From Candidatus Methanomethylicota archaeon (GTDB lineage Archaea > Thermoproteota > Methanomethylicia > Culexarchaeales > Culexarchaeaceae), in assembly GCA_020833005.1 (NCBI GenBank), contig JAJHRD010000007.1, positions 1 to 60,077 of the forward strand: a DNA stretch of 60,077 bases, read 5' to 3'. The translations under genes and the position numbers were made by a program. Positions 1-60,077 of this stretch are shown here, in pieces. The notes beneath the pieces were generated by a model. That model was not told the DNA's origin. It was given only the letters and a program-made list of their open reading frames with translations, and ran no database searches. Within the stretch, counting starts at the first letter, position 1. Each line of letters opens with the position of its first letter.

Positions 1-1116
1 GGGCCAGTATTATTTGATACGTTGTATTCTGAAGGTTTACTTAAACCTCTAAGTGGGAGTGTGTTGAATGTTGTTAATAAACTTCCAGACACTATCAGTG
101 GTTCACCTGCCAAGAGATTTGATTCTAAAGGTAATATTGTTTGGGTTGGCGCCGCCATATCATCATTTGGTTTCACAATAAACAAGGATTACTTGAAAAC
201 CTACAATCTTCCTGAACCTGATAAATGGATTGATTTGGCTAATGAAACTTATGGTTTAACTCTCCCAAGGACTTCTGTGGGTGTAGCTAATGCTGTGACA
301 TCCACATCTAATACCCGTATGTATGAGATTATTATTCAACGTTATGGTTGGGTTGATGGTTGGAAGATAATTACATTGATAGGTGCAAATGCTGAGATAT
401 ATGATCAGTCTGAAGCTGTTAGGGAGAGCGTTATATCTAAACGTATTGGTGTGGGTTTAACCATAGACTTCTACGGTTACACTGCACAGATTCAAGCTCC
501 AGGAGTTGCATATTACGTTCTCCCAAGGGATGGAACTATAGTGAATGCAGATCCCATTGCATTGTTAAAGACGAGTAAGAATGTTGAGGCTGCCCAAGCT
601 TTCATTGAGTGGGTTCTATCACCTGAAGGTCAGAAGATATGGCTTGATCCCAATGTAAATCGTATGCCAATAAATGTTGAGGTTTTCAATACCCCTGAGG
701 GTAAGAGTAGGCAAGATCTGTATTTACAGTATAATCTTACATTGAAGGCTGCGACAATAGAGTTTAGTGATGAACTTGCTTCATCCTATGAGCAGGCTTT
801 AATATGGTTCTTTGATTCCACCATTGTTAAGCCTCAAGCTGAGCTTAGATCTGCATGGATTAAGTTGATACAAGCCAAGGTTAACAATAAGATTTCTCAG
901 GAGAAGTTTAAGGAGTTAGTGGATATTTTAGCAAATCCAACTAAGTTGACTTTCATAGATCCACTTACAAATAAGCCAACCACATTCACCATGGAGTATG
1001 CTCAGAAGATAAACTCCTACATGAAAGATGTTGACTTTAGAACTAATATTTGCAGTATATGGAGGAATGCAGCTATAGCTAGATATCAGCAAGTTGCCAA
1101 TGCCGTTGGTGGATGA
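1..1116 (+). CDS. ABC transporter extracellular substrate-binding protein, 5' partial
   Basis: This is the C-terminal 371 residues of a solute-binding protein. The frame is open through base 1, so the true start lies outside the window, and the TTG at 22 is not a real start. The segment has the type II periplasmic-binding fold seen in Fe(III)/spermidine/phosphonate-type binding proteins: a stretch ending in SFGFTINKDYL, and the late motif AFIEWVLSPEGQKIWLD (about nt 598-650), typical of the family. It is followed 36 bp downstream by a fused permease and then an ATPase, so it is the receptor of a three-gene importer. The substrate cannot be told from sequence; iron, a phosphonate or a phosphorylated compound are the usual choices for this architecture. 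I did not see the paired tyrosines expected of FbpA, so iron is not favoured. Confidence 0.85.
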   Translation, partial: GPVLFDTLYSEGLLKPLSGSVLNVVNKLPDTISGSPAKRFDSKGNIVWVGAAISSFGFTINKDYLKTYNLPEPDKWIDLANETYGLTLPRTSVGVANAVTSTSNTRMYEIIIQRYGWVDGWKIITLIGANAEIYDQSEAVRESVISKRIGVGLTIDFYGYTAQIQAPGVAYYVLPRDGTIVNADPIALLKTSKNVEAAQAFIEWVLSPEGQKIWLDPNVNRMPINVEVFNTPEGKSRQDLYLQYNLTLKAATIEFSDELASSYEQALIWFFDSTIVKPQAELRSAWIKLIQAKVNNKISQEKFKELVDILANPTKLTFIDPLTNKPTTFTMEYAQKINSYMKDVDFRTNICSIWRNAAIARYQQVANAVGG

Positions 1117-1152
1117 AAATCCACTTATATCCTAATTTTTATACAAATTATT

Positions 1153-2973
1153 GTGGTTTGGATGCATAGTTTGTGGCGTAGACACGTAGACTTATTTCTA
1201 CTTGTTTCGTATCTTGTTCCACTAATATTCTTCATATTCCTATTCATACTCCCCCTATCCCTATTACTTTCATCATCATTCCTCTATTATGGTAAGCCAT
1301 CACTTTACTGGTTTACCTCGATTTTTAGTGATACATACTTCGTTAACTTCAATCCTAGAACTGGATATCTATTTAATGTTTATGGCGATACCATGTATAT
1401 TTGGGGTTTAGATTATGGTATAATAGTAAACACTTTGATCGTTGCATTAGCTACAACAATCCTATCTACGGTTATGGGTTTAATTTCAGCTTTCATTTTG
1501 GCTAGATATGATTTTCCAGGTAAGAGTTTGTTTAGGGTTTTACTTTATGTTCCAATGCTTGCCACCCCATTTGTGAATGCATATGTTTTGGGTAAATTGT
1601 TTCATCCAACTAGTGGTTTGATAAATTACATTTTCTATGATTTGCTTCATATCCTCCCATATAGGATTGATTTGAATGGTCTTGTGGGTATTTCCATTGC
1701 TCAGAGTTTAAGCTATTTCCCAATAGTTTACTTGAATTTCCAAGCTTCATTGCTTAATATTGACCCCAGCTTGGAGGAGCAGGCTGAGAATCTTGGTGCT
1801 AAGGGGTTTTCACTTTTTAGGCGTGTAACTTTCCCATTGGCTTTGCCGGGGCTTACTGCTGGTATGATAATAACTTTCATATTTAGTATGGAGGATCTAT
1901 CTGCCCCCATTGGGTTTATTGGATATAGTGGTAATCCTTTGGCTAAGAAGGTTATGTCATATTATATCTTCCAATCTTTTAGTGAAGCTATGAGGGGTGT
2001 TATAACCCCTGAAACTTCTGCTCTCTCAGTAATATTGTTGTCCATTTCCATTGTAGGTTTCATGTTTATAAAGCGTTATGTTTCCCTTAAAACCTATGCT
2101 TCATTGAGTAGGGGTGGTAGGTGGAATCCTAGGGTTAGGCGTATTAATGGATTTAGATTACTTGTAGTCTACATTTTTCTCGTAGTATTGGTTTTAGTTG
2201 GCTCTATGCCTCAAGTTGGTACTGTGATTTTAGCTTCTACGGATTGGGTTGTTAGTGGGGTTACCCCTAAGAACTTTAGTTTAGAATACTTTTATAGGCT
2301 TTTGCATCCCAGTGTTAGTAGAGCAATCTCCAATAGTGTAATTTATTCATCTATTGCCGTTTTAATTGCAGTATTTATAGGTGCTTCTTCAGCTTATTGT
2401 GTTGCTAGGTTTAAGGGTATTTTAGCTTCAATACTCGACATTTTATCCACAATTCCAGTTGCGATTCCAGGTATCGTCCTTGCAGTTGGTTATTTCATGT
2501 TTTTCACTTCATTATTTAGGTGGACCCCCCTAGACCCATTAATCGACCCTGCACCATTACTTGTTTTAGCTTACTCATTTAGGCGTCTCCCCTTCGCTGC
2601 TAGGAGTATATTTGCTGGTTTGCAGCAAGTTCATGTTTCATTGGAGGAGGCTGCCATGAACCTTGGTGCTAATAGGTTTCAAACGCTCTTTAGAATTGTT
2701 ATACCCTTAATATCTATGAATATTTTTGGTGGAGCTATTCTGACTTTTGTTTACTGTATGTCTGAATCCAGCACCAGTGTTACCCTTGGAGCTTTGAGGT
2801 GGGATAGGGGGCCTATCACATTCTATATAAATCAAGTTGTATATGGTAGTATTGTGGTTGGTGCGGCTAGTATTGGTGCAGCTTTATGTGTATTACTGAT
2901 GACCATTCAAATATTGGCCATAATAATATCCAATTATGCTTTGAAGCAGAGGTTTGCGATTTATGGATTTTAG
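1153..2973 (+). CDS. ABC transporter permease, two fused membrane domains (FbpB/PotBC type)
   Basis: The 606-residue protein carries two binding-protein-dependent permease domains in tandem. Each has the cytoplasmic EAA loop that contacts the ATPase: EEQAENLGAKGF near residue 207 and EEAAMNLGANRF near residue 497. About twelve membrane segments are visible as long hydrophobic runs. Fused permeases of this kind are usual for Fe(III)-type and related importers. The start is uncertain: GTG 1153 is used here, but ATG 1162 gives the more natural N-terminus. It lies between the binding protein and the ATPase in one rightward operon. Confidence 0.9.
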   Translation: MVWMHSLWRRHVDLFLLVSYLVPLIFFIFLFILPLSLLLSSSFLYYGKPSLYWFTSIFSDTYFVNFNPRTGYLFNVYGDTMYIWGLDYGIIVNTLIVALATTILSTVMGLISAFILARYDFPGKSLFRVLLYVPMLATPFVNAYVLGKLFHPTSGLINYIFYDLLHILPYRIDLNGLVGISIAQSLSYFPIVYLNFQASLLNIDPSLEEQAENLGAKGFSLFRRVTFPLALPGLTAGMIITFIFSMEDLSAPIGFIGYSGNPLAKKVMSYYIFQSFSEAMRGVITPETSALSVILLSISIVGFMFIKRYVSLKTYASLSRGGRWNPRVRRINGFRLLVVYIFLVVLVLVGSMPQVGTVILASTDWVVSGVTPKNFSLEYFYRLLHPSVSRAISNSVIYSSIAVLIAVFIGASSAYCVARFKGILASILDILSTIPVAIPGIVLAVGYFMFFTSLFRWTPLDPLIDPAPLLVLAYSFRRLPFAARSIFAGLQQVHVSLEEAAMNLGANRFQTLFRIVIPLISMNIFGGAILTFVYCMSESSTSVTLGALRWDRGPITFYINQVVYGSIVVGAASIGAALCVLLMTIQILAIIISNYALKQRFAIYGF

Positions 2974-2991
2974 TTTGGGGTGAATTTTGTT

Positions 2992-4062
2992 ATGGTTAGG
3001 GTTAAGCTTGAGAATGTTTATAAGAGGTTTGGTAGTGTTGTTGCGGCTGATAATGTTTGTTTAGATATACTTGAGGGGGAATTCTTCACAATTCTAGGTC
3101 CAAGTGGGTGTGGTAAAACTACAACTTTACGTATCATTGCTGGTTTGGAGCGTGTGGATTCTGGTAGAGTTCTATTTAATGATGTTGATGTAACCAATAC
3201 ACCCCCCTATCTCCGTGGGACTGGTATGGTTTTCCAGAATTATGCTTTATGGCCTCACATGACAGTTTTTGATAATGTAGCATTTGGTTTGAAGATTAGG
3301 AAGGTGGGTAAGGATGAAATTAGGAGGAGGGTTAAGGAGGTTTTAGAGCTTGTTAAATTGTCTGGTTTGGAGGATAGGTATCCACATCAGCTTTCTGGAG
3401 GTCAGCAGCAACGTGTAGCTTTGGCTAGAGCTCTAGTCATAGAGCCTAAAGTTCTCTTGCTTGATGAGCCTTTAAGCAATCTTGATGCTAAACTTAGAGT
3501 TGAGATGCGTGGTGAATTGAAGTCTCTGCAGAGGAGGCTTAAAATAACGACGATATATGTTACCCATGATCAAGATGAGGCATTGACCTTGTCGGATAGG
3601 ATTGCAATTATGAATAATGGTAGAATACTACAGGTTTCAACACCAATTGACATCTATAATAAGCCTAGAGACTTATTTGTTGCATCATTTATTGGTAAAT
3701 GTACTGTGCTGATTGGTGTGGTTCAGAATCGTAGTGATGGCTATCTTGAGGTTAAATGTGATGATATGGTTTTGTGGGGTGTTCCAGCATATGAGGATTT
3801 AAACATCAGTGTTGGTAGTAGGGTGGCATGTATACTTAGACCTGAAAGTTTTAAGCTTGAGGCATCAGCTTCGGATAATGTTTTTGATGGTTATGTTAAG
3901 CATGTATCATTTTATGGTTCACGTAATGAAGTTAGGGTTGCAGTGAAATCTAGTGAGTTAATAGCATCCTTTGATTCCAGTGTGAATATTGATGTGAATA
4001 AGCCAATTAAGATTGCTATACCGAGGGATAGGGTTATAGTTATACCATACCATGATACTTAA
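2992..4062 (+). CDS. ABC transporter ATPase with TOBE domain
   Basis: This ATPase powers the importer encoded just upstream. It shows Walker A GPSGCGKTTT (about residue 36 from this start), Q-loop VFQNYALWPHM, signature LSGGQQQR, Walker B LLLDEPLSNLD and H-loop YVTHDQDEAL. The C-terminal 120 residues look like the TOBE region of the FbpC/PotA/MalK class. ATG 2992 is preferred to the GTG at 2980 because a clear ribosome-binding site, GGGGTGA (2977-2983), sits 8 nt ahead of it and the protein then begins with MVRVKLENVYKRFG, the normal start of the family. The permease stop is only 18 bp upstream. Confidence 0.93.
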   Translation: MVRVKLENVYKRFGSVVAADNVCLDILEGEFFTILGPSGCGKTTTLRIIAGLERVDSGRVLFNDVDVTNTPPYLRGTGMVFQNYALWPHMTVFDNVAFGLKIRKVGKDEIRRRVKEVLELVKLSGLEDRYPHQLSGGQQQRVALARALVIEPKVLLLDEPLSNLDAKLRVEMRGELKSLQRRLKITTIYVTHDQDEALTLSDRIAIMNNGRILQVSTPIDIYNKPRDLFVASFIGKCTVLIGVVQNRSDGYLEVKCDDMVLWGVPAYEDLNISVGSRVACILRPESFKLEASASDNVFDGYVKHVSFYGSRNEVRVAVKSSELIASFDSSVNIDVNKPIKIAIPRDRVIVIPYHDT

Positions 4063-4103
4063 CGTTTTTAAATTAATTCCCTCCTAATCTATTACCGATT
4101 GTT

Positions 4104-6242
4104 ATGGGTGATGTGAGGTTTGGGAGAGTTTATTTGCTCCTCATAGTTGTGCTATTCTCCATATGTATACTTCCATCAGCCACAATATCCCAGCCTATGG
4201 TGGTAACAGACCCCATAAAGTATCCCCTCCCATCGTGGCCTGCTTTATGTGTTTTGAATGGCTCCTTTAAGGTTGTGATTAGAGCTCCAAGCTCTGCAAC
4301 GAAATGGCTCTTCTCAATAACTCATAATACGGTAAACGTTAAATATGACATTGAATCATTCAATGGCTTTTATAATTCAAGTAGTGGGCTTTGGACATTT
4401 TATCTGCAAGTACCTTCAAATGCTCTTGAGGGGTTGTATTCACTCAGAGTTTCATATGTTGCTGATGGTGCAAGTTACGTTTACACTCAACCGAAGTGTG
4501 TGTATGTTTTCAAGAATTATCCAGGGTATTTGTTGATTGCACATGTGAGCGATACACATTTACCCTATGGTGCTGATGTTATTGCGAGAGCCATATATGA
4601 GCTTAACCTCATTAGACCCACTATAATTGTGATTACAGGGGATTTTGTTGATATAGGTGTAATTGCTTCTGCTTGGAATTATGCTTGGTCAATAATATTC
4701 AATGGTTCCTCTAAAATCCCAATTCTAGTTATTCCGGGTAATCATGATCATTCAGGTGATGATGCTGCAAACTATCAGAGGTATTGTGGTCCACTATACT
4801 ATAATCTGAGTTTTGGGAATTTCCACTTCATTGCCATGGATACTCGTGAATCAGGTTATGTTGATATTGATCAACTTAGATTTGCTGAGAATGTTTTGAA
4901 GAAGATTGGCATTAATGATGTTAAGATCATGCTTATACATCACCCAATCTTTGGAGGTGGATTCATGGTTAGTGGTTCTTGGCAAAACATCAATGCTCTA
5001 AGGAGCTACCTATACTACACTTGGGATAGTAATTTGAATGTTGCATCGGAATTTCTTAGACTTGTGGAGCAGTACAATGTTAATTTAGTTTTAGCTGGAC
5101 ATATACATAGAGAGCAATTCAACATTTACAATGGTAAGCATATTTTTGAGACCAATGCTCCAGCTGGAGGGTCTTTGCCATCAGGTGTTTACTGGTCTTA
5201 TAGGTTAGTGAATGTTAGTGGTGATGGTAAGATTAACGTTTTGAGTGTTGGAGGTAAGGAGCCTCAAAATTCGCCATCCTCCTACCCAATTGGTTCATTA
5301 ATATACTATTACGCTCCCAGGAATGATGGTTCCACAAAATCTTCATCAATAAAGATCTATAACAATCTAGATGCAACTATAAATCCACTTGTGGAATTCA
5401 TTGTTGATGGCTCCATACCTGTAAGCAGTTATAGATTCTATCCAATAACTCCAAAAGATTACTCTGTAACCAGCGTTGGTGGTGTGCATATAGTTAGCTT
5501 TAGGGTGAGCATCCCTGCTAAGACAGTTTATTCCATAACATTCACAGCTATTAATGAAACTGTTAAACCAATGATTTCAGTTGATGTCGTTAAGAGTGAT
5601 GGTGGCTTGGTATTCAATGTTAATGCCACTGATTCCGGTGTGGGTGTTAAGCGTGTTGGTTTGAATTATCAATTCACGTTTTCCGATGGTTCTAAGAGTT
5701 CATGGTATAGTGTTAATGATATTCCACCGAAAATTGTTGCTAATAGGGATCAGATAATCTACTCCTACAGTTCACTGCTTTACACGTATACGTTGAGTCT
5801 TCCAAGTAATGTTCAAAGCGTCTCATACTCACTTATAGCCGAGGATTTCCTTGGAAATGTGGGATACTTTAATGGTACATTCACCGTTTCAGTGCCAAAG
5901 CAATACACGTTGACTATTGATTCATCTCCAATTAGTGGGGTTCAATTTACATTGTCAGGCTCCACATATACCACTAAGTTCTCCAAATCCCTCCTTGCTG
6001 GAAATTATACCTTGAGCTTCCCAACTGAGGTTAATGTTGGTGGGGTTAAGTATGTTTTTAGTGGTTGGAGTGATGGATTTAGCAGTTCAACTAGAACTAT
6101 AACCTTAAATTCCGATATCAGTTTAACTGTTTACTACAAGGCTGAAGTTCCTCCACAAACGCCATCATACTGGATCTACATTGCAATTGCATCCTTATTG
6201 GCATTGATGGTAATTATTGTTGTGATATATAGGCGTAGGTGA
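4104..6242 (+). CDS. Surface-anchored calcineurin-like metallophosphoesterase
   Basis: A 712-residue exported phosphoesterase. A hydrophobic signal segment lies at residues 8-28. The catalytic domain runs from about 145 to 350 with the full metallophosphatase motif set: DTH (about 150), GDFVD (179), GNHDH (212), HHP (279) and GHIH (332). Beta-rich domains follow, including an SGWSDG repeat module of a kind common in archaeal surface proteins (about 600-680). It ends with a transmembrane helix and an RRR stop-transfer tail, so the enzyme should face outside. It lies 41 bp after the ABC ATPase and in the same direction, which suggests that it releases a product the importer takes up. The substrate is unknown; a phosphomonoester or phosphodiester is expected. 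Confidence 0.88.
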   Translation: MGDVRFGRVYLLLIVVLFSICILPSATISQPMVVTDPIKYPLPSWPALCVLNGSFKVVIRAPSSATKWLFSITHNTVNVKYDIESFNGFYNSSSGLWTFYLQVPSNALEGLYSLRVSYVADGASYVYTQPKCVYVFKNYPGYLLIAHVSDTHLPYGADVIARAIYELNLIRPTIIVITGDFVDIGVIASAWNYAWSIIFNGSSKIPILVIPGNHDHSGDDAANYQRYCGPLYYNLSFGNFHFIAMDTRESGYVDIDQLRFAENVLKKIGINDVKIMLIHHPIFGGGFMVSGSWQNINALRSYLYYTWDSNLNVASEFLRLVEQYNVNLVLAGHIHREQFNIYNGKHIFETNAPAGGSLPSGVYWSYRLVNVSGDGKINVLSVGGKEPQNSPSSYPIGSLIYYYAPRNDGSTKSSSIKIYNNLDATINPLVEFIVDGSIPVSSYRFYPITPKDYSVTSVGGVHIVSFRVSIPAKTVYSITFTAINETVKPMISVDVVKSDGGLVFNVNATDSGVGVKRVGLNYQFTFSDGSKSSWYSVNDIPPKIVANRDQIIYSYSSLLYTYTLSLPSNVQSVSYSLIAEDFLGNVGYFNGTFTVSVPKQYTLTIDSSPISGVQFTLSGSTYTTKFSKSLLAGNYTLSFPTEVNVGGVKYVFSGWSDGFSSSTRTITLNSDISLTVYYKAEVPPQTPSYWIYIAIASLLALMVIIVVIYRRR

Positions 6243-6245
6243 ATG

Positions 6246-7442
6246 TTATATAGCCCCCTTCCTCTTTAATTCCAAAATTTCCTCCTTTTTATACCCCAAT
6301 AATTTCATTAGCACTTCTTCTGTGTGTTGACCTAGCATTGGTGGTGGCTCCTCAACTTTTAATGTGGTTTTAGCATATTTTATTGGTATTCCGAGTTGTT
6401 TTAGTTTCCCAATTTTTGGATGATTTACTTCAACTACCATTTCCCTATGCAAGATTTGTGGGTCGCTTAGTATTTCGCTAACTTCATTTACTGGTGCGCA
6501 TGGAACTTCATTCTCCATGAATATCTTTATCCAGTAATCTCTACTATTACCCTTAAATATCCTGTTTAGTTCCTCCAATAATTCATCTCTATTCCTAACT
6601 CTATCTGGATTTGTTGCATACCTCTTATCATTCATTAAATCTTCTCTTCCAATTGCTTTACACATCCTTCTCCAAATATCATCATTACCCACTGCTAGTG
6701 CAAACCATTTCCCATCTTTATCTTGGAAGCATTGGTATGGTACTATGCTTGGGTGTGCTGAACCCATCCTCTTGGGGTTTACTCCTGTGGCGAAGTAGTT
6801 CATTGCCATATATGTTAACCATGATACCCCAGTATCCAGTAATGATATATCTATCCTCTCACCAACGCCAGTTTTATCCCTCCTATATAGTGCTGCTATT
6901 ATGGCTATTGCTGCATACATTGCTGCACCAATATCGAATAATGCAACTCCTATTCTAACTGGAGGCCTTCCCTCCTCGCCAGTTATGCTCATGAATCCAG
7001 ACATTGCTTGTATTAGTAGGTCGTATGCTGGGTAATCCCTGTATGGTCCAGTTTGCCCAAATCCACTTATCGAACAATAAATTATTTTAGGGTTTATCTT
7101 GCTAATTGTCTCATAATCTATTTTGAGTCTTTCAGCAACTCCTGGTCTAAAGTTTTCAATGAATACATCGCTCTTCTCAGCTAACCCATATATTATCTTT
7201 AATCCATCTGGGTGCTTCAAGTTTACCGTTATGCTCTTCTTATTCCTATTTACCGATAGGTAGTATGCTGCCTCCCCATCTATGAATGGGGGGCCCCAAC
7301 TCCTCGTATCATCCCCCTTCAATGGCTCCTCAACCTTTATCACTTCAGCCCCTAAATCTCCAAGTATCATTGTGCAGAATGGACCCGCTAAAATTCTACT
7401 CACATCTAAAATTCTTATCCCCTTTAACGGTTTTTCATACAT
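6246..7442 (-). CDS. Family III CoA-transferase (CaiB/BaiF type)
   Basis: This 398-residue protein matches family III CoA-transferases over its full length. It opens with LKGIRILDVSRILAGP and carries LGDLGAEVIKVE and the catalytic-Asp segment AYDLLIQAMSG (Asp near residue 141), followed by the usual hinge and second domain. Members move CoA between carboxylic acids such as formate/oxalate, succinate/mesaconate or aryl acids. Which acids are used here cannot be read from the sequence. The next gene upstream on the same strand is a 2-hydroxyacid dehydrogenase, so a role in 2-hydroxyacid or amino-acid fermentation is reasonable. It ends 3 bp from the convergent phosphoesterase gene. Confidence 0.92.
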   Translation of the reverse strand: MYEKPLKGIRILDVSRILAGPFCTMILGDLGAEVIKVEEPLKGDDTRSWGPPFIDGEAAYYLSVNRNKKSITVNLKHPDGLKIIYGLAEKSDVFIENFRPGVAERLKIDYETISKINPKIIYCSISGFGQTGPYRDYPAYDLLIQAMSGFMSITGEEGRPPVRIGVALFDIGAAMYAAIAIIAALYRRDKTGVGERIDISLLDTGVSWLTYMAMNYFATGVNPKRMGSAHPSIVPYQCFQDKDGKWFALAVGNDDIWRRMCKAIGREDLMNDKRYATNPDRVRNRDELLEELNRIFKGNSRDYWIKIFMENEVPCAPVNEVSEILSDPQILHREMVVEVNHPKIGKLKQLGIPIKYAKTTLKVEEPPPMLGQHTEEVLMKLLGYKKEEILELKRKGAI

Positions 7443-7497
7443 GTAATACTCATTTTGCCCTTCACATTTTAAAAAAGTTGTGTTTTGTCATTCCCAT

Positions 7498-8439
7498 TTA
7501 TATTTGGTTAACGGGTATTCCAAGTATTTCAAGGGTTTTCTTAGCTACATCCATTGAAAGCCTTTTCAATGCTTCCACACTACTTGCAGCTAGATGTGGG
7601 GTTAATAGTACATTTTCATATTTCGTTAGTGGGCTTTCCGGTGGCAGTGGTTCTCTTTCAAATACGTCTAATGCTGCTCCAGCCACCTTCCCAGCTTCAA
7701 TTTGCTTTATCAATTCAGCTTCATCAATTAATGCCCCCCTACCCATATTTACAATGTATACTCCATTCTTCATTAATTCAAACTCTTTCCTCGATATTAT
7801 GTGGTATGTTTCCTCCGTTAATGGTAAGTGTATCAGTATTATGTCTGATGCGGATAGCAATTCCCTGAAATTCATATATCTTATTCCTAAATCTTCTTCC
7901 ACATCGTACTTTCTTATTTTATCGTAATAGTATAGTTTTACGTCGAATGGCTTCAATCTCTTCGCCACTGCTAAGCCTATCCTCCCAAGTCCGAGTATTC
8001 CAACATTTTTACCCTTCAAGTCTACTCCCACTAGATCCGTATACTTTCTACTCCATTCTCCACGCCTTACAGCTTCATCAGCTTGCTTAATCTTCCTTAA
8101 TAATGCTATTAGTGCTCCAATGGTGAATTCTGCTACAGTATCCGTTAATGCTTCTGGTGTATTTACAACTTTTATTCCAGCTTCCTCGGCAGCTTTCAAA
8201 TCTATGTGGTCTACTCCAACTCCATGCACCACTATAGCTTTAGCTTTCCTCACACATCTAATAAGTTCGGCATCTATCTTTATAAACCCCCTTGAAATTA
8301 TTATGTCTGCATCTTGTATTATGTTTTTCAATTCTTCTCTGCTGACCCCTTCTCGGCATTCTATTACATCACAATACTTCTTCAACAGTTCTACCCCATC
8401 TTTATGTATTGGTTCTAATATGACAACCTTATAGTTCAT
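7498..8439 (-). CDS. D-2-hydroxyacid dehydrogenase (SerA-like, no ACT domain)
   Basis: This 313-residue NAD-dependent oxidoreductase belongs to the D-isomer 2-hydroxyacid dehydrogenase family. The Rossmann motif GLGRIG is at residues 150-155. The catalytic trio is present: Arg in NMGRGALID (about 234), Glu in DVFEREP (about 261-263) and His in LTPHLAASS (about 282). Phosphoglycerate dehydrogenase is possible, but the regulatory C-terminal domain of many SerA proteins is absent and short members often reduce glyoxylate, hydroxypyruvate or other 2-oxoacids. It lies upstream of the CoA-transferase on the same strand and is divergent from the amidohydrolase gene at 8488. Confidence 0.9.
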   Translation of the reverse strand: MNYKVVILEPIHKDGVELLKKYCDVIECREGVSREELKNIIQDADIIISRGFIKIDAELIRCVRKAKAIVVHGVGVDHIDLKAAEEAGIKVVNTPEALTDTVAEFTIGALIALLRKIKQADEAVRRGEWSRKYTDLVGVDLKGKNVGILGLGRIGLAVAKRLKPFDVKLYYYDKIRKYDVEEDLGIRYMNFRELLSASDIILIHLPLTEETYHIISRKEFELMKNGVYIVNMGRGALIDEAELIKQIEAGKVAGAALDVFEREPLPPESPLTKYENVLLTPHLAASSVEALKRLSMDVAKKTLEILGIPVNQI

Positions 8440-8487
8440 GAATAATCTTAAATGGATGTCGCACCTATAATAGTTTTGGTGTCGATT

Positions 8488-10263
8488 GTGGAGTGGGATT
8501 TATTGATTGAGAATGGTTTGATAGTTGATGGTCTTGGCTCTAAACCCTTTAAGGGGTTTCTGGGCGTTGATGGTGGCAGGATAGTGTATTTATCTGATGT
8601 TAAGCCTAAGGTTGATGCTAAGAGGGTTATAGATGCCAGTGGACTTATTGTTTCCCCTGGATTCATTGATATTCATAGTCATGGTGATGAAACCATCCTA
8701 CTATACCCTAAGGCTGAGAATTACATTTTCCAGGGTGTAACAACCATTGTGGGTGGTAATTGTGGTTTTTCACCAGCCCCTGTTGGAAACTTTTGGGTTA
8801 TGTCATTTTGGGAGATGGATTGGTGGCATGAATTGAAGCCATACAAGTATTATGCTCCACTCATGCATCCAATAGATAAGGTTAATGAGAAGCTTAGGGA
8901 GAAGTTTGGATTCACAATTGACTGGAGAAGCTTTAATGATTTCCTCTGTAAAGTTGAGGGGAGAGGTTCATCAATAAACTATATTCCACTCGTTGGGCAT
9001 GGCTCCATTAGAGCTGCAGTTATGGGTGAAGATCATAAGAGGAGGGCATCTGATAAGGAGATTGAGGAGATGAAGAATTATTTGAGGGAGGCTTTAGATT
9101 CCGGTGCTCATGGGATGTCCACTGGATTGGATTATGCCCCTGGATTCTATGCTGATACCAATGAGATAATTGAACTTGTAAAAGTTGTTAGGGAATATGG
9201 TGGAATTTATGCTACGCATTGGAGGAGGACTGGGATTAGAACTGAAACTAGGAGGGAGACTAAACCTCCTGAGAAGATTAGGGGGATAGTTGAGGCAATT
9301 GAGATATCTGAGAAGACTGGTGTTCCAGTTCAGATATCGCATATATCCTATGGGTTTGTGGCTTATCCACCTCCACCGGAACGTTTGAGGAGGGCTATGG
9401 CTGAAACCACATTGGATTATGTTGATGAAGCTATTAAGAGGGGTGTGGATGTATCCTTCGATGTAATACCAAACATTACTGGTGGAGTTTTCTCAATGCC
9501 AAAGCTAATTGCATTACTATCCCCATGGATTAGAGAGTCTGGTGGAATTGAACGCTTAATCGAGAATCTCAAATGCGAAGATTATAGAAGGGATATTAAA
9601 GATGCAATTTATGGTGGTAAATGGTATACTGTTAACCCAAACCTAGATCCATACTGGATGGATAACATAGTGATTAGGAAATGTAAGAATCCAGAATATT
9701 TGGGTAAAACTTTGGGGGAGATAGCTTCATCTAAGGGTGCAGATCCAGTTGACGTGCTAATGGATATGGTTTTGGAGGACCCTGAAACATTATATGAGCC
9801 AAAATACACATATGCTGGTGAAGAGAGTTTAGAGGTATTCTTTAAGCATCCAAGAGCCATGGTTGGAGCAGACATATTTGCATTGGATTTCAAGTGGGAA
9901 GCCAAAACCCCACCATACTACCTGCCACACCCAAACACTTATGGAGCATTCCCAATGTTTATAGCTAAATTCGTTAGGGAGAAGGGTGTTTTATCCCTTG
10001 AGGAGGCTATAATGAAGATAACCTCAAAACCTGCTGAGAGGATGAAGATTAATGATAGGGGTGTATTGAAGGTTGGTGCATGGGCTGACATAACCATATT
10101 CGATCTGAATAGGATTGGTTACCGCGGAACATACCTTGAACCAAGAGTTCCACCGGATGGCATTGAATACGTCATAGTTAATGGGGAAATAGTTTTGGAT
10201 AGGGGGATGCATACTGGAGCATTAAGTGGAAAGGTTATTAGAAAGAGAAGGGCAAGTAAGTAA
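8488..10263 (+). CDS. D-aminoacylase / N-acyl-D-amino-acid amidohydrolase family protein
   Basis: A metal-dependent amidohydrolase of the D-aminoacylase group, predicted to cut N-acyl-D-amino acids or related amides. Seen in sequence: LLIENGLIVDGLG at the start, the metal ligands HSH in DIHSHGDE (about nt 8668-8690), VVGGNCGFSPAP, GHGSIR and HISH further on, and the C-terminal Ala-Asp-Ile barrel-closing segment WADITIFD. The frame is open from ATG 8452, but that start sits only 12 bp from the divergent dehydrogenase start. GTG 8488 gives the family-like N-terminus VEWDLLIENG and leaves room for promoters, so I use it. A second member of the family lies at 36330. The two are clearly homologous but diverged, so they probably differ in substrate. 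Confidence 0.88.
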   Translation: MEWDLLIENGLIVDGLGSKPFKGFLGVDGGRIVYLSDVKPKVDAKRVIDASGLIVSPGFIDIHSHGDETILLYPKAENYIFQGVTTIVGGNCGFSPAPVGNFWVMSFWEMDWWHELKPYKYYAPLMHPIDKVNEKLREKFGFTIDWRSFNDFLCKVEGRGSSINYIPLVGHGSIRAAVMGEDHKRRASDKEIEEMKNYLREALDSGAHGMSTGLDYAPGFYADTNEIIELVKVVREYGGIYATHWRRTGIRTETRRETKPPEKIRGIVEAIEISEKTGVPVQISHISYGFVAYPPPPERLRRAMAETTLDYVDEAIKRGVDVSFDVIPNITGGVFSMPKLIALLSPWIRESGGIERLIENLKCEDYRRDIKDAIYGGKWYTVNPNLDPYWMDNIVIRKCKNPEYLGKTLGEIASSKGADPVDVLMDMVLEDPETLYEPKYTYAGEESLEVFFKHPRAMVGADIFALDFKWEAKTPPYYLPHPNTYGAFPMFIAKFVREKGVLSLEEAIMKITSKPAERMKINDRGVLKVGAWADITIFDLNRIGYRGTYLEPRVPPDGIEYVIVNGEIVLDRGMHTGALSGKVIRKRRASK

Positions 10264-10306
10264 ACTCCAGACCAAACCTTTAACCCCTTTTTTAGGGTGA
10301 ATTTAA

Positions 10307-10723
10307 ATGTCCCATGTTGATGGTAGGAAGAGGACATTCAGCTTATTCGCAAAGAGTGTTGTTGAAAGGTATGTTAAAGCTGGAAAATATACTCAAGAGG
10401 AGTTGGCATTTGAAAATATACTATTAAGCTTTGGATTAGAGAAGAATAAAGACTTCTTCCATAATTATAGGTTTAAGAATGATAGGGGGAGGTATTACTG
10501 GGTTGACTTCTACCTACCAAAATGGAATCTAATAATTGAAATTGATGGTGGAATATGGCATTCATACTTCAAAGAAGCTAAGGAGAAGGATAGACGTAGA
10601 GATGCATGGTTCAAGAGTTTAGGTTTCGAGATTATTAGAATTGATAGTGGAGTTTTGAGGAGTGATTCTGGGAGAGATAAGGTTAAACTTGATATTGGAA
10701 GGAAACTTGGATTAATCAAATGA
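10307..10723 (+). CDS. DUF559-family protein, Vsr-like PD-(D/E)XK nuclease fold
   Basis: This 138-residue protein resembles the DUF559/Vsr-like endonuclease fold. The C-terminal two thirds contain a strand ending in YWVDFYLPKWNLIIEIDGGIWH, with the likely catalytic residues Asp (VDF), Glu (IEIDG) and His in place, then KEKDRRRDAWFKSLGFEIIRID. The start is supported by a ribosome-binding site, AGGGTGA, 9-15 nt upstream of ATG 10307. Its N-terminal 40 residues are basic and may bind DNA. It stands alone, with no methylase or partner gene beside it, so its biological role (repair, mobile DNA or defence) is open. Confidence 0.8.
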   Translation: MSHVDGRKRTFSLFAKSVVERYVKAGKYTQEELAFENILLSFGLEKNKDFFHNYRFKNDRGRYYWVDFYLPKWNLIIEIDGGIWHSYFKEAKEKDRRRDAWFKSLGFEIIRIDSGVLRSDSGRDKVKLDIGRKLGLIK

Positions 10724-10727
10724 ATGC

Positions 10728-11336
10728 CTATCTCGGCTTCGGCAGTATCATTAGCATTTCACTCGGATCCCCTATAGCTATATACTCCCCCTCCAAATAC
10801 AACTTCCCAACAATAGCGCATGTCACAGCATCCAATTCATGTGGACTCAACCTCCTCTCCAAAATATCCCCACTCAAATTGAACATTTCCACAAGCTTCC
10901 TCCTCAACTCCTCCCTCCCCCTCTTAACCCTTGGAATTCCAAGTATCTGCTGAGCACCACCAGGATAAGTCTCTATAACCCTAAACCCCATACCAGTCAA
11001 TTCAGCCCTAAGCTTCATCCCCCTCATAGTCAACTGCCTCATCCACTTAAAGTTTAATGGGAAAAACCTTATACCCATCCTCAAAAGCTCTCTATCACAC
11101 TCCCTAACACAACCCCTCGAATCCAAAGTCTTCCCCTTAGGCAACGATAATGGAGCATCAATTGCGATCACATGCGGCTTCTCCAACAACGCTAAATTCA
11201 AAATCTCCCCATCACCATGAACAGTCATAGTCTTAACATATACCCCCCTCAATATACATATTCCAGTCTCCCTAGACTCCATACTAGCCAAATCCACACC
11301 CATACACACAAAACCACTACACACCACAAACACCAC
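10728..11336 (-). CDS. DUF429 family protein (predicted RNase H-like fold)
   Basis: A 202-residue member of the DUF429 family. Typical segments are MGVDLAS near the start, VIAIDAPLSLPKG, RGCVRECDRELLRMGIRFFPL, VIETYPGGAQQ and a C-terminal HELDAVTCAIVGKLY, with acidic residues placed as expected for the RNase H-like fold predicted for the family. The biochemical function is unknown. The frame opens at 11336, and ATG 11303, directly before GVDLAS, is an alternative start. It is convergent with the DUF559 gene, 4 bp apart, and divergent from the secreted-protein gene at 11413. Confidence 0.75.
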   Translation of the reverse strand: MVFVVCSGFVCMGVDLASMESRETGICILRGVYVKTMTVHGDGEILNLALLEKPHVIAIDAPLSLPKGKTLDSRGCVRECDRELLRMGIRFFPLNFKWMRQLTMRGMKLRAELTGMGFRVIETYPGGAQQILGIPRVKRGREELRRKLVEMFNLSGDILERRLSPHELDAVTCAIVGKLYLEGEYIAIGDPSEMLMILPKPR

Positions 11337-11369
11337 AATAAAACATCAAACGATAACATAATCTTGAAA

Positions 11370-11402
11370 CGATATATATATATTTGAATTTTAAAATTTA
11401 TC
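11370..11402 (+). promoter_or_regulatory. Promoter of the secreted-protein gene at 11413
   Basis: A CGATATATATATAT box begins 43 nt before ATG 11413 and is followed by a GAATTTTAAAATTTA stretch. The same two elements, in the same order and spacing, stand before the paralogue at 14691. The first is also found before the secreted-protein gene at 55238. With archaeal TATA-to-start spacing, the GATATATATA element is the likely TATA box, giving a leader of about 10 nt. Confidence 0.55.
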
Positions 11403-11412
11403 TTGATTTCAT

Positions 11413-12645
11413 ATGTTTATCGCCAAATCTAATCTAAAAACTATCACTATAATATCGCTATTTATCGTTGCATTGTTTGGAGGCGTGTATGTTGTTTCAT
11501 TGGAGCTTGATAGAATACACTTAACAGTAACCGTATTAAAGGATGGAAACACAATTCCAGGAGCAAACGTATACGTATTCGCTTCAGCTCCAAACGGTAC
11601 CAGACTCATAGCAACTGCATGCACAAACCAATATGGAATCGCAGCATTCCAACTATCAATAAAGAACATAATAAAGCCAATAATTGATTGGAATCAGGCT
11701 GAGAAGAGGAGCTTCACAATAAATCCAGGACTATACATAACATCCATAGGAGTCTACAATAACACAATATTCTTCGGCTCAGCATCAACAAAACTACCAC
11801 TAACACTAACAGGACCAATAACAACAAACATAAACCTAAACCTAAAACATCCAATAAAGAGGGTGGAAAGCAAAATAAATACTGTTTCAACTGACGTCCA
11901 GCAACAGGCACCACCATGGGCTAGATTGATATACAGTGCGCAGAGCGCGATGAGGGAAACATTTTTCAAAGTATCTACAGACCAAAATACTAAAGCAGGG
12001 TGTACATATAAAGTTAGCCAGAATGAAGAAGTGTCGTTTAAATGTACATACTCGGTAACTCAGAAAATAGATGATTCGGTGGTAATTAAATGGACTATAG
12101 GGGCTGAGATAAGTTGGGTAACTTCACAGATTGGGAAGTATTTCTATTTTGAAGTAAATCCGAGTGGTACTGGATATCTATCATCCCTTGTTGCAATTAA
12201 TTATGAGTGTTGGGAGTATGATTATCCAGCTGATGGAGAGGTTTATCGAGAACATAGAGTATATATAGCTTACTATTGGCCTGACACTCTAGACAAAGTT
12301 ATAGGTGAAGATGACATTGAAGGAAACCAAGTGCTTTTAGACACCGCTACTGGCGAAGGATTAGATAAATACGTATATGGAGTATTCTTACATTGGGATG
12401 TCAGCTTAGAATTCGCTATACCTGTAACTAAATTCATTAAGCTTCTCGCAGCTCCAACATTTCCAAAAGCCTTAGCGGTCCCAATAGACGTAGATTTAAT
12501 TCTTAAAAGTGCTACTGCCATTAATGCTTTGGTAAATATCGCTGGCATTGAGGGTTACACCATATACATTTACAGAATCCAAGTTTGGAGAACAACAAAT
12601 GCTTGGTATCAATTACCTGCTTGGGCGATAATTTTGAGAACATAA
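11413..12645 (+). CDS. Secreted or membrane-anchored protein of unknown function, copy A
   Basis: I do not recognise this 410-residue protein. It has an N-terminal hydrophobic signal or anchor (residues 10-30), then a region (about 35-85) resembling a carboxypeptidase-regulatory-like beta sandwich: LTVTVLKDGNTIPGANVYV followed by a TNQYGIAAF turn. The larger C-terminal part is beta-rich with aromatic motifs such as WTIGAEISWV, CWEYDYPADGEVY and AYYWPDTLDKVIGEDD. Cysteines are few and paired (two near residues 197-211), suggesting an external disulphide. It is full-length paralogous to the protein at 14691, with parts identical at DNA level. It is probably an adhesin, receptor or surface-matrix protein, but no function is claimed. 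Confidence 0.8.
   Translation: MFIAKSNLKTITIISLFIVALFGGVYVVSLELDRIHLTVTVLKDGNTIPGANVYVFASAPNGTRLIATACTNQYGIAAFQLSIKNIIKPIIDWNQAEKRSFTINPGLYITSIGVYNNTIFFGSASTKLPLTLTGPITTNINLNLKHPIKRVESKINTVSTDVQQQAPPWARLIYSAQSAMRETFFKVSTDQNTKAGCTYKVSQNEEVSFKCTYSVTQKIDDSVVIKWTIGAEISWVTSQIGKYFYFEVNPSGTGYLSSLVAINYECWEYDYPADGEVYREHRVYIAYYWPDTLDKVIGEDDIEGNQVLLDTATGEGLDKYVYGVFLHWDVSLEFAIPVTKFIKLLAAPTFPKALAVPIDVDLILKSATAINALVNIAGIEGYTIYIYRIQVWRTTNAWYQLPAWAIILRT
11485..11573 (+). repeat. 89-bp exact repeat, copy 1 (with 14763-14851)
   Basis: Base-by-base reading shows that this stretch is identical to 14763-14851, including third codon positions. Outside it the two genes differ at many silent sites. It encodes the beta-sandwich start of the secreted proteins. 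Confidence 0.9.
12192..12332 (+). repeat. 141-bp exact repeat, copy 1 (with 15467-15607)
   Basis: This stretch is identical to 15467-15607 over 141 bp and encodes the segment from AINYECWEYDY to IEGNQV. Flanking sequence is clearly diverged in both directions, which points to gene conversion between the two copies. Confidence 0.92.
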
Positions 12646-12649
12646 AAGT

Positions 12650-12695
12650 TTATACTATTAATAAAAATTCCTTTTTTATTTTATTAATAGTATAA
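12650..12695 (+). terminator. Long perfect hairpin after the 11413 gene, probable terminator
   Basis: Two 17-bp perfectly complementary arms (core TATACTATTAATAAAA and its reverse complement) flank a 12-nt loop containing six T in a row. The hairpin starts 5 nt after the stop codon. The stem is A/T only but long. It could act as a terminator or as a 3'-end stabiliser. The paralogue at 14691 has no such hairpin. Confidence 0.55.
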
Positions 12696-12955
12696 GATGA
12701 AGATTGTAAATCATATTTAAGTGAGTGAATTCGCCCTAGTTATCGTGAATTGTCATTGTGTCATCATTGGCTATGGTGATAGTTTCCTGGCTTCTCTTGA
12801 AGTCTATTTTCAAAGTTGGACGTATTGATAGCGTTTAAATATTTACGTAGCATTTTGTAAGCTTCTCTGCAATTTTCCACCAATTAACATTTAATCGTAA
12901 TGTCTCTATTGGAAAACCTTTATTAAGTAACTGGTTTCCATTAATTGTGGTTAGT
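12696..12955. other. Intergenic stretch without recognised gene
   Basis: Together with the hairpin this is the longest gap between genes in the window (12646-12955). It contains only very short open frames with poor translation signals and no tRNA-like or repeated structure that I can see. The last 50 bp presumably hold the promoter of the HEPN-MNT gene. Confidence 0.5.
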
Positions 12956-13780
12956 ATGGAAATTAAGTCTATTCTTGTTGAAGCGTTGAATTCTTTGAAT
13001 AGAGCTAGGGGTCTTAATCCTCCGAGGAATGATGTTGAGTTGGCTGCGCTTAGGTGGGAGATTTATGCTTCATTACAGAATGTTTTGGATGCTGTGGCTA
13101 TGGTTATAGTTGATCTTGGATTGAGGAAGCCTAGTTCATATGCTGAGTTGGGGAAGGTTTTATGTGATATGAAGTTAATTGATGAATGTGTATCAGAGGA
13201 TTTGAGGTTGATTGCTGTCACAAGGAACGTTATTGCACATGCTTATCGCAGGCTTTCCACAATGGATTTAGATAGGATTGTAATGGAAATTCTCCCAAAA
13301 ACTGAGGGAGTTGTTAGGAAGCTAGAAGGGATTTTAGAGAGTAAGGGTATAGATCCAGTAGATGAATCTAACGTTAAACATGTAGCCAATTTATTGGAGG
13401 GGGTTTTTAGGAAGCATAATGTTGTTTTAGCATACTTGTTTGGTAGTCGTGCGAGGGGTTTCGGTAGACCTGATAGTGATTATGATATAGCTGTGTTAAT
13501 GGATAGGTCTGAGGTGACTGTAATGGATGAAATTGAACTTGCATTGGATATTGCGGATGCTTTGAAGGTTCCAGCTGACAGAGTGGATGTTGTTGCATTA
13601 AATATTGCTGATACGATGTTGAAAGCTAGAGTTTTGAGGGAGGGTGCAGTGATCTATGCGGAGAATGAGGATGTTAGGAAAATTTGGGAGAGGAAAATGT
13701 ACCTTGAAGTATTAGACTCAATGGACCTCCACGCAATTTATACTGCAAGAACTTTTGGTAGACTGAAAATTTCCACGTAA
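12956..13780 (+). CDS. Single-chain HEPN-MNT protein (HepT-MntA toxin-antitoxin fusion)
   Basis: Two domains that usually form a toxin-antitoxin pair are joined here. The N-terminal half is a HepT-type HEPN domain with the RNase motif RNVIAHAY (R-x4-H-x-Y; about residues 90-97). The C-terminal half is a minimal nucleotidyltransferase (MntA) with GSRARG and SDYD (about 163-177) and a third Asp in RVDVVAL (about 211). In studied pairs MntA adds AMP groups to the Tyr of this HEPN motif and silences the RNase. All the residues needed for that reaction are kept here. ATG 12956 is preferred to GTG 12947. No partner gene lies beside it. It sits between the two copies of the secreted-protein family. 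Cis-modification of one domain by the other is an inference. Confidence 0.85.
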   Translation: MEIKSILVEALNSLNRARGLNPPRNDVELAALRWEIYASLQNVLDAVAMVIVDLGLRKPSSYAELGKVLCDMKLIDECVSEDLRLIAVTRNVIAHAYRRLSTMDLDRIVMEILPKTEGVVRKLEGILESKGIDPVDESNVKHVANLLEGVFRKHNVVLAYLFGSRARGFGRPDSDYDIAVLMDRSEVTVMDEIELALDIADALKVPADRVDVVALNIADTMLKARVLREGAVIYAENEDVRKIWERKMYLEVLDSMDLHAIYTARTFGRLKIST

Positions 13781-13830
13781 TTGAATCTTAAATAAAATAT
13801 TGCATTATTGATGATGGTTGTGGAGGAATG

Positions 13831-14580
13831 TTAAATCTTTAATTCCCTCTTAATATTCTCCACGTAATATTCTGCGAGTTTCTCCATCATCTTCCTGCCA
13901 GCATCTGCACTTGCCTTTCTCGGGTTTCCTAGAACTCCAGTGTTGCTTATCGCTTTGACGCCGTAGGAGTATAATTGTGATATCGTATATTCTCCAGTGA
14001 ATCCTTCGACAGCTCTATCCATTTTCACGAGACCCCCATTTATGTGTAGCATTGCTGATGTTTCTGCAGCTCCAGCATGAACTCCAGCTTCCTTAAATGT
14101 CACTCCATACTCTGCCATAACATCATTCATAACCTTAATTAGCTCTTCAAGTTTTAGTGGTGAGATTATCTTTACATCTTTATGTTCCATGGCAAGCTCC
14201 ATTATTAAGGTTTCTATTGGCGCAAAGTTTCCACCATGTGTGGGGAGCAGAATTATATTCTTAAATCCATGCCTAATTAGACATTTACACACATCCCTAA
14301 TCACTTGCATTAATGTCTCTGGTTTTAAAGTTAATGTTCCTGGGAATCCCATATGATGCTGTGAGCATCCAGGGGTTATTGGAGGGGTTACAAGGGTTTT
14401 ACCAAGCTTCTCAGCAATCATAACACTCAAAGCTTCACCAATAAATGTATCCGTTCCAAGTGGTAGGTGTGGTCCATGCTGCTCTATTGACCCCACAGGA
14501 ACTATTACTGTATCAAAACCATTATCTAAAGCCTCCTTAACTTCAACCCAACTCATTTCATCCATCTTAACCTTAACCAT
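13831..14580 (-). CDS. Creatininase-family amidohydrolase
   Basis: About 250 residues matching the creatininase/FAPy-deformylase (ArfB-like) family. Motifs include VPVGSIEQHGPHLPLGTD (metal-binding Glu, His and Asp), PGCSQHHMGFPGTLTL, LPTHGGNFAP and GVHAGAAETS. These are Zn/Fe enzymes that open cyclic amides or deformylate purine-derived compounds. In archaea ArfB acts in riboflavin and F420 synthesis, but many paralogues have unknown substrates. The start is set at ATG 14580 (MVKVKMDEMSW) rather than the upstream frame start at 14595, because it fits the family N-terminus. Confidence 0.88.
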   Translation of the reverse strand: MVKVKMDEMSWVEVKEALDNGFDTVIVPVGSIEQHGPHLPLGTDTFIGEALSVMIAEKLGKTLVTPPITPGCSQHHMGFPGTLTLKPETLMQVIRDVCKCLIRHGFKNIILLPTHGGNFAPIETLIMELAMEHKDVKIISPLKLEELIKVMNDVMAEYGVTFKEAGVHAGAAETSAMLHINGGLVKMDRAVEGFTGEYTISQLYSYGVKAISNTGVLGNPRKASADAGRKMMEKLAEYYVENIKRELKI

Positions 14581-14649
14581 AAATATCACAACCAAACATA
14601 ACTCTTACATTAACACTACTTAAATAATTATGCCTCAAATTCTGTAGCG

Positions 14650-14682
14650 CGATATATATATTTGAATTTTAAAATTTATTTT
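14650..14682 (+). promoter_or_regulatory. Promoter of the secreted-protein gene at 14691
   Basis: GCGATATATATATTT, followed by GAATTTTAAAATTTA, begins about 42 nt before ATG 14691. It is almost identical to the region before the paralogue at 11413, with the same spacing to the start. Confidence 0.55.
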
Positions 14683-14690
14683 GATCTCGA

Positions 14691-15917
14691 ATGTCCATCA
14701 TTAAATCACGTTTAAAACTTACAATGATATTGCTACTATTTGTTTTTGCATTGTTTGGAGGTGTGTATGTTGTTTCATTGGAGCTTGATAGAATACACTT
14801 AACAGTAACCGTATTAAAGGATGGAAACACAATTCCAGGAGCAAACGTATATGTATATGCAGTTTTTCCAAATGGCACTAAGTTGGTGGCGACGACATGT
14901 ACAAATGTATATGGAATTGCAGTCTTCCATCTATCTGTAAAAGACGTAATAAAGCCGATAATTGATTGGAATCAGGCTGAGAAGAGGAGCTTCATAATAA
15001 ATCCAGGACTATACATAACATCGATGGGTGTATATAATAATACAGTGTATTTCGGCTCAGCGTCAACAAAACTACCATTAACGACATCAGGGCCAATAAT
15101 CACCCGTGTAAATCTAGAATTAAGACACCCAATAACAAAGGTGGAGGGTTATGCTAAAATGGTATCAACCAATATTCAACAAGTATCACCATGGGCGAAA
15201 TTAATATATAGTGCGCAGAAGACAATGAGGGAAACATTCTTCAAAGTATCTACGGACCAAAACACGAAGGCAAGCTGCGGTTATCTTGTTGAACAATATA
15301 GAGAGGTTGCATTTAAATGCACATATTCAGTAACCAAAGTTATAGACAACTCTATTACTGTAACATGGAGTATAGGTGCAGAGATAAGTTGGGTAACCTC
15401 ACAAATTGAAAAGGCACTTGTATTTAATGTGGGTCAGAGTAGTACAGGATATGTATCATGTTTAGCTGCAATTAATTATGAGTGTTGGGAGTATGATTAT
15501 CCAGCTGATGGAGAGGTTTATCGAGAACATAGAGTATATATAGCTTACTATTGGCCTGACACTCTAGACAAAGTTATAGGTGAAGATGACATTGAAGGAA
15601 ACCAAGTACTTCTAAAAACCGCTACTGGCAAAGGATTGAATAGTATTGCAACTATACTGTATTTAGATTGGCAAGAGTTAGCTATACCAATATCAAAATT
15701 CATTAAGTATATTTCCATCAAATATCTAGATTTTCCACAAGTTTTAAACGTACCTCTGGATGTAAATTTAGTTTTTAAGAGTGCTCATGCAATATGTGCA
15801 CATGTAGAAGTTTATGGCGTTGAAGGTTGCACAATAAACATATATAGAGTTGAAGTATCGAGGACTTTAAACGCTTGCTATCAGATTCCTGCTTGGGCAA
15901 TAATTTTAAGAACATAA
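14691..15917 (+). CDS. Secreted or membrane-anchored protein of unknown function, copy B
   Basis: A 408-residue paralogue of the 11413 protein, collinear over the whole length and ending in the same AWAIILRT. It has the same signal segment (residues 10-30), the same beta-sandwich region and the same aromatic C-terminal domain. Some blocks are identical in DNA, while others (for example about residues 300-380) have diverged to moderate similarity. Extra cysteines appear near the C-terminus of this copy (in AICAHVEVYGVEGC and NACYQI), where copy A has none. The two copies are thus not simple duplicates and may bind different ligands. The function is unknown. Confidence 0.8.
   Translation: MSIIKSRLKLTMILLLFVFALFGGVYVVSLELDRIHLTVTVLKDGNTIPGANVYVYAVFPNGTKLVATTCTNVYGIAVFHLSVKDVIKPIIDWNQAEKRSFIINPGLYITSMGVYNNTVYFGSASTKLPLTTSGPIITRVNLELRHPITKVEGYAKMVSTNIQQVSPWAKLIYSAQKTMRETFFKVSTDQNTKASCGYLVEQYREVAFKCTYSVTKVIDNSITVTWSIGAEISWVTSQIEKALVFNVGQSSTGYVSCLAAINYECWEYDYPADGEVYREHRVYIAYYWPDTLDKVIGEDDIEGNQVLLKTATGKGLNSIATILYLDWQELAIPISKFIKYISIKYLDFPQVLNVPLDVNLVFKSAHAICAHVEVYGVEGCTINIYRVEVSRTLNACYQIPAWAIILRT
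14763..14851 (+). repeat. 89-bp exact repeat, copy 2 (with 11485-11573)
   Basis: Identical to 11485-11573; see that entry. Confidence 0.9.
15467..15607 (+). repeat. 141-bp exact repeat, copy 2 (with 12192-12332)
   Basis: Identical to 12192-12332; see that entry. Confidence 0.92.
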
Positions 15918-15918
15918 A

Positions 15919-16572
15919 TTATTTTTGCTTGTTTGTTGTTTTCAATTGAATTCCTCTCCTCTTCTTTATTATGTATGCTATTATTCCAATTATCATTCCA
16001 GCGATCACGATGTTTTCCATGGTGTCTATTGTTTTTGCTATTGTCCATATTATTTCTCTTGAAGCCCACCCTATTATTCCGATGGTTATGTATCTTGGTA
16101 TTGTTCCAATTATTGTTAGTGTTATGAACTTCTTTATGTTGTATCTTATTGCTCCTAGGGCTATTGATATTGGTGATATTGGTATTATTGGTATAATTCT
16201 TAATGCTACGATGGTTATATCTTCAAATTTCCCACCCTCTATTTTGAGTTTATATTTCTCCACTTCATCCCATGATGTTCCAATGTATCTTCCATATTTA
16301 TCTATGATTCTTTTACCGCTGATGTATCCTATTGCGTAGTATGGTGTGTTGATTAGTGTTGATGCTATGGCTCCAATTAACCCTATGTTTATTGCTATTG
16401 ATAGTATTGCTTGTGTTGGGTTTAATTCTTTAGGTATTATTGTGGCTCCAGCCATTAGTGGTATTAATGCTGATGGTATTATGGTTATAATGTTTTCTAT
16501 CACTACCCCTATGAATACTCCATATGGTCCTAGAACTTCTAGTCCGTTTAAGATGTCTTCCACTATTCCCAT
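15919..16572 (-). CDS. DedA/VTT-domain membrane protein
   Basis: A 217-residue membrane protein of the DedA (SNARE-associated, VTT) family. It shows an N-terminal amphipathic segment, GVFIGVVIENIITIIPSALIPLMAG, the re-entrant region with GYISGKRIIDKYGRYIG, and the conserved ALRIIPIIPISPISIALGAIRYN, where the family has an Arg and Pro-rich loop. DedA proteins are linked to lipid flipping and membrane proton balance. It is the last gene of a leftward run: M20 deacylase, thiamine-binding-like protein, PHP protein, DedA. Its start abuts the stop of the PHP gene. It is convergent with the secreted-protein gene, 1 bp apart. Confidence 0.82.
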   Translation of the reverse strand: MGIVEDILNGLEVLGPYGVFIGVVIENIITIIPSALIPLMAGATIIPKELNPTQAILSIAINIGLIGAIASTLINTPYYAIGYISGKRIIDKYGRYIGTSWDEVEKYKLKIEGGKFEDITIVALRIIPIIPISPISIALGAIRYNIKKFITLTIIGTIPRYITIGIIGWASREIIWTIAKTIDTMENIVIAGMIIGIIAYIIKKRRGIQLKTTNKQK

Positions 16573-17196
16573 TTAATCTCCTCCTCTAATTATCCTTAGT
16601 ATCCTATTGTTTTTCAGTGATTTTATGATTTCATATGGTTCAATTTCATTTACTTCTATTATTGTGTATGCTATTCCGAGGTCTTCTTTATTGTGGGCGT
16701 CGCTGTTGGCTATTCCAGGTTTCCCTAGGATTTTCGCTGTGTTTAATGCCATTTCATTCCACTCCCTACCTGTTTTACCATTCCAAACTTCTATGACATC
16801 TACCCCTCTTGCTTCTCCATTTATTAGATTGTCTCCTAATCCTCTCCTATCTTGTGCGTATGGGTGTGGTGCTATTGTTAATCCATGGTAGTCTTTGGCT
16901 GTGTCAATTATTTCACCTATACTTTTTGGCATCTTTCTTGGTGGCGGTGTTGTGGTTATTAGTATTACTTCTCCAATGGCTGTCTCTATTTCAGCTCCAA
17001 ATAATACTTTCAAATTTAACCCCTTTTCAACACTAATCTTGTTGGCTATTATGGATCCTTTGAATTCATCGTGGTCTGTTATGGCTATTGCTTTGAAGCC
17101 ATTGTACTCGTAGTATTCCAGTATATCTTCTATTGTTAATTTGCTGTCTATTGAGTTGTTTGAGTGTATGTGTAAATCCACCTTTGCCTTATACAA
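16573..17196 (-). CDS. PHP-domain phosphoesterase
   Basis: A 207-residue PHP protein, predicted to be a metal-dependent phosphoesterase. Metal ligands are visible in DLHIHSNNSID (residues 7-17), ITDHDEFKG (about 38-46), a Glu in FGAEIET, HPYAQD and SDAHN near the C-terminus. The short length and absence of a polymerase or X-family domain argue for a stand-alone phosphatase such as a histidinol-phosphatase or nucleoside-phosphate phosphatase, but the substrate is not clear. It is 5 bp from the upstream thiamine-binding-like gene and directly abuts dedA, so all three are likely cotranscribed. Confidence 0.85.
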   Translation of the reverse strand: MYKAKVDLHIHSNNSIDSKLTIEDILEYYEYNGFKAIAITDHDEFKGSIIANKISVEKGLNLKVLFGAEIETAIGEVILITTTPPPRKMPKSIGEIIDTAKDYHGLTIAPHPYAQDRRGLGDNLINGEARGVDVIEVWNGKTGREWNEMALNTAKILGKPGIANSDAHNKEDLGIAYTIIEVNEIEPYEIIKSLKNNRILRIIRGGD

Positions 17197-17201
17197 TCAT
17201 T

Positions 17202-17501
17202 TCACCTTAACTTTTCCATGACTGCTTTAACCTTCCTCTCCATGGATTCCTCCTTATCTCTCCTATCATCCAACTTTATGTTTGTTATCACTCTCATGGC
17301 TCCAGCTTTAATTACAGCTTCATGGGCTTCCATAATTATTTCAAATGCTTCCTTAAGATCCTTTGCTTCAAATATTGTTCCCATGGCTGTCAATTGATAT
17401 TTAACCTTCCTCTTATCCAACACCTTTATTGCCTCTGCAACATACCCACTTAACCCTGTTCCAACGCCTATGGGTATTATGCTGAATTCAACTATTATCA
17501 T
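17202..17501 (-). CDS. MTH1187-family (DUF77) thiamine-binding-like protein
   Basis: A 99-residue small ferredoxin-like-fold protein of the MTH1187/YkoF family. The typical segments are VEFSIIPIGVGTGLSGYVAEAIKVLDK, YQLTAMGTIFEA and the C-terminal VKAVMEKL. Related proteins bind thiamine or its hydroxymethylpyrimidine part. It sits in a leftward gene run with PHP and DedA genes. Other genes with possible thiamine links occur elsewhere in the window (22119, 24354, 25094, 30604), but not in this operon. Confidence 0.85.
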   Translation of the reverse strand: MIIVEFSIIPIGVGTGLSGYVAEAIKVLDKRKVKYQLTAMGTIFEAKDLKEAFEIIMEAHEAVIKAGAMRVITNIKLDDRRDKEESMERKVKAVMEKLR

Positions 17502-17551
17502 TTAGGCTTCACCCCCAAAACAGTATATCCACTATTAATAGCATTTCAACA

Positions 17552-18709
17552 TTACTCCTCCTCTGTTTTTAGGTAGTTTTTCATGGTTTTAATGTATACT
17601 TTGCATGTTTTCTCTATTGATTTTAATTCTAGGTATTCGTTGGCCATATGGGCATTCCCCCCTCTTAAACCATAAACTATTAGTGGCTTCACACCTTTCA
17701 TTGCAATTATATTTCCATCAGTTATGGTGGCTTTGAATCCAATTTTGGGTTTAAATCCATATTCCTCTTCAAATGCCCTTTTAAATGCTTTTACTATCAT
17801 GCTATTTTCATTTGTAATGTATCCATAGTATCTTGGCTCTTTAATCTTCACGGATACGCCACCCTTCAAGTCAATCTTCTTTGCTAATTCGTTGATCCAA
17901 TTTATGAAGTATTCATCTGTTTGTTCTGGTTTTGTTAGAATGTTTACTTCGAATATGCATCTTTCCGGTAATGTTACGTTGTAGATTTTGTATCCCCCCT
18001 CAATTTTTAAGGTTGTTGGTTGAAGTCTTCCAAACCTTTCATCTTCAAATGTCCCCTCCTCAACTATTTTTAATATTAGTTTTGATGCTTCTTCTATGGC
18101 GTTCACTCCAATCCATGGTCTAAATGCATGTGCAGCCTTCCCAATACATTCTATGCTTAACAGTATCTTGCCAGTCTCCCCAATGACTACGCTACTATCA
18201 ATTCCATCATATGGTTCCCCTATTATTGCTGCATCATAATCCAATTCTGAAACTAACTTTTTAGCCCCCTTCGAATACCCCTCCTCATCTACAACTGCAG
18301 AATATATTATTTCACCATTCACCTCCCCCTCATTCTCTTCAATGAATTTCTTTAGGCTGTATAGGAGGGTTATGAGTCCAGACTTCATATCTATTGCCCC
18401 TAAACCGTAGAGTCTATCATCATCGATGAATGGTTTTAATGGATCTACATTCCAATCTATTGATGGTGGAACTGTATCCATGTGTCCATTTAATAGAAGC
18501 CTCCTCCCCACATCCCCCAACCTTACTCTACATATCACATTGTACCTATTCTCCTCAACCTTCTGGAGTTCTGGTTTGAAACTCCAATCCCTCATTAATT
18601 CAGTTAGATATTTGGCTCCTTCAAATTCTTCTCCAACAATACTCCTAACACTTATAAACTCCATGATCCTCCTCTTAATTTCATCCAAATCTTCCTTACA
18701 GATTTCCAT
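17552..18709 (-). CDS. M20-family deacylase/peptidase (ArgE/DapE/LysK type)
   Basis: This 385-residue two-zinc hydrolase has the M20 motif set: LNGHMDTVPPS (His 76, Asp 78), GLGAIDMKSG (bridging Asp 107), VVDEEG (catalytic Glu 142 and Glu 143), then GEPYDG, a dimerisation domain with AAHAFRPWIGVNA, and a C-terminal His in GGNAHMANEYL. It could be acetylornithine deacetylase, succinyl-diaminopimelate desuccinylase, a LysW-type deacylase or a peptidase; the sequence does not decide. No arg, lys or dap genes lie nearby, so a catabolic role is as likely as a biosynthetic one. Confidence 0.88.
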   Translation of the reverse strand: MEICKEDLDEIKRRIMEFISVRSIVGEEFEGAKYLTELMRDWSFKPELQKVEENRYNVICRVRLGDVGRRLLLNGHMDTVPPSIDWNVDPLKPFIDDDRLYGLGAIDMKSGLITLLYSLKKFIEENEGEVNGEIIYSAVVDEEGYSKGAKKLVSELDYDAAIIGEPYDGIDSSVVIGETGKILLSIECIGKAAHAFRPWIGVNAIEEASKLILKIVEEGTFEDERFGRLQPTTLKIEGGYKIYNVTLPERCIFEVNILTKPEQTDEYFINWINELAKKIDLKGGVSVKIKEPRYYGYITNENSMIVKAFKRAFEEEYGFKPKIGFKATITDGNIIAMKGVKPLIVYGLRGGNAHMANEYLELKSIEKTCKVYIKTMKNYLKTEEE

Positions 18710-18783
18710 GTAAATTTGCTATGTTTAAACGTAACTTAAATGTATCCATCATGGAAAAATTGGGGGGGTAATTTTATGTTTAG

Positions 18784-19263
18784 CTACTCCTTCGGTGTCT
18801 CCACCTTTCTCTTCAATACTTCCTTTGCCAATGTTTCTCCAAGCTTCCTTAATGGTGTTAAATCCTTCTCTGATGGAGGACCGTGATCTCTAAGTCCCCA
18901 TGCAACTCCCTCAGCAACCTTCTCCATTTTAAATGCATTTAAAACGGTTTCAATGCTTTGTAATGCTGTAGTTCTAGATCCTCCTCCACATGTGAATGCA
19001 ACGTATGGTTTTCCAGCAAGCTTATCTCTAACACTCCACGCTTTATCGAAGTAGTCTTTCATTATCCCAGCCATGTATCCAAAGTAGTTTGGGGATCCCA
19101 CAGCCACTCCATCACATGATATCATATCTTCAACTGTTGCATAATCAACCCTTTTCAATTCCACATTTACACCCTCCACACTTCTAGCTCCTTCAGCCAC
19201 TGCTTTTGCTAAGGTTTCAGTGTTCCCGCTCCTTGAATAGTAGAGTACTAGGATTTTAACCAT
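18784..19263 (-). CDS. Flavodoxin-family protein (WrbA-like FMN protein)
   Basis: A 159-residue flavodoxin-fold protein. The FMN-phosphate loop YSRSGNTETLAKAVAEGA is at residues 9-26, followed by VGSPNYFGYMAGIMKDYFDK (ring-binding segment) and FTCGGGSRTTALQSI. This resembles the WrbA/NAD(P)H:quinone reductase group more than electron-carrier flavodoxins. It should take part in two-electron transfer to quinones, or serve as a redox carrier for Fe-S enzymes. It is transcribed alone. Confidence 0.88.
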   Translation of the reverse strand: MVKILVLYYSRSGNTETLAKAVAEGARSVEGVNVELKRVDYATVEDMISCDGVAVGSPNYFGYMAGIMKDYFDKAWSVRDKLAGKPYVAFTCGGGSRTTALQSIETVLNAFKMEKVAEGVAWGLRDHGPPSEKDLTPLRKLGETLAKEVLKRKVETPKE

Positions 19264-19378
19264 AAATTCACAATTAATACTATTGACTGTGGATTATTAA
19301 AGCATACCCTCACTTCCATGCGGGTCTATGGATTAGCAACCTTTTTATTTTAACATAAATTTGTTCTATTCGAAGTTT

Positions 19379-19951
19379 ATGTATATTGATTTAGCTCCCC
19401 TCATCGCATCTTTCACTGTTATCCTATTAGCTGAGTTGGGTGATAAGACGCATATTTGTACAATGATTCTTGCTTCAAAATCTTCTTTCATCTCGGTCTT
19501 CTCTGGGGCTATGCTTGCATTCTTCATTGTTGATGGTTTAAGTGCATTTCTAGGTGGGAGCATTTTAAGCATTCTTCCAAAACCTGTAATTGGAATAGTT
19601 GCTGGCTTAACCTTCATAATTTTCGGTTTACTCTCGCTTAGAAGTTCAAACGATTCTTCATGTGAATTTAATGATGTTAAAGCATCATTCCTAAAAACTT
19701 TCACACTAATTTCACTTATGGAGTTGGGTGATAAAACGCAATTGTCCTCAATACTCTTAGCAGCATCCTTCAATAATCCAACACTAGTCCTTATTGGTGT
19801 TATGCTTGCATTCTCAATTATAACAAGTTTAAGTGTGATTGTTGGATCCAAAATTTTAAGATTTATACCTATGAGGTACTTGAGGATATTATCCTCCATA
19901 ATATTTATCATTTTAGGTTTAGTAATGATTTCTCAAACTCTCCCCCTATAG
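19379..19951 (+). CDS. GDT1/TMEM165-family (UPF0016) cation exchanger
   Basis: A small membrane protein with two related halves, each of about three helices and each carrying the signature E-x-G-D-K-T: LAELGDKTH near residue 20 and LMELGDKTQ near residue 118. The family exchanges Mn or Ca ions for protons. ATG 19379 is chosen over TTG 19361 because it places the first helix and signature at the normal distance from the N-terminus. It is convergent with the membrane HTH regulator, 15 bp apart. Confidence 0.9.
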   Translation: MYIDLAPLIASFTVILLAELGDKTHICTMILASKSSFISVFSGAMLAFFIVDGLSAFLGGSILSILPKPVIGIVAGLTFIIFGLLSLRSSNDSSCEFNDVKASFLKTFTLISLMELGDKTQLSSILLAASFNNPTLVLIGVMLAFSIITSLSVIVGSKILRFIPMRYLRILSSIIFIILGLVMISQTLPL

Positions 19952-19966
19952 TTTAGGAGAGTGATG

Positions 19967-20707
19967 TTAAAGCATTTTCACAACTTTCCTAAATCTGCTT
20001 ATTAATTCAGCGATGATGACTCCAATGAATGGGAATATTAAGCCAAGGAGTGTTAATGTTCGTAGGCTTATCTGCATGACGGACCAGTGACCTTGAATTG
20101 CTGGACTTTTAATTGTTATCATTAAGTCTGCTTTCATGAGAAGCATTATTGCTAGGAGAGCTATGAGAAGGGCGAATGTCATCATAGGTGGCTTCATTAA
20201 GTCATATATATTATGGGAGTTTGTGCGCTTAACAGTTAATAGCCATATAACTGCTCCAGGAACTATTAAGGCATACGCTATGGTTAAAAATCCAATTATT
20301 GGGAATGTGGAGGAATCCAACTCTAAATTCAACTTCAACAATGCCGCAATCGCAAAGGTCCAGAAGGTAGGGTTAGCTAGCGTTAAAGCCATGCCTATGA
20401 AACCGATTACCGTTGCATCCGCCATGGATAAAGTTGTTGGTTGAGGTTTCCTCTCTGGAAACTTTTGAAGGAGCTGAGCTATCATCAGCCCCTTTTCCAT
20501 TAAAGTATAACGTCCATTCTGGTCTTTCCCGATTAGATCGCCTAAGATTTTCAGGTGGTAATTAAGCTTTCCAGTGCTGGAAACTTCTATTAGGTTCATG
20601 AGATCAACGTAGGATAAATTCCCCCTTTCAAAGAGTGTGAGGATTATTTTGCGCCTAATTGGGTGTTTTAACACGTCACTTAGAGATTCTAAATCAATGC
20701 TCAACAA
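19967..20707 (-). CDS. Membrane-bound ArsR-like HTH regulator
   Basis: This 246-residue protein begins with a winged-helix domain (residues 8-85; HPIRRKIILTLFERG, then TGKLNYHLKIL as the recognition region). It continues with four hydrophobic segments (about 100-240). Archaeal proteins of this build are thought to sense membrane or external signals and act on DNA from the membrane. A divergent MFS transporter gene starts 237 bp away, and the regulator may control it. The ligand is unknown. Confidence 0.82.
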   Translation of the reverse strand: MLSIDLESLSDVLKHPIRRKIILTLFERGNLSYVDLMNLIEVSSTGKLNYHLKILGDLIGKDQNGRYTLMEKGLMIAQLLQKFPERKPQPTTLSMADATVIGFIGMALTLANPTFWTFAIAALLKLNLELDSSTFPIIGFLTIAYALIVPGAVIWLLTVKRTNSHNIYDLMKPPMMTFALLIALLAIMLLMKADLMITIKSPAIQGHWSVMQISLRTLTLLGLIFPFIGVIIAELISRFRKVVKML

Positions 20708-20903
20708 TCTCCACCCCTACACCTACATTAATATGGTTTAAGCGTCATTTAAGGCTGTTTAACTAAGAATTTTATCAAAAATTAGCCATAATTGGTTGTT
20801 TAGAGGTTTTCAAGTTAGCTATGAATTAAATTTGTTGTATGCCAATATTAAATGGAGGAATGCGAATTAAGAAGGAGTCTTTTCAATTTTGTTTAAGCAA
20901 CCC

Positions 20904-20910
20904 TTATATA
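20904..20910 (+). promoter_or_regulatory. TATA box of the MFS gene
   Basis: TTATATA, preceded by AACCC, lies about 38 nt before GTG 20945. This gives a transcript start near 20932 and a short leader. Confidence 0.45.
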
Positions 20911-20944
20911 CCAGTATACTCCCCACTATTGTTTAGCATTTTGG

Positions 20945-22114
20945 GTGTTTGTTTTGGAGAAGCGTTTACTCATTGTCTTCCTCATGCTTGGTATGGTTTC
21001 ATTGTTTGCTGATATGGCTTATGAGGGTGGTGGTTCTGTTACTGGTTCTTATATGGAGCTTTTGGGAGCTTCAGCTTTATTAACAGGCCTGTTAAGTGTT
21101 CCAGACTTCCTGAGCTATTTTTCCCGTTTGGTTGGAGGTTGGGTGGCATCTAGATCTGCATCCAGCATTGTTTACTGGGGCTTAGTATTCATTGGTTATG
21201 TTGCAAACTTCTCCATGCCCCTACTTGCATTGGCTGGTAGACCTGAACTTGTTATCCTACTTGTTTTTGTTGAGAGGATTGGTAAGGGGTTGAGGGGGCC
21301 TGTTAGGGATGTAATATTGTCTGAAGTTACTAAGGGGATGGGTAGGGGGAAGGGGTTTGGCTTACATGAGGTTATGGATCAAACTGGAGCTATCATAGGG
21401 CCTTTATGTGTTGGCTACGCCTTATACGTTTCAAATAACAATTATAGTTATGCATTCTCAATTTTAACGATACCAGTCATCCTCTCCCTAATATGCTTAT
21501 CCATTGCAGCTGCATTATACCCAAAGGTTGAAGCTGCTGGTGGGGGGTCTGGTGGTAAGAGTGTTTTGGGTAGGGTTTTCTGGATTTACGCTATATCCTC
21601 ATCACTTATGATGTTTGGTTTTATGCAGTGGAGGAGTATAATATCATATTACTTTAGGGATGTTGGCATAATACCAGACTACTATATTGCTCTACTATAT
21701 ACTTTGGCTATGGGTGTGGATGCCATTGTGGCTTTACCCATGGGTTTAGCTTATGATAGGTATGGTTTGAAGGTTATTTCAGTGGCTCCAGTAGCTGCAT
21801 TACTGATACCTGCAATGATTTTAAGCAACAATATATTCACATACGTATTGGCGGCATCCCTTTGGGGTATTTTTATGGGTGCATATGAAACTATTATGAG
21901 GGCTGCTGTGGCTGATTTGGTTGGCGCTGAGAGTAGAGCTTACGCTTACGGCATATACTCATTCCTTTCAGGGGTTTCATGGATGATTGGAACTATGGTT
22001 ATGGCCTACCTACTTGAAACCTTTAGTTTTGGCATTATAGTTTTAAGTTTAGCTTCAGAGGGGTTAGCCTTAATACTACTAGTTACGCTTCTAGGTTTGA
22101 AGAGTGAAGCATGA
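20945..22114 (+). CDS. MFS transporter
   Basis: A 389-residue protein with about 12 membrane segments and major-facilitator features: the loop 2-3 region around SRLVGGWVASRSASS, VERIGKGLRGPVRDVILSEV between helices 4 and 5, and a second-half equivalent ALPMGLAYDRYGLKV. The segment RIGKGLRGPVRD is characteristic of a group of bacterial and archaeal MFS proteins of unknown substrate, some near metal or drug resistance genes. It starts at GTG 20945 or TTG 20954. It is divergent from the membrane HTH regulator. Confidence 0.85.
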   Translation: MFVLEKRLLIVFLMLGMVSLFADMAYEGGGSVTGSYMELLGASALLTGLLSVPDFLSYFSRLVGGWVASRSASSIVYWGLVFIGYVANFSMPLLALAGRPELVILLVFVERIGKGLRGPVRDVILSEVTKGMGRGKGFGLHEVMDQTGAIIGPLCVGYALYVSNNNYSYAFSILTIPVILSLICLSIAAALYPKVEAAGGGSGGKSVLGRVFWIYAISSSLMMFGFMQWRSIISYYFRDVGIIPDYYIALLYTLAMGVDAIVALPMGLAYDRYGLKVISVAPVAALLIPAMILSNNIFTYVLAASLWGIFMGAYETIMRAAVADLVGAESRAYAYGIYSFLSGVSWMIGTMVMAYLLETFSFGIIVLSLASEGLALILLVTLLGLKSEA

Positions 22115-22118
22115 ATCT

Positions 22119-22529
22119 TCAATGATCCTTGCTTTTTACTGGTATTATTGTCAAGTATATGTTCCTCTCTCTAGGTCCATCAAATTCGCATAGGAATATC
22201 CTCTGCCATCTCCCAAGCATAAGTTTACCATTACTTATTGGTATTAGGAGTGATGATCCTATTAAGCTGGTTTTTATGTGTGCCGTTGCATTCCCCTCCA
22301 TATGCTTGTACTGCCAATCTTCTGGGACGATCTTATTGAGTGATTCAATTATGTCTCTTGCGACGTTTTCATCGTAACCTTCATTTATTGTTAATCCAGC
22401 TGTGGTGTGTGGTGAGTATATGTGGCAAACCCCCTCCTCAACATCCCCCTTAATTGCATTATTGATTATATCTGTTATGTCTATGAATTCAACTCTCCCC
22501 CTACTCTTAACATTTATTACTTTAATCAT
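22119..22529 (-). CDS. YjbQ family protein (UPF0047)
   Basis: About 136 residues matching YjbQ over the full length: VEFIDITDIINNAI, HIYSPHTTAGLTINEG (the conserved His), the HMEGNATAHIKTSLIGSS metal-site region and MLGRWQRIFLCEFDGPRER. YjbQ from bacteria shows weak thiamine-phosphate synthase activity, but the true role of the family is not settled. ATG 22529 (MIKVINV) is more likely than the upstream ATG at 22538. It is convergent with the MFS gene, 4 bp apart. Confidence 0.88.
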   Translation of the reverse strand: MIKVINVKSRGRVEFIDITDIINNAIKGDVEEGVCHIYSPHTTAGLTINEGYDENVARDIIESLNKIVPEDWQYKHMEGNATAHIKTSLIGSSLLIPISNGKLMLGRWQRIFLCEFDGPRERNIYLTIIPVKSKDH

Positions 22530-22633
22530 ACAAATCAATTTATATGGGCGTTTTAGATAAGTTTACTGTTCAATTTACCTGTGAATCCAAACCTTTAATT
22601 ACATGGTTTTCCAAATAGTTTTGGTGATTCTCT

Positions 22634-24121
22634 TTGAGGATTGCTGTGGCAAGTTTCTCACATGAAACATGCACTTTTGTTCCAGTTAAAACCACTTATG
22701 ATATGTTCAAGGATTTCATTGTTAGGGGTAATGCCATATTTGAGCATGCTAAGACGCATCCAAATTATATTCGTGGTTTCATGAAGGTTGCTGAGGAGGA
22801 GGGAGCTGAGCTTGTTGGGATATTGGTTGCAGGTCAGACGAGTGCAACTGGTTATAGTGGATGGATAACGCTAGATGCTTTTGATAGGATTGTGGGTGAA
22901 ATTTTGGATGGCCTTAAAAGTTCAGGTCCATTTGATGGTGTTCTATTGGCGCTTCATGGGGCTATGGCTGTGGAGGGGGTTCCGAAACCTGAAGCTGAGA
23001 TTGTTAGGCGTGTTAGGAGTGTTGTGGGGAGTATACCAATAATGGTTACATTGGATTTACATGCCAATGAAGATCATGAATTGGCTGAGGTTGCTGATGC
23101 AGTTTTCATTCTCAAAACATATCCACATGTGGATTCTGAGGATATAGGTATCATTGCAGCTAGATGTATGGTTAAAACCATTAGAGGTGAATTCAAACCA
23201 GTTATGGCTTTCCGTAAACCTAAACTTGTAACTGCAAGTATATATCAGGCGACAGATCGTCCTCCCATGAAGCTCGTTTATGATCGTTGTAGGGAGTGGG
23301 AAGCTAAGGGGGTTTACTGTGCATCTGTGGCTGCCGGTTATGCTTATGCTGACGTTCCAGATATAGGAGCTTCAGTTTTCGTTGTAACTAATGGTGATAG
23401 GGATTTAGCTGAGAGGGCTGCTCAAGATATTTCAGATCTCATATGGAGTTTACGTCACGAGTTTACGAAGCCCATACCCAAGCCTAGGGAGGGGGTTGCT
23501 GAAGTTTTAAGGCTTGTGAATAGTGGCGTTAAACCCATACTCATAGCTGAACATAGCGATAGAATTGGTGATGGAACTCATGTTTTGAGGGAATTGATTT
23601 CTCAAGGGGCTAAAAACTTCGTTATTGGCGGTATAGCTGACCCCAAAGCTTTGGAATGGTTAAAGAATAATGCGAAAATTGGAGATCACGTTAAAATTAA
23701 GATTGGAGGGTGGGCTCACCCAATTTCCGGTGAACCCGTTGAAATTAGCGGTAAACTTGAATTCATAGGTCCCATCGAGTATACATTGGTTGGACCCATG
23801 GGTCGGGGTAGACGGGTTCATGAAGACTTAGTTGCACTGATAGATATGGGTGAAGGTAGACATGTAATAATATCCAAGAGGCTTAGAGCACCAATGGATG
23901 ATCAAGGGTTTAAAGCTCTTGGCATTGAGCCTAGATTGAAGGATATCATTGTTTTGAAGGATAGAATTCATCATAGAGCTTTCTGGGATAGTGTTGTAGC
24001 CCTCGATTACCCCATCGATTCACCTGGATTGGGACCGGCAGATTTAACGATACTTGAATACCATAATGTTCCAGATGACTTCTATCCGATTGGTAAGCTT
24101 TGGAGAGGGAAAAAAGTTTAG
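22634..24121 (+). CDS. M81-family metallopeptidase (MlrC-like)
   Basis: A 495-residue protein of the M81/MlrC (microcystinase C) family. It has an N-terminal DUF1485 catalytic domain with FSHETCTF, TLDLHANEDHE (about residue 138; Asp and His metal ligands) and KTYPHVDSED (about 160), and a C-terminal MlrC domain. MlrC cleaves linear peptides with unusual residues; archaeal homologues have unknown substrates. TTG 22634 is the start, supported by GGTGAT 7 nt upstream. Two D-aminoacylases in the window make a role in handling unusual peptides plausible. Confidence 0.88.
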   Translation: MRIAVASFSHETCTFVPVKTTYDMFKDFIVRGNAIFEHAKTHPNYIRGFMKVAEEEGAELVGILVAGQTSATGYSGWITLDAFDRIVGEILDGLKSSGPFDGVLLALHGAMAVEGVPKPEAEIVRRVRSVVGSIPIMVTLDLHANEDHELAEVADAVFILKTYPHVDSEDIGIIAARCMVKTIRGEFKPVMAFRKPKLVTASIYQATDRPPMKLVYDRCREWEAKGVYCASVAAGYAYADVPDIGASVFVVTNGDRDLAERAAQDISDLIWSLRHEFTKPIPKPREGVAEVLRLVNSGVKPILIAEHSDRIGDGTHVLRELISQGAKNFVIGGIADPKALEWLKNNAKIGDHVKIKIGGWAHPISGEPVEISGKLEFIGPIEYTLVGPMGRGRRVHEDLVALIDMGEGRHVIISKRLRAPMDDQGFKALGIEPRLKDIIVLKDRIHHRAFWDSVVALDYPIDSPGLGPADLTILEYHNVPDDFYPIGKLWRGKKV

Positions 24122-24153
24122 AGTTTATTTTGGTCTTCAACGATGGCCATACC

Positions 24154-24204
24154 CTACTTCTTCTTTTCCTCTTCCTTCTTTTTCTTCTTTCCGCATTTAC
24201 TCAT
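24154..24204 (-). CDS. Candidate 16-residue Lys/Glu-rich microprotein
   Basis: A tiny open frame, MSKCGKKKKKEEEKKK, followed by TAG. Upstream on the same strand are an SD-like GAGTGAT 5 nt before the ATG and an A/T-rich TTTATAAAT-like box about 40-55 nt before it. It sits in the 232-bp gap between mlrC-like and ECF genes. Similar very short basic frames are easily missed by annotation. Low-complexity sequence makes chance occurrence possible, so this is a candidate only. Confidence 0.35.
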   Translation of the reverse strand: MSKCGKKKKKEEEKKK

Positions 24205-24293
24205 ATTAATCACTCTTTAATGCGCTTTACTATAAATTTATGGTGGGTTGAATTTATAAAGCTTTCAATTCTTAGTGTTTGAGCTTTCTGAAT

Positions 24294-24334
24294 ATATAGG
24301 CCTATATTTAGTTTAACCTTTATATACATATAGG
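24294..24334 (+). promoter_or_regulatory. Promoter/operator of the ECF S-component gene: palindrome, TATA box and third half-site
   Basis: A 14-bp perfect palindrome, ATATAGGCCTATAT (24294-24307), is followed by a TATA box TTTATATA (24319-24326) and another ATATAGG half-site (24328-24334). The half-sites therefore flank the TATA box, the usual geometry for an archaeal repressor. The coding start follows about 28 nt after the TATA box. Confidence 0.45.
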
Positions 24335-24353
24335 ATAATCCATTTATGAGTGT

Positions 24354-25097
24354 ATGGTTATGTCTTTGGCTAAGCGTGTTTCAACTATTGGGTTTATGGC
24401 TGCATTAACTTGTATATTGACGTCGATGTTTCAACTGTACATTTATGAGACTCATGGATACTTCAATTTTGGTGAAATTGGAGTTTATGTTTCAGCTATC
24501 CTTTTCGGTCCAATTGTTGGAGCTTTTGCTGGAGGGTTAGGGTCAGCTATGGCTGATATTCTTCTAGGATACTTTTGGTATGCCCCCGGAACATTAATTA
24601 TTAAGGGTTTGGAGGGGTTTGCCGTTGGCCTCGTATATTCACTTCTTAATAGATTAAGGTTTAAACGTAACTTTACTGGTTTGGTTTCATCATCAATAAT
24701 TGCAATAATCCTATTCTCCTCCCTCCTATATGTGGGATTAAATTACTATTCCGGATCGTCTGAATTCTCCTTTGGATTCCCCATTCTAGGTTATGGGACT
24801 GTGAATGTTGGTATTCCAAGTATATTTTGGATTTTTTCATCAATTCTTCTACTCATAATCTTCATTTACGTTTATGTTAAGGTTGATTTACGTTATCTTT
24901 ACATGGCTTTATCTTGTCTGGTTGGGGGATCAATCATGATTTTAGGCTACTTCCTCTACGAGTTTTATGTTTTATCTTATGGTTGGGCTGCATTGGTTGA
25001 GGTTCCATTCAATTTTATGCAGATGCTTATAGGTTTAATAGTTTCCTCTATGATATGTGTTGGTATTGGTAGACGTGGTATTATGGTTGGTGGTTGA
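24354..25097 (+). CDS. ECF transporter S component (vitamin-binding membrane protein)
   Basis: A 247-residue membrane protein with about six helices. It carries the sequence typical of ECF substrate-binding subunits: FNFGEIGVYVSAILFGPIVGAFAGGLGSAMADIL, then APGTLIIKGLEGFAVGLVYS. Such subunits bind a vitamin or metal and pair with shared T and A subunits, which are not in this window. The ligand is not determined. It overlaps the AIR-synthase-like gene by 4 bp (TTGA), so the two are translated together, and a precursor of the partner enzyme's pathway may be the cargo. ATG 24360 is an alternative start. Confidence 0.85.
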   Translation: MVMSLAKRVSTIGFMAALTCILTSMFQLYIYETHGYFNFGEIGVYVSAILFGPIVGAFAGGLGSAMADILLGYFWYAPGTLIIKGLEGFAVGLVYSLLNRLRFKRNFTGLVSSSIIAIILFSSLLYVGLNYYSGSSEFSFGFPILGYGTVNVGIPSIFWIFSSILLLIIFIYVYVKVDLRYLYMALSCLVGGSIMILGYFLYEFYVLSYGWAALVEVPFNFMQMLIGLIVSSMICVGIGRRGIMVGG

Positions 25098-26113
25098 ATT
25101 TGGGTTATCTTGGGAAAGTTCCACCAAGTCTTCTTGAGAAGTATGTTTTTGGTAGGATTGGCGTTATTGATGAGAGGGTTTTGGTTAAGCCATCTATTGG
25201 TGAAGATGCGGCTATAATTGATTTTGGGGATAAGGTTTTGGTGGTTCATTCGGATCCCATTACTGGAGCATCTAAGCATATTGGTTGGCTTTCAATTTGC
25301 GTTAGCACCAATGATGTGGCTGTTAGGGGGGCTATTCCTAAATGGGTTTCCATGGTCATACTTCTACCAGAACAATTCGATGAAAATCTACTTGACTCCA
25401 TAACTAGGGAGATTGATGATGCTGCTAAAAGGCTTGGCGTTATGATTGTGTGTGGTCATACTGAGGTTACCCCTAAACTTGATAGGCCAATACTCATATC
25501 CACAGCTTTTGGTGAAGCTTTAAAGGGGAGGGTTGTGACTACTGGTGGTGCAAAACCTGGTGACCTAATAATTTTGAGTAAGGGTGCATGTATTGAGGGG
25601 ACATTCATATTTGCCAATGAATTCTACGATCTACTCATAGGTAAAGTTTCAAAAGATGTCATTGATAGGGCTTTGAACTACATCCATTTGCTCAGTGTTT
25701 TGAAAGATGCACAGTTGGCTATGAGTGTTGGTGGAGTTAATTCCATGCATGATCCAACGGAGGGAGGGGTTCTTGGTGGTGTTCAAGAGATGGCCCAAGC
25801 CTCCTCTCTAGGCTTCATATTATATGAGGATAAAGTCATAGTTAATGAGGAAACTAAAATTATATGTGAAGCTCTTGATGTGGATCCTTTGAAAACCATA
25901 AGTTCCGGTGCACTTTTAATTTCAGCTAAACCAGATTACGCTGAATCCATTGTTAATGTTTTGATGGATAATGGGATTAAGGCTTCAATTATTGGGAGAT
26001 TTACCTGTAGAGAGTTTGGTTGGAAGCTAGTTAAGGGTGATGGATCTGTTTTGGATGTTTCTGAGCCTGTTGTTGATGAGCTTTGGCGTATTTATGGGAA
26101 GCTTAAATCTTAA
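25094..26113 (+). CDS. AIR-synthase-related protein (HypE/ThiL-like)
   Basis: A 339-residue protein of the PurM/HypE/ThiL superfamily. N-terminal SIGEDAAIIDFGDKVLVVHSDPITG matches the ATP/Mg-binding GDDA-type motif, and CVSTNDVAVRGAIPKW and MHDPTEGGVLGGVQEMA are conserved family blocks. It resembles the archaeal group often labelled hydrogenase maturation factor, but the C-terminal PxxCxxC-like Cys tail of true HypE is absent (it ends in YGKLKS). No hydrogenase genes are near. A kinase-like or cofactor role is possible. TTG 25094 is the start, overlapping the ECF S gene. Confidence 0.82.
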   Translation: MNLGYLGKVPPSLLEKYVFGRIGVIDERVLVKPSIGEDAAIIDFGDKVLVVHSDPITGASKHIGWLSICVSTNDVAVRGAIPKWVSMVILLPEQFDENLLDSITREIDDAAKRLGVMIVCGHTEVTPKLDRPILISTAFGEALKGRVVTTGGAKPGDLIILSKGACIEGTFIFANEFYDLLIGKVSKDVIDRALNYIHLLSVLKDAQLAMSVGGVNSMHDPTEGGVLGGVQEMAQASSLGFILYEDKVIVNEETKIICEALDVDPLKTISSGALLISAKPDYAESIVNVLMDNGIKASIIGRFTCREFGWKLVKGDGSVLDVSEPVVDELWRIYGKLKS

Positions 26114-27042
26114 CTCCTCTTGAAGTATTCAATTAAACTCCTCTGTTTAGGTTTCTCCTTAAGCTTTAACACGTATTTTGCAACATCATCTATTGAGTGA
26201 AACTTCAATTTCAATAATTCCTCAAACCCCCATCCAGTACATTTTATTGTGGCTATTAATGATGCTGTAATTGTTGATTTCGTTACATCTCCAGTGATCT
26301 TGTATGCTGCTAGGAATGCTCCACACCATGTATCCCCAGCTCCAGTTGTATCCATTATCCTTAGGTTCATGCCTGTCAGTGCTGGTATCATTATGCTTTC
26401 CCCATTTATCTTCACTATAGCTCCAAGTGACCCTAAAGTTACCACAAGCATTTTGCATTTCAATAGATTTAATGCTTGGGTTAATGTGTCTGTTCTTGCG
26501 AGGAGTTTTGCCTCAGATTCATTCAAAACCATTATGTCAACTTTCCCCATTATGCTGATTAAATGCTTCCTTTGCTTTCCATCCTTCATATATCCATCCC
26601 AACTATTTACTGATATCATTGATTTTGGGGTATACCTCTTAATCTTGTCAATTATCCTTTCAACTTTGCTTGGAGTCATTGGTGCAATGTGGAATAGGGT
26701 TTTCCTAGTCATCCAGTTTACTGGTATAGTTTCAGCTTTAACATATCTTCCAGCACCTATCCTCGCCTTTACATAATTTGCATTCCATTTCTCATCATAG
26801 TTTATTTCGAAGTATGTTGATGGAACTTTAACCTCCTTTATAACCCTATTACTGAATATTTTCAGTATATCCTTATACTTGTAGTCTCTCCCTATTGCAG
26901 ATATTATCCCAACATCTTCATACAATGTTTTTGCAGCTATAGCTGCATATAGTGCTGCCCCTCCAGGTTGCTCCCTTTCACCATAGATATTCTTCACTTT
27001 ATCCATTGAAACATGTCCAATGAACACTATCCTACTACTCAA
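26110..27042 (-). CDS. PfkB-family carbohydrate/nucleoside kinase
   Basis: A 310-residue ribokinase-fold protein. It has the N-terminal GHVSMDKVKN and QPGGAALYAAIAAKTL blocks and the C-terminal signature DTTGAGDTWCGAFLAAY with the catalytic Asp. PfkB enzymes phosphorylate sugars, nucleosides or HMP; the substrate here is unknown. The gene ends 4 bp inside the convergent AIR-synthase-like gene. Another PfkB protein is encoded at 39033. Confidence 0.88.
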   Translation of the reverse strand: MSSRIVFIGHVSMDKVKNIYGEREQPGGAALYAAIAAKTLYEDVGIISAIGRDYKYKDILKIFSNRVIKEVKVPSTYFEINYDEKWNANYVKARIGAGRYVKAETIPVNWMTRKTLFHIAPMTPSKVERIIDKIKRYTPKSMISVNSWDGYMKDGKQRKHLISIMGKVDIMVLNESEAKLLARTDTLTQALNLLKCKMLVVTLGSLGAIVKINGESIMIPALTGMNLRIMDTTGAGDTWCGAFLAAYKITGDVTKSTITASLIATIKCTGWGFEELLKLKFHSIDDVAKYVLKLKEKPKQRSLIEYFKRS

Positions 27043-27133
27043 ATTTAATGCACCTTTCCCTAAACTACAGTCAATATTATCTATCTATTTCCATGGTTTT
27101 AAAGTGTTTGATTCAATTGTTTACATGGATTTT

Positions 27134-28405
27134 TCATAATACTGCTAGGAATAAGTGTATGTTTTCTGGATCTAAGATTAAAATGCCCTTTGGATACCTC
27201 CTATGAGGCTTCCCAATTTTAACTTCAACTTTAATTCCATTGGCAATGCAATCCATTTCAAATCCATTCCTGAAATAGTAAACTGATCCAAATCTCCTTT
27301 TCAAATGTGATTGAACTATCCACTCATAGAATGCGCTTTCAAGATAATTCTCACCAGTCCATATGCTTAATGTTTTAGCTAGGAATGGATCTTCAAAGAA
27401 GAATTTCCTCTCCTTCCTCCATTTCACTCCATTATCTTTGAAGAGCGCCATGTCTAGGATGAAGAGGTTTTGTAGCATTTCAATGTATTCTTGAACTGTT
27501 TTATATGAAACTCCAACATCTCTACCAATTGTTGAGAAGGAGATTGGTGAGGGGGCTTTCCCCATTATGCTGGCTATTATTGCCTTTGTTAATTCTAATC
27601 TTCTCTCAGCTCTCAATATTTCACTTTCAATGGAATAGATTAACTGCACTTCTGCTGCTGGTATTTCATTTATGGATATTGGGAATCCTCCATGTTTAAT
27701 GTAGTTTTCAAATTCCCCCCTTATCTTATCATTAACTTTCCAGAGACTATTCATGTCCTTCCCAATTTCCCCACAGCTCTCAACGTTAATGCCTCTTATC
27801 TTTAAGAATTCTCTAAATGATAGAGGTGAAACAAAGATGTCCTTTCCATACCCCCTTCTCCCGGGGAAGAGTTCCACTTCACCTTTAAGTTTTATTGATG
27901 AAGAACCACTCACAGTTATGACGTCGTTTTTGAAAAACCCCATATCAATATAGCTTTTAATTATCCTCCACCACCCATTAACTGCTGTTACTTCATCTAG
28001 GAATATGAATGAGCTCTTTACACCTTCACCTTCCCTCATCTTCATGTATTCATCTAGGACTCTCCTCAGACTATCTGCATCAGTTAAAATTGTACAATCA
28101 AAGTAGAATATCCTTTCCGGTTTCCCCTCCCTTAAGAGTTCTCTTATTAAGAGTTTTATTCCTGTGGTTTTACCCACCTGTCTTGGACCTATTATGAAGT
28201 TTAGGGAGTATGGTTGGAGGGATACTTGCTTTATCCATTCTGGAATCCATTTTACCTTCATACCCTCCCATTTCCTTATATCATAATCTTCCTCTCCAAT
28301 CCACCAAGGATTCTGCTTTAAAATTAACTCTTTCATTGTTAGAAGTATAGGTTCTAATTGCTTATAAATATTTAGAATTTTAATTTCTATAAGTTTAAAA
28401 GTCAC
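27134..28405 (-). CDS. Archaeal ATPase with DUF4143 C-terminal domain
   Basis: A 423-residue P-loop ATPase: Walker A GPRQVGKTTG (about residue 72-81), Walker B SFIFLDEVTAVNGWW (about 133-145), sensor-like VSGSSS and the PGRRGYGKD block typical of DUF4143 proteins. A winged-helix region (IGRDVGVSYKTVQEYIEML) follows, and the C-terminus has FEMDCIANGIKVEVKIGK, which resembles a PD-(D/E)XK nuclease core (Asp, then E-V-K). Such proteins are abundant in archaea, usually single genes of unknown role. It is transcribed alone. Confidence 0.85.
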   Translation of the reverse strand: MTFKLIEIKILNIYKQLEPILLTMKELILKQNPWWIGEEDYDIRKWEGMKVKWIPEWIKQVSLQPYSLNFIIGPRQVGKTTGIKLLIRELLREGKPERIFYFDCTILTDADSLRRVLDEYMKMREGEGVKSSFIFLDEVTAVNGWWRIIKSYIDMGFFKNDVITVSGSSSIKLKGEVELFPGRRGYGKDIFVSPLSFREFLKIRGINVESCGEIGKDMNSLWKVNDKIRGEFENYIKHGGFPISINEIPAAEVQLIYSIESEILRAERRLELTKAIIASIMGKAPSPISFSTIGRDVGVSYKTVQEYIEMLQNLFILDMALFKDNGVKWRKERKFFFEDPFLAKTLSIWTGENYLESAFYEWIVQSHLKRRFGSVYYFRNGFEMDCIANGIKVEVKIGKPHRRYPKGILILDPENIHLFLAVL

Positions 28406-28539
28406 TGAATATCCTGCTCTCTAATGGTTTTGAAATTGATGTTCTTTTGGTGGTTTCCTAAACATTTTATGACTAATTGACCCCCCTTAACTAGGAATCC
28501 TTTTATCTTGTTTTGCTATTATTTATTGGATTGGTGTTT

Positions 28540-29826
28540 ATGAGGATTTTATTGTTTGAAGATGAATTTCATAAAATTCTCGATCCACTGGTTTCTATGA
28601 GGGCTGTTGCAGAGTTGAGGCTTGGTTTTCACAGCATTTTTGAAGCTGTTTCAAAATTCTTTAATTCTGAGATTATCCTTTATGTTAGGAGTTATCTTGT
28701 TGATGTTTTGAAGGTTAGGTTTGGTGGTTTGAAGGTTAATTGTATTGATGATTTTGATGATGTTTTAATGGTTAATTCCAGATTGATTCCAAAGGCTGAG
28801 AATTTGAATTTGATATCATCACTTGCTTCTAAGAATGCTTCTTTTATGCTTTTTGATGGTGGTGAGATTGTTGCAGTTAAGGTTCGTGGAAGTCTGCTTG
28901 AAGATATCCTCTCCAAATCCCATGATGGCGTTGTAAGGTCAGATGCTCTTAAAACTCTCCGTGGAGGATGTAGTGTGTATGATGTTGGTGGTATGCTCAT
29001 AAAGAATCTTTGGGATATTATCTTGTTGAATGAAGATCTCATTAAAGAGGGGTTTACGGTGCATGGTGTTAATGGTGAATTGGATGATCATACGATAGTT
29101 TATGGGTCTAAATCGAATTTGTATGTTGGTGAAGGCTCTAGGGTTGAGGGTAACGTTAACATTGACGTTAGAAGTGGACCTGTATATATTGGTCGTAATG
29201 TAAATGTCCTTGGACCCTGCAGAATTGAGGGGCCCTCATATATTGGAGATAACACAATAATATTGTCTGGAGCTAGAATTAGATCTGGGAGCAATATTGG
29301 ATTTAATTGTAGGGTTGGAGGGGAAGTTGAAGCATCAGTATTGCATGGATATGTGAACATGTATCACCCAAGTTTTGTTGGTCACTCATATGTTTGTGAA
29401 TGGGTTAATCTAGCAGCCTTCACGGTTACAAGTGATTTGAAGAATACTTATGGGAATATACGTGTTAAAATTGGGGGTTCAATAGTTGATTCCGGTTTGA
29501 ATAAGCTTGGAAGCTTCATAGGTGATCATGTTAAAACATCAATTAATTGTGGAATATTTGCTGGTAAACGTATAGGCATATTCTCACATCTCTTTGGATA
29601 TGTTTATGAAGATGTCCCTCCATTCACAATATACTCAAAAGCTCTTGTTGGGAAGTCTTACGAGCTTAAATTGGAATCTGCATTGGAAACTATGCGTAGA
29701 GTCTATCTTCGTAGAGGTAGACAATTATCCCCTGAGGAAGTGGAATTGGTTAAATACCTCTTCCAATCATCAGATGATGAGAGGGTTAAGGCTGGCGTAG
29801 TGAAGGGATCCTTAAGCATAATTTAA
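28540..29826 (+). CDS. GlmU-like bifunctional sugar nucleotidyltransferase/acyltransferase
   Basis: A 428-residue protein. The N-terminus, LLFEDEFHKILDPL then MRAVAELRLGFHSIFE, matches the alternative GlmU family best known in Bacteroidetes, in which the usual GG-x-GTR nucleotide loop is replaced by this sequence. From about residue 190 it forms a left-handed beta-helix with hexapeptide repeats (for example YIGRNVNVLGPCRIEGPSYIG and NTIILSGARIRSGSNIG). It is expected to acetylate an amino-sugar 1-phosphate and join it to UTP, supplying UDP-N-acetylhexosamine for glycans. ATG 28540 (MRILLFEDE) is a better start than 28513. Confidence 0.82.
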   Translation: MRILLFEDEFHKILDPLVSMRAVAELRLGFHSIFEAVSKFFNSEIILYVRSYLVDVLKVRFGGLKVNCIDDFDDVLMVNSRLIPKAENLNLISSLASKNASFMLFDGGEIVAVKVRGSLLEDILSKSHDGVVRSDALKTLRGGCSVYDVGGMLIKNLWDIILLNEDLIKEGFTVHGVNGELDDHTIVYGSKSNLYVGEGSRVEGNVNIDVRSGPVYIGRNVNVLGPCRIEGPSYIGDNTIILSGARIRSGSNIGFNCRVGGEVEASVLHGYVNMYHPSFVGHSYVCEWVNLAAFTVTSDLKNTYGNIRVKIGGSIVDSGLNKLGSFIGDHVKTSINCGIFAGKRIGIFSHLFGYVYEDVPPFTIYSKALVGKSYELKLESALETMRRVYLRRGRQLSPEEVELVKYLFQSSDDERVKAGVVKGSLSII

Positions 29827-29880
29827 TACATCAAGTTGCTGGTATGGTATACTATTTATATCTGTTAATCCAATAAGGTT

Positions 29881-30405
29881 TTGGGATCTATTTTGTCAGA
29901 TGAATCTAAGGATAGTGAAACTTCAAAGGTTGATGAAGAGGTTGAGGAGAAGGAGGAGGTTTTATATGAAACTGATGCCACTGAACTTAGCGTTAATGAT
30001 AGGAATTATAGGCGCTTGAGAGCTATAGGGCTACTATCCTTCTACTTTGCATTGGCATTCATATTATTCCTATTCATAGATGTTTTAGCTATGATAGTGG
30101 TCTTTATAGTTATGTGGTTTTCCCCATACCCCTTCATACCAACCTTCGCTGTCTACAAAATAACTGATAGAGCTGTTGTGGATAATAAGGGTAGAAGGCT
30201 TGAGATAACCCCTGAATATAAATTCCAAGTGAACTTAAGGCATAGCTTTGTTAGTTTGAGGAAGGGTAGGAGATCAATCCTATGGCTATACACCAATGAG
30301 CCAAACAAGGTTGTGGAGATTTTAGAGAAGGTTTCCAGCATATGTTATGATAGACTTTTGAAATCTAAAACAGAAGCCCCACAGAAGAGTGAAGGTAAAA
30401 ACTAA
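29881..30405 (+). CDS. Hypothetical protein with two membrane helices
   Basis: I do not recognise this 174-residue protein. It has an acidic, disordered N-terminus (residues 1-40, rich in Glu and Ser), then two hydrophobic segments separated by a short turn (about 53-75 and 77-95), a soluble domain of about 65 residues and a Lys/Glu-rich tail. The topology suggests a soluble C-terminal domain on the same side as the N-terminus, probably cytoplasmic. TTG 29881 or TTG 29893 may be the start. It follows the GlmU-like gene by 54 bp in the same direction. Confidence 0.65.
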   Translation: MGSILSDESKDSETSKVDEEVEEKEEVLYETDATELSVNDRNYRRLRAIGLLSFYFALAFILFLFIDVLAMIVVFIVMWFSPYPFIPTFAVYKITDRAVVDNKGRRLEITPEYKFQVNLRHSFVSLRKGRRSILWLYTNEPNKVVEILEKVSSICYDRLLKSKTEAPQKSEGKN

Positions 30406-30603
30406 AGGCTATTCCCATAAAACTATCTTAGGAACCCCCAACAATTATTTATTTAGTTTTGCCATACTTCGCTTGAATTTTTGTGGTAATTTTATATGGG
30501 ATGAAGGACATTGTTAGGTGCTTTAATACATAAATATTGAACTTCCATGTAATGCTTTCACATTTCATGAAACTTTCAATATTATGTTTTGGTGATGTTA
30601 GCG

Positions 30604-31125
30604 TTATAATGGTTTGGTATTATTTTTGAGTATCCCCCTCTTCTTTAACAATTTTATTATTATGTATCCAGTAATCGATCCTGGTATACTACTTGCCATG
30701 AATGGTATTATGAATGCAATTGCATCCATGGTTTTTCCAAGGGCTATTCCCGCTATTATTGGGCTTATTAATGCTCCGATGAATGTTCCAATGGGTTCTA
30801 ATAGTGCTGCTTCGTCGCGTTTAATAATTTTGTATGCTAATCCAACTACTATAGCTCCGGGAATTCCGCCAGGAAATGCGAATATTGTTCCTGTTCCGAG
30901 AATGTTTCTGGCTATACCTGTTATTGTGGCTGCAATTGCAGCGTATACTGGGCCTACTATTATTCCAGCAATGCCGTTCATCATGTGTTGGAATGGTAGA
31001 ATCTTCATAACTCCCACTGGTATACTGAAATATCCTAAGATTATTGATAGCGCTGATAGTATTGCTGTTAAAACTATGCTTTTCACATTTAATGCCCCCT
31101 TATTCTTTCTCATCATAACCCCCAT
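30604..31125 (-). CDS. thiW: ECF S component ThiW (thiazole/thiamine precursor uptake)
   Basis: A 173-residue membrane protein matching ThiW. It shows FSIPVGVMKILPFQHMMNGIAGIIVGP, IARNILGTGTIFAFPGGIPGAIVVGLAYK and FIGALISPIIAGIALGK, the conserved blocks of the family. ThiW is linked by context in other genomes to uptake of the thiazole part of thiamine through a shared ECF module. The T and A subunits are not in this window. The 100 bp upstream contains no THI-box consensus that I can find. The start could be at either of two ATGs within the first five codons. Confidence 0.82.
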   Translation of the reverse strand: MGVMMRKNKGALNVKSIVLTAILSALSIILGYFSIPVGVMKILPFQHMMNGIAGIIVGPVYAAIAATITGIARNILGTGTIFAFPGGIPGAIVVGLAYKIIKRDEAALLEPIGTFIGALISPIIAGIALGKTMDAIAFIIPFMASSIPGSITGYIIIKLLKKRGILKNNTKPL

Positions 31126-31231
31126 CGGCTAACTGTAATTTGTGTTTATATTTAAACATTATTACTATTGTTATTTTATATGCATACCTATATAGATTCA
31201 ACTAACTCAAAATTATTGTTGGTGGTTGCTC

Positions 31232-31816
31232 ATGTTTGATGTTGCTAATCTTCTTGGTAAGAGGGTTTTAATAGTAGGTGATGTTGGTTCAGGCAAGACA
31301 GTTCTAACGCTTAAAATTGTATATGGATTAATTGATCTTGGTTTTGGTGGGAGTATATCTATTCTTGATTTCGCCCCCAACCTTATGTTGCATTGTGGTA
31401 GGAGGGTTGGTGGAAAGTTTACTGATTACTCTTTTAATCCAAAACTTGTTAGAATGTATATTCCAGTGGAAACTATTCCTCCGAGAATTTTTGGTAAGTG
31501 TAGGGATGAGGTTTTGATGTATGCTAATATGAATAGGGGGAGATGTGGGGATGCTATTAAACTTTTCATTGATGATCCAAGCGATATACTTGTGATAAAT
31601 GATTTAAGTTTGTATTTTCATGTTGGTGATTTGGGTTTAATTGTTGATGCTATGAAATTGTGTAAAACATTTATTGCAAATGCGTATTTTGATGGTTTCA
31701 TTGAAGATAAATTCTCCACGGGTATTTCCATTAATGAACGTGAAGTTACCATGAATTTAATGAAGATTGTGGATATCGTTATTAATTTGAATGTTCAGGG
31801 TGTTCGTGTAATGTAG
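31232..31816 (+). CDS. P-loop ATPase/GTPase-like protein of unknown function
   Basis: A 194-residue protein with a clear Walker A loop, GDVGSGKT, at residues 16-23 and a likely Walker B strand ILVINDLSLYF at about 130. It contains several Cys residues (for example around LHCGRRVG and FGKCRDE). No domain beyond the P-loop fold is recognised. ATG 31232 is preferred to TTG 31226, with GGTGGT upstream. It overlaps the 3' end of the convergent nre gene by 22 bp. Confidence 0.7.
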   Translation: MFDVANLLGKRVLIVGDVGSGKTVLTLKIVYGLIDLGFGGSISILDFAPNLMLHCGRRVGGKFTDYSFNPKLVRMYIPVETIPPRIFGKCRDEVLMYANMNRGRCGDAIKLFIDDPSDILVINDLSLYFHVGDLGLIVDAMKLCKTFIANAYFDGFIEDKFSTGISINEREVTMNLMKIVDIVINLNVQGVRVM

Positions 31817-33168
31817 TCTGTTATCCTCTTCTGTTTGATTATTTCCCTAAGTAGTTTGCTCTCCCTCATCCAATATGTGCTTTTAACCTTCAATCTACTT
31901 GAAGCATAATTTAATGCTTCTTCAAGGGTATTGAATTTTAAAGGCTTATTTCTGTAGGCTTTCCTAACACCCTCCCTAACAACCCAAACTCCCAGTGGGA
32001 GTATGTATTCTGGATATGCTTCTCTAACTATTAGTGTTGCAGCTTGCCTCCCCTCCTTCTCAAGATGTTCTGTTGTGGCTAGTCTTGCTGCATAGTAGCA
32101 TCCTCCAATCTCAGCGTATGTTGTTCTCCCCCAATATGGTTCATAATCTCCACCTATAGCGATCATGCTTTGATCTTGATTCCATGCGGTTCCAGGATAC
32201 CATACCTCGATGAACTCATACTGCCACTTCTCTGGAATCATTATTGCTATAAACCTATTTCCAAGTAGATCTGACTCATACACTCTATACTCATTTATCA
32301 ATGGGTTCCTCTTAACAACTTCATCTCTAAGCCTTCTAGATATTGTGCTATCAACGGCTGTTATACTCCACCTTGTTGGAACCATCCTTCTCTCAATACC
32401 AATTCCAAGTGCTCCTACACTTAGTACCCTCTGCATACTGCTTACTGGTATACTGTTTGTGAATAGTTTCATTAAAGCTTCTGAAGCTTTTAAATCGTAG
32501 TCGTAGTATACTCTTTCAATTATTGGATTAGCCTTCACACTTGATACCAATATTTTGTTTATTGGTGCTGATGGACCCATGGGTTGAACTTCATCATCCA
32601 ATAGTATCCTGCTTCCAGGGGGTTTTGTGAACTCTACTTCTGCATCTACTGGTTTGCTTGATAATGCCATTTCCCTTGTTGCTTCGAGGTTTTTGTTTGA
32701 GTGATCCATCTTCTTAACGTTTACTGGGAATCTCCCCCTAATCAATTGTAGTCTAATGTCAATTATCTCTTCGATGCTCATGTCGATCCATCTTTCTGGG
32801 TGATCGTAGACTTCAGTATCCCCCATTATTGGTGGGATTAGGGGGCCTACTTGAACGTTTGGGTATCCATATCTTCCAACGAATACTGCTGGTGGTGACG
32901 ACCCTTCCAAGCTTTCTCTACGTATATTGTCTCTCACCTTTAGGTATGAGCGTAATTTTAGCATTATTGGGCATAATGGTTTCCCACAGAGGTTGCGGCC
33001 ACCCCTACAGTATATACATAAATTTATGTTTCTACTTCTCACACTTACCTCTTGATTTAGTATGTTTAGGTCTAATGCATCTTCATAATTCTCTATTATG
33101 TGCTCTATCCAAGGTATCTTCCTCTTAACCTTCTTCACAAACCTCTTCTTCTCAGTATCTTCCTTCAT
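31795..33168 (-). CDS. nreA: NreA-type archaeal DNA repair protein with putative PIP motif
   Basis: This 457-residue protein matches the archaeal Nre family. It has an N-terminal zinc finger with Cys 51, 54, 61 and 66 (CIYCRGGRNLCGKPLCPIM), then PPAVFVGRYGYPNVQVGPL and GDTEVYDHPERW. Haloferax NreA acts in repair of mitomycin-type DNA damage and binds PCNA through a C-terminal PIP motif. Here the tail QKRITDYI fits Q-x-x-I-x-x-Y-x closely, 12 residues from the end. It is divergent from a radical SAM gene with spore-photoproduct-lyase similarity, which suggests a shared repair role (inference). Confidence 0.88.
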   Translation of the reverse strand: MKEDTEKKRFVKKVKRKIPWIEHIIENYEDALDLNILNQEVSVRSRNINLCIYCRGGRNLCGKPLCPIMLKLRSYLKVRDNIRRESLEGSSPPAVFVGRYGYPNVQVGPLIPPIMGDTEVYDHPERWIDMSIEEIIDIRLQLIRGRFPVNVKKMDHSNKNLEATREMALSSKPVDAEVEFTKPPGSRILLDDEVQPMGPSAPINKILVSSVKANPIIERVYYDYDLKASEALMKLFTNSIPVSSMQRVLSVGALGIGIERRMVPTRWSITAVDSTISRRLRDEVVKRNPLINEYRVYESDLLGNRFIAIMIPEKWQYEFIEVWYPGTAWNQDQSMIAIGGDYEPYWGRTTYAEIGGCYYAARLATTEHLEKEGRQAATLIVREAYPEYILPLGVWVVREGVRKAYRNKPLKFNTLEEALNYASSRLKVKSTYWMRESKLLREIIKQKRITDYITRTP

Positions 33169-33240
33169 TTCTCAATATCCCAATTTACGATGTCAACATA
33201 AATAAATTTGTCTCCCCAGAATATATGTTTGTGGATTTAG

Positions 33241-34053
33241 TTGAAGATTGGAGAAGTTTATTGTAGAACTGTTTTGAGTAGGAGTTCACTTTATGATATT
33301 GATTACTCGATAAACCCCTATGTTGGCTGTGAACATGCATGTAGGTATTGTTATTCCCCATTTTATGTTGGTCGTAGGTTTAGTGGGTTGAGTTGGGGGG
33401 ATTATGTTTATGTTAAAATTAATGCTCCAAGGATATTGTCTAGGGAATTGAAGCGTAATCCTGTGGGGAGTGTTCTCATTAGTAGTATTACAGATCCATA
33501 TCAGCCTCTTGAGGGGAAGTTTATGGTAACACGTAGATTGCTTGAATTGCTTGTTAAGAGTAGCTTGGAAATCTATATCTTAACCAAGTCTCCACTTGTG
33601 GTTAGGGATTTGGATGTTATATTGAGGCTTAAGAATGCTCATGTTGGTTTCTCATTCACAAATCTAGATGAATCGTTGAGGGTTAAATTTGAGCCTAAAG
33701 CTCCATCAATTACTGATAGACTTCGAGCCTTAAGGGATATATGTACTTCTGGGGTTAAATCTTATGCTTTCATAGCACCTTTCATGCCTATAAATAAGGA
33801 TTTAGCTTACAATTTAATGGATGAACTTTCCTCCATTGGAGTGGATTACGTTGTTGTTGATAAATTTAACATTCATGGAAACCCCCATGAACTCATAAAT
33901 AAATTGTCACCTCTCTTGCATGAAGAATTGATCAAGCAATTTGAGGAAATACTATTACATAATTATAGTTATTTAAGGTTTTACAATTCGTTGAAGGATG
34001 ATTTAACTAGGTATGCTAAGCAAATCAATTTGAACTTATACTTCTCATATTGA
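33241..34053 (+). CDS. Radical SAM protein, spore photoproduct lyase-like
   Basis: A 270-residue radical SAM enzyme. The cluster-binding CEHACRYCY (C-x3-C-x2-C) is near residue 30, in the context INPYVGCEHACRYCYSPFYVGR, followed by SSITDPYQPLEGKFMVTRRLLELL, the typical Rv2578c/SplB-like block. Spore photoproduct lyase repairs thymine adducts, but many homologues have unknown substrates. TTG 33241 is the apparent start. It is divergent from nreA, with 72 bp between the starts. Confidence 0.85.
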   Translation: MKIGEVYCRTVLSRSSLYDIDYSINPYVGCEHACRYCYSPFYVGRRFSGLSWGDYVYVKINAPRILSRELKRNPVGSVLISSITDPYQPLEGKFMVTRRLLELLVKSSLEIYILTKSPLVVRDLDVILRLKNAHVGFSFTNLDESLRVKFEPKAPSITDRLRALRDICTSGVKSYAFIAPFMPINKDLAYNLMDELSSIGVDYVVVDKFNIHGNPHELINKLSPLLHEELIKQFEEILLHNYSYLRFYNSLKDDLTRYAKQINLNLYFSY

Positions 34054-34193
34054 AGTGTTTATACATTGAAAAGGTGTAAAGTTCCATATATTCTACTTTT
34101 GTCCATTTATTGTTTAAATATTCATGGGAAAGTTAATATTCACATATCTAGAATACTCCTTTACATATTGTGGTTATTGGTGGTGACTTCCAA

Positions 34194-34286
34194 ATGTGCT
34201 TTAACTTTAAAACTCACCTTTGTAATAAATGCTTCAGTAATGTAGTATGTGTGAGTTTATCTTATGGTGATTCGTATGGTGCGTGA
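34194..34286 (+). CDS. Candidate 30-residue Cys-containing upstream peptide
   Basis: A short open frame with a strong ribosome-binding site, GGTGGTGA, 7 nt before its ATG. The peptide has Cys at 2, 10, 13 and 19 (HLCNKCF is the core). It overlaps the start of the OPT transporter gene and ends 20 nt inside it, so it could be a leader peptide or a coupled microprotein. Chance is a real alternative. Confidence 0.3.
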   Translation: MCFNFKTHLCNKCFSNVVCVSLSYGDSYGA

Positions 34287-36057
34287 GTTTGGTGGTTTAA
34301 CTTTTAGGTCAATTGTTTTAAGCATATTTTTAGCTGTGCTTTTTAGTTTCATAAATGGTTATCTTGGAATAAATTTTGGTATGGGTTTTGGTTTTGGGGC
34401 TGTTGCTGTTGCCATTGCATATGCATTCTTCCATAAATTGGGTGGGGGTTCTAATAGGCGGGAGCTATCTATAGTTTTGATTGCAAGTTCATCCAGTATG
34501 GCTCTCTATCAGACCATTGGCTTCATTATATATTTGATGGAGAAGGAGGGTGTTGTTTTTCCAAGTTGGCTTGCTCCATCAATGAATTCCATTATAAATA
34601 GATTTATTGATTTCAAATCCCTTATCCCGCCAATAATATTCTTCTCGATTGGAACTGTGGTATCCTGTGTGGGTGGATTGATTTTTGCATATGCTTTTAA
34701 AGATATCTTTGTATCTGATAGGCGTATGGTGTGGCCTCACACTGCTGTTGTAGCGAATCTTGTTGATGTATGCTTAAGGGGTGGCACTCATGCTAGGATA
34801 GTTGGTTGGTCTGCTTTAATTGGATTCATAGTAACATTCCTACAGTACTTACCATTATTTTGGGGTTATGATTTCACTACAATAAATCTAACTCCAATAC
34901 TACCTTATGGTATGATCATGGCATTATCGCTTAATTTAAGCTTTTTAACTATTGGATATATAATTAATGCTGATGTATCTCTAAGTTTAATGCTTTCTGG
35001 GATGATAACTTACCTTATTTTATCACCAATTCTCGCTTCACGTGGAGTTTTTAAACCATCCATCGATCCCATGGTATCATATAATAGTCTCCTATTTGCT
35101 TTTTCCATATCTCCATCCCTTGGAATATTGTTGTTGGGTGGAGGCCTTCTCTCCTTGCTTGTTTTTGTTAGGGGCTTTAAATCTAGGGGTAATGTTAAAT
35201 CTGATGATGGGAGGATTGGATACCTCCAACTATATAAGATCTTACTATACTTCCTTCTTCGTAACAAGCGTTTTCTAACAGTATTTTTAGCAACCTTCTC
35301 CTCATCTCTTGTTATGGCTTGGGTTTTGAATCCATTAGCCCCTCTACCTCCATATGTATTCACAATTTTCGTTGCTTACATGTTCCTTTTAGGAGGTTTT
35401 ATCGAGTGTATAACTATGGCTAGGATGTCTGGTGAGACTGGTATGAGTATGGGTATGATGGGGATATTGCTCTATGATCTGCCAATGTTCAGTTTTGGTT
35501 ATAGGGATTATCCCGCTTATCTAACTTCAGGATTCTTTAAACCTGTTTCTGGTATAATTGAGGGGACTGTTTCATATTATAAGTATGCTGATAAGTTTGA
35601 TGTTTCATGGAGTGATATTATTAAGGCTAAGATTATAGGCTGGATTCCAACATTCATTTCAAGCATAATTCTAGTCTTGGTTTTATGGATTTATTTGGGT
35701 TTCGGGACTCCACTCATGCCAGCAATATCCTTCATACAGTTGAAGGCATATTACAGTATGCTTGTTAGTGGGAATATCTCTGCAGTGATCGATCCAGTCA
35801 CATTTATTTGTGGAGGCATATTGGGCGCTTTACTGGAATTGTTCACCCCTATTTCCATGTTCGGGGTTGCCATGGGTATGCTGCTACCGCCACACTACAT
35901 AATCCCCATGGGTATTGGTGGATTGATCAGGTGGTATACTGATAGGAGGTTTGGTAAGGAATTCTTTAGGGATAAGGGGAGTATGGTGGCCACTGGGATT
36001 ATGGCAACTTCAATAATAACTCAAGTTTTAATGAGTATAATAACAAAAATTTTCTAA
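34264..36057 (+). CDS. OPT/YSL-family transporter
   Basis: A 597-residue polytopic membrane protein with about 14 or more helices. Blocks such as FGAVAVAIAYAFF, VWPHTAVVANLVDVCL, LTPILPYGMIMALSLNLSFLTIGYIINADVSLSLMLSGM and GGFIECITMARMSGETGMSMGMMG follow the OPT family, which imports oligopeptides or metal-chelate complexes by proton coupling. Archaeal members are poorly characterised. With several peptidases and amidases in the window, peptide uptake is reasonable. ATG 34276 is an alternative start. Confidence 0.8.
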   Translation: MVIRMVREFGGLTFRSIVLSIFLAVLFSFINGYLGINFGMGFGFGAVAVAIAYAFFHKLGGGSNRRELSIVLIASSSSMALYQTIGFIIYLMEKEGVVFPSWLAPSMNSIINRFIDFKSLIPPIIFFSIGTVVSCVGGLIFAYAFKDIFVSDRRMVWPHTAVVANLVDVCLRGGTHARIVGWSALIGFIVTFLQYLPLFWGYDFTTINLTPILPYGMIMALSLNLSFLTIGYIINADVSLSLMLSGMITYLILSPILASRGVFKPSIDPMVSYNSLLFAFSISPSLGILLLGGGLLSLLVFVRGFKSRGNVKSDDGRIGYLQLYKILLYFLLRNKRFLTVFLATFSSSLVMAWVLNPLAPLPPYVFTIFVAYMFLLGGFIECITMARMSGETGMSMGMMGILLYDLPMFSFGYRDYPAYLTSGFFKPVSGIIEGTVSYYKYADKFDVSWSDIIKAKIIGWIPTFISSIILVLVLWIYLGFGTPLMPAISFIQLKAYYSMLVSGNISAVIDPVTFICGGILGALLELFTPISMFGVAMGMLLPPHYIIPMGIGGLIRWYTDRRFGKEFFRDKGSMVATGIMATSIITQVLMSIITKIF

Positions 36058-36060
36058 ACC

Positions 36061-36075
36061 AAAAAATATTTAAGT
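36061..36075 (+). promoter_or_regulatory. A/T-rich promoter element before the 51-residue protein
   Basis: AAAAAATATTTAAG lies about 40-54 nt before the ATG of the small zinc-binding protein and starts directly after the OPT stop codon. It is the only TATA-like element in the gap. Confidence 0.35.
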
Positions 36076-36114
36076 CTCCCATATCATGTAGGATTGTATA
36101 AATCATGGTGGTTC

Positions 36115-36270
36115 ATGATGTCCAAGTCTAGTAAGAAGTGTGTGCATGAATGGATTAGGCATCCAAAGTATATAACAGATAAGAATGGTAGGATTATTGG
36201 CTTAGAATATTATTGGCAATGTAAGCATTGCGGAATAATTACGAATGAGAATCCATGGAAGAAGAAGTAG
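36115..36270 (+). CDS. Small 51-residue Cys/His zinc-ribbon-like protein
   Basis: A short gene between the OPT and D-aminoacylase genes. The translation has a KKCVHEWIRH segment (Cys 9, His 11) and a YYWQCKHCGIIT segment (Cys 36, Cys 39), a likely single Zn site of the C-x-H ... C-x2-C type. The rest is basic, with a KKK C-terminus. It resembles small archaeal zinc-ribbon proteins that bind nucleic acid or a large complex; no specific family is recognised. Start: ATG 36115 or ATG 36118. Confidence 0.65.
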   Translation: MMSKSSKKCVHEWIRHPKYITDKNGRIIGLEYYWQCKHCGIITNENPWKKK

Positions 36271-36329
36271 TTGGCATGTATTGAATTAAGCTTCAAATTT
36301 ATTAGTAACATCATCCCACATAATTTATC

Positions 36330-37994
36330 ATGAGTAACCACATTTATGAAATTGCTATATTGAATGGTATTATTGTTGATGGTTCTGGTAATCCTTGGTT
36401 TAAAGCTAATATTGCAATTGAGGATGGGAGGATATCTGCTATATCACGCCATGAATATTTCAATGCTGAAAGGGTTATAGATGCAAGTGGATTAATAGTT
36501 GCTCCTGGATTCATTGATATCCACAGTCACTCAGATGTCACCCTACTTGTGGATCCTTTAGCTGAGAGTAAGGTTATGCAGGGGGTTACATTGGAGGTTG
36601 TGGGTAATTGTGGTAGTTCTGCAGCCCCTGTGATTGGCGATTTTGCTGTTAAGCGTATGCGGAGGAGACTTGCAGAGTACAATTTGAATCTTGAGTGGAG
36701 TAGTGTTGGGGAGTACCTCTCATTCATGGAGCGTAGAGGTGTTTCCGTTAATGTTGCAATGCTTGTGGGTCATGGGCAGATAAGATCTTGTGTTATGGGT
36801 TTTGAAGCCCGTGAACCAACTTTAAGTGAATTGGAGGAGATGAAGCTTCTATTAAGGGATTCACTTGAAGATGGAGCTTTTGGTATGTCTAGTGGTCTTG
36901 TATATGCCCCTGGAAGATTTGCTAAAACCGATGAACTTGTGGAGCTCTGCAGAGTTGTGGCTGAATATAATGGTTTATATGCCACGCACATTAGGGGGGA
37001 GCGTGAAACAATAATTGAAGCTGTTTCCGAAGCCTTATATATTGCTGAGAAATCTGGTGTTAGGCTTCAATTGTCGCATCATCCACCTAAGATTGGAGCT
37101 TACGGTAAGTCTGTGGAAACTTTAAAGATGATTGAAGATGCCCGTGGTAGGGGGTTGGATGTTGCATGTGACTTCCATCCTTACACTGCAGGTTCAACTA
37201 GTCTCAGTGCATTGCTTCCAGCATGGGCTCAGGAGGGTGGTTTCGAGAAGATTATTGAGAGGTTGAGGGATCCAGTTACCCGCGTTAAAATTAGGGAGGA
37301 TATGATTAGGGAGCCTATTCCAGGTCCAGGGCCTTGTGGATTGGTTAAGAGGGGGTTGTGGAATATGATATTCTTGAGCGAATGTAATGTGAATAAAGAT
37401 CTTATAGGTAAAAGTTTTGATGAAATTGCCAAATTGAGAGGTAAAGATCCGTTTGAAGCTTACTTCGATATACTATTGGAGGAGAATTTGAGTGGAAGTA
37501 TCATTGGATTCTATTATGATGAGAATGATATTAGGAATGTTGCTGTAAGTCCATATTCCATGGTGGGATCAGATGGTTATGCTCTGGCGCCACGTGGGGT
37601 GTTGGTGAGGGAGGGTGGTCACCCGAGGAGTTACTCCACATTCCCAATGGTTATTAGGAAGTATGTTAGGGGTGAATCTAGGAGTGAGTTGCTTTATGAT
37701 CGTGGTGATAAAATTATGAGTTTGGAAACGGCTATTATGAAGATGACCTCCCTACCTGCTTCTAGATTGAATATTCATGATAGGGGGCTTATAAGAGTTG
37801 GATTTCAAGCTGACATATGCATATTCGATTATAATAGGATTAGCGATCTATCCACCTACTATAATCCACAAGTATTCCCTGTGGGTGTGGAGTATGTTAT
37901 TGTTAATGGTGTGATCGTTGTGGATAGGGGTAGGCATACTGGGGCGAAGCCTGGTAAGGTTTTGAGGCATAGGAAGCTATTCTATAAGGATTAA
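36330..37994 (+). CDS. D-aminoacylase / N-acyl-D-amino-acid amidohydrolase, second copy
   Basis: A 554-residue amidohydrolase close to bacterial D-aminoacylase in length and motifs: ILNGIIVDGSGNPW, GFIDIHSHSDV (HxH metal ligands), EVVGNCGSSAAP, GHGQIR, GMSSGLVYAPG, THIRGE and LQLSHH, with a C-terminal MVGSDGYAL (Asp) and FQADICIFD. The paralogue at 8488 is longer and more diverged. This copy fits the D-aminoacylase pattern better. Its 3' end overlaps the convergent M29 aminopeptidase by 18 bp. Confidence 0.9.
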   Translation: MSNHIYEIAILNGIIVDGSGNPWFKANIAIEDGRISAISRHEYFNAERVIDASGLIVAPGFIDIHSHSDVTLLVDPLAESKVMQGVTLEVVGNCGSSAAPVIGDFAVKRMRRRLAEYNLNLEWSSVGEYLSFMERRGVSVNVAMLVGHGQIRSCVMGFEAREPTLSELEEMKLLLRDSLEDGAFGMSSGLVYAPGRFAKTDELVELCRVVAEYNGLYATHIRGERETIIEAVSEALYIAEKSGVRLQLSHHPPKIGAYGKSVETLKMIEDARGRGLDVACDFHPYTAGSTSLSALLPAWAQEGGFEKIIERLRDPVTRVKIREDMIREPIPGPGPCGLVKRGLWNMIFLSECNVNKDLIGKSFDEIAKLRGKDPFEAYFDILLEENLSGSIIGFYYDENDIRNVAVSPYSMVGSDGYALAPRGVLVREGGHPRSYSTFPMVIRKYVRGESRSELLYDRGDKIMSLETAIMKMTSLPASRLNIHDRGLIRVGFQADICIFDYNRISDLSTYYNPQVFPVGVEYVIVNGVIVVDRGRHTGAKPGKVLRHRKLFYKD

Positions 37995-38954
37995 CTTTCC
38001 CTCATCAACTATGATCCTACCATCAACTTCCACAGTTGGCTTGTATATCACCATATCCATATGTATATCGCATTTCACTTTCCCACCATAATATATGTTG
38101 TCCCCTAAAGCTATGTGCAAATTTCCATAAGCCTTCTTCTCCTCTTGCCAATCCCCATTTAGCCTTGCATATCTATTAACTCCTATACCGAATTCTGCAA
38201 AGTTATCAAGGTTTTGCGTTTTACTCATCATATAAACCAGCTGTTCTGCTTCCCTCCCACCGTAAACCCTTGAAACTCTCCCATTCTTCACTTCTAATTT
38301 TAATGGTTCACTGGGTTTACCGATATATGCTATTGGGCCATCGACAATTACGGTTCCATTTGCAGTTCCCTCCAATGGTGTGAATGATACTTCTCCATCT
38401 GAGAATGCAGCTGAATCTCCGGGATTTATTGCAAATCCAGCTTCAATTATAATTCTAGCTCCACCCATATCTGCTTCTATATTGGTTCCAAGCTTCGTTT
38501 TCACCCTTATCCTATTACCATGCATGGCTTTTGCAAGTTTCTTCGCATAATCGTAGACTTCATCGTAATCTGCCAGTGCAGCTCCATTTATGAAGTTATC
38601 CAATGATCTTAAGACCATGGACATGTACCTAATCCTCTTCTCCCTAAGTAATCTAGTAACTTCTGGATCGTATGATGGTGCAGCTGTCCCCCTAGTTAAT
38701 CCAATAACCACATTTGCATATTCCAAACTTGCTTGAACTGGTTTTGGGAGTGTGGTATGCGATTTCCAGTTGCTTGGTATAATTGAAATTATTGGTGTCC
38801 CTCCAATGCTTATGGTTTCCTTGAATAATGCTTCAACCATAATTGCTTCAGACTTATCATCTGCAATAATTAATAAATTTTCACCATTCTTCACATTCAA
38901 CAATTTACCTATTATCAATCCTGATATTCTACGAACTCTCTCCTCTAAACTCAT
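37977..38954 (-). CDS. M29-family aminopeptidase
   Basis: This 325-residue protein matches thermophilic M29 metallo-aminopeptidases, mainly the shorter archaeal type. The metal and catalytic ligands appear in GEVSFTP (about residue 188), NFAEFGIGVN (Glu, about 253), LHIALGDN (His, about 282) and KCDIHMDMVI (His and Asp, about 297). It should release N-terminal residues from peptides in the cytoplasm. It is convergent with the D-aminoacylase gene. Confidence 0.87.
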   Translation of the reverse strand: MSLEERVRRISGLIIGKLLNVKNGENLLIIADDKSEAIMVEALFKETISIGGTPIISIIPSNWKSHTTLPKPVQASLEYANVVIGLTRGTAAPSYDPEVTRLLREKRIRYMSMVLRSLDNFINGAALADYDEVYDYAKKLAKAMHGNRIRVKTKLGTNIEADMGGARIIIEAGFAINPGDSAAFSDGEVSFTPLEGTANGTVIVDGPIAYIGKPSEPLKLEVKNGRVSRVYGGREAEQLVYMMSKTQNLDNFAEFGIGVNRYARLNGDWQEEKKAYGNLHIALGDNIYYGGKVKCDIHMDMVIYKPTVEVDGRIIVDEGKLILIE

Positions 38955-39032
38955 AATACAAATTATGCTTGCAAGTTTACATTTAAGTTTTTATTACTGA
39001 TGGCTTAGATTACTTATTGGGTTGAATAACTT

Positions 39033-39941
39033 TTGTCAAGTCTTCTCTACGTCATTGGGCATTTAACCATCGATGAAATTATGAGAGGGGGGAGGTTGAT
39101 TAGGCGTATTGGTGGAACAGCATACTATTCATGTATATCAGCCAAGCTTTTAGGTTGGAACTGCAAATTGATATCCAAGGTTGGGAGGGATTTCCCAGAA
39201 GACTACTTGAAACATTTAAACTCGATTGGACTAGATATTTCCGGAGTTAAATTCTCAGATTTCCCAACAACAGCCTTCAAATTGAGGTATGATGATGGTA
39301 AGAGATTTTTATCCTTGAAAAGTAGATGTGAAGATATATTCATTGATGATGTCCGTGAAGTTGTTGGAGATTCAATAATCCATGTAGGTTCTGTGATTGG
39401 TGAAGTTTCTCCTGAAATTGTGGATTACATTTCCTCTAGAGCTAGAATGGTTTCCATAGATCTCCAAGGCTTTCTAAGATTCTTCGATTCAAAGGGTTCA
39501 ATTAAACTTGTTAAACCAATCTTCATGGATGAATTGCTTGGTAGAGTTGATGTTGTCCACTGTGATGGTGTTGAAGCTTCTGTAGCCACTGGAATCAAAG
39601 ATCCCGTGGAGGCTGGAATGCATATGTGCAATACATATAATGTGATCGTTTTACTCACTCTTGGTGGGGAGGGGGGCTATATATTTCATGATGGTGAAGC
39701 ATATCATATACCGTCGATTGTTAAGCATGTTGTTGAAGAGACTGGTGCTGGAGACATATATACATCCGCATTCCTCTACAGATATTCTTCAACGGGAAAA
39801 CTACTTGAATCCGCCATTTACGCTTCATCCGTAGCTTCTGTTTATGTTGAGTCTGGAGATTTATCTATGTTGAGGAATATTGATCTGATAATTTCTAAGA
39901 TGAATGGTTTGCGGGGATATTTGAGACGGGTGTCCTCATAG
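39033..39941 (+). CDS. PfkB-family sugar/nucleoside kinase
   Basis: A 302-residue ribokinase-fold protein with N-terminal VIGHLTIDEI and RRIGGTAYYSCISAKLL, and the C-terminal signature EETGAGDIYTSAFLYRY (catalytic Asp). It resembles the kinase at 26110 in general layout, but the sequences are diverged. The substrate is unknown. TTG 39033 is the start. It overlaps the 3' end of the convergent nikR gene by 6 bp. Confidence 0.85.
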   Translation: MSSLLYVIGHLTIDEIMRGGRLIRRIGGTAYYSCISAKLLGWNCKLISKVGRDFPEDYLKHLNSIGLDISGVKFSDFPTTAFKLRYDDGKRFLSLKSRCEDIFIDDVREVVGDSIIHVGSVIGEVSPEIVDYISSRARMVSIDLQGFLRFFDSKGSIKLVKPIFMDELLGRVDVVHCDGVEASVATGIKDPVEAGMHMCNTYNVIVLLTLGGEGGYIFHDGEAYHIPSIVKHVVEETGAGDIYTSAFLYRYSSTGKLLESAIYASSVASVYVESGDLSMLRNIDLIISKMNGLRGYLRRVSS

Positions 39942-40334
39942 TGTTATTATTATTGATTTTACTTGCTGTATCCCCCTCATCCCTCTAATTCTCCCAATCA
40001 ATTTGAGTATTTTGTCGTTTTCCCCTTCAGCAATGAACATTTCTAAACAATATTTGTGATCTATATGTCTATGTATATTCTCTATTATTATGTCATCGAA
40101 TTCATGTCTAACTTCACTTAGCTTCATATCCACATCTCTCCTTTCATAATCATATGTTATCATTATTGTAGTTATAACTCTCCCTCCCTCCATCTTCGCT
40201 ATTTCTGCTTCCGCCATTAAGTTTCTAATGGCATCTCTAAATGCTTCTGATCTACTATAGTACCCCCTAGTCTTCATGTATTCGTCAAATTTTTTGAGTA
40301 GGTCGTTGGGTATTGTTATGCTTATTACAGTCAA
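39936..40334 (-). CDS. nikR: Nickel-responsive regulator NikR
   Basis: A 132-residue regulator. The N-terminal ribbon-helix-helix domain (ISITIPNDLLKKFDEYM and SRSEAFRDAIRNLM) is followed by the ACT-like nickel domain. The high-affinity square-planar Ni ligands are conserved: His 77 (VRHEF) and His 88, His 90 and Cys 96 in the segment HRHIDHKYC; His 93 is also kept. NikR with nickel bound normally represses nickel uptake genes. Here its nearest divergent neighbour is a P1B metal ATPase (121 bp apart), which may be a target, together with nikR itself. Confidence 0.93.
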   Translation of the reverse strand: MTVISITIPNDLLKKFDEYMKTRGYYSRSEAFRDAIRNLMAEAEIAKMEGGRVITTIMITYDYERRDVDMKLSEVRHEFDDIIIENIHRHIDHKYCLEMFIAEGENDKILKLIGRIRGMRGIQQVKSIIITL

Positions 40335-40373
40335 TTTTCATCATCACTATATATTATTTTTCAGTTATAAATA

Positions 40374-40389
40374 TATTATTGTAGTAATA
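40374..40389. promoter_or_regulatory. Possible operator between nikR and the P1B ATPase
   Basis: TATTA, a 6-nt spacer and TAATA form a small inverted repeat in the 121-bp divergent gap. The region is very A/T-rich, so the match is weak. No longer palindrome was seen there. Confidence 0.2.
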
Positions 40390-40455
40390 CATTTTATGTT
40401 TTTTATAGCACAATTTTAATATCTTGTTATAATCGTCATTTTATGGGATGTGTAA

Positions 40456-42396
40456 ATGCGTGAAGATGGTGGTCATGGATTATTGGAGTTTGAAGGGGTA
40501 TTTTGGATTATAGTTTTTGCATCATTATTGTTGACAATGGTTTTATCGGGGGTTTTGGATTTATTTTTCGGTGGAGGTCCACTAATTTATATTCCATTTT
40601 CATCAGTAGCTTTGCCATTAAATCAGTTCATAACTTGTTTAATTATCGTTCTTGTGAGCTTCTATATTGGTTTAGTGGGGTTGAAGGAGTTACTTTATGA
40701 TAGGAGATTTTCCGTTGAATTTTTGATGGCTATGGCTGCTGTTGGTGCATTATATTTGGGTTTATTCCTTGAAGCGGTAATAGTTCTAGCTTTGTATTCC
40801 CTATCGGAGTTTCTTGAAGGTTATATTGAAGATAAGGCTCGCGAGACTGTTAAAAGCATTTCTAGCCTGATACCAGATAGGGCAAGGGTTATCTTTGATG
40901 GTTCTGAAACATATATGGATGTTAAATCTGTATTGCCAGGTATGGTTATCCTAGTTAAGCCTGGAGAGAGGGTGGCTCTTGATGGAGTTGTGGTGGAGGG
41001 TGGTTCGCTAATAGATTTATCACTAGTTACTGGTGAGTCTAATCCTGTTTCGGTGAATTCTGGTGATAGGGTTTATGCTGGTGCATTGAATATTGGTGGT
41101 GTTATAAAGGTTCTTGTTGATAGAGGTGTTGAGGAAACTCTAGTTTCTAGAATAGTTAAGTTGGTTATGGATGCTAGGGGGAGGAAGGCTTCCATAAACA
41201 GATTTATTGATAGATTTTCCAAATATTATGTTCCTCTAATAATTTCCTTTGCATTACTTGTAATTATAGTTGGGCCGAGACTCATTGGAGGTTCATTGGA
41301 GTCTTGGATATACAAATCCCTTATTTTAATAGTTCTTTCATGTCCAAGTGCTTTCATTATATCCATTCCAGCAACAATATTTACAGCTATAACTGTTGCA
41401 GCTAAGAGGGGGGCTATAGTTAAAGGTGGAATTTATTTGGAGAATTTAAGCAAAATCAGAGCTGTACTTTTAGACAAGACAGGAACTTTAACGTATGGTT
41501 TTCCATCCATTCATAAGATTAGAGCTGTAAATGAATCTGATGATAAAATACTCATGTATGCTGCTTCTCTTGAAAGATTTTCTAATCATCCAATAGCTAA
41601 AGCGATCGTTAATGGAGCTTTTGCAAGAGGGCTGGATATCGCTAAACTTAATGTTAGGGATGTAAAGGAATTTCCAGGTATGGGTGTGATTGGATATGTT
41701 GAAGGTGATGAAATTCTTGTTGGAAATATGGATCTAATGAAACAATATTCCTGTGTATGTGATGATATGGATAGTCTGTTATTGGATGATGATCATACAT
41801 CAATATATGTGGCAATTAACCGTAAAATTAAAGCTTCAATATGTTTTGTTGATGAAATACGTAGTGACGCTGTTAGAGTTGTAGATTTTCTGAAACGTTT
41901 GGGTATGAAAGTCGTTTTATTAACTGGTGATAAAGGGGATGTGGCAATTAATGTGGCTAAAACCGTTGGTGTAGATGAAGTTTATTATGAATTACTACCT
42001 GAAGATAAACTTGACATAATTATGAAGATGAAATCGATGTATGGTTTTGTCTCCATGGTTGGTGATGGAGTTAATGATGCCCCTGCCCTTGCAGCATCAG
42101 ATGTTGGTATAGCTATTGGTGGAAGCGTTGATTTAGCTTCAGAATCAGCTGATGTAATTCTTGTCAAAAATAGTTTAACCCTCATACCCTACTTAATTCT
42201 CCTAAGCCGCAAAACCATGGCTATTGCTAAGCAAAACATTGTGTTCACTATAGGTGTTAAATTGACTTTGGCAATACTTGGAGTTATTGGTGTAATACCA
42301 CTATGGTTTGCTGTAGCTATTGGTGATGATGGCATAACTTTACTTGCATTGTTGAACATTCTTAGAATAATTAAAGTTGGAAGTATGATTGCTTAA
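40456..42396 (+). CDS. P1B-type heavy-metal ATPase with CPS motif
   Basis: A 646-residue metal-transporting P-type ATPase. The phosphorylation site DKTGTLT has its Asp near residue 340, the HP motif SNHPIAKA is near 378 and the hinge GDGVNDAPALAASD is near 536. The membrane metal site reads C-P-S (about 296-298), where CPC is standard for Zn/Cd/Pb and Cu pumps. The last membrane segments keep a Lys and a GDDG-type Asp, as in Zn/Cd-type (P1B-2) pumps. No N-terminal HMA domain is present. NikR next door suggests nickel as a possible substrate, probably by export. The changed Cys would alter metal preference. Expression may depend on NikR. Confidence 0.88.
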   Translation: MREDGGHGLLEFEGVFWIIVFASLLLTMVLSGVLDLFFGGGPLIYIPFSSVALPLNQFITCLIIVLVSFYIGLVGLKELLYDRRFSVEFLMAMAAVGALYLGLFLEAVIVLALYSLSEFLEGYIEDKARETVKSISSLIPDRARVIFDGSETYMDVKSVLPGMVILVKPGERVALDGVVVEGGSLIDLSLVTGESNPVSVNSGDRVYAGALNIGGVIKVLVDRGVEETLVSRIVKLVMDARGRKASINRFIDRFSKYYVPLIISFALLVIIVGPRLIGGSLESWIYKSLILIVLSCPSAFIISIPATIFTAITVAAKRGAIVKGGIYLENLSKIRAVLLDKTGTLTYGFPSIHKIRAVNESDDKILMYAASLERFSNHPIAKAIVNGAFARGLDIAKLNVRDVKEFPGMGVIGYVEGDEILVGNMDLMKQYSCVCDDMDSLLLDDDHTSIYVAINRKIKASICFVDEIRSDAVRVVDFLKRLGMKVVLLTGDKGDVAINVAKTVGVDEVYYELLPEDKLDIIMKMKSMYGFVSMVGDGVNDAPALAASDVGIAIGGSVDLASESADVILVKNSLTLIPYLILLSRKTMAIAKQNIVFTIGVKLTLAILGVIGVIPLWFAVAIGDDGITLLALLNILRIIKVGSMIA

Positions 42397-42480
42397 ACTT
42401 TCAACTAACTTGAAGTCAATATATCAGGCAATTTAATTTCGCCATAAATGACAAGTTCAAAAATAAATTTTGATCGTAAA

Positions 42481-42492
42481 TTTTAAAATTTA
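42481..42492 (+). promoter_or_regulatory. TATA box of the 42513 gene
   Basis: TTTTAAAATTTA is centred about 27 nt before ATG 42513. This predicts a leaderless transcript, a common archaeal arrangement. Confidence 0.45.
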
Positions 42493-42512
42493 ACAAAGAA
42501 TAGTAGTGATTT

Positions 42513-43208
42513 ATGAGGATTATGTCTAGTGGTTTTGATGATGTCTTCAATAGCTTATTTGACATTTATAGTAGAAAGTATCCTCATAATCCGAGTGGAA
42601 CTCTAAATTTCCACATAAGTAAGCTTTGTGCTGAGAAGGGGGTCAGTAGGGTTGAAGCTTTCATTAGGATTGCATATCAAAATGGAATTAAGGTTGGTGA
42701 AGTGGAGAAGCTGGTTTCCTCAGGTAAATCTCTTGATGAAGCTATAAGGATTGCTTCATCAAATCTTTCTTGGTGGAATAAGTTGATTGATGAGGGTTTG
42801 AGGGTTGCAGCTCCGCCCAAAAGTCCTGAGGAGCTTGAGTTGGAGGAGTTTTTGAAGAGTTGTGAAGCTAAAATGCGGGGAGTACTTCTTGCAACAACAC
42901 CCACGATTCCAGGTTATAGGATTGTTGAGGTTTTGGGTCCAGTTTATGGTTTAACTATTAGGAGTAGGGGGGTTGGTGGTAGGCTTGCAGCATCCTTGGA
43001 GGCTTTGATGGGTGGCGAGCTTACAGCGTTAACCCATGAGTTTGAGAAGGCTAGGGCTGAGGCACTCCTTAGACTTGTGGATAAAGCTAGGAGGCTTGGA
43101 GCCAATGCAGTTATTGGATTAGATTTCGAAACCAGCGATCTCTTCGCTGGTATAGCCATAGCATTTTCAGTTTATGGTACTGCTGTAAAGGTTGAGAGGG
43201 AGAAGTAG
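42513..43208 (+). CDS. YbjQ/UPF0145 domain protein with N-terminal extension
   Basis: A 231-residue protein. The C-terminal half (about 120-228) is a YbjQ/DUF74 heavy-metal-binding-like domain: TTPTIPGYRIVEVLGPVYGLTIRSRG, LMGGELTALTHEFEKARAEALLRLVDKARRLGANAVIGLDFETSD. The N-terminal half (about 1-110) is helical and unrecognised, with a SWWNKL segment. The domain name rests on limited evidence, and metal binding is unproven. Its place among nikR, a metal ATPase and a ZIP transporter fits a metal role. Confidence 0.8.
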   Translation: MRIMSSGFDDVFNSLFDIYSRKYPHNPSGTLNFHISKLCAEKGVSRVEAFIRIAYQNGIKVGEVEKLVSSGKSLDEAIRIASSNLSWWNKLIDEGLRVAAPPKSPEELELEEFLKSCEAKMRGVLLATTPTIPGYRIVEVLGPVYGLTIRSRGVGGRLAASLEALMGGELTALTHEFEKARAEALLRLVDKARRLGANAVIGLDFETSDLFAGIAIAFSVYGTAVKVEREK

Positions 43209-43282
43209 CAAGACATAATTCCACTTTTAATTCTTCTTCATCTAATTTGTGTTTAAGGAAGTTTGTATTTTATTTCCCACTT

Positions 43283-44074
43283 TTATTCGAAGATGAGACC
43301 TATAATAAATATTATCGCTATACCCATTATGAATAGGATAAATTGTACAACCCCCTTTGCAAAATCTTTCTCTCTTTGCATTTCAGGTATAATTTCTGAA
43401 GCTGCTAGATAAATGAAACCTCCACAAGCTATTGGTAGTAAAATTGTATTAACGTTTTCAATTTTTAATGAAGTTATTTGAACTATAAATATACCCATAA
43501 ATGCTGTTAAAGCTGAGATGAAGTTTAAGATTAATGCTTTTGTTGTTTTTAATCCACTGTAAATTAGTAGCCCAATATCTCCAATTTCTTGCGGTATTTC
43601 ATGGAAGAGTACTGCAATTGTTGTCGTTATTCCAAGTGGTATTGAATATAGGTATGATACTGAAATCACCATTCCATCAATAAAATTGTGTATGGCGTCT
43701 CCAATTAAGTTAAGTGCTCTTAGACTTTTTAATTCAACATTTCTTCTCATCTTACATTCATCTTCAATCTCGTTTTTATGTCCATGGCCATGATACCAAT
43801 AAACGTATCTGTCTATGAAGAAGAATGTCAAGAATCCAATAGTTATATAGATGAATACGTTAAATTCATTTCCAATTTCACTAATTAGTTTAATGGATTC
43901 TGGGAGTAGATCTAGGAGGGCTGAACCTAGTATTGCTCCACCACTAAATCCAAGGAATATGAACAACACTTTATGTAGTGTTTCTTCCCTTATGGATAAT
44001 GCTAATATGCCAACAAGTGATGCTATGCTAACAATCGATACCGATATTATCGAGTATGCTAGTTCAATGCTCAT
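43283..44074 (-). CDS. ZIP-family metal transporter
   Basis: A 263-residue ZIP transporter. Membrane segment 4 has DAIHNFIDGMVISVSYL and segment 5 has ATTIAVLFHEIPQEIGDIGLLIYSG, the metal-binding H-N-x-x-D-G and H-E-x-P-x-E-x-x-D motifs. A His- and acid-containing loop (YWYHGHGHKNE) lies between helices 3 and 4, the usual place. It imports Zn, Fe or related ions. The start is ATG 44074 (MSIELAY); the longer frame from 44149 would overlap the upstream promoter region of the archaeosine gene. Confidence 0.9.
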   Translation of the reverse strand: MSIELAYSIISVSIVSIASLVGILALSIREETLHKVLFIFLGFSGGAILGSALLDLLPESIKLISEIGNEFNVFIYITIGFLTFFFIDRYVYWYHGHGHKNEIEDECKMRRNVELKSLRALNLIGDAIHNFIDGMVISVSYLYSIPLGITTTIAVLFHEIPQEIGDIGLLIYSGLKTTKALILNFISALTAFMGIFIVQITSLKIENVNTILLPIACGGFIYLAASEIIPEMQREKDFAKGVVQFILFIMGIAIIFIIGLIFE

Positions 44075-44184
44075 GTAAACAATTATCGTGTTTAACGTAA
44101 ATAATTCTTTCTTTCGTTTATAGTTGTTGCCAATGTTTGGGTTTAGCAAAATATAACTTTAACCTCATCCTCTCTTTAATTGTT

Positions 44185-45546
44185 ATGTATAAGAGGGTTG
44201 TTGGTGTAATTCTTGAGCATGGTAGTTGTGGTTGGGGTAAATGTTATTTTTGTGGTTGGGGTAAGCGTAGGGTTGAGTGTTCATTGGATGAGTTGAAGGG
44301 TAGAATATTCAATATGCTTAGCTCTAAGCGTAGGGAGGGTGAAATAGATTTACTCAAAGTATTCTCCTCGGGCAGCTTCCTCGACCCTAAACAGTTCCCA
44401 GATGATTTCGTATCATGGTTTATTCGTTTATGTGAATCTTTCGGTGTTAAAGAGCTTATAGTTGAGTCTAGACCTGAATATATTACTGATGATAGGTTGA
44501 AGCTTCTATTAAGCGGTAAGGTTAAGGTTACTGTGGCTATTGGGTTGGAGCTTGCAGATGACAATATACTGTTAAATTATTATTGTAAGGGGTTGAGGGT
44601 TGATGATGTTGTTAATGCTGTTAAAGTTTTGAGGGAGCATGGTTTTGGCGTTAGATTGTATTTGCTTGTTAATGGTCACCCATACCTCTACTCCAATCCT
44701 GAAATTCATAAACGCATATTTGAGGATAGCATTAAACTTGCATTGGATTTAGCTGATAGCGTTGTGGTCATTAATGCTTATCCACATGTTGGTTCAAGGC
44801 TTTGGGAGGATTGGATTAATGGTTCTTGGAGGCCATTTGATGAGGAGGAGTTTAAGAGTTTTGTTGGTGGGTGGGGTATGCATCCAAAGGTTGAATTGGA
44901 TTTCAATAACTTAAATTTCATACCGAAATTCCCAAGGGAGAAGCAAATATTCCTTCATGGCGTTGGTCACGATTATTTAGTTCACCCATATTATGAGGTT
45001 TGGCAAGATTATATTGTTCGATTCTATAAGCCACCTAAATCTAAGGATATAGCCTTATTCCTTCCATGCGCTTATAGGAAGCCTTACACTAGATCTAAAA
45101 CTTGGAAGGCAATTCTAAATGCCATATATAGCCTCCCAATATTCCCAAGGATACATTTGATTGCTGTTAGTAGTCCCGGGGTTATACCATACGAATTCAT
45201 AAACTATTATCCATTCCAATCCTATGATTGGCCTGAATGGCTTGAAACTCAAGAGATTAAGAGGGAGTATATTGAGGTTACAAAGATTAGGGTTAAAAAA
45301 TATTTGATGAAGCATGCTTCAAACTATAAAATCTTCTATGCATATTTTAGGTATGGTGCTGAAACCCTTACGGCTATAATTGAAGCTTTTAGGGATCTCG
45401 GTTTATCTGATAAGCTTAAGGTGGTTATTGATGAGGGTTTAGCCATGGAGATTGAGGCTGAAGGGTTTAAGCCCATGGTGGCTCACCCAAAAGCTTTAAA
45501 TAAGCTTAGGGAAATGCTCAGTGAAGCCGCATCTAGTAAAGGTTAA
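44185..45546 (+). CDS. Fused radical SAM (RaSEA-like) + ArcS-like domain protein, candidate single-chain archaeosine synthase
   Basis: This 453-residue protein joins two known archaeosine enzymes. The N-terminal part (about 1-235) is a radical SAM domain with Cys 15, 20 and 23 (SCGWGKCYFC) and blocks VFSSGSFLDP, VESRPEYIT and VAIGLELADDNI, characteristic of RaSEA (COG1244). The C-terminal part (about 285-450) matches the ArcS core (DUF5591): LPCAYRKPYTRSKTW (294-307) is the P-C-x3-K-P-Y-x2-S-x2-H motif with Trp in place of the last His, then SSPGVIPYEF, YYPFQSYDWPEW and LETQEIKRE. In the known pathway ArcS attaches lysine to preQ0 in tRNA and RaSEA cleaves it to leave archaeosine. ATG 44185 is the start; the frame from 44137 is less likely. 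Transcription is divergent from the ZIP gene. Confidence 0.87.
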   Translation: MYKRVVGVILEHGSCGWGKCYFCGWGKRRVECSLDELKGRIFNMLSSKRREGEIDLLKVFSSGSFLDPKQFPDDFVSWFIRLCESFGVKELIVESRPEYITDDRLKLLLSGKVKVTVAIGLELADDNILLNYYCKGLRVDDVVNAVKVLREHGFGVRLYLLVNGHPYLYSNPEIHKRIFEDSIKLALDLADSVVVINAYPHVGSRLWEDWINGSWRPFDEEEFKSFVGGWGMHPKVELDFNNLNFIPKFPREKQIFLHGVGHDYLVHPYYEVWQDYIVRFYKPPKSKDIALFLPCAYRKPYTRSKTWKAILNAIYSLPIFPRIHLIAVSSPGVIPYEFINYYPFQSYDWPEWLETQEIKREYIEVTKIRVKKYLMKHASNYKIFYAYFRYGAETLTAIIEAFRDLGLSDKLKVVIDEGLAMEIEAEGFKPMVAHPKALNKLREMLSEAASSKG

Positions 45547-45590
45547 TTTATGGGAAACTTTAAATTATCGTTTGTATGTTGTTATGCTGG

Positions 45591-46235
45591 TTGATGATGA
45601 GTATGTCTGGAGGCTTTGATGCTATCAACGATCTGGAGAAGGGGAGTTTAATTAGAGGGTTTAAGGGGTTGAGGAATTACAGTTTACTATACATTGTTGC
45701 ATCTCTCCTACTTGGTTTCAGCTTGTTTTTAGGTTTTATGAGATTTATGATGGTGAGGAGGGCTTTTAACATCCCCTTACTATTCGAATCTATTCTATTT
45801 TTGATTATGGGTTTAGCTGGATCTTTAATTTTACTGGTTGCAATATTCGTATATTTGATGGATTCCATGAGTGGTTTCTCAGAGTTTAATGCACGTTATT
45901 CCACATCATCTTCCATGGTTAAGATTGGGTATCTCGGTGCTTGTTTAATGTTCATCATAGGTTTTGTGATTAGGTGGATTCTCCCACTGATAGGCTTAAT
46001 CTTAATATTCTTAGGAGTGTTGCTTCTCATTGTTGGTAAGATTGGTTTTGTCTCCCTATTGGTGAAGTTAAATGGTGATTTTAAAGAATCCGCATTCCTC
46101 ATTTCAGCTGTAATATATATTGTGGGTATACTGCTTCCACCATTGGATTTCGTTGCATCCATAATACTTTTCATAGCTTCAGATTCCATGCTTTCAAGGG
46201 TTAAGGTGGTTCAAACGAGTGCTGTTAGTGTTTAA
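45591..46235 (+). CDS. DUF996-family membrane protein
   Basis: A protein of about 214 residues with four or five membrane segments. It has the DUF996-like pattern: helices separated by short loops, an LLIVGKIGFVSLLVKLNGDFKESAFLISAVIYIVG block and a final helix pair. The function is unknown. ATG 45591 is chosen (ATG 45594 and ATG 45600 are alternatives), with an A/T-rich box about 25-32 nt upstream. It lies between the archaeosine and iorA genes in the same direction. Confidence 0.7.
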   Translation: MMMSMSGGFDAINDLEKGSLIRGFKGLRNYSLLYIVASLLLGFSLFLGFMRFMMVRRAFNIPLLFESILFLIMGLAGSLILLVAIFVYLMDSMSGFSEFNARYSTSSSMVKIGYLGACLMFIIGFVIRWILPLIGLILIFLGVLLLIVGKIGFVSLLVKLNGDFKESAFLISAVIYIVGILLPPLDFVASIILFIASDSMLSRVKVVQTSAVSV

Positions 46236-46316
46236 CCTTCTAAACTCATTAATGGTTAACATTATATTTATGTTGACATATATGGTAGATTGACTTTTAT
46301 TGGTGAATTTAGTTTG

Positions 46317-48230
46317 ATGCACCCACTTCTATATCCACCTGGTAGTGTTGTATTGTTGTTGGGTAATGAGGCTATTGCTAGGGGGGCTATTGAAGCTGGT
46401 TTAGGGTTTGCTGCAGCCTACCCTGGAACGCCATCCACTGAGATTGTGGAATCCCTTGCAGGTGTGGCTGAGCATTATGGTTTCCATGTTGAGTGGAGTG
46501 TTAATGAGAAGGTTGCCTTCGAATCTGCATATGCTGCATCTCTTTGTGGTGTTAGATCTCTGACTGCTATGAAGCATGTGGGTTTGAATGTTGCTGCAGA
46601 TGCTCTTATGAGTAGTGCTTACACTGGTGTTGAAGCTGGATTTCTAATTGTTAGTGCTGAGGATCCTGATATGTGGAGTAGTCAGAATGAGCAGGATAAT
46701 AGGTATTATGGTTTACATGCATATATACCGGTCTTTGAAGCTTACTCACCATGGGAGGCTAAGGAGCTCGTTAAATATGCCTTCAATTTCAGTGAAAAGT
46801 TTAAGCATCCAGTAATATTTAGATCTACAACTAGGGTTAGTCATTCCAGTGGACCTGTGAAGTTTGATGCTGTTCCAAGTGTTAAGTCCAGTGGGAGGTT
46901 TGTTAAGGATCCAAGTAGATTTACGCTTGTGCCAGCTCATGCTAGGAAGCTTAGGGTTAAGCTTATTGAGAAGTGGCGTTCAATTTGTGAGGAGGTTAAC
47001 TATTCCCCATTCAATAAGTACATTGATAATGGTTCTAGGAAGCTCATAATATGTTGTGGGACTGGTTATGGCTACTTGATGGATTGCCTGAAAATATTGG
47101 GGGTTGAGGGTAAGGTGAATGTTTTGAAGATATCCACAAGTGTCCCAGCCCCTAGGAGGCTTATAATGGATGCTCTTGGTAGGTGTGATGAGGCGCTTGT
47201 GGTTGAGGAGCTTGAACCAATATTGGAGAGGGATGTTAAGGTAATGGCATTTGAGGAGGGGGTTAAATGTAGGATCCATGGTAAAGACTTCATACCATTA
47301 ATTGGCGAACTAAACATTGATAAATTGATCCATGGTATAGCAAAGTTCATGGATGTTCCAGTCCCATCAAACTTCCTAAACCCATTGAAGCTTAGCATCG
47401 AGATTCCAGCTAGACCTCCAACACTATGCGCTGGCTGTCCGCATAGAGCATCATTCTTGGAGTTGAAGTGGGCTTTAGCTAAATCTGGAGTTAGGGATGT
47501 GGTTTATGCAGGTGATATTGGCTGTTATAGTTTGGGTGTTGATGAGCCATTTAGAGTTCAAGATATAATGTTGGAGATGGGTGGTGGAATAGGTTCAGCC
47601 AACGGTTTAGCTCATGTTTCAAATCAATTTGTAGTTGCAATTATGGGTGATTCAACATTTTATCATGCATGTATACCAGCCCTCATAAATTCTGTTTACA
47701 ATAAGTCTCCAATGCTCATAATGGTCTTAGATAATAGGATTACAGCTATGACTGGCCATCAGCCACATCCAGGCTCAGGCTTCACAGCCACAGGAGCCAA
47801 AACTGAGGAGGTTAAGATAGAGGATATAGCTAGGGGTGTGGGTGTAAGGTATGTTGATACCATAGATCCATTCAATGTTAAGGATTCCATTGAGAAGTTG
47901 ATGAAGGCAATAAAGTTTGTCTTGGAGAATAGGGCTGTGGCTCTGGTGAATTCCCGTAGAGCATGCACACTAATGGTTGTATCCAATGCTAGACGTAAAG
48001 GTGTAAGTGTACCTAGATATGCTGTTGATGTGGATTTATGTAGAGCTTGCGGAATATGCTACAATCAGCTTTCATGCCCAGCAATAACACCAATGCCGGA
48101 TAAGAAGGCTAGCATAGACCCACTACTATGCTTCGGATGCTCAGTATGCATGCAGATATGCCCATTCAATGCAATAAAGCCGTTGGAAACACCATCAAAA
48201 GATTGGGAGGAGGTTTGGAGGGTTGATTGA
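46317..48230 (+). CDS. iorA: Indolepyruvate:ferredoxin oxidoreductase, alpha subunit
   Basis: The large subunit of IOR, which oxidises aryl-pyruvates (from Trp, Phe and Tyr) to aryl-acetyl-CoA and reduces ferredoxin. It has an N-terminal pyrimidine-binding domain (GFAAAYPGTPSTEIVES), a thiamine diphosphate-binding domain with GDIGCYSLG and GDSTFYHACIPALIN ... VLDNRITAMTG, and a C-terminal double 4Fe-4S domain: CRACGICYNQLSCPA and CFGCSVCMQICPFNAI. The first Cys cluster has the spacing C-x2-C-x2-C-x5-C. ATG 46317 is preferred over the upstream TTG at 46290. The stop abuts the iorB start (48232). Confidence 0.94.
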   Translation: MHPLLYPPGSVVLLLGNEAIARGAIEAGLGFAAAYPGTPSTEIVESLAGVAEHYGFHVEWSVNEKVAFESAYAASLCGVRSLTAMKHVGLNVAADALMSSAYTGVEAGFLIVSAEDPDMWSSQNEQDNRYYGLHAYIPVFEAYSPWEAKELVKYAFNFSEKFKHPVIFRSTTRVSHSSGPVKFDAVPSVKSSGRFVKDPSRFTLVPAHARKLRVKLIEKWRSICEEVNYSPFNKYIDNGSRKLIICCGTGYGYLMDCLKILGVEGKVNVLKISTSVPAPRRLIMDALGRCDEALVVEELEPILERDVKVMAFEEGVKCRIHGKDFIPLIGELNIDKLIHGIAKFMDVPVPSNFLNPLKLSIEIPARPPTLCAGCPHRASFLELKWALAKSGVRDVVYAGDIGCYSLGVDEPFRVQDIMLEMGGGIGSANGLAHVSNQFVVAIMGDSTFYHACIPALINSVYNKSPMLIMVLDNRITAMTGHQPHPGSGFTATGAKTEEVKIEDIARGVGVRYVDTIDPFNVKDSIEKLMKAIKFVLENRAVALVNSRRACTLMVVSNARRKGVSVPRYAVDVDLCRACGICYNQLSCPAITPMPDKKASIDPLLCFGCSVCMQICPFNAIKPLETPSKDWEEVWRVD

Positions 48231-48231
48231 A

Positions 48232-48834
48232 ATGAAATCCAAAAACATATTATTAGTTGGCGTGGGAGGTCAAGGGATACTAACCATGGGTAGAATACTG
48301 GCATCATCAGCCATAAGGAGGGGGATTAAAGCCCTAACATCGGAAATTCATGGTATGGCTCAGAGGGGTGGAAGTGTAGTTGTACATGTGAGGATGGGGG
48401 ATGTTGAATCACCATTAATTGGCACTGGAATGGCGGATGCAATAGTGGGATTGGAAATGATGGAAGTTTTGAGATACATACAATACGCCAACCAGAAGAG
48501 CATACTAATAGTCAACGATAGGATAATTAGACCACCAACAGCAAAAACAATCCCAACGAAAAGCCAAATCATAGCTGAATTGGAGAGACTAAAACTGAAA
48601 TACATGATAGTTGACGCATTGAATCTAGCATTAAAAGCTGGAAGCGAAATAGCTGAAAACATAGTACTCCTAGGATCACTAATGGCAACGGAAACCCTAT
48701 CAGAATACATTGAAATAACGGATCTAGAAAACACATTGAAAGAGATATTTAAGGGGAAAGCCTTAGAAGTAAATCTGAAAGCCTTAAAATATGGATATGA
48801 AGCATACAAACAACATGTAGTAAGAGAATATTAA
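48232..48834 (+). CDS. iorB: Indolepyruvate:ferredoxin oxidoreductase, beta subunit
   Basis: A 200-residue gamma-type subunit: LLVGVGGQGILTMGRILASSA near the N-terminus, then EIHGMAQRGGSVVVHVRMGD and GLEMMEVLRYI. It pairs with IorA. The start is 1 nt after the iorA stop, so the two are coupled. Coding-strand composition shifts in this gene to A/C-rich codons, unlike the G/T-rich genes around it. Confidence 0.94.
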   Translation: MKSKNILLVGVGGQGILTMGRILASSAIRRGIKALTSEIHGMAQRGGSVVVHVRMGDVESPLIGTGMADAIVGLEMMEVLRYIQYANQKSILIVNDRIIRPPTAKTIPTKSQIIAELERLKLKYMIVDALNLALKAGSEIAENIVLLGSLMATETLSEYIEITDLENTLKEIFKGKALEVNLKALKYGYEAYKQHVVREY

Positions 48835-48891
48835 ACTTCATCTTTCTAAGGTAGTGTCTTTAAAGGGGAAAAGGAAATTAATTTTAGGGTT

Positions 48892-49644
48892 TTAACTTAA
48901 TCGTTGCATAATTGTTTTCTCATGTAGCTTTATCGCTGCGAAGATAAATGCCACTGTGAAGGCTATGAGCGCTAAGAAATCCAATGCCAATGGATAAAAT
49001 CCCCTATTTATGAAAAGCTGCCTAACCATGTCTGTGAAGTATGTTAATGGGGATACTGAAGCTATGGCTATTCCCAATTGGGGTAGCTGCTCTATGGGTA
49101 TGAATACCCCACTTATGAAAACTAGTGGAAATTTGACGAGGGATGAGAGCATCATTGTTGTGCCTGGTATATCCGTTGGTGGATAAGCAGAAAGCAGTAC
49201 GCTCAATGCTGCAAAGCATAGATTTGCAATTATCAATCCGAAGAGGAGGATTATGAAGTTTAATGGTTGAATTCCAAAGTATAATGTTAGGGCTAGCGGA
49301 ATAACTGATATGACAAAGCCGAAGATAAAGGATGATAGCATATCCCCAACCATAATTGTCCATAGGGCAACTGGACAGCATAAAAGTCTTTCAAGTGTTT
49401 TTGAACGGGTTTCCCAAGGTACAATTGAAGGTCCAACCGATGTGGATGTAAAGAATGCAGTCATACTAACAAGTCCTGGTAAAATCTCTTTAAGCGGTAT
49501 ATTTCGTCCAATGACGTATGCTAATGCCAGGAAAAATGGAAAGACAAGTCCAAAGGTTAGGACAGGTCCCTTTAAATAGTATATTTTAATGTTCTTTTCA
49601 GCTACTGCTATGGAGCGCTTAAACTGTTCTATAATACTACTCAT
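48892..49644 (-). CDS. ABC-2 type transporter permease
   Basis: A 250-residue integral membrane protein with about six helices and the ABC-2 exporter pattern: FFTSTSVGPSIVPWETRSKTLERLLCCPV and VFISGVFIPIEQLPQ. It overlaps the ATPase gene by 4 bp, so it is cotranslated with it. It is the last gene in the PadR-controlled operon. A drug, lipid or peptide exporter is likely; the substrate is unknown. Confidence 0.87.
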   Translation of the reverse strand: MSSIIEQFKRSIAVAEKNIKIYYLKGPVLTFGLVFPFFLALAYVIGRNIPLKEILPGLVSMTAFFTSTSVGPSIVPWETRSKTLERLLCCPVALWTIMVGDMLSSFIFGFVISVIPLALTLYFGIQPLNFIILLFGLIIANLCFAALSVLLSAYPPTDIPGTTMMLSSLVKFPLVFISGVFIPIEQLPQLGIAIASVSPLTYFTDMVRQLFINRGFYPLALDFLALIAFTVAFIFAAIKLHEKTIMQRLS

Positions 49645-50579
49645 CGAGCGGTCACCTCCTTCCCCCTTATGAGTTTTAGGAATACGTCTTCTAGGGATGG
49701 CATCATGGTGTTTAAACTTAAAATGCGTAGATTATTCCTTTTAGCATACTCCACTAGATCCTCTATTACTGTGGATGGATCAGCAGTGTAGATGCGCACT
49801 TTATTCCCTGCAGGCATAACCTTATTAACGCTTGTATTTCTTGAAAATTCCTCTACATTTACGTTTTTATTGAAGGCTACTTCAATGTACTGGAGCTCCA
49901 TACTTTGAGCTCTGAGATTTTCAGGTGTATCTATGGCTGCTATACGGCCATGGTTTATTACGGCTATTCTGTGACAGAGTTGGTTTGCTTCTTCCATGTT
50001 GTGGGTTGATAGGAAAACCGTCTTCCCCTCCCTATTATAACTAATTATCTTTTCACGTAGAATTCTTGCACTCTCAACATCAAGTCCAGAGGTAGGCTCA
50101 TCCAAGAAGAGAATTTCTGGATCGTTAACTAAAGCCATGCATAATAGGAGTCTCTGTCTCATCCCCTTGGAGAAGGCTCTGGCAAGTTTATCCTTAACCT
50201 CATATAATCCAAACTCCTTAAGTAGGTTTGTGGCGTTCTCCCTAACTTTTTGCATTGGCATACCATAAAGCTTTCCTATTAAAACCAAGTTTTCCCATGC
50301 CGTTAAATCCACATAGACGTTTGAAATTTCCGGAACAACCCCAATGCGTTGCTTCACTTTAATGGGATCTTTCAAAACATCAAAGCCGGCTACAAAAGCC
50401 TTACCACCATCAGGCTTTATCAAACAAGTTAATATTCTGATAGTCGTAGTCTTTCCAGCCCCATTTGGCCCTAGAAATCCGAAGATTTCCCCCTCCTTAA
50501 CTTCAAAGCTTATATGATCCACTGCAGTTACATCCTCATAACGTTTTGTCAATCCCTGGACGGTTATTGCGTACTCCAT
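49641..50579 (-). CDS. ABC transporter ATPase (DrrA/CcmA-like exporter type)
   Basis: A 312-residue ATPase with Walker A GPNGAGKTTT (about residue 38), signature FSKGMRQRL (about 138), Walker B ILFLDEPTSGLD and H-loop STHNMEEA. A C-terminal extension of about 80 residues is typical of DrrA-like drug-exporter ATPases. It is followed by the permease (4-bp overlap) and preceded by padR on the same strand, forming padR-ATPase-permease. Confidence 0.9.
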   Translation of the reverse strand: MEYAITVQGLTKRYEDVTAVDHISFEVKEGEIFGFLGPNGAGKTTTIRILTCLIKPDGGKAFVAGFDVLKDPIKVKQRIGVVPEISNVYVDLTAWENLVLIGKLYGMPMQKVRENATNLLKEFGLYEVKDKLARAFSKGMRQRLLLCMALVNDPEILFLDEPTSGLDVESARILREKIISYNREGKTVFLSTHNMEEANQLCHRIAVINHGRIAAIDTPENLRAQSMELQYIEVAFNKNVNVEEFSRNTSVNKVMPAGNKVRIYTADPSTVIEDLVEYAKRNNLRILSLNTMMPSLEDVFLKLIRGKEVTAR

Positions 50580-50651
50580 GTATAAAAACCTCCTACCATG
50601 TTTTCTGTACGCTTAAAACAACAATCTGCTCTTTGCATTTTATAGCAACAT

Positions 50652-51047
50652 TTACACATTTCCCTTTTCACCTTCCTTCTGTTTTTCAAAATTTTCATAA
50701 TAGAAGTTTATGAGGTCTTCAAACAGCCTCTTACGCTTAACTATTGATGTCAACCCCATCTTCAGAGCCTCAACACCCTTACTGGTCAACTTATAAACAC
50801 GCCTATCCAGCCCTCCCTCCCCCCTTTCCCATTTTGACTCTAATAGGCCGCGTTCCTCCATCCTCCTCAGGAGAGTATAAATAGAGCCAGGCTCAAGTTT
50901 GTGGCATCCCTCACTCCTTCTCTCAATTTCTTCTAGGAGTTGGTAGCCATGCATTGGCTTTTCATAGAGAATTCGCATTATGAGGAATTGTATCCATCCC
51001 CGCTCTGGATATTCATGCCAACATCCACAGCCTCTCCCATTACACAT
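50652..51047 (-). CDS. PadR-family transcriptional regulator with Cys-rich N-terminus
   Basis: A 131-residue winged-helix regulator of the PadR type: ILYEKPMHGYQLLEEIERRS, PGSIYTLLRRMEERGLL and DRRVYKLTSKG are all present, followed by a helical C-terminus. Unusually, the N-terminus is CNGRGCGCWHEY, with three Cys and a His in 10 residues, which could bind a metal or sense redox state. ATG 51047 with SD AGGTGA is preferred to GTG 51056. The adjacent palindrome and the downstream exporter suggest that it represses its own operon. Confidence 0.9.
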   Translation of the reverse strand: MCNGRGCGCWHEYPERGWIQFLIMRILYEKPMHGYQLLEEIERRSEGCHKLEPGSIYTLLRRMEERGLLESKWERGEGGLDRRVYKLTSKGVEALKMGLTSIVKRKRLFEDLINFYYENFEKQKEGEKGNV

Positions 51048-51058
51048 TTTAATCACCT

Positions 51059-51079
51059 ATATGTAACAATGTTACATAT
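51059..51079 (-). promoter_or_regulatory. PadR operator palindrome
   Basis: Two perfect 9-bp arms, ATATGTAAC and GTTACATAT, are separated by AAT. The core contains the ATGT/ACAT half-sites known for PadR operators. It covers the region between the TATA element and the ribosome-binding site of the padR gene, so binding would block transcription. Confidence 0.75.
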
Positions 51080-51083
51080 ATAA
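51076..51083 (-). promoter_or_regulatory. TATA box of the padR operon
   Basis: Read on the minus strand this is TTTATATA, overlapping the upstream arm of the palindrome. It lies about 30 nt ahead of ATG 51047. Confidence 0.55.
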
Positions 51084-51290
51084 ATGTTATGTATTAAATT
51101 CTTTGGGCACAAACCGAGTCTGTAGAATTTAAAATTGAAAATCAAAGTACCATTCTTTTCCATTATCCCAGCATGGTTCATTTATTTGTGGAGAGCTAGC
51201 TATAAATTTAAAGAAATACTTATTACACCACTTCACCTTTTAGGAGTAGATTTATAACTTCCGGTGTGGAAGTTACTTTCGGGGCGGAAG

Positions 51291-52367
51291 TTGCTCTTCG
51301 ATCCACGACCTAAGATGTCCAAAAGCGATCTATACGATTTTGAGGGGGAATTCGAGAAATTGACTCGATACATAGGGGAACCTTTGGTGGTGGTTTCAGG
51401 GTTAAGGAGGACTGGGAAGACTTCCTTAGTCCTTACAGTATTGAATGAGAGTGATCGACCCTACATATTCATCGACCTTAGGGAGGGATTTAATTCTTCA
51501 AGAGAACTTTACACATTGCTTTCAAGAAGTTTTAGTGATTTTGTTAAGAGGGCTTCGAGGTGGAGTGGTGTGAGGGATGCCTTCCTCAAATTGCTTTCAA
51601 GGGTGAGGGGTGTATCTGTGCTTGGTCTGGAGGTGTCGATGAACTGGCTACCTGATAAGAGACCCCTTTTAAGTGAACTCTTCACCGTACTCGATGATGT
51701 GGGTGAGAGGATTGGAGAAAGGGTGATCGTGGTCTTTGATGAATTTCAGAAGTCTCGAGGCCCCATTGGATTATCACTCCACAATGCATTATCACACTCC
51801 TACGACTTCCATAAGAATCTATCATTTATACTTACGGGTTCAGAGATGGGGATACTCTATGGAATCTTAGGGGACTCGAAAAACCCACTTTACGGTAGAG
51901 CTTACCTAGAAGTGAGAACACGCAAACTATCTAGAGAGGAGGCTTTAGACTTCCTAGGAAGGGGGTTCGCGGAAGCAGGGATAAAGGTAGAGGAAGATGA
52001 AATTGAGAAGGTCGTTGAAGAGTTGGATGGTATAATTGGTTGGCTCACATACTACGGCTATCTGAAGGTTAGTGGTAAGGGGGATTTCCAAAATATACTC
52101 AATGAAGCTGTTGAATTGGCTAAAAGTGAATTGGAGTCCTTCCTAAAAACCAGAGTTAGTAAGAGGTATAGGGTAGTCCTAAAGCTACTTGCAGAGGGGG
52201 TTAGAGAGTGGGGGAAGCTTAAAAGGGCAATTGAAAATGCCGAGGGAATAGAATTAAGCGATAGAGTATTGCATGAGGTACTTCAAAGCTTAAGAAATCA
52301 CTCAATCATAGATGATGAAAATAACTTTACAGACCCCATTGTTAAGAAGGCAACTCAGCTCCTCTAA
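51291..52367 (+). CDS. Archaeal ATPase family protein (AAA/P-loop)
   Basis: A P-loop ATPase of the archaeal MLFDPRPK family. It begins LLFDPRPK (TTG 51291 gives the family start MLFDPRPK; the GTG at 51264 adds nine atypical residues). Walker A is SGLRRTGKTS (about residue 38) and Walker B IVVFDEFQ (about 145), with LTGSEMGILYG as the sensor region and a C-terminal winged-helix-like domain. A multicopy family in archaea of unknown function. The sequence around the start has the near repeat GGAAGTTAC / GGAAGTTGC. Confidence 0.83.
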   Translation: MLFDPRPKMSKSDLYDFEGEFEKLTRYIGEPLVVVSGLRRTGKTSLVLTVLNESDRPYIFIDLREGFNSSRELYTLLSRSFSDFVKRASRWSGVRDAFLKLLSRVRGVSVLGLEVSMNWLPDKRPLLSELFTVLDDVGERIGERVIVVFDEFQKSRGPIGLSLHNALSHSYDFHKNLSFILTGSEMGILYGILGDSKNPLYGRAYLEVRTRKLSREEALDFLGRGFAEAGIKVEEDEIEKVVEELDGIIGWLTYYGYLKVSGKGDFQNILNEAVELAKSELESFLKTRVSKRYRVVLKLLAEGVREWGKLKRAIENAEGIELSDRVLHEVLQSLRNHSIIDDENNFTDPIVKKATQLL

Positions 52368-52548
52368 AACTTAGCTTCATCATAATCTTACTTAAATAGC
52401 AATTATGAGGAAAAAGAATGTCCCTCCTATCTAAAGTGAAGTTTTACCTGGTACTTTATTAGTAGTCTTCATGTTAGCATTAAAGTAATGTCCGTAGTTC
52501 TGAATGGGATAAACTTCCAATGACACCAAAATGACTATTTAATCTAGA

Positions 52549-53322
52549 TTAGACTTTTCTCGCCACTATTAATATGTAGCATTTTGGATTTCCAAATTTT
52601 ACGTCGAATATGGACGTCTTCTCCCTCCAAACATCCCTTTCAAAACCATACTTCTTTACATTAATAACATTGAACCCTGCATTCGTTAAAATCCGTTTGA
52701 AATCCTCCTCAGTATAGAAGAAGTGTTCTTCTCTCATTTCTTCTTGCCATCTTGATGCACCATACTTGGTCAAGAATTCAAGGCAATCAGATATATCTAG
52801 GCTTATCCATTCACCCTTCATCTCATACTTTACCTTCCTCGGAGCAAATTCCTCCACAAATCTTTCAAACCTCACTTTATAAGCATCATGCTTTATTCTG
52901 AATTCAACTTCCCGGGGATTTGGTTTTAGGAGTTCGTAGATTATTAGAACACCATCATTCTTCAAAATTTCATGTGCATTACGTAAAGCTTTATTAACAC
53001 CCTCATTACCATTTGAAGAGTAAACTTCATGTAGAGAGAATTTAAAGATAACTGTATCAAAGGATGATGATGGAAAGATCTTTTGCGTCACATCCCCATT
53101 TACAACTATGACATTTCCCAATCCTCTCCTGTTAGCGATCTCTAAACGATCCATCCTACGATCTACACCAACAATTACACTCCTTGGGAAAGCTTTTGAA
53201 AGAATTGATAATGTAGCGCCAGTACCGCAACCAAGCTCAACAATCTTACCCTCCTTAACATATGGAATAATACGTTTCGACCTCCTCTCACTAATCCCCG
53301 AAAACTCAGCAGCTTCTCCCAT
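52549..53322 (-). CDS. Class I SAM-dependent methyltransferase
   Basis: A 257-residue methyltransferase. Motif I VELGCGTGATL (about residues 28-38) and Asp in VGVDRRMDRLEIA bind SAM; VNGDVTQ, FDTVIFKFSLHEV and ILKNDGVLIIYE continue the fold. It carries an unusual middle insert (about 130-190). The substrate is not indicated by sequence or neighbours. It is transcribed alone. Confidence 0.85.
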   Translation of the reverse strand: MGEAAEFSGISERRSKRIIPYVKEGKIVELGCGTGATLSILSKAFPRSVIVGVDRRMDRLEIANRRGLGNVIVVNGDVTQKIFPSSSFDTVIFKFSLHEVYSSNGNEGVNKALRNAHEILKNDGVLIIYELLKPNPREVEFRIKHDAYKVRFERFVEEFAPRKVKYEMKGEWISLDISDCLEFLTKYGASRWQEEMREEHFFYTEEDFKRILTNAGFNVINVKKYGFERDVWREKTSIFDVKFGNPKCYILIVARKV

Positions 53323-53463
53323 TATTGCTCACCAATCTTCCACTAATTAGCAAAAGTTAAATTGTTAACTCATCTATGATAGTAACAGATAAACAGAGTT
53401 AGCATGATGAAAAGTATGTTAACGTATGTATTAAACTAAATGAGTGGTCCTTATATGGATACC

Positions 53464-54003
53464 TTATTGAAAGACTATTCCCATTAGAACTTCATCTTCA
53501 TATTTCCCATTCCTATTTACCCTCATCTTCATAATGCCCTCAATTTTGAATCCGGCTTTCTCGGCAACCCTTATCATCGCCTTGTTTGATGCCAGAGTTT
53601 CCAATTCAAGTCTTAAAAATCCCTCTTCCCTGGCTTTCTCTACCGCAGCTTTTAATAAGTGTGTTCCGAAACCTCTATTCCAATAGTTTGGATGAATGCT
53701 TATGCCCACCTCTCCGACATGACTCATTCTTCCGCTTTTGCGTTGAACACCAACAAAACCTACAATTTTATCATCCAGCTTCCCAACGAGGAATATCTTA
53801 TCCCTCTCCATACGGAGTTCTTCAAGTGATTCCTTAAATGCACGATACATTTCATTCTTGTCGCTTGTGTAAACATCTATATTCCAATGCATAACTTCTG
53901 GATGAGTCTCAATTTCGGCGAGCATCCAAAAATCTTCATCTCTAAACACGTAATCCCTGCCATCAAGTATTCTAAGAGGCATAGTGCTCAATGCTCTCAC
54001 CAT
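53464..54003 (-). CDS. GNAT-family N-acetyltransferase
   Basis: A GNAT enzyme of about 179 residues. Motif A GEVGISIHPNYWNRGFGTHLL binds acetyl-CoA, and LELETLASNKAMIRVAEKAGFKIEG is the typical RimJ/RimL-like C-terminal block. The target could be a protein N-terminus, an amino acid or an antibiotic; the sequence does not decide. The start is ATG 54003 (MVRALSTMPLR) in preference to 54015. Confidence 0.85.
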   Translation of the reverse strand: MVRALSTMPLRILDGRDYVFRDEDFWMLAEIETHPEVMHWNIDVYTSDKNEMYRAFKESLEELRMERDKIFLVGKLDDKIVGFVGVQRKSGRMSHVGEVGISIHPNYWNRGFGTHLLKAAVEKAREEGFLRLELETLASNKAMIRVAEKAGFKIEGIMKMRVNRNGKYEDEVLMGIVFQ

Positions 54004-54237
54004 AATTACTTCCAATAGACTTTACAATTCTGTTATAGTATAAGTTTTATCATTACAAGAGCTGTAACCAATTTTTCTGTTAGATGATCAGGTGATGCAA
54101 TGTATAAGTATTGATGAGCAAATATTGTAACGTTCAATCGTATCCTATTTGTAGTTTTATCACTTTGTTCTTATTGAAGGAAGAATCATGAGAGCATGAG
54201 AAAGGAATATATGATGTGCCTTTGCAAAGTGTGAATT

Positions 54238-54999
54238 GTGGAGAGGAGGGAGAATTTTCAAAAGGTTAAGAACTTCTTTGATCGGAAACTTGCTGAGATA
54301 GGGTATTATGGAGTTATTGGAGCTGCTGAGTTTAAGGGGGTTTATGATGCCCTTATGCCAGTGCAGAAAGCTAAATTAGAAGATATTTGTGGTGAACGAT
54401 TTCATAATTTTATTATGAATGGTTCCTTCATATGTATTGGGATTGCTTTCCCCGAATATGCAATTGATTGCATTGATGCCAGGTTAAGTGATGGAACTAT
54501 TGATAAGGATAGATGGAACATATATGCAGAGGAATATAATAAGATAAATGAATTTCTAAATGCCATAGCCGGGGAAATTGCAGACATCTTTGGCGGCATA
54601 CCTATACAAGCAACTATTGAGGGGGTAAAAGTCAAAAGTGTTAAGGAGTATTATGGTATGACAATTTCCCATAGGGTTGTAGCGGAGAATGCTGGTTTAG
54701 GTTGGAGGGGGAAGAATGAGCTCATCGTCAACGAGAAATTCAGTTGCGCCATAAGATTTGCCTCAATAATAACTGACCTCCCAATAATCCATGGAAGGAG
54801 GGTTGAAGCTTCATGTGGAGAATGCAATGCATGTTTGGAGGCTTGCCCATTCCTTAAAAATAAGGATAAACTTGAAGATTATAGGGAGTGTTGCCGAAGA
54901 TACATCCTCGAACTTGGCTTAAAAGCTGAAGTATGCGGGAAATGCATCAAAGCCTGCTATCGCAACAGCATATATCGTGGAAAATTTAAACTAAAATAG
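54238..54999 (+). CDS. QueG-like 4Fe-4S protein
   Basis: A 253-residue protein related to epoxyqueuosine reductase QueG. The block HRVVAENAGLGWRGKNELIV matches the QueG Gly-rich region, and two 4Fe-4S clusters are predicted from CGECNACLEACPF and VCGKCIKACYRN plus upstream CC. Archaea lack queuosine, so this must have another substrate; homologues occur in many anaerobes. It is shorter than QueG and lacks its C-terminal HEAT-like part. GTG 54238 is the likely start. Confidence 0.8.
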   Translation: MERRENFQKVKNFFDRKLAEIGYYGVIGAAEFKGVYDALMPVQKAKLEDICGERFHNFIMNGSFICIGIAFPEYAIDCIDARLSDGTIDKDRWNIYAEEYNKINEFLNAIAGEIADIFGGIPIQATIEGVKVKSVKEYYGMTISHRVVAENAGLGWRGKNELIVNEKFSCAIRFASIITDLPIIHGRRVEASCGECNACLEACPFLKNKDKLEDYRECCRRYILELGLKAEVCGKCIKACYRNSIYRGKFKLK

Positions 55000-55194
55000 T
55001 CCACAACCCCCTTAGCTAATATTACTTCACCTAAAACCAATTATACATAGAAACAAATGGTTGTCATATCATGCCTATCGTCAAAAAGCTTATTGAGAGC
55101 TAAGAATAGTATCAAACTTGTTTTAAAGTTCACAATTAGATAGCAAATGAAAGATTTCTCTTCCTATTGAAAATGTTTTCACATTTCACCTTTA
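55000..55194. other. Gap without recognised gene
   Basis: A/T-rich sequence with no open frame longer than about ten codons and no recognised RNA. Nothing further is seen before the promoter at 55195. Confidence 0.4.
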
Positions 55195-55212
55195 GCGATA
55201 TATATATATATG
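55195..55212 (+). promoter_or_regulatory. Promoter of the secreted-protein gene at 55238
   Basis: GCGATATATATATATATG begins 43 nt before ATG 55238. The GCGATATATATAT core and its distance to the start match the promoters at 11370 and 14650. Confidence 0.5.
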
Positions 55213-55237
55213 TTTTTCCAGAAGTTTATTTGGTAGC

Positions 55238-56539
55238 ATGGTTATGTATAGGAATCGAATCATATTTGCAAGTATAATATTAATGGTTTTGATCGCAATA
55301 CCCATAACACCTGCAATCATTTTGAAAACCCCAATTGAAGATACGCTACTCGCCGAGCAATTACTATTGGATTTAATTCAAGGTAAACTCACAGGATTCA
55401 TAAAACTAACAATAAAACCAGTAATAAATGGAACTCCAGTTCAAGATACTGTTTGGTTCATAGCCATACACAACTTCACTGGAAGCGAACATAAGTATAG
55501 TGGCTTATCAGATAGAATAGTGTACGATAAATTCGTTAAGCCAGGAACATACAACATCAAAGTAAACAGAATACCCATAAAATCCACTGCTACAGGCAAA
55601 ACAATATACAAGCCCGTTGAACTATACATTCACGTGGCAACAGAAAACTATGCTGGAGGCATATACATTGATATCGAGCCAGACCAGCCAATAAAGAGCG
55701 TTGAAATCACAGTCCCACTACATAAGAGAGAACCTGCGTCTATTACATGCACCTCATGTAGTAGAAGCTCAACGGCAAATCTGCAGAGTGGTTGCCCACC
55801 AGACGCATACGAAGTTAGTCAACAATTACAATATGCTTACGTCAAATGTGGTGAATGCCACTCCATAAATGGCATAGAAGCAAGGTGGACAATCACCACG
55901 GAAACCCACATGTACTTCTCCCATCACAGTAGAGACTTAACATATAAATGGTGGGACATGTACGCACCATGCTATGCACTACTAGAGAAAACCGATACTG
56001 GATGGTACGATTCTGGGAAGGCTCGAGTTGAATCAAGTGCAGGAGATTATGTCGCCCAAAATAATTTTGGAGCTGTTGAAGTTTTAGCGCATGTGGGATA
56101 TAAGTGTGAGAGATGGTATGACTCAAATTTCGTTGGCTTAGATGGAGAGCACGTCGATTATGAATATTATATAATGACTCCCGTTGATTTAGATGATCTA
56201 GATGTTGGTGATCAAGTAAGCTGTAGTGAATGTGGAAGTAAGCCTCCATCAGGATATAATGTTATCGCTGAATCTACTCCTGATCGTATAATTGAATTTG
56301 AAGTTGGTGATGAGAGTTATTGGGAGTGGACTTCCGTATCCTTTACCTTCAGTTTCTCCAGCGGTAAAACTGTCAGTTTTGGTGCAGGTATAGCTGCAGT
56401 TAGAAAGTCGATAAATCCCCCCTATCTCCGTGTTATAGTTCATAATTGGGGTAATCAGGAGCATCGCTACTACTTTTGGTTTGAGGATAATAGCAAGCAT
56501 ACCTATATAGTTCATATGTCTTGGATACCACCATCATAA
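55238..56539 (+). CDS. Secreted Cys-rich protein of unknown function
   Basis: I do not recognise this 433-residue protein. A signal/anchor segment (residues 7-28) is followed by a beta-rich domain (about 50-170) and a Cys-rich middle: TCTSCSRSS, SGCPPDA, KCGECHSI, later YKCERWYD and SCSECGSK. The late CxxC pairs suggest disulphides or Zn sites in an external protein. The C-terminal domain has WEWTSVSFTFSFSSG and ends in MSWIPPS, with no C-terminal anchor. Layout, size and promoter recall the 11413/14691 proteins, but sequence similarity is not obvious. ATG 55244 is an alternative start. Confidence 0.75.
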   Translation: MVMYRNRIIFASIILMVLIAIPITPAIILKTPIEDTLLAEQLLLDLIQGKLTGFIKLTIKPVINGTPVQDTVWFIAIHNFTGSEHKYSGLSDRIVYDKFVKPGTYNIKVNRIPIKSTATGKTIYKPVELYIHVATENYAGGIYIDIEPDQPIKSVEITVPLHKREPASITCTSCSRSSTANLQSGCPPDAYEVSQQLQYAYVKCGECHSINGIEARWTITTETHMYFSHHSRDLTYKWWDMYAPCYALLEKTDTGWYDSGKARVESSAGDYVAQNNFGAVEVLAHVGYKCERWYDSNFVGLDGEHVDYEYYIMTPVDLDDLDVGDQVSCSECGSKPPSGYNVIAESTPDRIIEFEVGDESYWEWTSVSFTFSFSSGKTVSFGAGIAAVRKSINPPYLRVIVHNWGNQEHRYYFWFEDNSKHTYIVHMSWIPPS

Positions 56540-56544
56540 ATCAT

Positions 56545-56595
56545 AATTTTTTAGGTTATGCATCATTTTAATATTGCTTTTTCTTTTTCAAAATA
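56545..56595 (+). terminator. T-rich stretch after the 55238 gene, probable terminator
   Basis: Several runs of T (ATTTTTTAGG, TTTTTCTTTTTC) directly follow the stop codon. T-rich tracts end transcription in archaea. No stable hairpin was seen. Confidence 0.35.
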
Positions 56596-56692
56596 GCAAA
56601 AGCCATTTTAACGCATCTTCTTTGCAAGTTGCCCAATAACATCTTGGCAGAGAGTTTATATATTTTTATTGGAAAGGTTTAAGTGAATCAGC

Positions 56693-56809
56693 ATGGCTGA
56701 AAGGAGACCTAGAATAGGACGTATAAAGCCTATGTTAAGACCTAGGATTGGTCATATAAAGCCTAGGGATCTAGCTGGGTATTTGAAGGTGGAGGATTGT
56801 GGGTGTTAG
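56693..56809 (+). CDS. 38-residue basic protein with tandem RPRIGxIKP repeat
   Basis: A small gene that overlaps the next one by 11 nt. Its sequence has two copies of a nine-residue repeat (RPRIGRIKP and RPRIGHIKP), then DLAGYLKVEDCGC. The start is ATG 56693. It is very basic at the N-terminus, and the tail with two Cys could contact the retropepsin-like partner. Overlapping small genes of this kind resemble antitoxin-like partners, but no family is firmly recognised. Confidence 0.55.
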   Translation: MAERRPRIGRIKPMLRPRIGHIKPRDLAGYLKVEDCGC

Positions 56810-57218
56810 GGTTCGTGTGAGAATCAAGTATGGGGGGAGTTTGCTGGAAACTGTAGCTCTCGTAAATACTGGCTTTGAAACACCAAACCCGCAAATCCTA
56901 CTACCAGTTAAGGCTGCTGAAAAGCTTGGCATCTGGCCAAACCTACCGAGAGATGCGTCCATCGAAATTTATGATACTGCTGGAGGGCCTACAAGAGTAT
57001 ATAGAGTGAGGAATGCAGTTACAGTTGAAGTTGCTGGGAGGGAGGGGGGAAGCGTAGTTGCAGATGTCGTAATATCCCATTTGGAAGTTGAAGTTCTAAT
57101 AAGCGATAAACTCACAGAAGAGCTCATGATAGCCATCGAAAAGCCGAGTGAAGGTATATGGAGATTTAGGGATGAAATGGTTGAGAGGAAGAGTGAGAGG
57201 CCAGAAATATGGCTTTAA
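56799..57218 (+). CDS. Retropepsin-like protein with Asn replacing the catalytic Asp
   Basis: A 139-residue protein with the clan AA aspartyl protease half-fold: VRIKYGGSLLETVALVNTGFETP (residues about 6-29) aligns with the D-T-G active site, but the Asp is Asn 23 (NTG). Later IEIYDTAGGPTRVYRV and VVADVVISHLEVEVLISDKL (the usual second hydrophobic-hydrophobic-Gly-like region) match. With the Asp changed it should not cut peptides, unless Asn is deamidated. It overlaps the 38-residue gene, so the two act together. Confidence 0.65.
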   Translation: MGVRVRVRIKYGGSLLETVALVNTGFETPNPQILLPVKAAEKLGIWPNLPRDASIEIYDTAGGPTRVYRVRNAVTVEVAGREGGSVVADVVISHLEVEVLISDKLTEELMIAIEKPSEGIWRFRDEMVERKSERPEIWL

Positions 57219-57230
57219 CCACATATTTAT

Positions 57231-57269
57231 GTCTTTAAGAAGACAATTAACATTTAGGTTCTTCCTAAA
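57231..57269. terminator. Two small hairpins between convergent genes
   Basis: GTCTT-TAAG-AAGAC (57231-57244) and TTTAGG-TTCTT-CCTAAA (57253-57269) lie in the 139-bp gap between the 56799 gene and the leftward 57358 gene. Both are short, so the terminator role is tentative. Confidence 0.3.
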
Positions 57270-57357
57270 CATGTGTGTCCACTCTTAATGAATTTAATTA
57301 TGATTATATAGCTAAGTCTGTTTAGATGCTGAAGGTTAAATGCACATTAAGGTAAGC

Positions 57358-60077
57358 TTACTCGTTCAAGCCTCTATATACTTCTGTATAGCTATGTATG
57401 CTCTTTATTTTGCTCTTATGTTTAATGAGTTTATAGTAAGCTATTGCGGTTAAAGTGGCGCCTATTATGATGGTAAGTATTATGAGTTGTGTATAATCGG
57501 TTTTCCATACGGCTACCAGTTTCCTTGGACCGTTCATGTATATATCGACAACTCCCGGTTCCAAAATTTTATCCTGCAACCCTAATCCTTCCCAACGTTC
57601 AAATACTTGGCGTATGAGGAAGCCTACCTCCACATCTTTCAACTTTACTCTTGCATAGCTGCCCCCGTTATACCAACCACCACCCTCAACACTCCCATAT
57701 TCACTTACCACTTCCAGGTAGAATTGCTTCACCCATTCCAGCGTTACCTCTCTTCCCATAGTAGTGTACCCCTTCAAGAGGTATCTGGTCTTGTTTCCCA
57801 AATCAATCATATGGCTTGTGGGTAGTGGGAGGCTTTCCCCCATTTTCAAGAATAGTAGCTTGCTGTATATTTTGAGTGGATCACGCACCACGACTACTTG
57901 AATGGGGGTGAAAGTGCTTGTGGAGTAGTATACTTGGAGCATCTTAGTCTTCCCCGAAGTAACAGTTACGGTGTAGTTTCCCCCATACTTTACATTGGCA
58001 TTTGCTATTCTCTCGTAGGTGGCATAGCCGCAACTGTAAGCTGTGGGTATTGGGATGAGGTCTCCACCAACGTTCACCAATAGCTTTAAGTTTGCTTCAA
58101 TTCTTATCATGATTGTTTTGGGTTTGCCACCGTGAGGTCCTGTGAAGACGAATTCTAAGTTGCTTGGTAGAGGATGTTCCGTGGGATCTACTTTAAAATA
58201 GGCGGAGTTCGCCTTAACTTTTAAAGTCACAGTATCGTAGACTTTAAACTCCTCCTTGTTCAATGCGCCCCCAAAATCAAGTTTAATTGTGCCATTTTCC
58301 ATTTGCATTGAAAGGTAGAGTGCAAGTTCCAATGGGTAATTGTAGTTTATCCAAGATTCATTGTAAAAGTAATAATCTCCCATTCGACGCTCCTTACCCA
58401 GCGACCCTTTACCTTCAATTGCCCATTTTGCAAGTATTGAGGTGGGATATGTGGTAATATTCCAAATGTTGCTTGCAAATCTAGCTTGCTTCCTCAAGGT
58501 GTCAAAGACTACAACGTTTTGAATCCAGTATACTTGTCTAGCCCCTTCTCCGGTGACATGTAGGAATGCGTTGAGTTGAAGTGCAACCCAATATTTCTCC
58601 TCATCTCCATCGAAAGGTCTCATGGCAGAAATATTTGTTATTAAGGCGTGAGCCCAAACTTCCGTGAATGTATACTTATAGCCAATTCTACCTTCAGGCA
58701 ACTCAGCATATCCATAATCTGCTATGCCTATTGGGAGATATGCTCTCCTCTCCTCAAAGAATGGCAAGAATCCCTCATATGCATGTAATGTGTAATATAA
58801 CAGAGTTTCCTCCTCCGAAATTATTGTGGGAGAGTATTTGCCAGGTTTAAGGGGAACTTTAATTTGCATATTTGTTCCATTCCACGATAAAGTGGTGGAT
58901 GTATCGTTAAGCTCCCCATACTTATCCTGCATTAATAACATGAATTTTATGGGACGCGTTGAACGTAAGTTTGCTTCGAAGAAGGCGTATGGTGCATTTT
59001 CGCTAACCTCAAATTGTAGGGAAATGCGTTGGAGAGGCTTCAATAAGAGGGATCCATTAAGATAAAGTAATGTCCTATTAGCAATGGCAAGCTCAAACTT
59101 ATTGTAAGGTGAGGGTAATTGTGTAAGAACTTTTCCCAGTGGGCGTTCAATAGGAGAGATGCGAGCAACAAGTAAACCACCACCTCCCCCAACTGCAAAA
59201 ACTTCCCCATCTCCTGATATTGACCAAACAGCATCACCCATGTCGAAGACTCTAATTACATCGCCAGTTTCATTGAATACGAATACCCGCCCTAAACGAT
59301 CTCCAACCACAAGATAGCCACCAACCCAAGCTAGGGAATATACGTTTTGGAGGTAAGGTTTAGTATAAAGTTCCTTAGGGAATATATAATCGGGAGCTAG
59401 GTAACTCCACTCAAGCTCTCCATCACCATCAAGTACACTTACACCCCTACCAGAGCCTAAAGCTATAAAATCGCCTCCCGGAACTACAATATCTGCGGAG
59501 ACAAACTTGTTAATCCAGAGGAGCTTACCCTCACGATTTAGAGCATACATGTAATCTGTAACTACTATTAAGTTGTCCCCCCACCATGAAGCAGAAACTC
59601 TCCATGGTATTTTTGCATCCTTGAAGGCGCTAATAAACACGAATTTCAACATCCCATTCCTATCAAAAACGTATATCCCATGCTGGGCAACGGCTGCGGC
59701 TAGAAGTTCTTTAGACCATGAAATAGATAATACCCAATCAGGAACTATCACATTCCATAGCAACTTACCATCCAACCCAAATACTGCAAGCCTATTAAAA
59801 CCAAATTTATCTGTGCAACCCACTGCAAGAAGGCCGTCATCACTCCAAGAAAGTGAATATACTTTACCTGTATTAAACTCCCATACTAGGCTACCGTCTT
59901 TGCGAAACACAAATGTCTTCTCATACCCTCCAACTGCTAAGTAGTCCCCATGCCAAGCTAAGTGCCTAACCCACCCCGTCTCTCTACTCCACTTCAAATT
60001 ACCATTCAAGTCGAGGACTGTAACGTTTAGATCCCATCCACCAACAGCTATAAAGTTACCGTTAATGGCTACTGCCT
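57358..60077 (-). CDS. Large membrane-anchored beta-propeller surface protein, 5' partial
   Basis: The reading frame is open to the window end, so the N-terminus is missing; the TTG at 60009 is not the real start. The N-terminal third (about nt 59150-60077) is a WD40/PQQ-like propeller with repeats such as GSLVWEFNTGKVYSLSWSDDGLLAVG and GKLLWNVIVPDWVLSISWS. The middle is beta-rich. Near the C-terminus is a domain seen in archaeal surface proteins: YLEVVSEYGSVEGGGWYNGGSYA and VFERWEGLG, followed by a transmembrane helix (LIILTIIIGATLTAIAYY) and a basic cytoplasmic tail. It is expected to be an outward-facing binding protein, ligand unknown. Confidence 0.85.
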   Translation of the reverse strand, partial: AVAINGNFIAVGGWDLNVTVLDLNGNLKWSRETGWVRHLAWHGDYLAVGGYEKTFVFRKDGSLVWEFNTGKVYSLSWSDDGLLAVGCTDKFGFNRLAVFGLDGKLLWNVIVPDWVLSISWSKELLAAAVAQHGIYVFDRNGMLKFVFISAFKDAKIPWRVSASWWGDNLIVVTDYMYALNREGKLLWINKFVSADIVVPGGDFIALGSGRGVSVLDGDGELEWSYLAPDYIFPKELYTKPYLQNVYSLAWVGGYLVVGDRLGRVFVFNETGDVIRVFDMGDAVWSISGDGEVFAVGGGGGLLVARISPIERPLGKVLTQLPSPYNKFELAIANRTLLYLNGSLLLKPLQRISLQFEVSENAPYAFFEANLRSTRPIKFMLLMQDKYGELNDTSTTLSWNGTNMQIKVPLKPGKYSPTIISEEETLLYYTLHAYEGFLPFFEERRAYLPIGIADYGYAELPEGRIGYKYTFTEVWAHALITNISAMRPFDGDEEKYWVALQLNAFLHVTGEGARQVYWIQNVVVFDTLRKQARFASNIWNITTYPTSILAKWAIEGKGSLGKERRMGDYYFYNESWINYNYPLELALYLSMQMENGTIKLDFGGALNKEEFKVYDTVTLKVKANSAYFKVDPTEHPLPSNLEFVFTGPHGGKPKTIMIRIEANLKLLVNVGGDLIPIPTAYSCGYATYERIANANVKYGGNYTVTVTSGKTKMLQVYYSTSTFTPIQVVVVRDPLKIYSKLLFLKMGESLPLPTSHMIDLGNKTRYLLKGYTTMGREVTLEWVKQFYLEVVSEYGSVEGGGWYNGGSYARVKLKDVEVGFLIRQVFERWEGLGLQDKILEPGVVDIYMNGPRKLVAVWKTDYTQLIILTIIIGATLTAIAYYKLIKHKSKIKSIHSYTEVYRGLNE

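Follow-up and report, generated by a model that had tools for sequence, protein, structure and literature searches.

A predicted retropepsin-fold protein family with asparagine at the catalytic position and a near-obligate two-repeat partner peptide in Thermoproteota

Two small, usually overlapping genes carried side by side across Thermoproteota form a near-obligate pair, in which the first encodes a short basic peptide with two repeats and the second encodes a protein with a predicted retropepsin fold. With its catalytic Asp missing, the protein departs from ordinary aspartic proteases and is presumably inactive. The reading we prefer, though only tentatively, is that of a free-standing two-gene module of Thermoproteota, toxin-antitoxin-like in character, in which a dead retropepsin would hold its partner peptide in the old cleft.

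Layout of the gene pair

The pair was found in a window of 60,077 nucleotides from a Candidatus Methanomethylicota archaeon (contig JAJHRD010000007.1), where all of its features lie on the + strand. Inspection of the sequence and its ORF list reveals a 38-residue ORF with an ATG start (MAERRPRIGRIKPMLRPRIGHIKPRDLAGYLKVEDCGC, 56693-56809) followed by a 139-residue ORF with a GTG start (56799-57218), the two sharing 11 nt at 56799-56809. Both this overlap and a basic peptide with two RPRIGxIKP repeats had been described in the original prediction, and both are present. Repeat 1 (RPRIGRIKP, 56705-56731) and repeat 2 (RPRIGHIKP, 56738-56764) follow the family pattern R-[IV]-G-[HR]-I, with a spacing of 11 that recurs in 25 of 72 repeat pairs. 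Assignment of the peptide gene draws on the ORF reading, on homologous ORFs upstream of homologous genes and on a codon test. The two-Cys end that had also been predicted exists in the window peptide and is lacking from most homologous peptides; it arises because the first codons of the downstream gene, GTG GGT GTT, are read in the other frame. Conserved peptide cysteines were thus set aside as a by-product of gene overlap.

A TATA-like box (TTTATATAT, 56655-56663) lies 30-38 nt 5′ of the peptide ATG, and a Shine-Dalgarno-like word (GGTGGAGG, 56788-56795) lies within the peptide ORF, 3 nt 5′ of the GTG. Given these positions, the peptide transcript would have a short leader or be leaderless, such that a near-leaderless first cistron is followed by a second cistron that is probably Shine-Dalgarno-led. 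Similar words precede 56 of 69 homologues, as compared to 19% of random positions. The next long ORF 3′ of the pair runs in the reverse direction, which limits the module in the window to two genes. Directly upstream of the pair is a gene for a 433-aa Cys-containing protein (55238-56539), whose N-terminus looks secreted and which has no Pfam or NCBIfam match at cut-off.

Predicted fold and catalytic position

An AlphaFold2 monomer prediction generated from a 92-sequence alignment gives a confident model of the 139-residue protein (pLDDT 94.4, pTM 0.89). The best 50 Foldseek matches listed are all HIV protease entries (best E 1.9e-6, TM 0.72 by target), and the 50 VIA matches listed are all retropepsins, consistent with a closed-barrel retropepsin fold with a flap. 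Among the VIA matches listed, the highest include XMRV protease 3slz (Z 11.6, 110 residues, 2.4 Å), with Ddi1 proteins at Z 11.0 and the Rickettsia retropepsin APRc (5c9f) at Z 10.6. In the model secondary structure, the flap is a hairpin of residues 54-78 with a T-A-G-G tip (56958-57032), and the motif E98-V-L-I-S-D103 (57090-57107) takes the place of the second retropepsin motif. The retropepsin core proposed in the original prediction is supported by the model, for which the closest solved structures are retroviral or retroviral-like proteases.

At the level of sequence, the closest homology detected is to D-T-G proteins retrieved with the TIGR03698 profile (clan_AA_DTGF). The alignment to these by hhalign (E 2.7e-9) sets the N-T-G of residues 23-25 (56865-56873) on the catalytic D-T-G, in agreement with the predicted Asn on its first residue. 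The window protein itself scores 13 bits against the TIGR03698 cut-off of 57.35 bits, and 14 of 92 relatives match the profile at E <= 0.01 (best 6e-7). The window protein likewise stays below every Pfam and NCBIfam cut-off, and a Pfam search of the 92 relatives returns three families, each matched by one member. Among four proteins compared with the PADLOC profiles of known defence proteins, namely the window peptide and three pseudo-retropepsins, none matches a family at E <= 1. A phage tail assignment was rejected, as the matches to Pfam PF06841 (16.9 vs 28.2 bits) and TIGR02241 (15.2 vs 62.4) both fall below cut-off and the fold contradicts it. The single sequence hit to solved PDB structures (E 0.46) was dismissed as chance.

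We next consider how the catalytic position behaves across the family. Where clan AA peptidases carry D-[TS]-G, the window protein carries N-T-G, and the position reads Asn in 149, Thr in 5, Ser in 2, Ile in 1, Glu in 1 and Asp in 0 of 158 distinct relatives, the latter comprising all fetched loci after removal of duplicates and of 10 fragments that lack the catalytic column. Eighty of the loci are the best 80 of 149 from a search pattern that required Asn; without them, 102 copies still read Asn in 93, Thr in 5, Ser in 2, Ile in 1, Glu in 1 and Asp in 0. Asn was likewise present in all 24 rows first aligned. The Asn that might have been a private change of this protein is hence a near-fixed feature of its relatives. 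Copies with Ser, Thr, Ile or Glu are otherwise full-length, and those with Ser, Ile or Glu keep the peptide, such that Asn itself is not required. In the 92-row alignment, which predates the fetching of the Thr, Ser, Ile and Glu copies, residues L21, G25, E98 and D103 are invariant (92/92), and W121 and Glu27 are each found in 91 of 92 rows. Glu27 lies two residues past the N-T-G (56877-56879), and its equivalent is no acid in any of 23 aligned Asp-type cousins. Two further Asp-type cousins (L140, L157) have a Glu two residues past D-T-G and another small ORF upstream, which may resemble DUF5678.

The family shares a predicted single-domain retropepsin fold with clan AA peptidases such as HIV and XMRV proteases, Ddi1 and Rickettsia APRc. 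It differs from them in that the catalytic Asp is seen in none of the 158 copies, in its near-obligate small partner gene and in its N-terminus, where residue 1 pairs with HIV protease residue 7 in the VIA alignment. Complexes of HIV protease Asp25Asn (2nxd, 3dck) are among the listed structural matches (3dck in VIA). This variant is likewise an Asn-for-Asp retropepsin that binds peptide or inhibitor; it is engineered, in contrast to the change here, which is natural, lineage-wide and accompanied by a dedicated partner gene. The TIGR03698 proteins occur in related genomes, sometimes within 5 kb of the family. Of 30 such loci (L137-L166), motif extraction yielded 27 proteins from 26 loci, with two from L163 and nothing from L143, L145, L156 or L166; Asp is retained in 26 of the 27, and none of those 26 has the two-repeat peptide. 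The exception, L151, reads N-S-G and was kept outside the 26-cousin comparison. L150 and L152, to which it is closely related, retain Asp, and it has no visible repeat peptide upstream, indicating that an Asp-to-Asn change can occur alone and separately. A survey of clan AA describes single-domain prokaryotic members COG3577 and COG5550, also from archaea, and the term 'inactive' occurs 0 times in its main text (PMC2642776).

Two subfamilies depart from the common form. In the T-T-G subfamily (L211, L212, L216, L218, L223), no recognised peptide lies upstream in 5/5, such that partner loss and the change at the catalytic position coincide. A divergent A-I-A-N-[ST]-G-F-I-G subfamily (L182 at about 790, L031 at about 4410) has a different, acidic small ORF upstream. 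The acidic ORFs share G-Y-I-L-x-x-x-P-x-E-L, which suggests partner swapping.

Pairing with the peptide and matched subtypes

The original prediction asked whether the two genes always co-occur and overlap, and held that homologues without the small gene would count against it. A uniform scan finds a repeat-bearing basic ORF directly upstream of 140 of 158 copies, of which 117 have two repeats and 23 have one, leaving 18 with none. The same scan applied to Asp-type cousins finds two repeats in 0/26, one in 1/26 and none in 25/26. Among 2000 random positions in the same loci, 182 have a repeat (47 two, 135 one), a figure that overestimates the background, as some positions fall on real peptides. 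Pairing holds in the opposite direction as well. Across 12 whole genomes, a profile of 46 peptides has 33 hits with E <= 6e-4, and 33/33 lie directly before an N-type gene or its fragment, as established mostly by coordinate comparison with doubtful cases checked on DNA. Of 14 weaker hits (E 0.015-0.98), four adjoin such a gene or its remnant and the others look like chance. Co-occurrence in both directions, together with the near-fixed Asn, supports the predicted coupling of an inactive protease fold to a repeat peptide; pairing is near-obligate rather than universal, and overlap is seen in most loci only. The 18 copies at issue do not overturn it.

These 18 are a mixed group. Five are the Thr copies, five have a variant repeat by eye (L043, L213, L020, L229, L199), and the remainder include a fusion (L178), a truncated peptide (L105) and a weak adjacent hit (L188, E 0.06). 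No repeat peptide is seen upstream of L088, L029, the second L031 copy, L182 or the L090 fragment. On inspection, 8 of the 18 thus have a repeat that is degenerate or cut short, a fusion, or an adjacent hit that is weak. In L178 (G114:C1:567130-567573), an in-frame two-repeat peptide replaces the first strand of the pseudo-retropepsin, and the product may be functional or the result of a deletion.

Inspection of the 80 loci indicates that the two repeats lie 8-14 residues apart in 72, with a spacing of 10 in 34 and of 11 in 25. Seven loci have variant, wider-spaced or truncated repeats (L033, L092, L096, L097, L104, L105, L106), and only L088 is without any. The peptide ORF extends past the protein start in about 65/79 loci and is in the same relative frame in about 62/79; the motif search chose the wrong ORF for L033, L096 and L106, such that these counts, and the ORF count of 79/80, should be taken as approximate. 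The repeat persists across loci that differ in frame and in the length of the overlap. The median length of 67 peptides is 37 aa, with a net charge of +8. For 30 independent pairs of peptide genes, pS is 0.68 and pN 0.14, the pairs having been chosen at >= 60% peptide identity, which lowers pN; changes at codon positions 1, 2 and 3 number 101, 72 and 297. Codon changes distributed in this way indicate selection on the small ORF at the protein level.

Peptide and protein also fall into matched subtypes. The peptide class RIGHIYPLRR pairs with protein SALVNSGFEAETPQLL, FIGLIRDH..RIGRIKA with ALANSGYESETPQ, VFVGRI..RVGRIKV with ALLNSGYEAPTPQLL, VGYIRPLR with ALVNTGYETDVPELL and FGKLRPKR with NTGFETDEPEIL. 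Distances between peptides and between proteins correlate with a Mantel r of 0.68 across 69 loci, where the largest of 2000 shuffles reaches 0.14; the sample comprises those of the 80 loci that, once dereplicated at 90%, have a clean pair of repeats, and its peptides are thus motif-chosen. Peptide type, defined as the residue after the Gly of the first repeat, changes 7 times on the protein tree, as compared to a mean of 34.9 and a minimum of 29 in 200 shuffles. Tracking of subtypes to this extent indicates that the two genes are inherited as a unit, and contact is not implied by tracking alone.

We then looked for positions at which the two partners covary. The strongest covarying protein column is residue 59 in the flap strand, where, among 105 copies, an aromatic peptide residue occurs with Gly59 in 30/33 and a basic one with Asp or Glu59 in 47/55. 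One clade repeats the switch, with Tyr and Gly59 in L103 and Val and Asp59 in L047 and L072. Phylogenetic correction leaves 4 pairs on starred branches (1 changing the same way, 3 with no difference) and, by another test, 2 pairs. Covariation was rejected as proof of contact because there are too few independent changes, and the columns chosen to represent the cleft show, taken together, no significant enrichment (p 0.10). The two adjacent L031 genes were also folded as a read-through fusion, in which the protein part is confident and the peptide part is placed with low confidence (pLDDT about 56-62). In this model, the only strand-type residues of the peptide are Arg20-Ile21 of repeat 2, and new strand-type residues appear with them at Phe63-Glu64, just past the N-T-G, where the protein-only model has none. 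Arg20-Ile21 and Phe63-Glu64 may touch each other, which would be a weak hint that points to the substrate site.

Distribution and candidate roles

Relatives were found in 20 of 61 genomes in a first search, the window's own genome included, and a phylum-wide profile search detects it in 101 of 398 genomes, with up to 10 matches per genome, the ten best candidates in each being scored. Taxa include Caldivirga, Vulcanisaeta, Thermofilum, Thermosphaera, Methanodesulfokora, Bathyarchaeota, Nezhaarchaeota, Geocrenenecus and Culexarchaeia, mostly as MAGs. A copy in a same-genus genome (G001) is 98% identical; otherwise the nearest relative seen is from an Acidilobaceae MAG, at 76% identity. Two contigs are labelled as bacterial MAGs, of which one has the peptide (L063) and one does not (L088). 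One neighbour gene cluster of L063 recurs at L046 and L092, both from Bathyarchaeota, such that L063 may be mis-binned.

Across Thermoproteota the pair is multi-copy and patchy, often broken and with decaying copies. Order labels on the tree, available for 27 of 70 rows, change 12 times as compared to a shuffled mean of 13.4, with as low a count in 25/200 shuffles. Desulfurococcales labels change 9 times vs 9.2 when shuffled, and Thermoproteales labels are mildly clustered (3 vs 4.7, as low in 13/500). Labels this close to unclustered fit transfer, paralogy or both, and the module may have spread horizontally. The family has no match in plasmids, phages or IMG/VR, on which ground viral or plasmid cargo was rejected, and mobility is therefore read from phylogeny and copy number only.

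A HEPN gene lies within 5 kb of 11/55 copies where 3.75 are expected, and an Asp-type cousin within 5 kb of 5/33 where 0.99 are expected; these enrichments are modest, with rough Poisson expectations and places taken among the matches listed. Among 146 nearest neighbours, nucleotidyltransferases are commonest (4), with PaREP1 and HEPN among several families represented by 3. A fixed third gene was rejected, given that no neighbour cluster occurs in >9/80 loci and no Pfam family in >4/146 nearest neighbours, L034, L049 and L088 having been left out of the neighbour scan. In the window's own genome, an N-type pair shares a 9-kb stretch of one contig (G000:C47:657-9526) with a HEPN gene and two Asp-type retropepsins.

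To our knowledge, neither product of the pair resembles any toxin or antitoxin. The gene arrangement is nonetheless comparable to that of type II toxin-antitoxin systems such as HicAB and HEPN-MNT, in which two small adjacent genes combine with an uneven distribution and signs of transfer (PMC2701414). The criteria applied to HicAB by Makarova 2009 are a two-gene operon, small proteins and an uneven, apparently mobile distribution, and the main text of that paper has 0 occurrences of 'aspartyl' and of COG5550 (PMC2701414). Here, the genes are small, adjacent, usually overlapping and kept together, their distribution is patchy and multi-copy with decaying copies, and there is some enrichment near HEPN genes. 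The binding or toxin-antitoxin module envisaged in the original prediction is hence a plausible interpretation of these features. In literature matched by title and the start of the abstract, with partial open-access coverage, the pair was not found described among the matches listed, and within that coverage it looks undescribed.

We infer that peptide and protein bind, because pairing is reciprocal, subtypes are matched and the fold is one that binds strands. Weak hints from the fusion model suggest the former cleft as the binding site, and the protein would be a homodimer by analogy with retropepsins. In the mechanism we propose, gene 1 would give a cationic peptide of ~37 residues with two R-[IV]-G-[HRY]-I strands, and gene 2, translated from an internal ribosome-binding site overlapping gene 1, would give the retropepsin fold. 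Having lost its catalytic Asp, this fold could hold a strand without cutting it. Each repeat would adopt an extended strand conformation within the old substrate cleft or at its entrance, where Glu27 and the flap may read its basic or aromatic side chains. Tight cognate binding would then neutralise a peptide that is harmful when free, making the dead protease an antitoxin. The toxin-antitoxin-like role with the peptide as toxin, and the target that it would hit, are speculative. A more specific version of this reading is correspondingly more doubtful, namely a new class of conflict module in which a homodimeric pseudo-retropepsin antitoxin captures a two-strand cationic toxin in the cleft that once took substrate, with a matched peptide and cleft in each lineage, and which has spread across Thermoproteota.

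An unlikely alternative, though the one that survives best, is a non-toxic pair in which the dead retropepsin keeps the peptide permanently as a second subunit or ligand, the complex serving in regulation, scaffolding or peptide sensing. The strands of the peptide might, for example, complete the dimer or bridge its halves. Near-universal pairing and tracking of types would fit any obligate complex, and the two repeats match the two-fold symmetry of the retropepsin dimer. The N-terminal interface strand is also missing from the modeled protein, which begins at the equivalent of HIV residue 7, and Asp-type cousins often start with [MVL]-G-[HFIY]-x-[WFYRK]-[VA], resembling the repeat I-G-H-I-[YWKR]. 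The natural in-frame fusion in L178 agrees with such an arrangement, but may have arisen by deletion. When the cousins are scanned with a repeat profile, their N-terminal segment comes first in only 4/27 (L146, L154, L155 and the second L163 protein), with only L146 scoring within the bulk of true repeats, and the repeat as a detached N-terminal strand of these cousins, attractive by eye, was rejected. The patchy, multi-copy and decaying distribution would, moreover, be unusual for a housekeeping complex.

It is improbable that the peptide is a bacteriocin-like or conflict peptide acting on other cells, with the dead retropepsin as the immunity protein of the producer. A short cationic peptide with cognate subtypes and a multi-copy, patchy distribution would suit such a role, yet there is no recurrent transporter or processing neighbour (pieces of ABC transporters are found in 8/80 loci) and no signal peptide-like stretch by eye. 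More improbable again is that the Asn form is still a catalyst, either an unusual peptidase or an Asn-based self-cleaving or ligating enzyme, with the partner peptide as substrate. Asn is more frequent at the site than expected for a free residue, and in length the repeat matches a retropepsin substrate; against this, Ser, Thr, Ile and Glu also occur there in otherwise full-length copies, and Asp-to-Asn at this position abolishes cleavage in retroviral proteases, such mutants being listed as ligand complexes. A regulatory leader, with translational coupling or attenuation as its purpose and an irrelevant peptide product, is highly improbable, for although the ORF usually ends past the second start, in a preferred frame and with the Shine-Dalgarno-like word inside it, it is amino acids and not nucleotides that are conserved, as the excess of third-position changes indicates, and the repeat outlasts changes in frame and overlap length.

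Returning to the preferred reading of a dead retropepsin with its partner peptide, a large natural family has dispensed with the catalytic Asp of retropepsins and comes with a small partner gene of its own, in many naturally matched pairs. Should the peptide sit in the cleft, these pairs would amount to a natural collection of retropepsin-peptide specificities; should it be toxic, the module would represent a toxin-antitoxin type built on a pseudoprotease. In both cases, a common unannotated archaeal gene pair gains a testable meaning.
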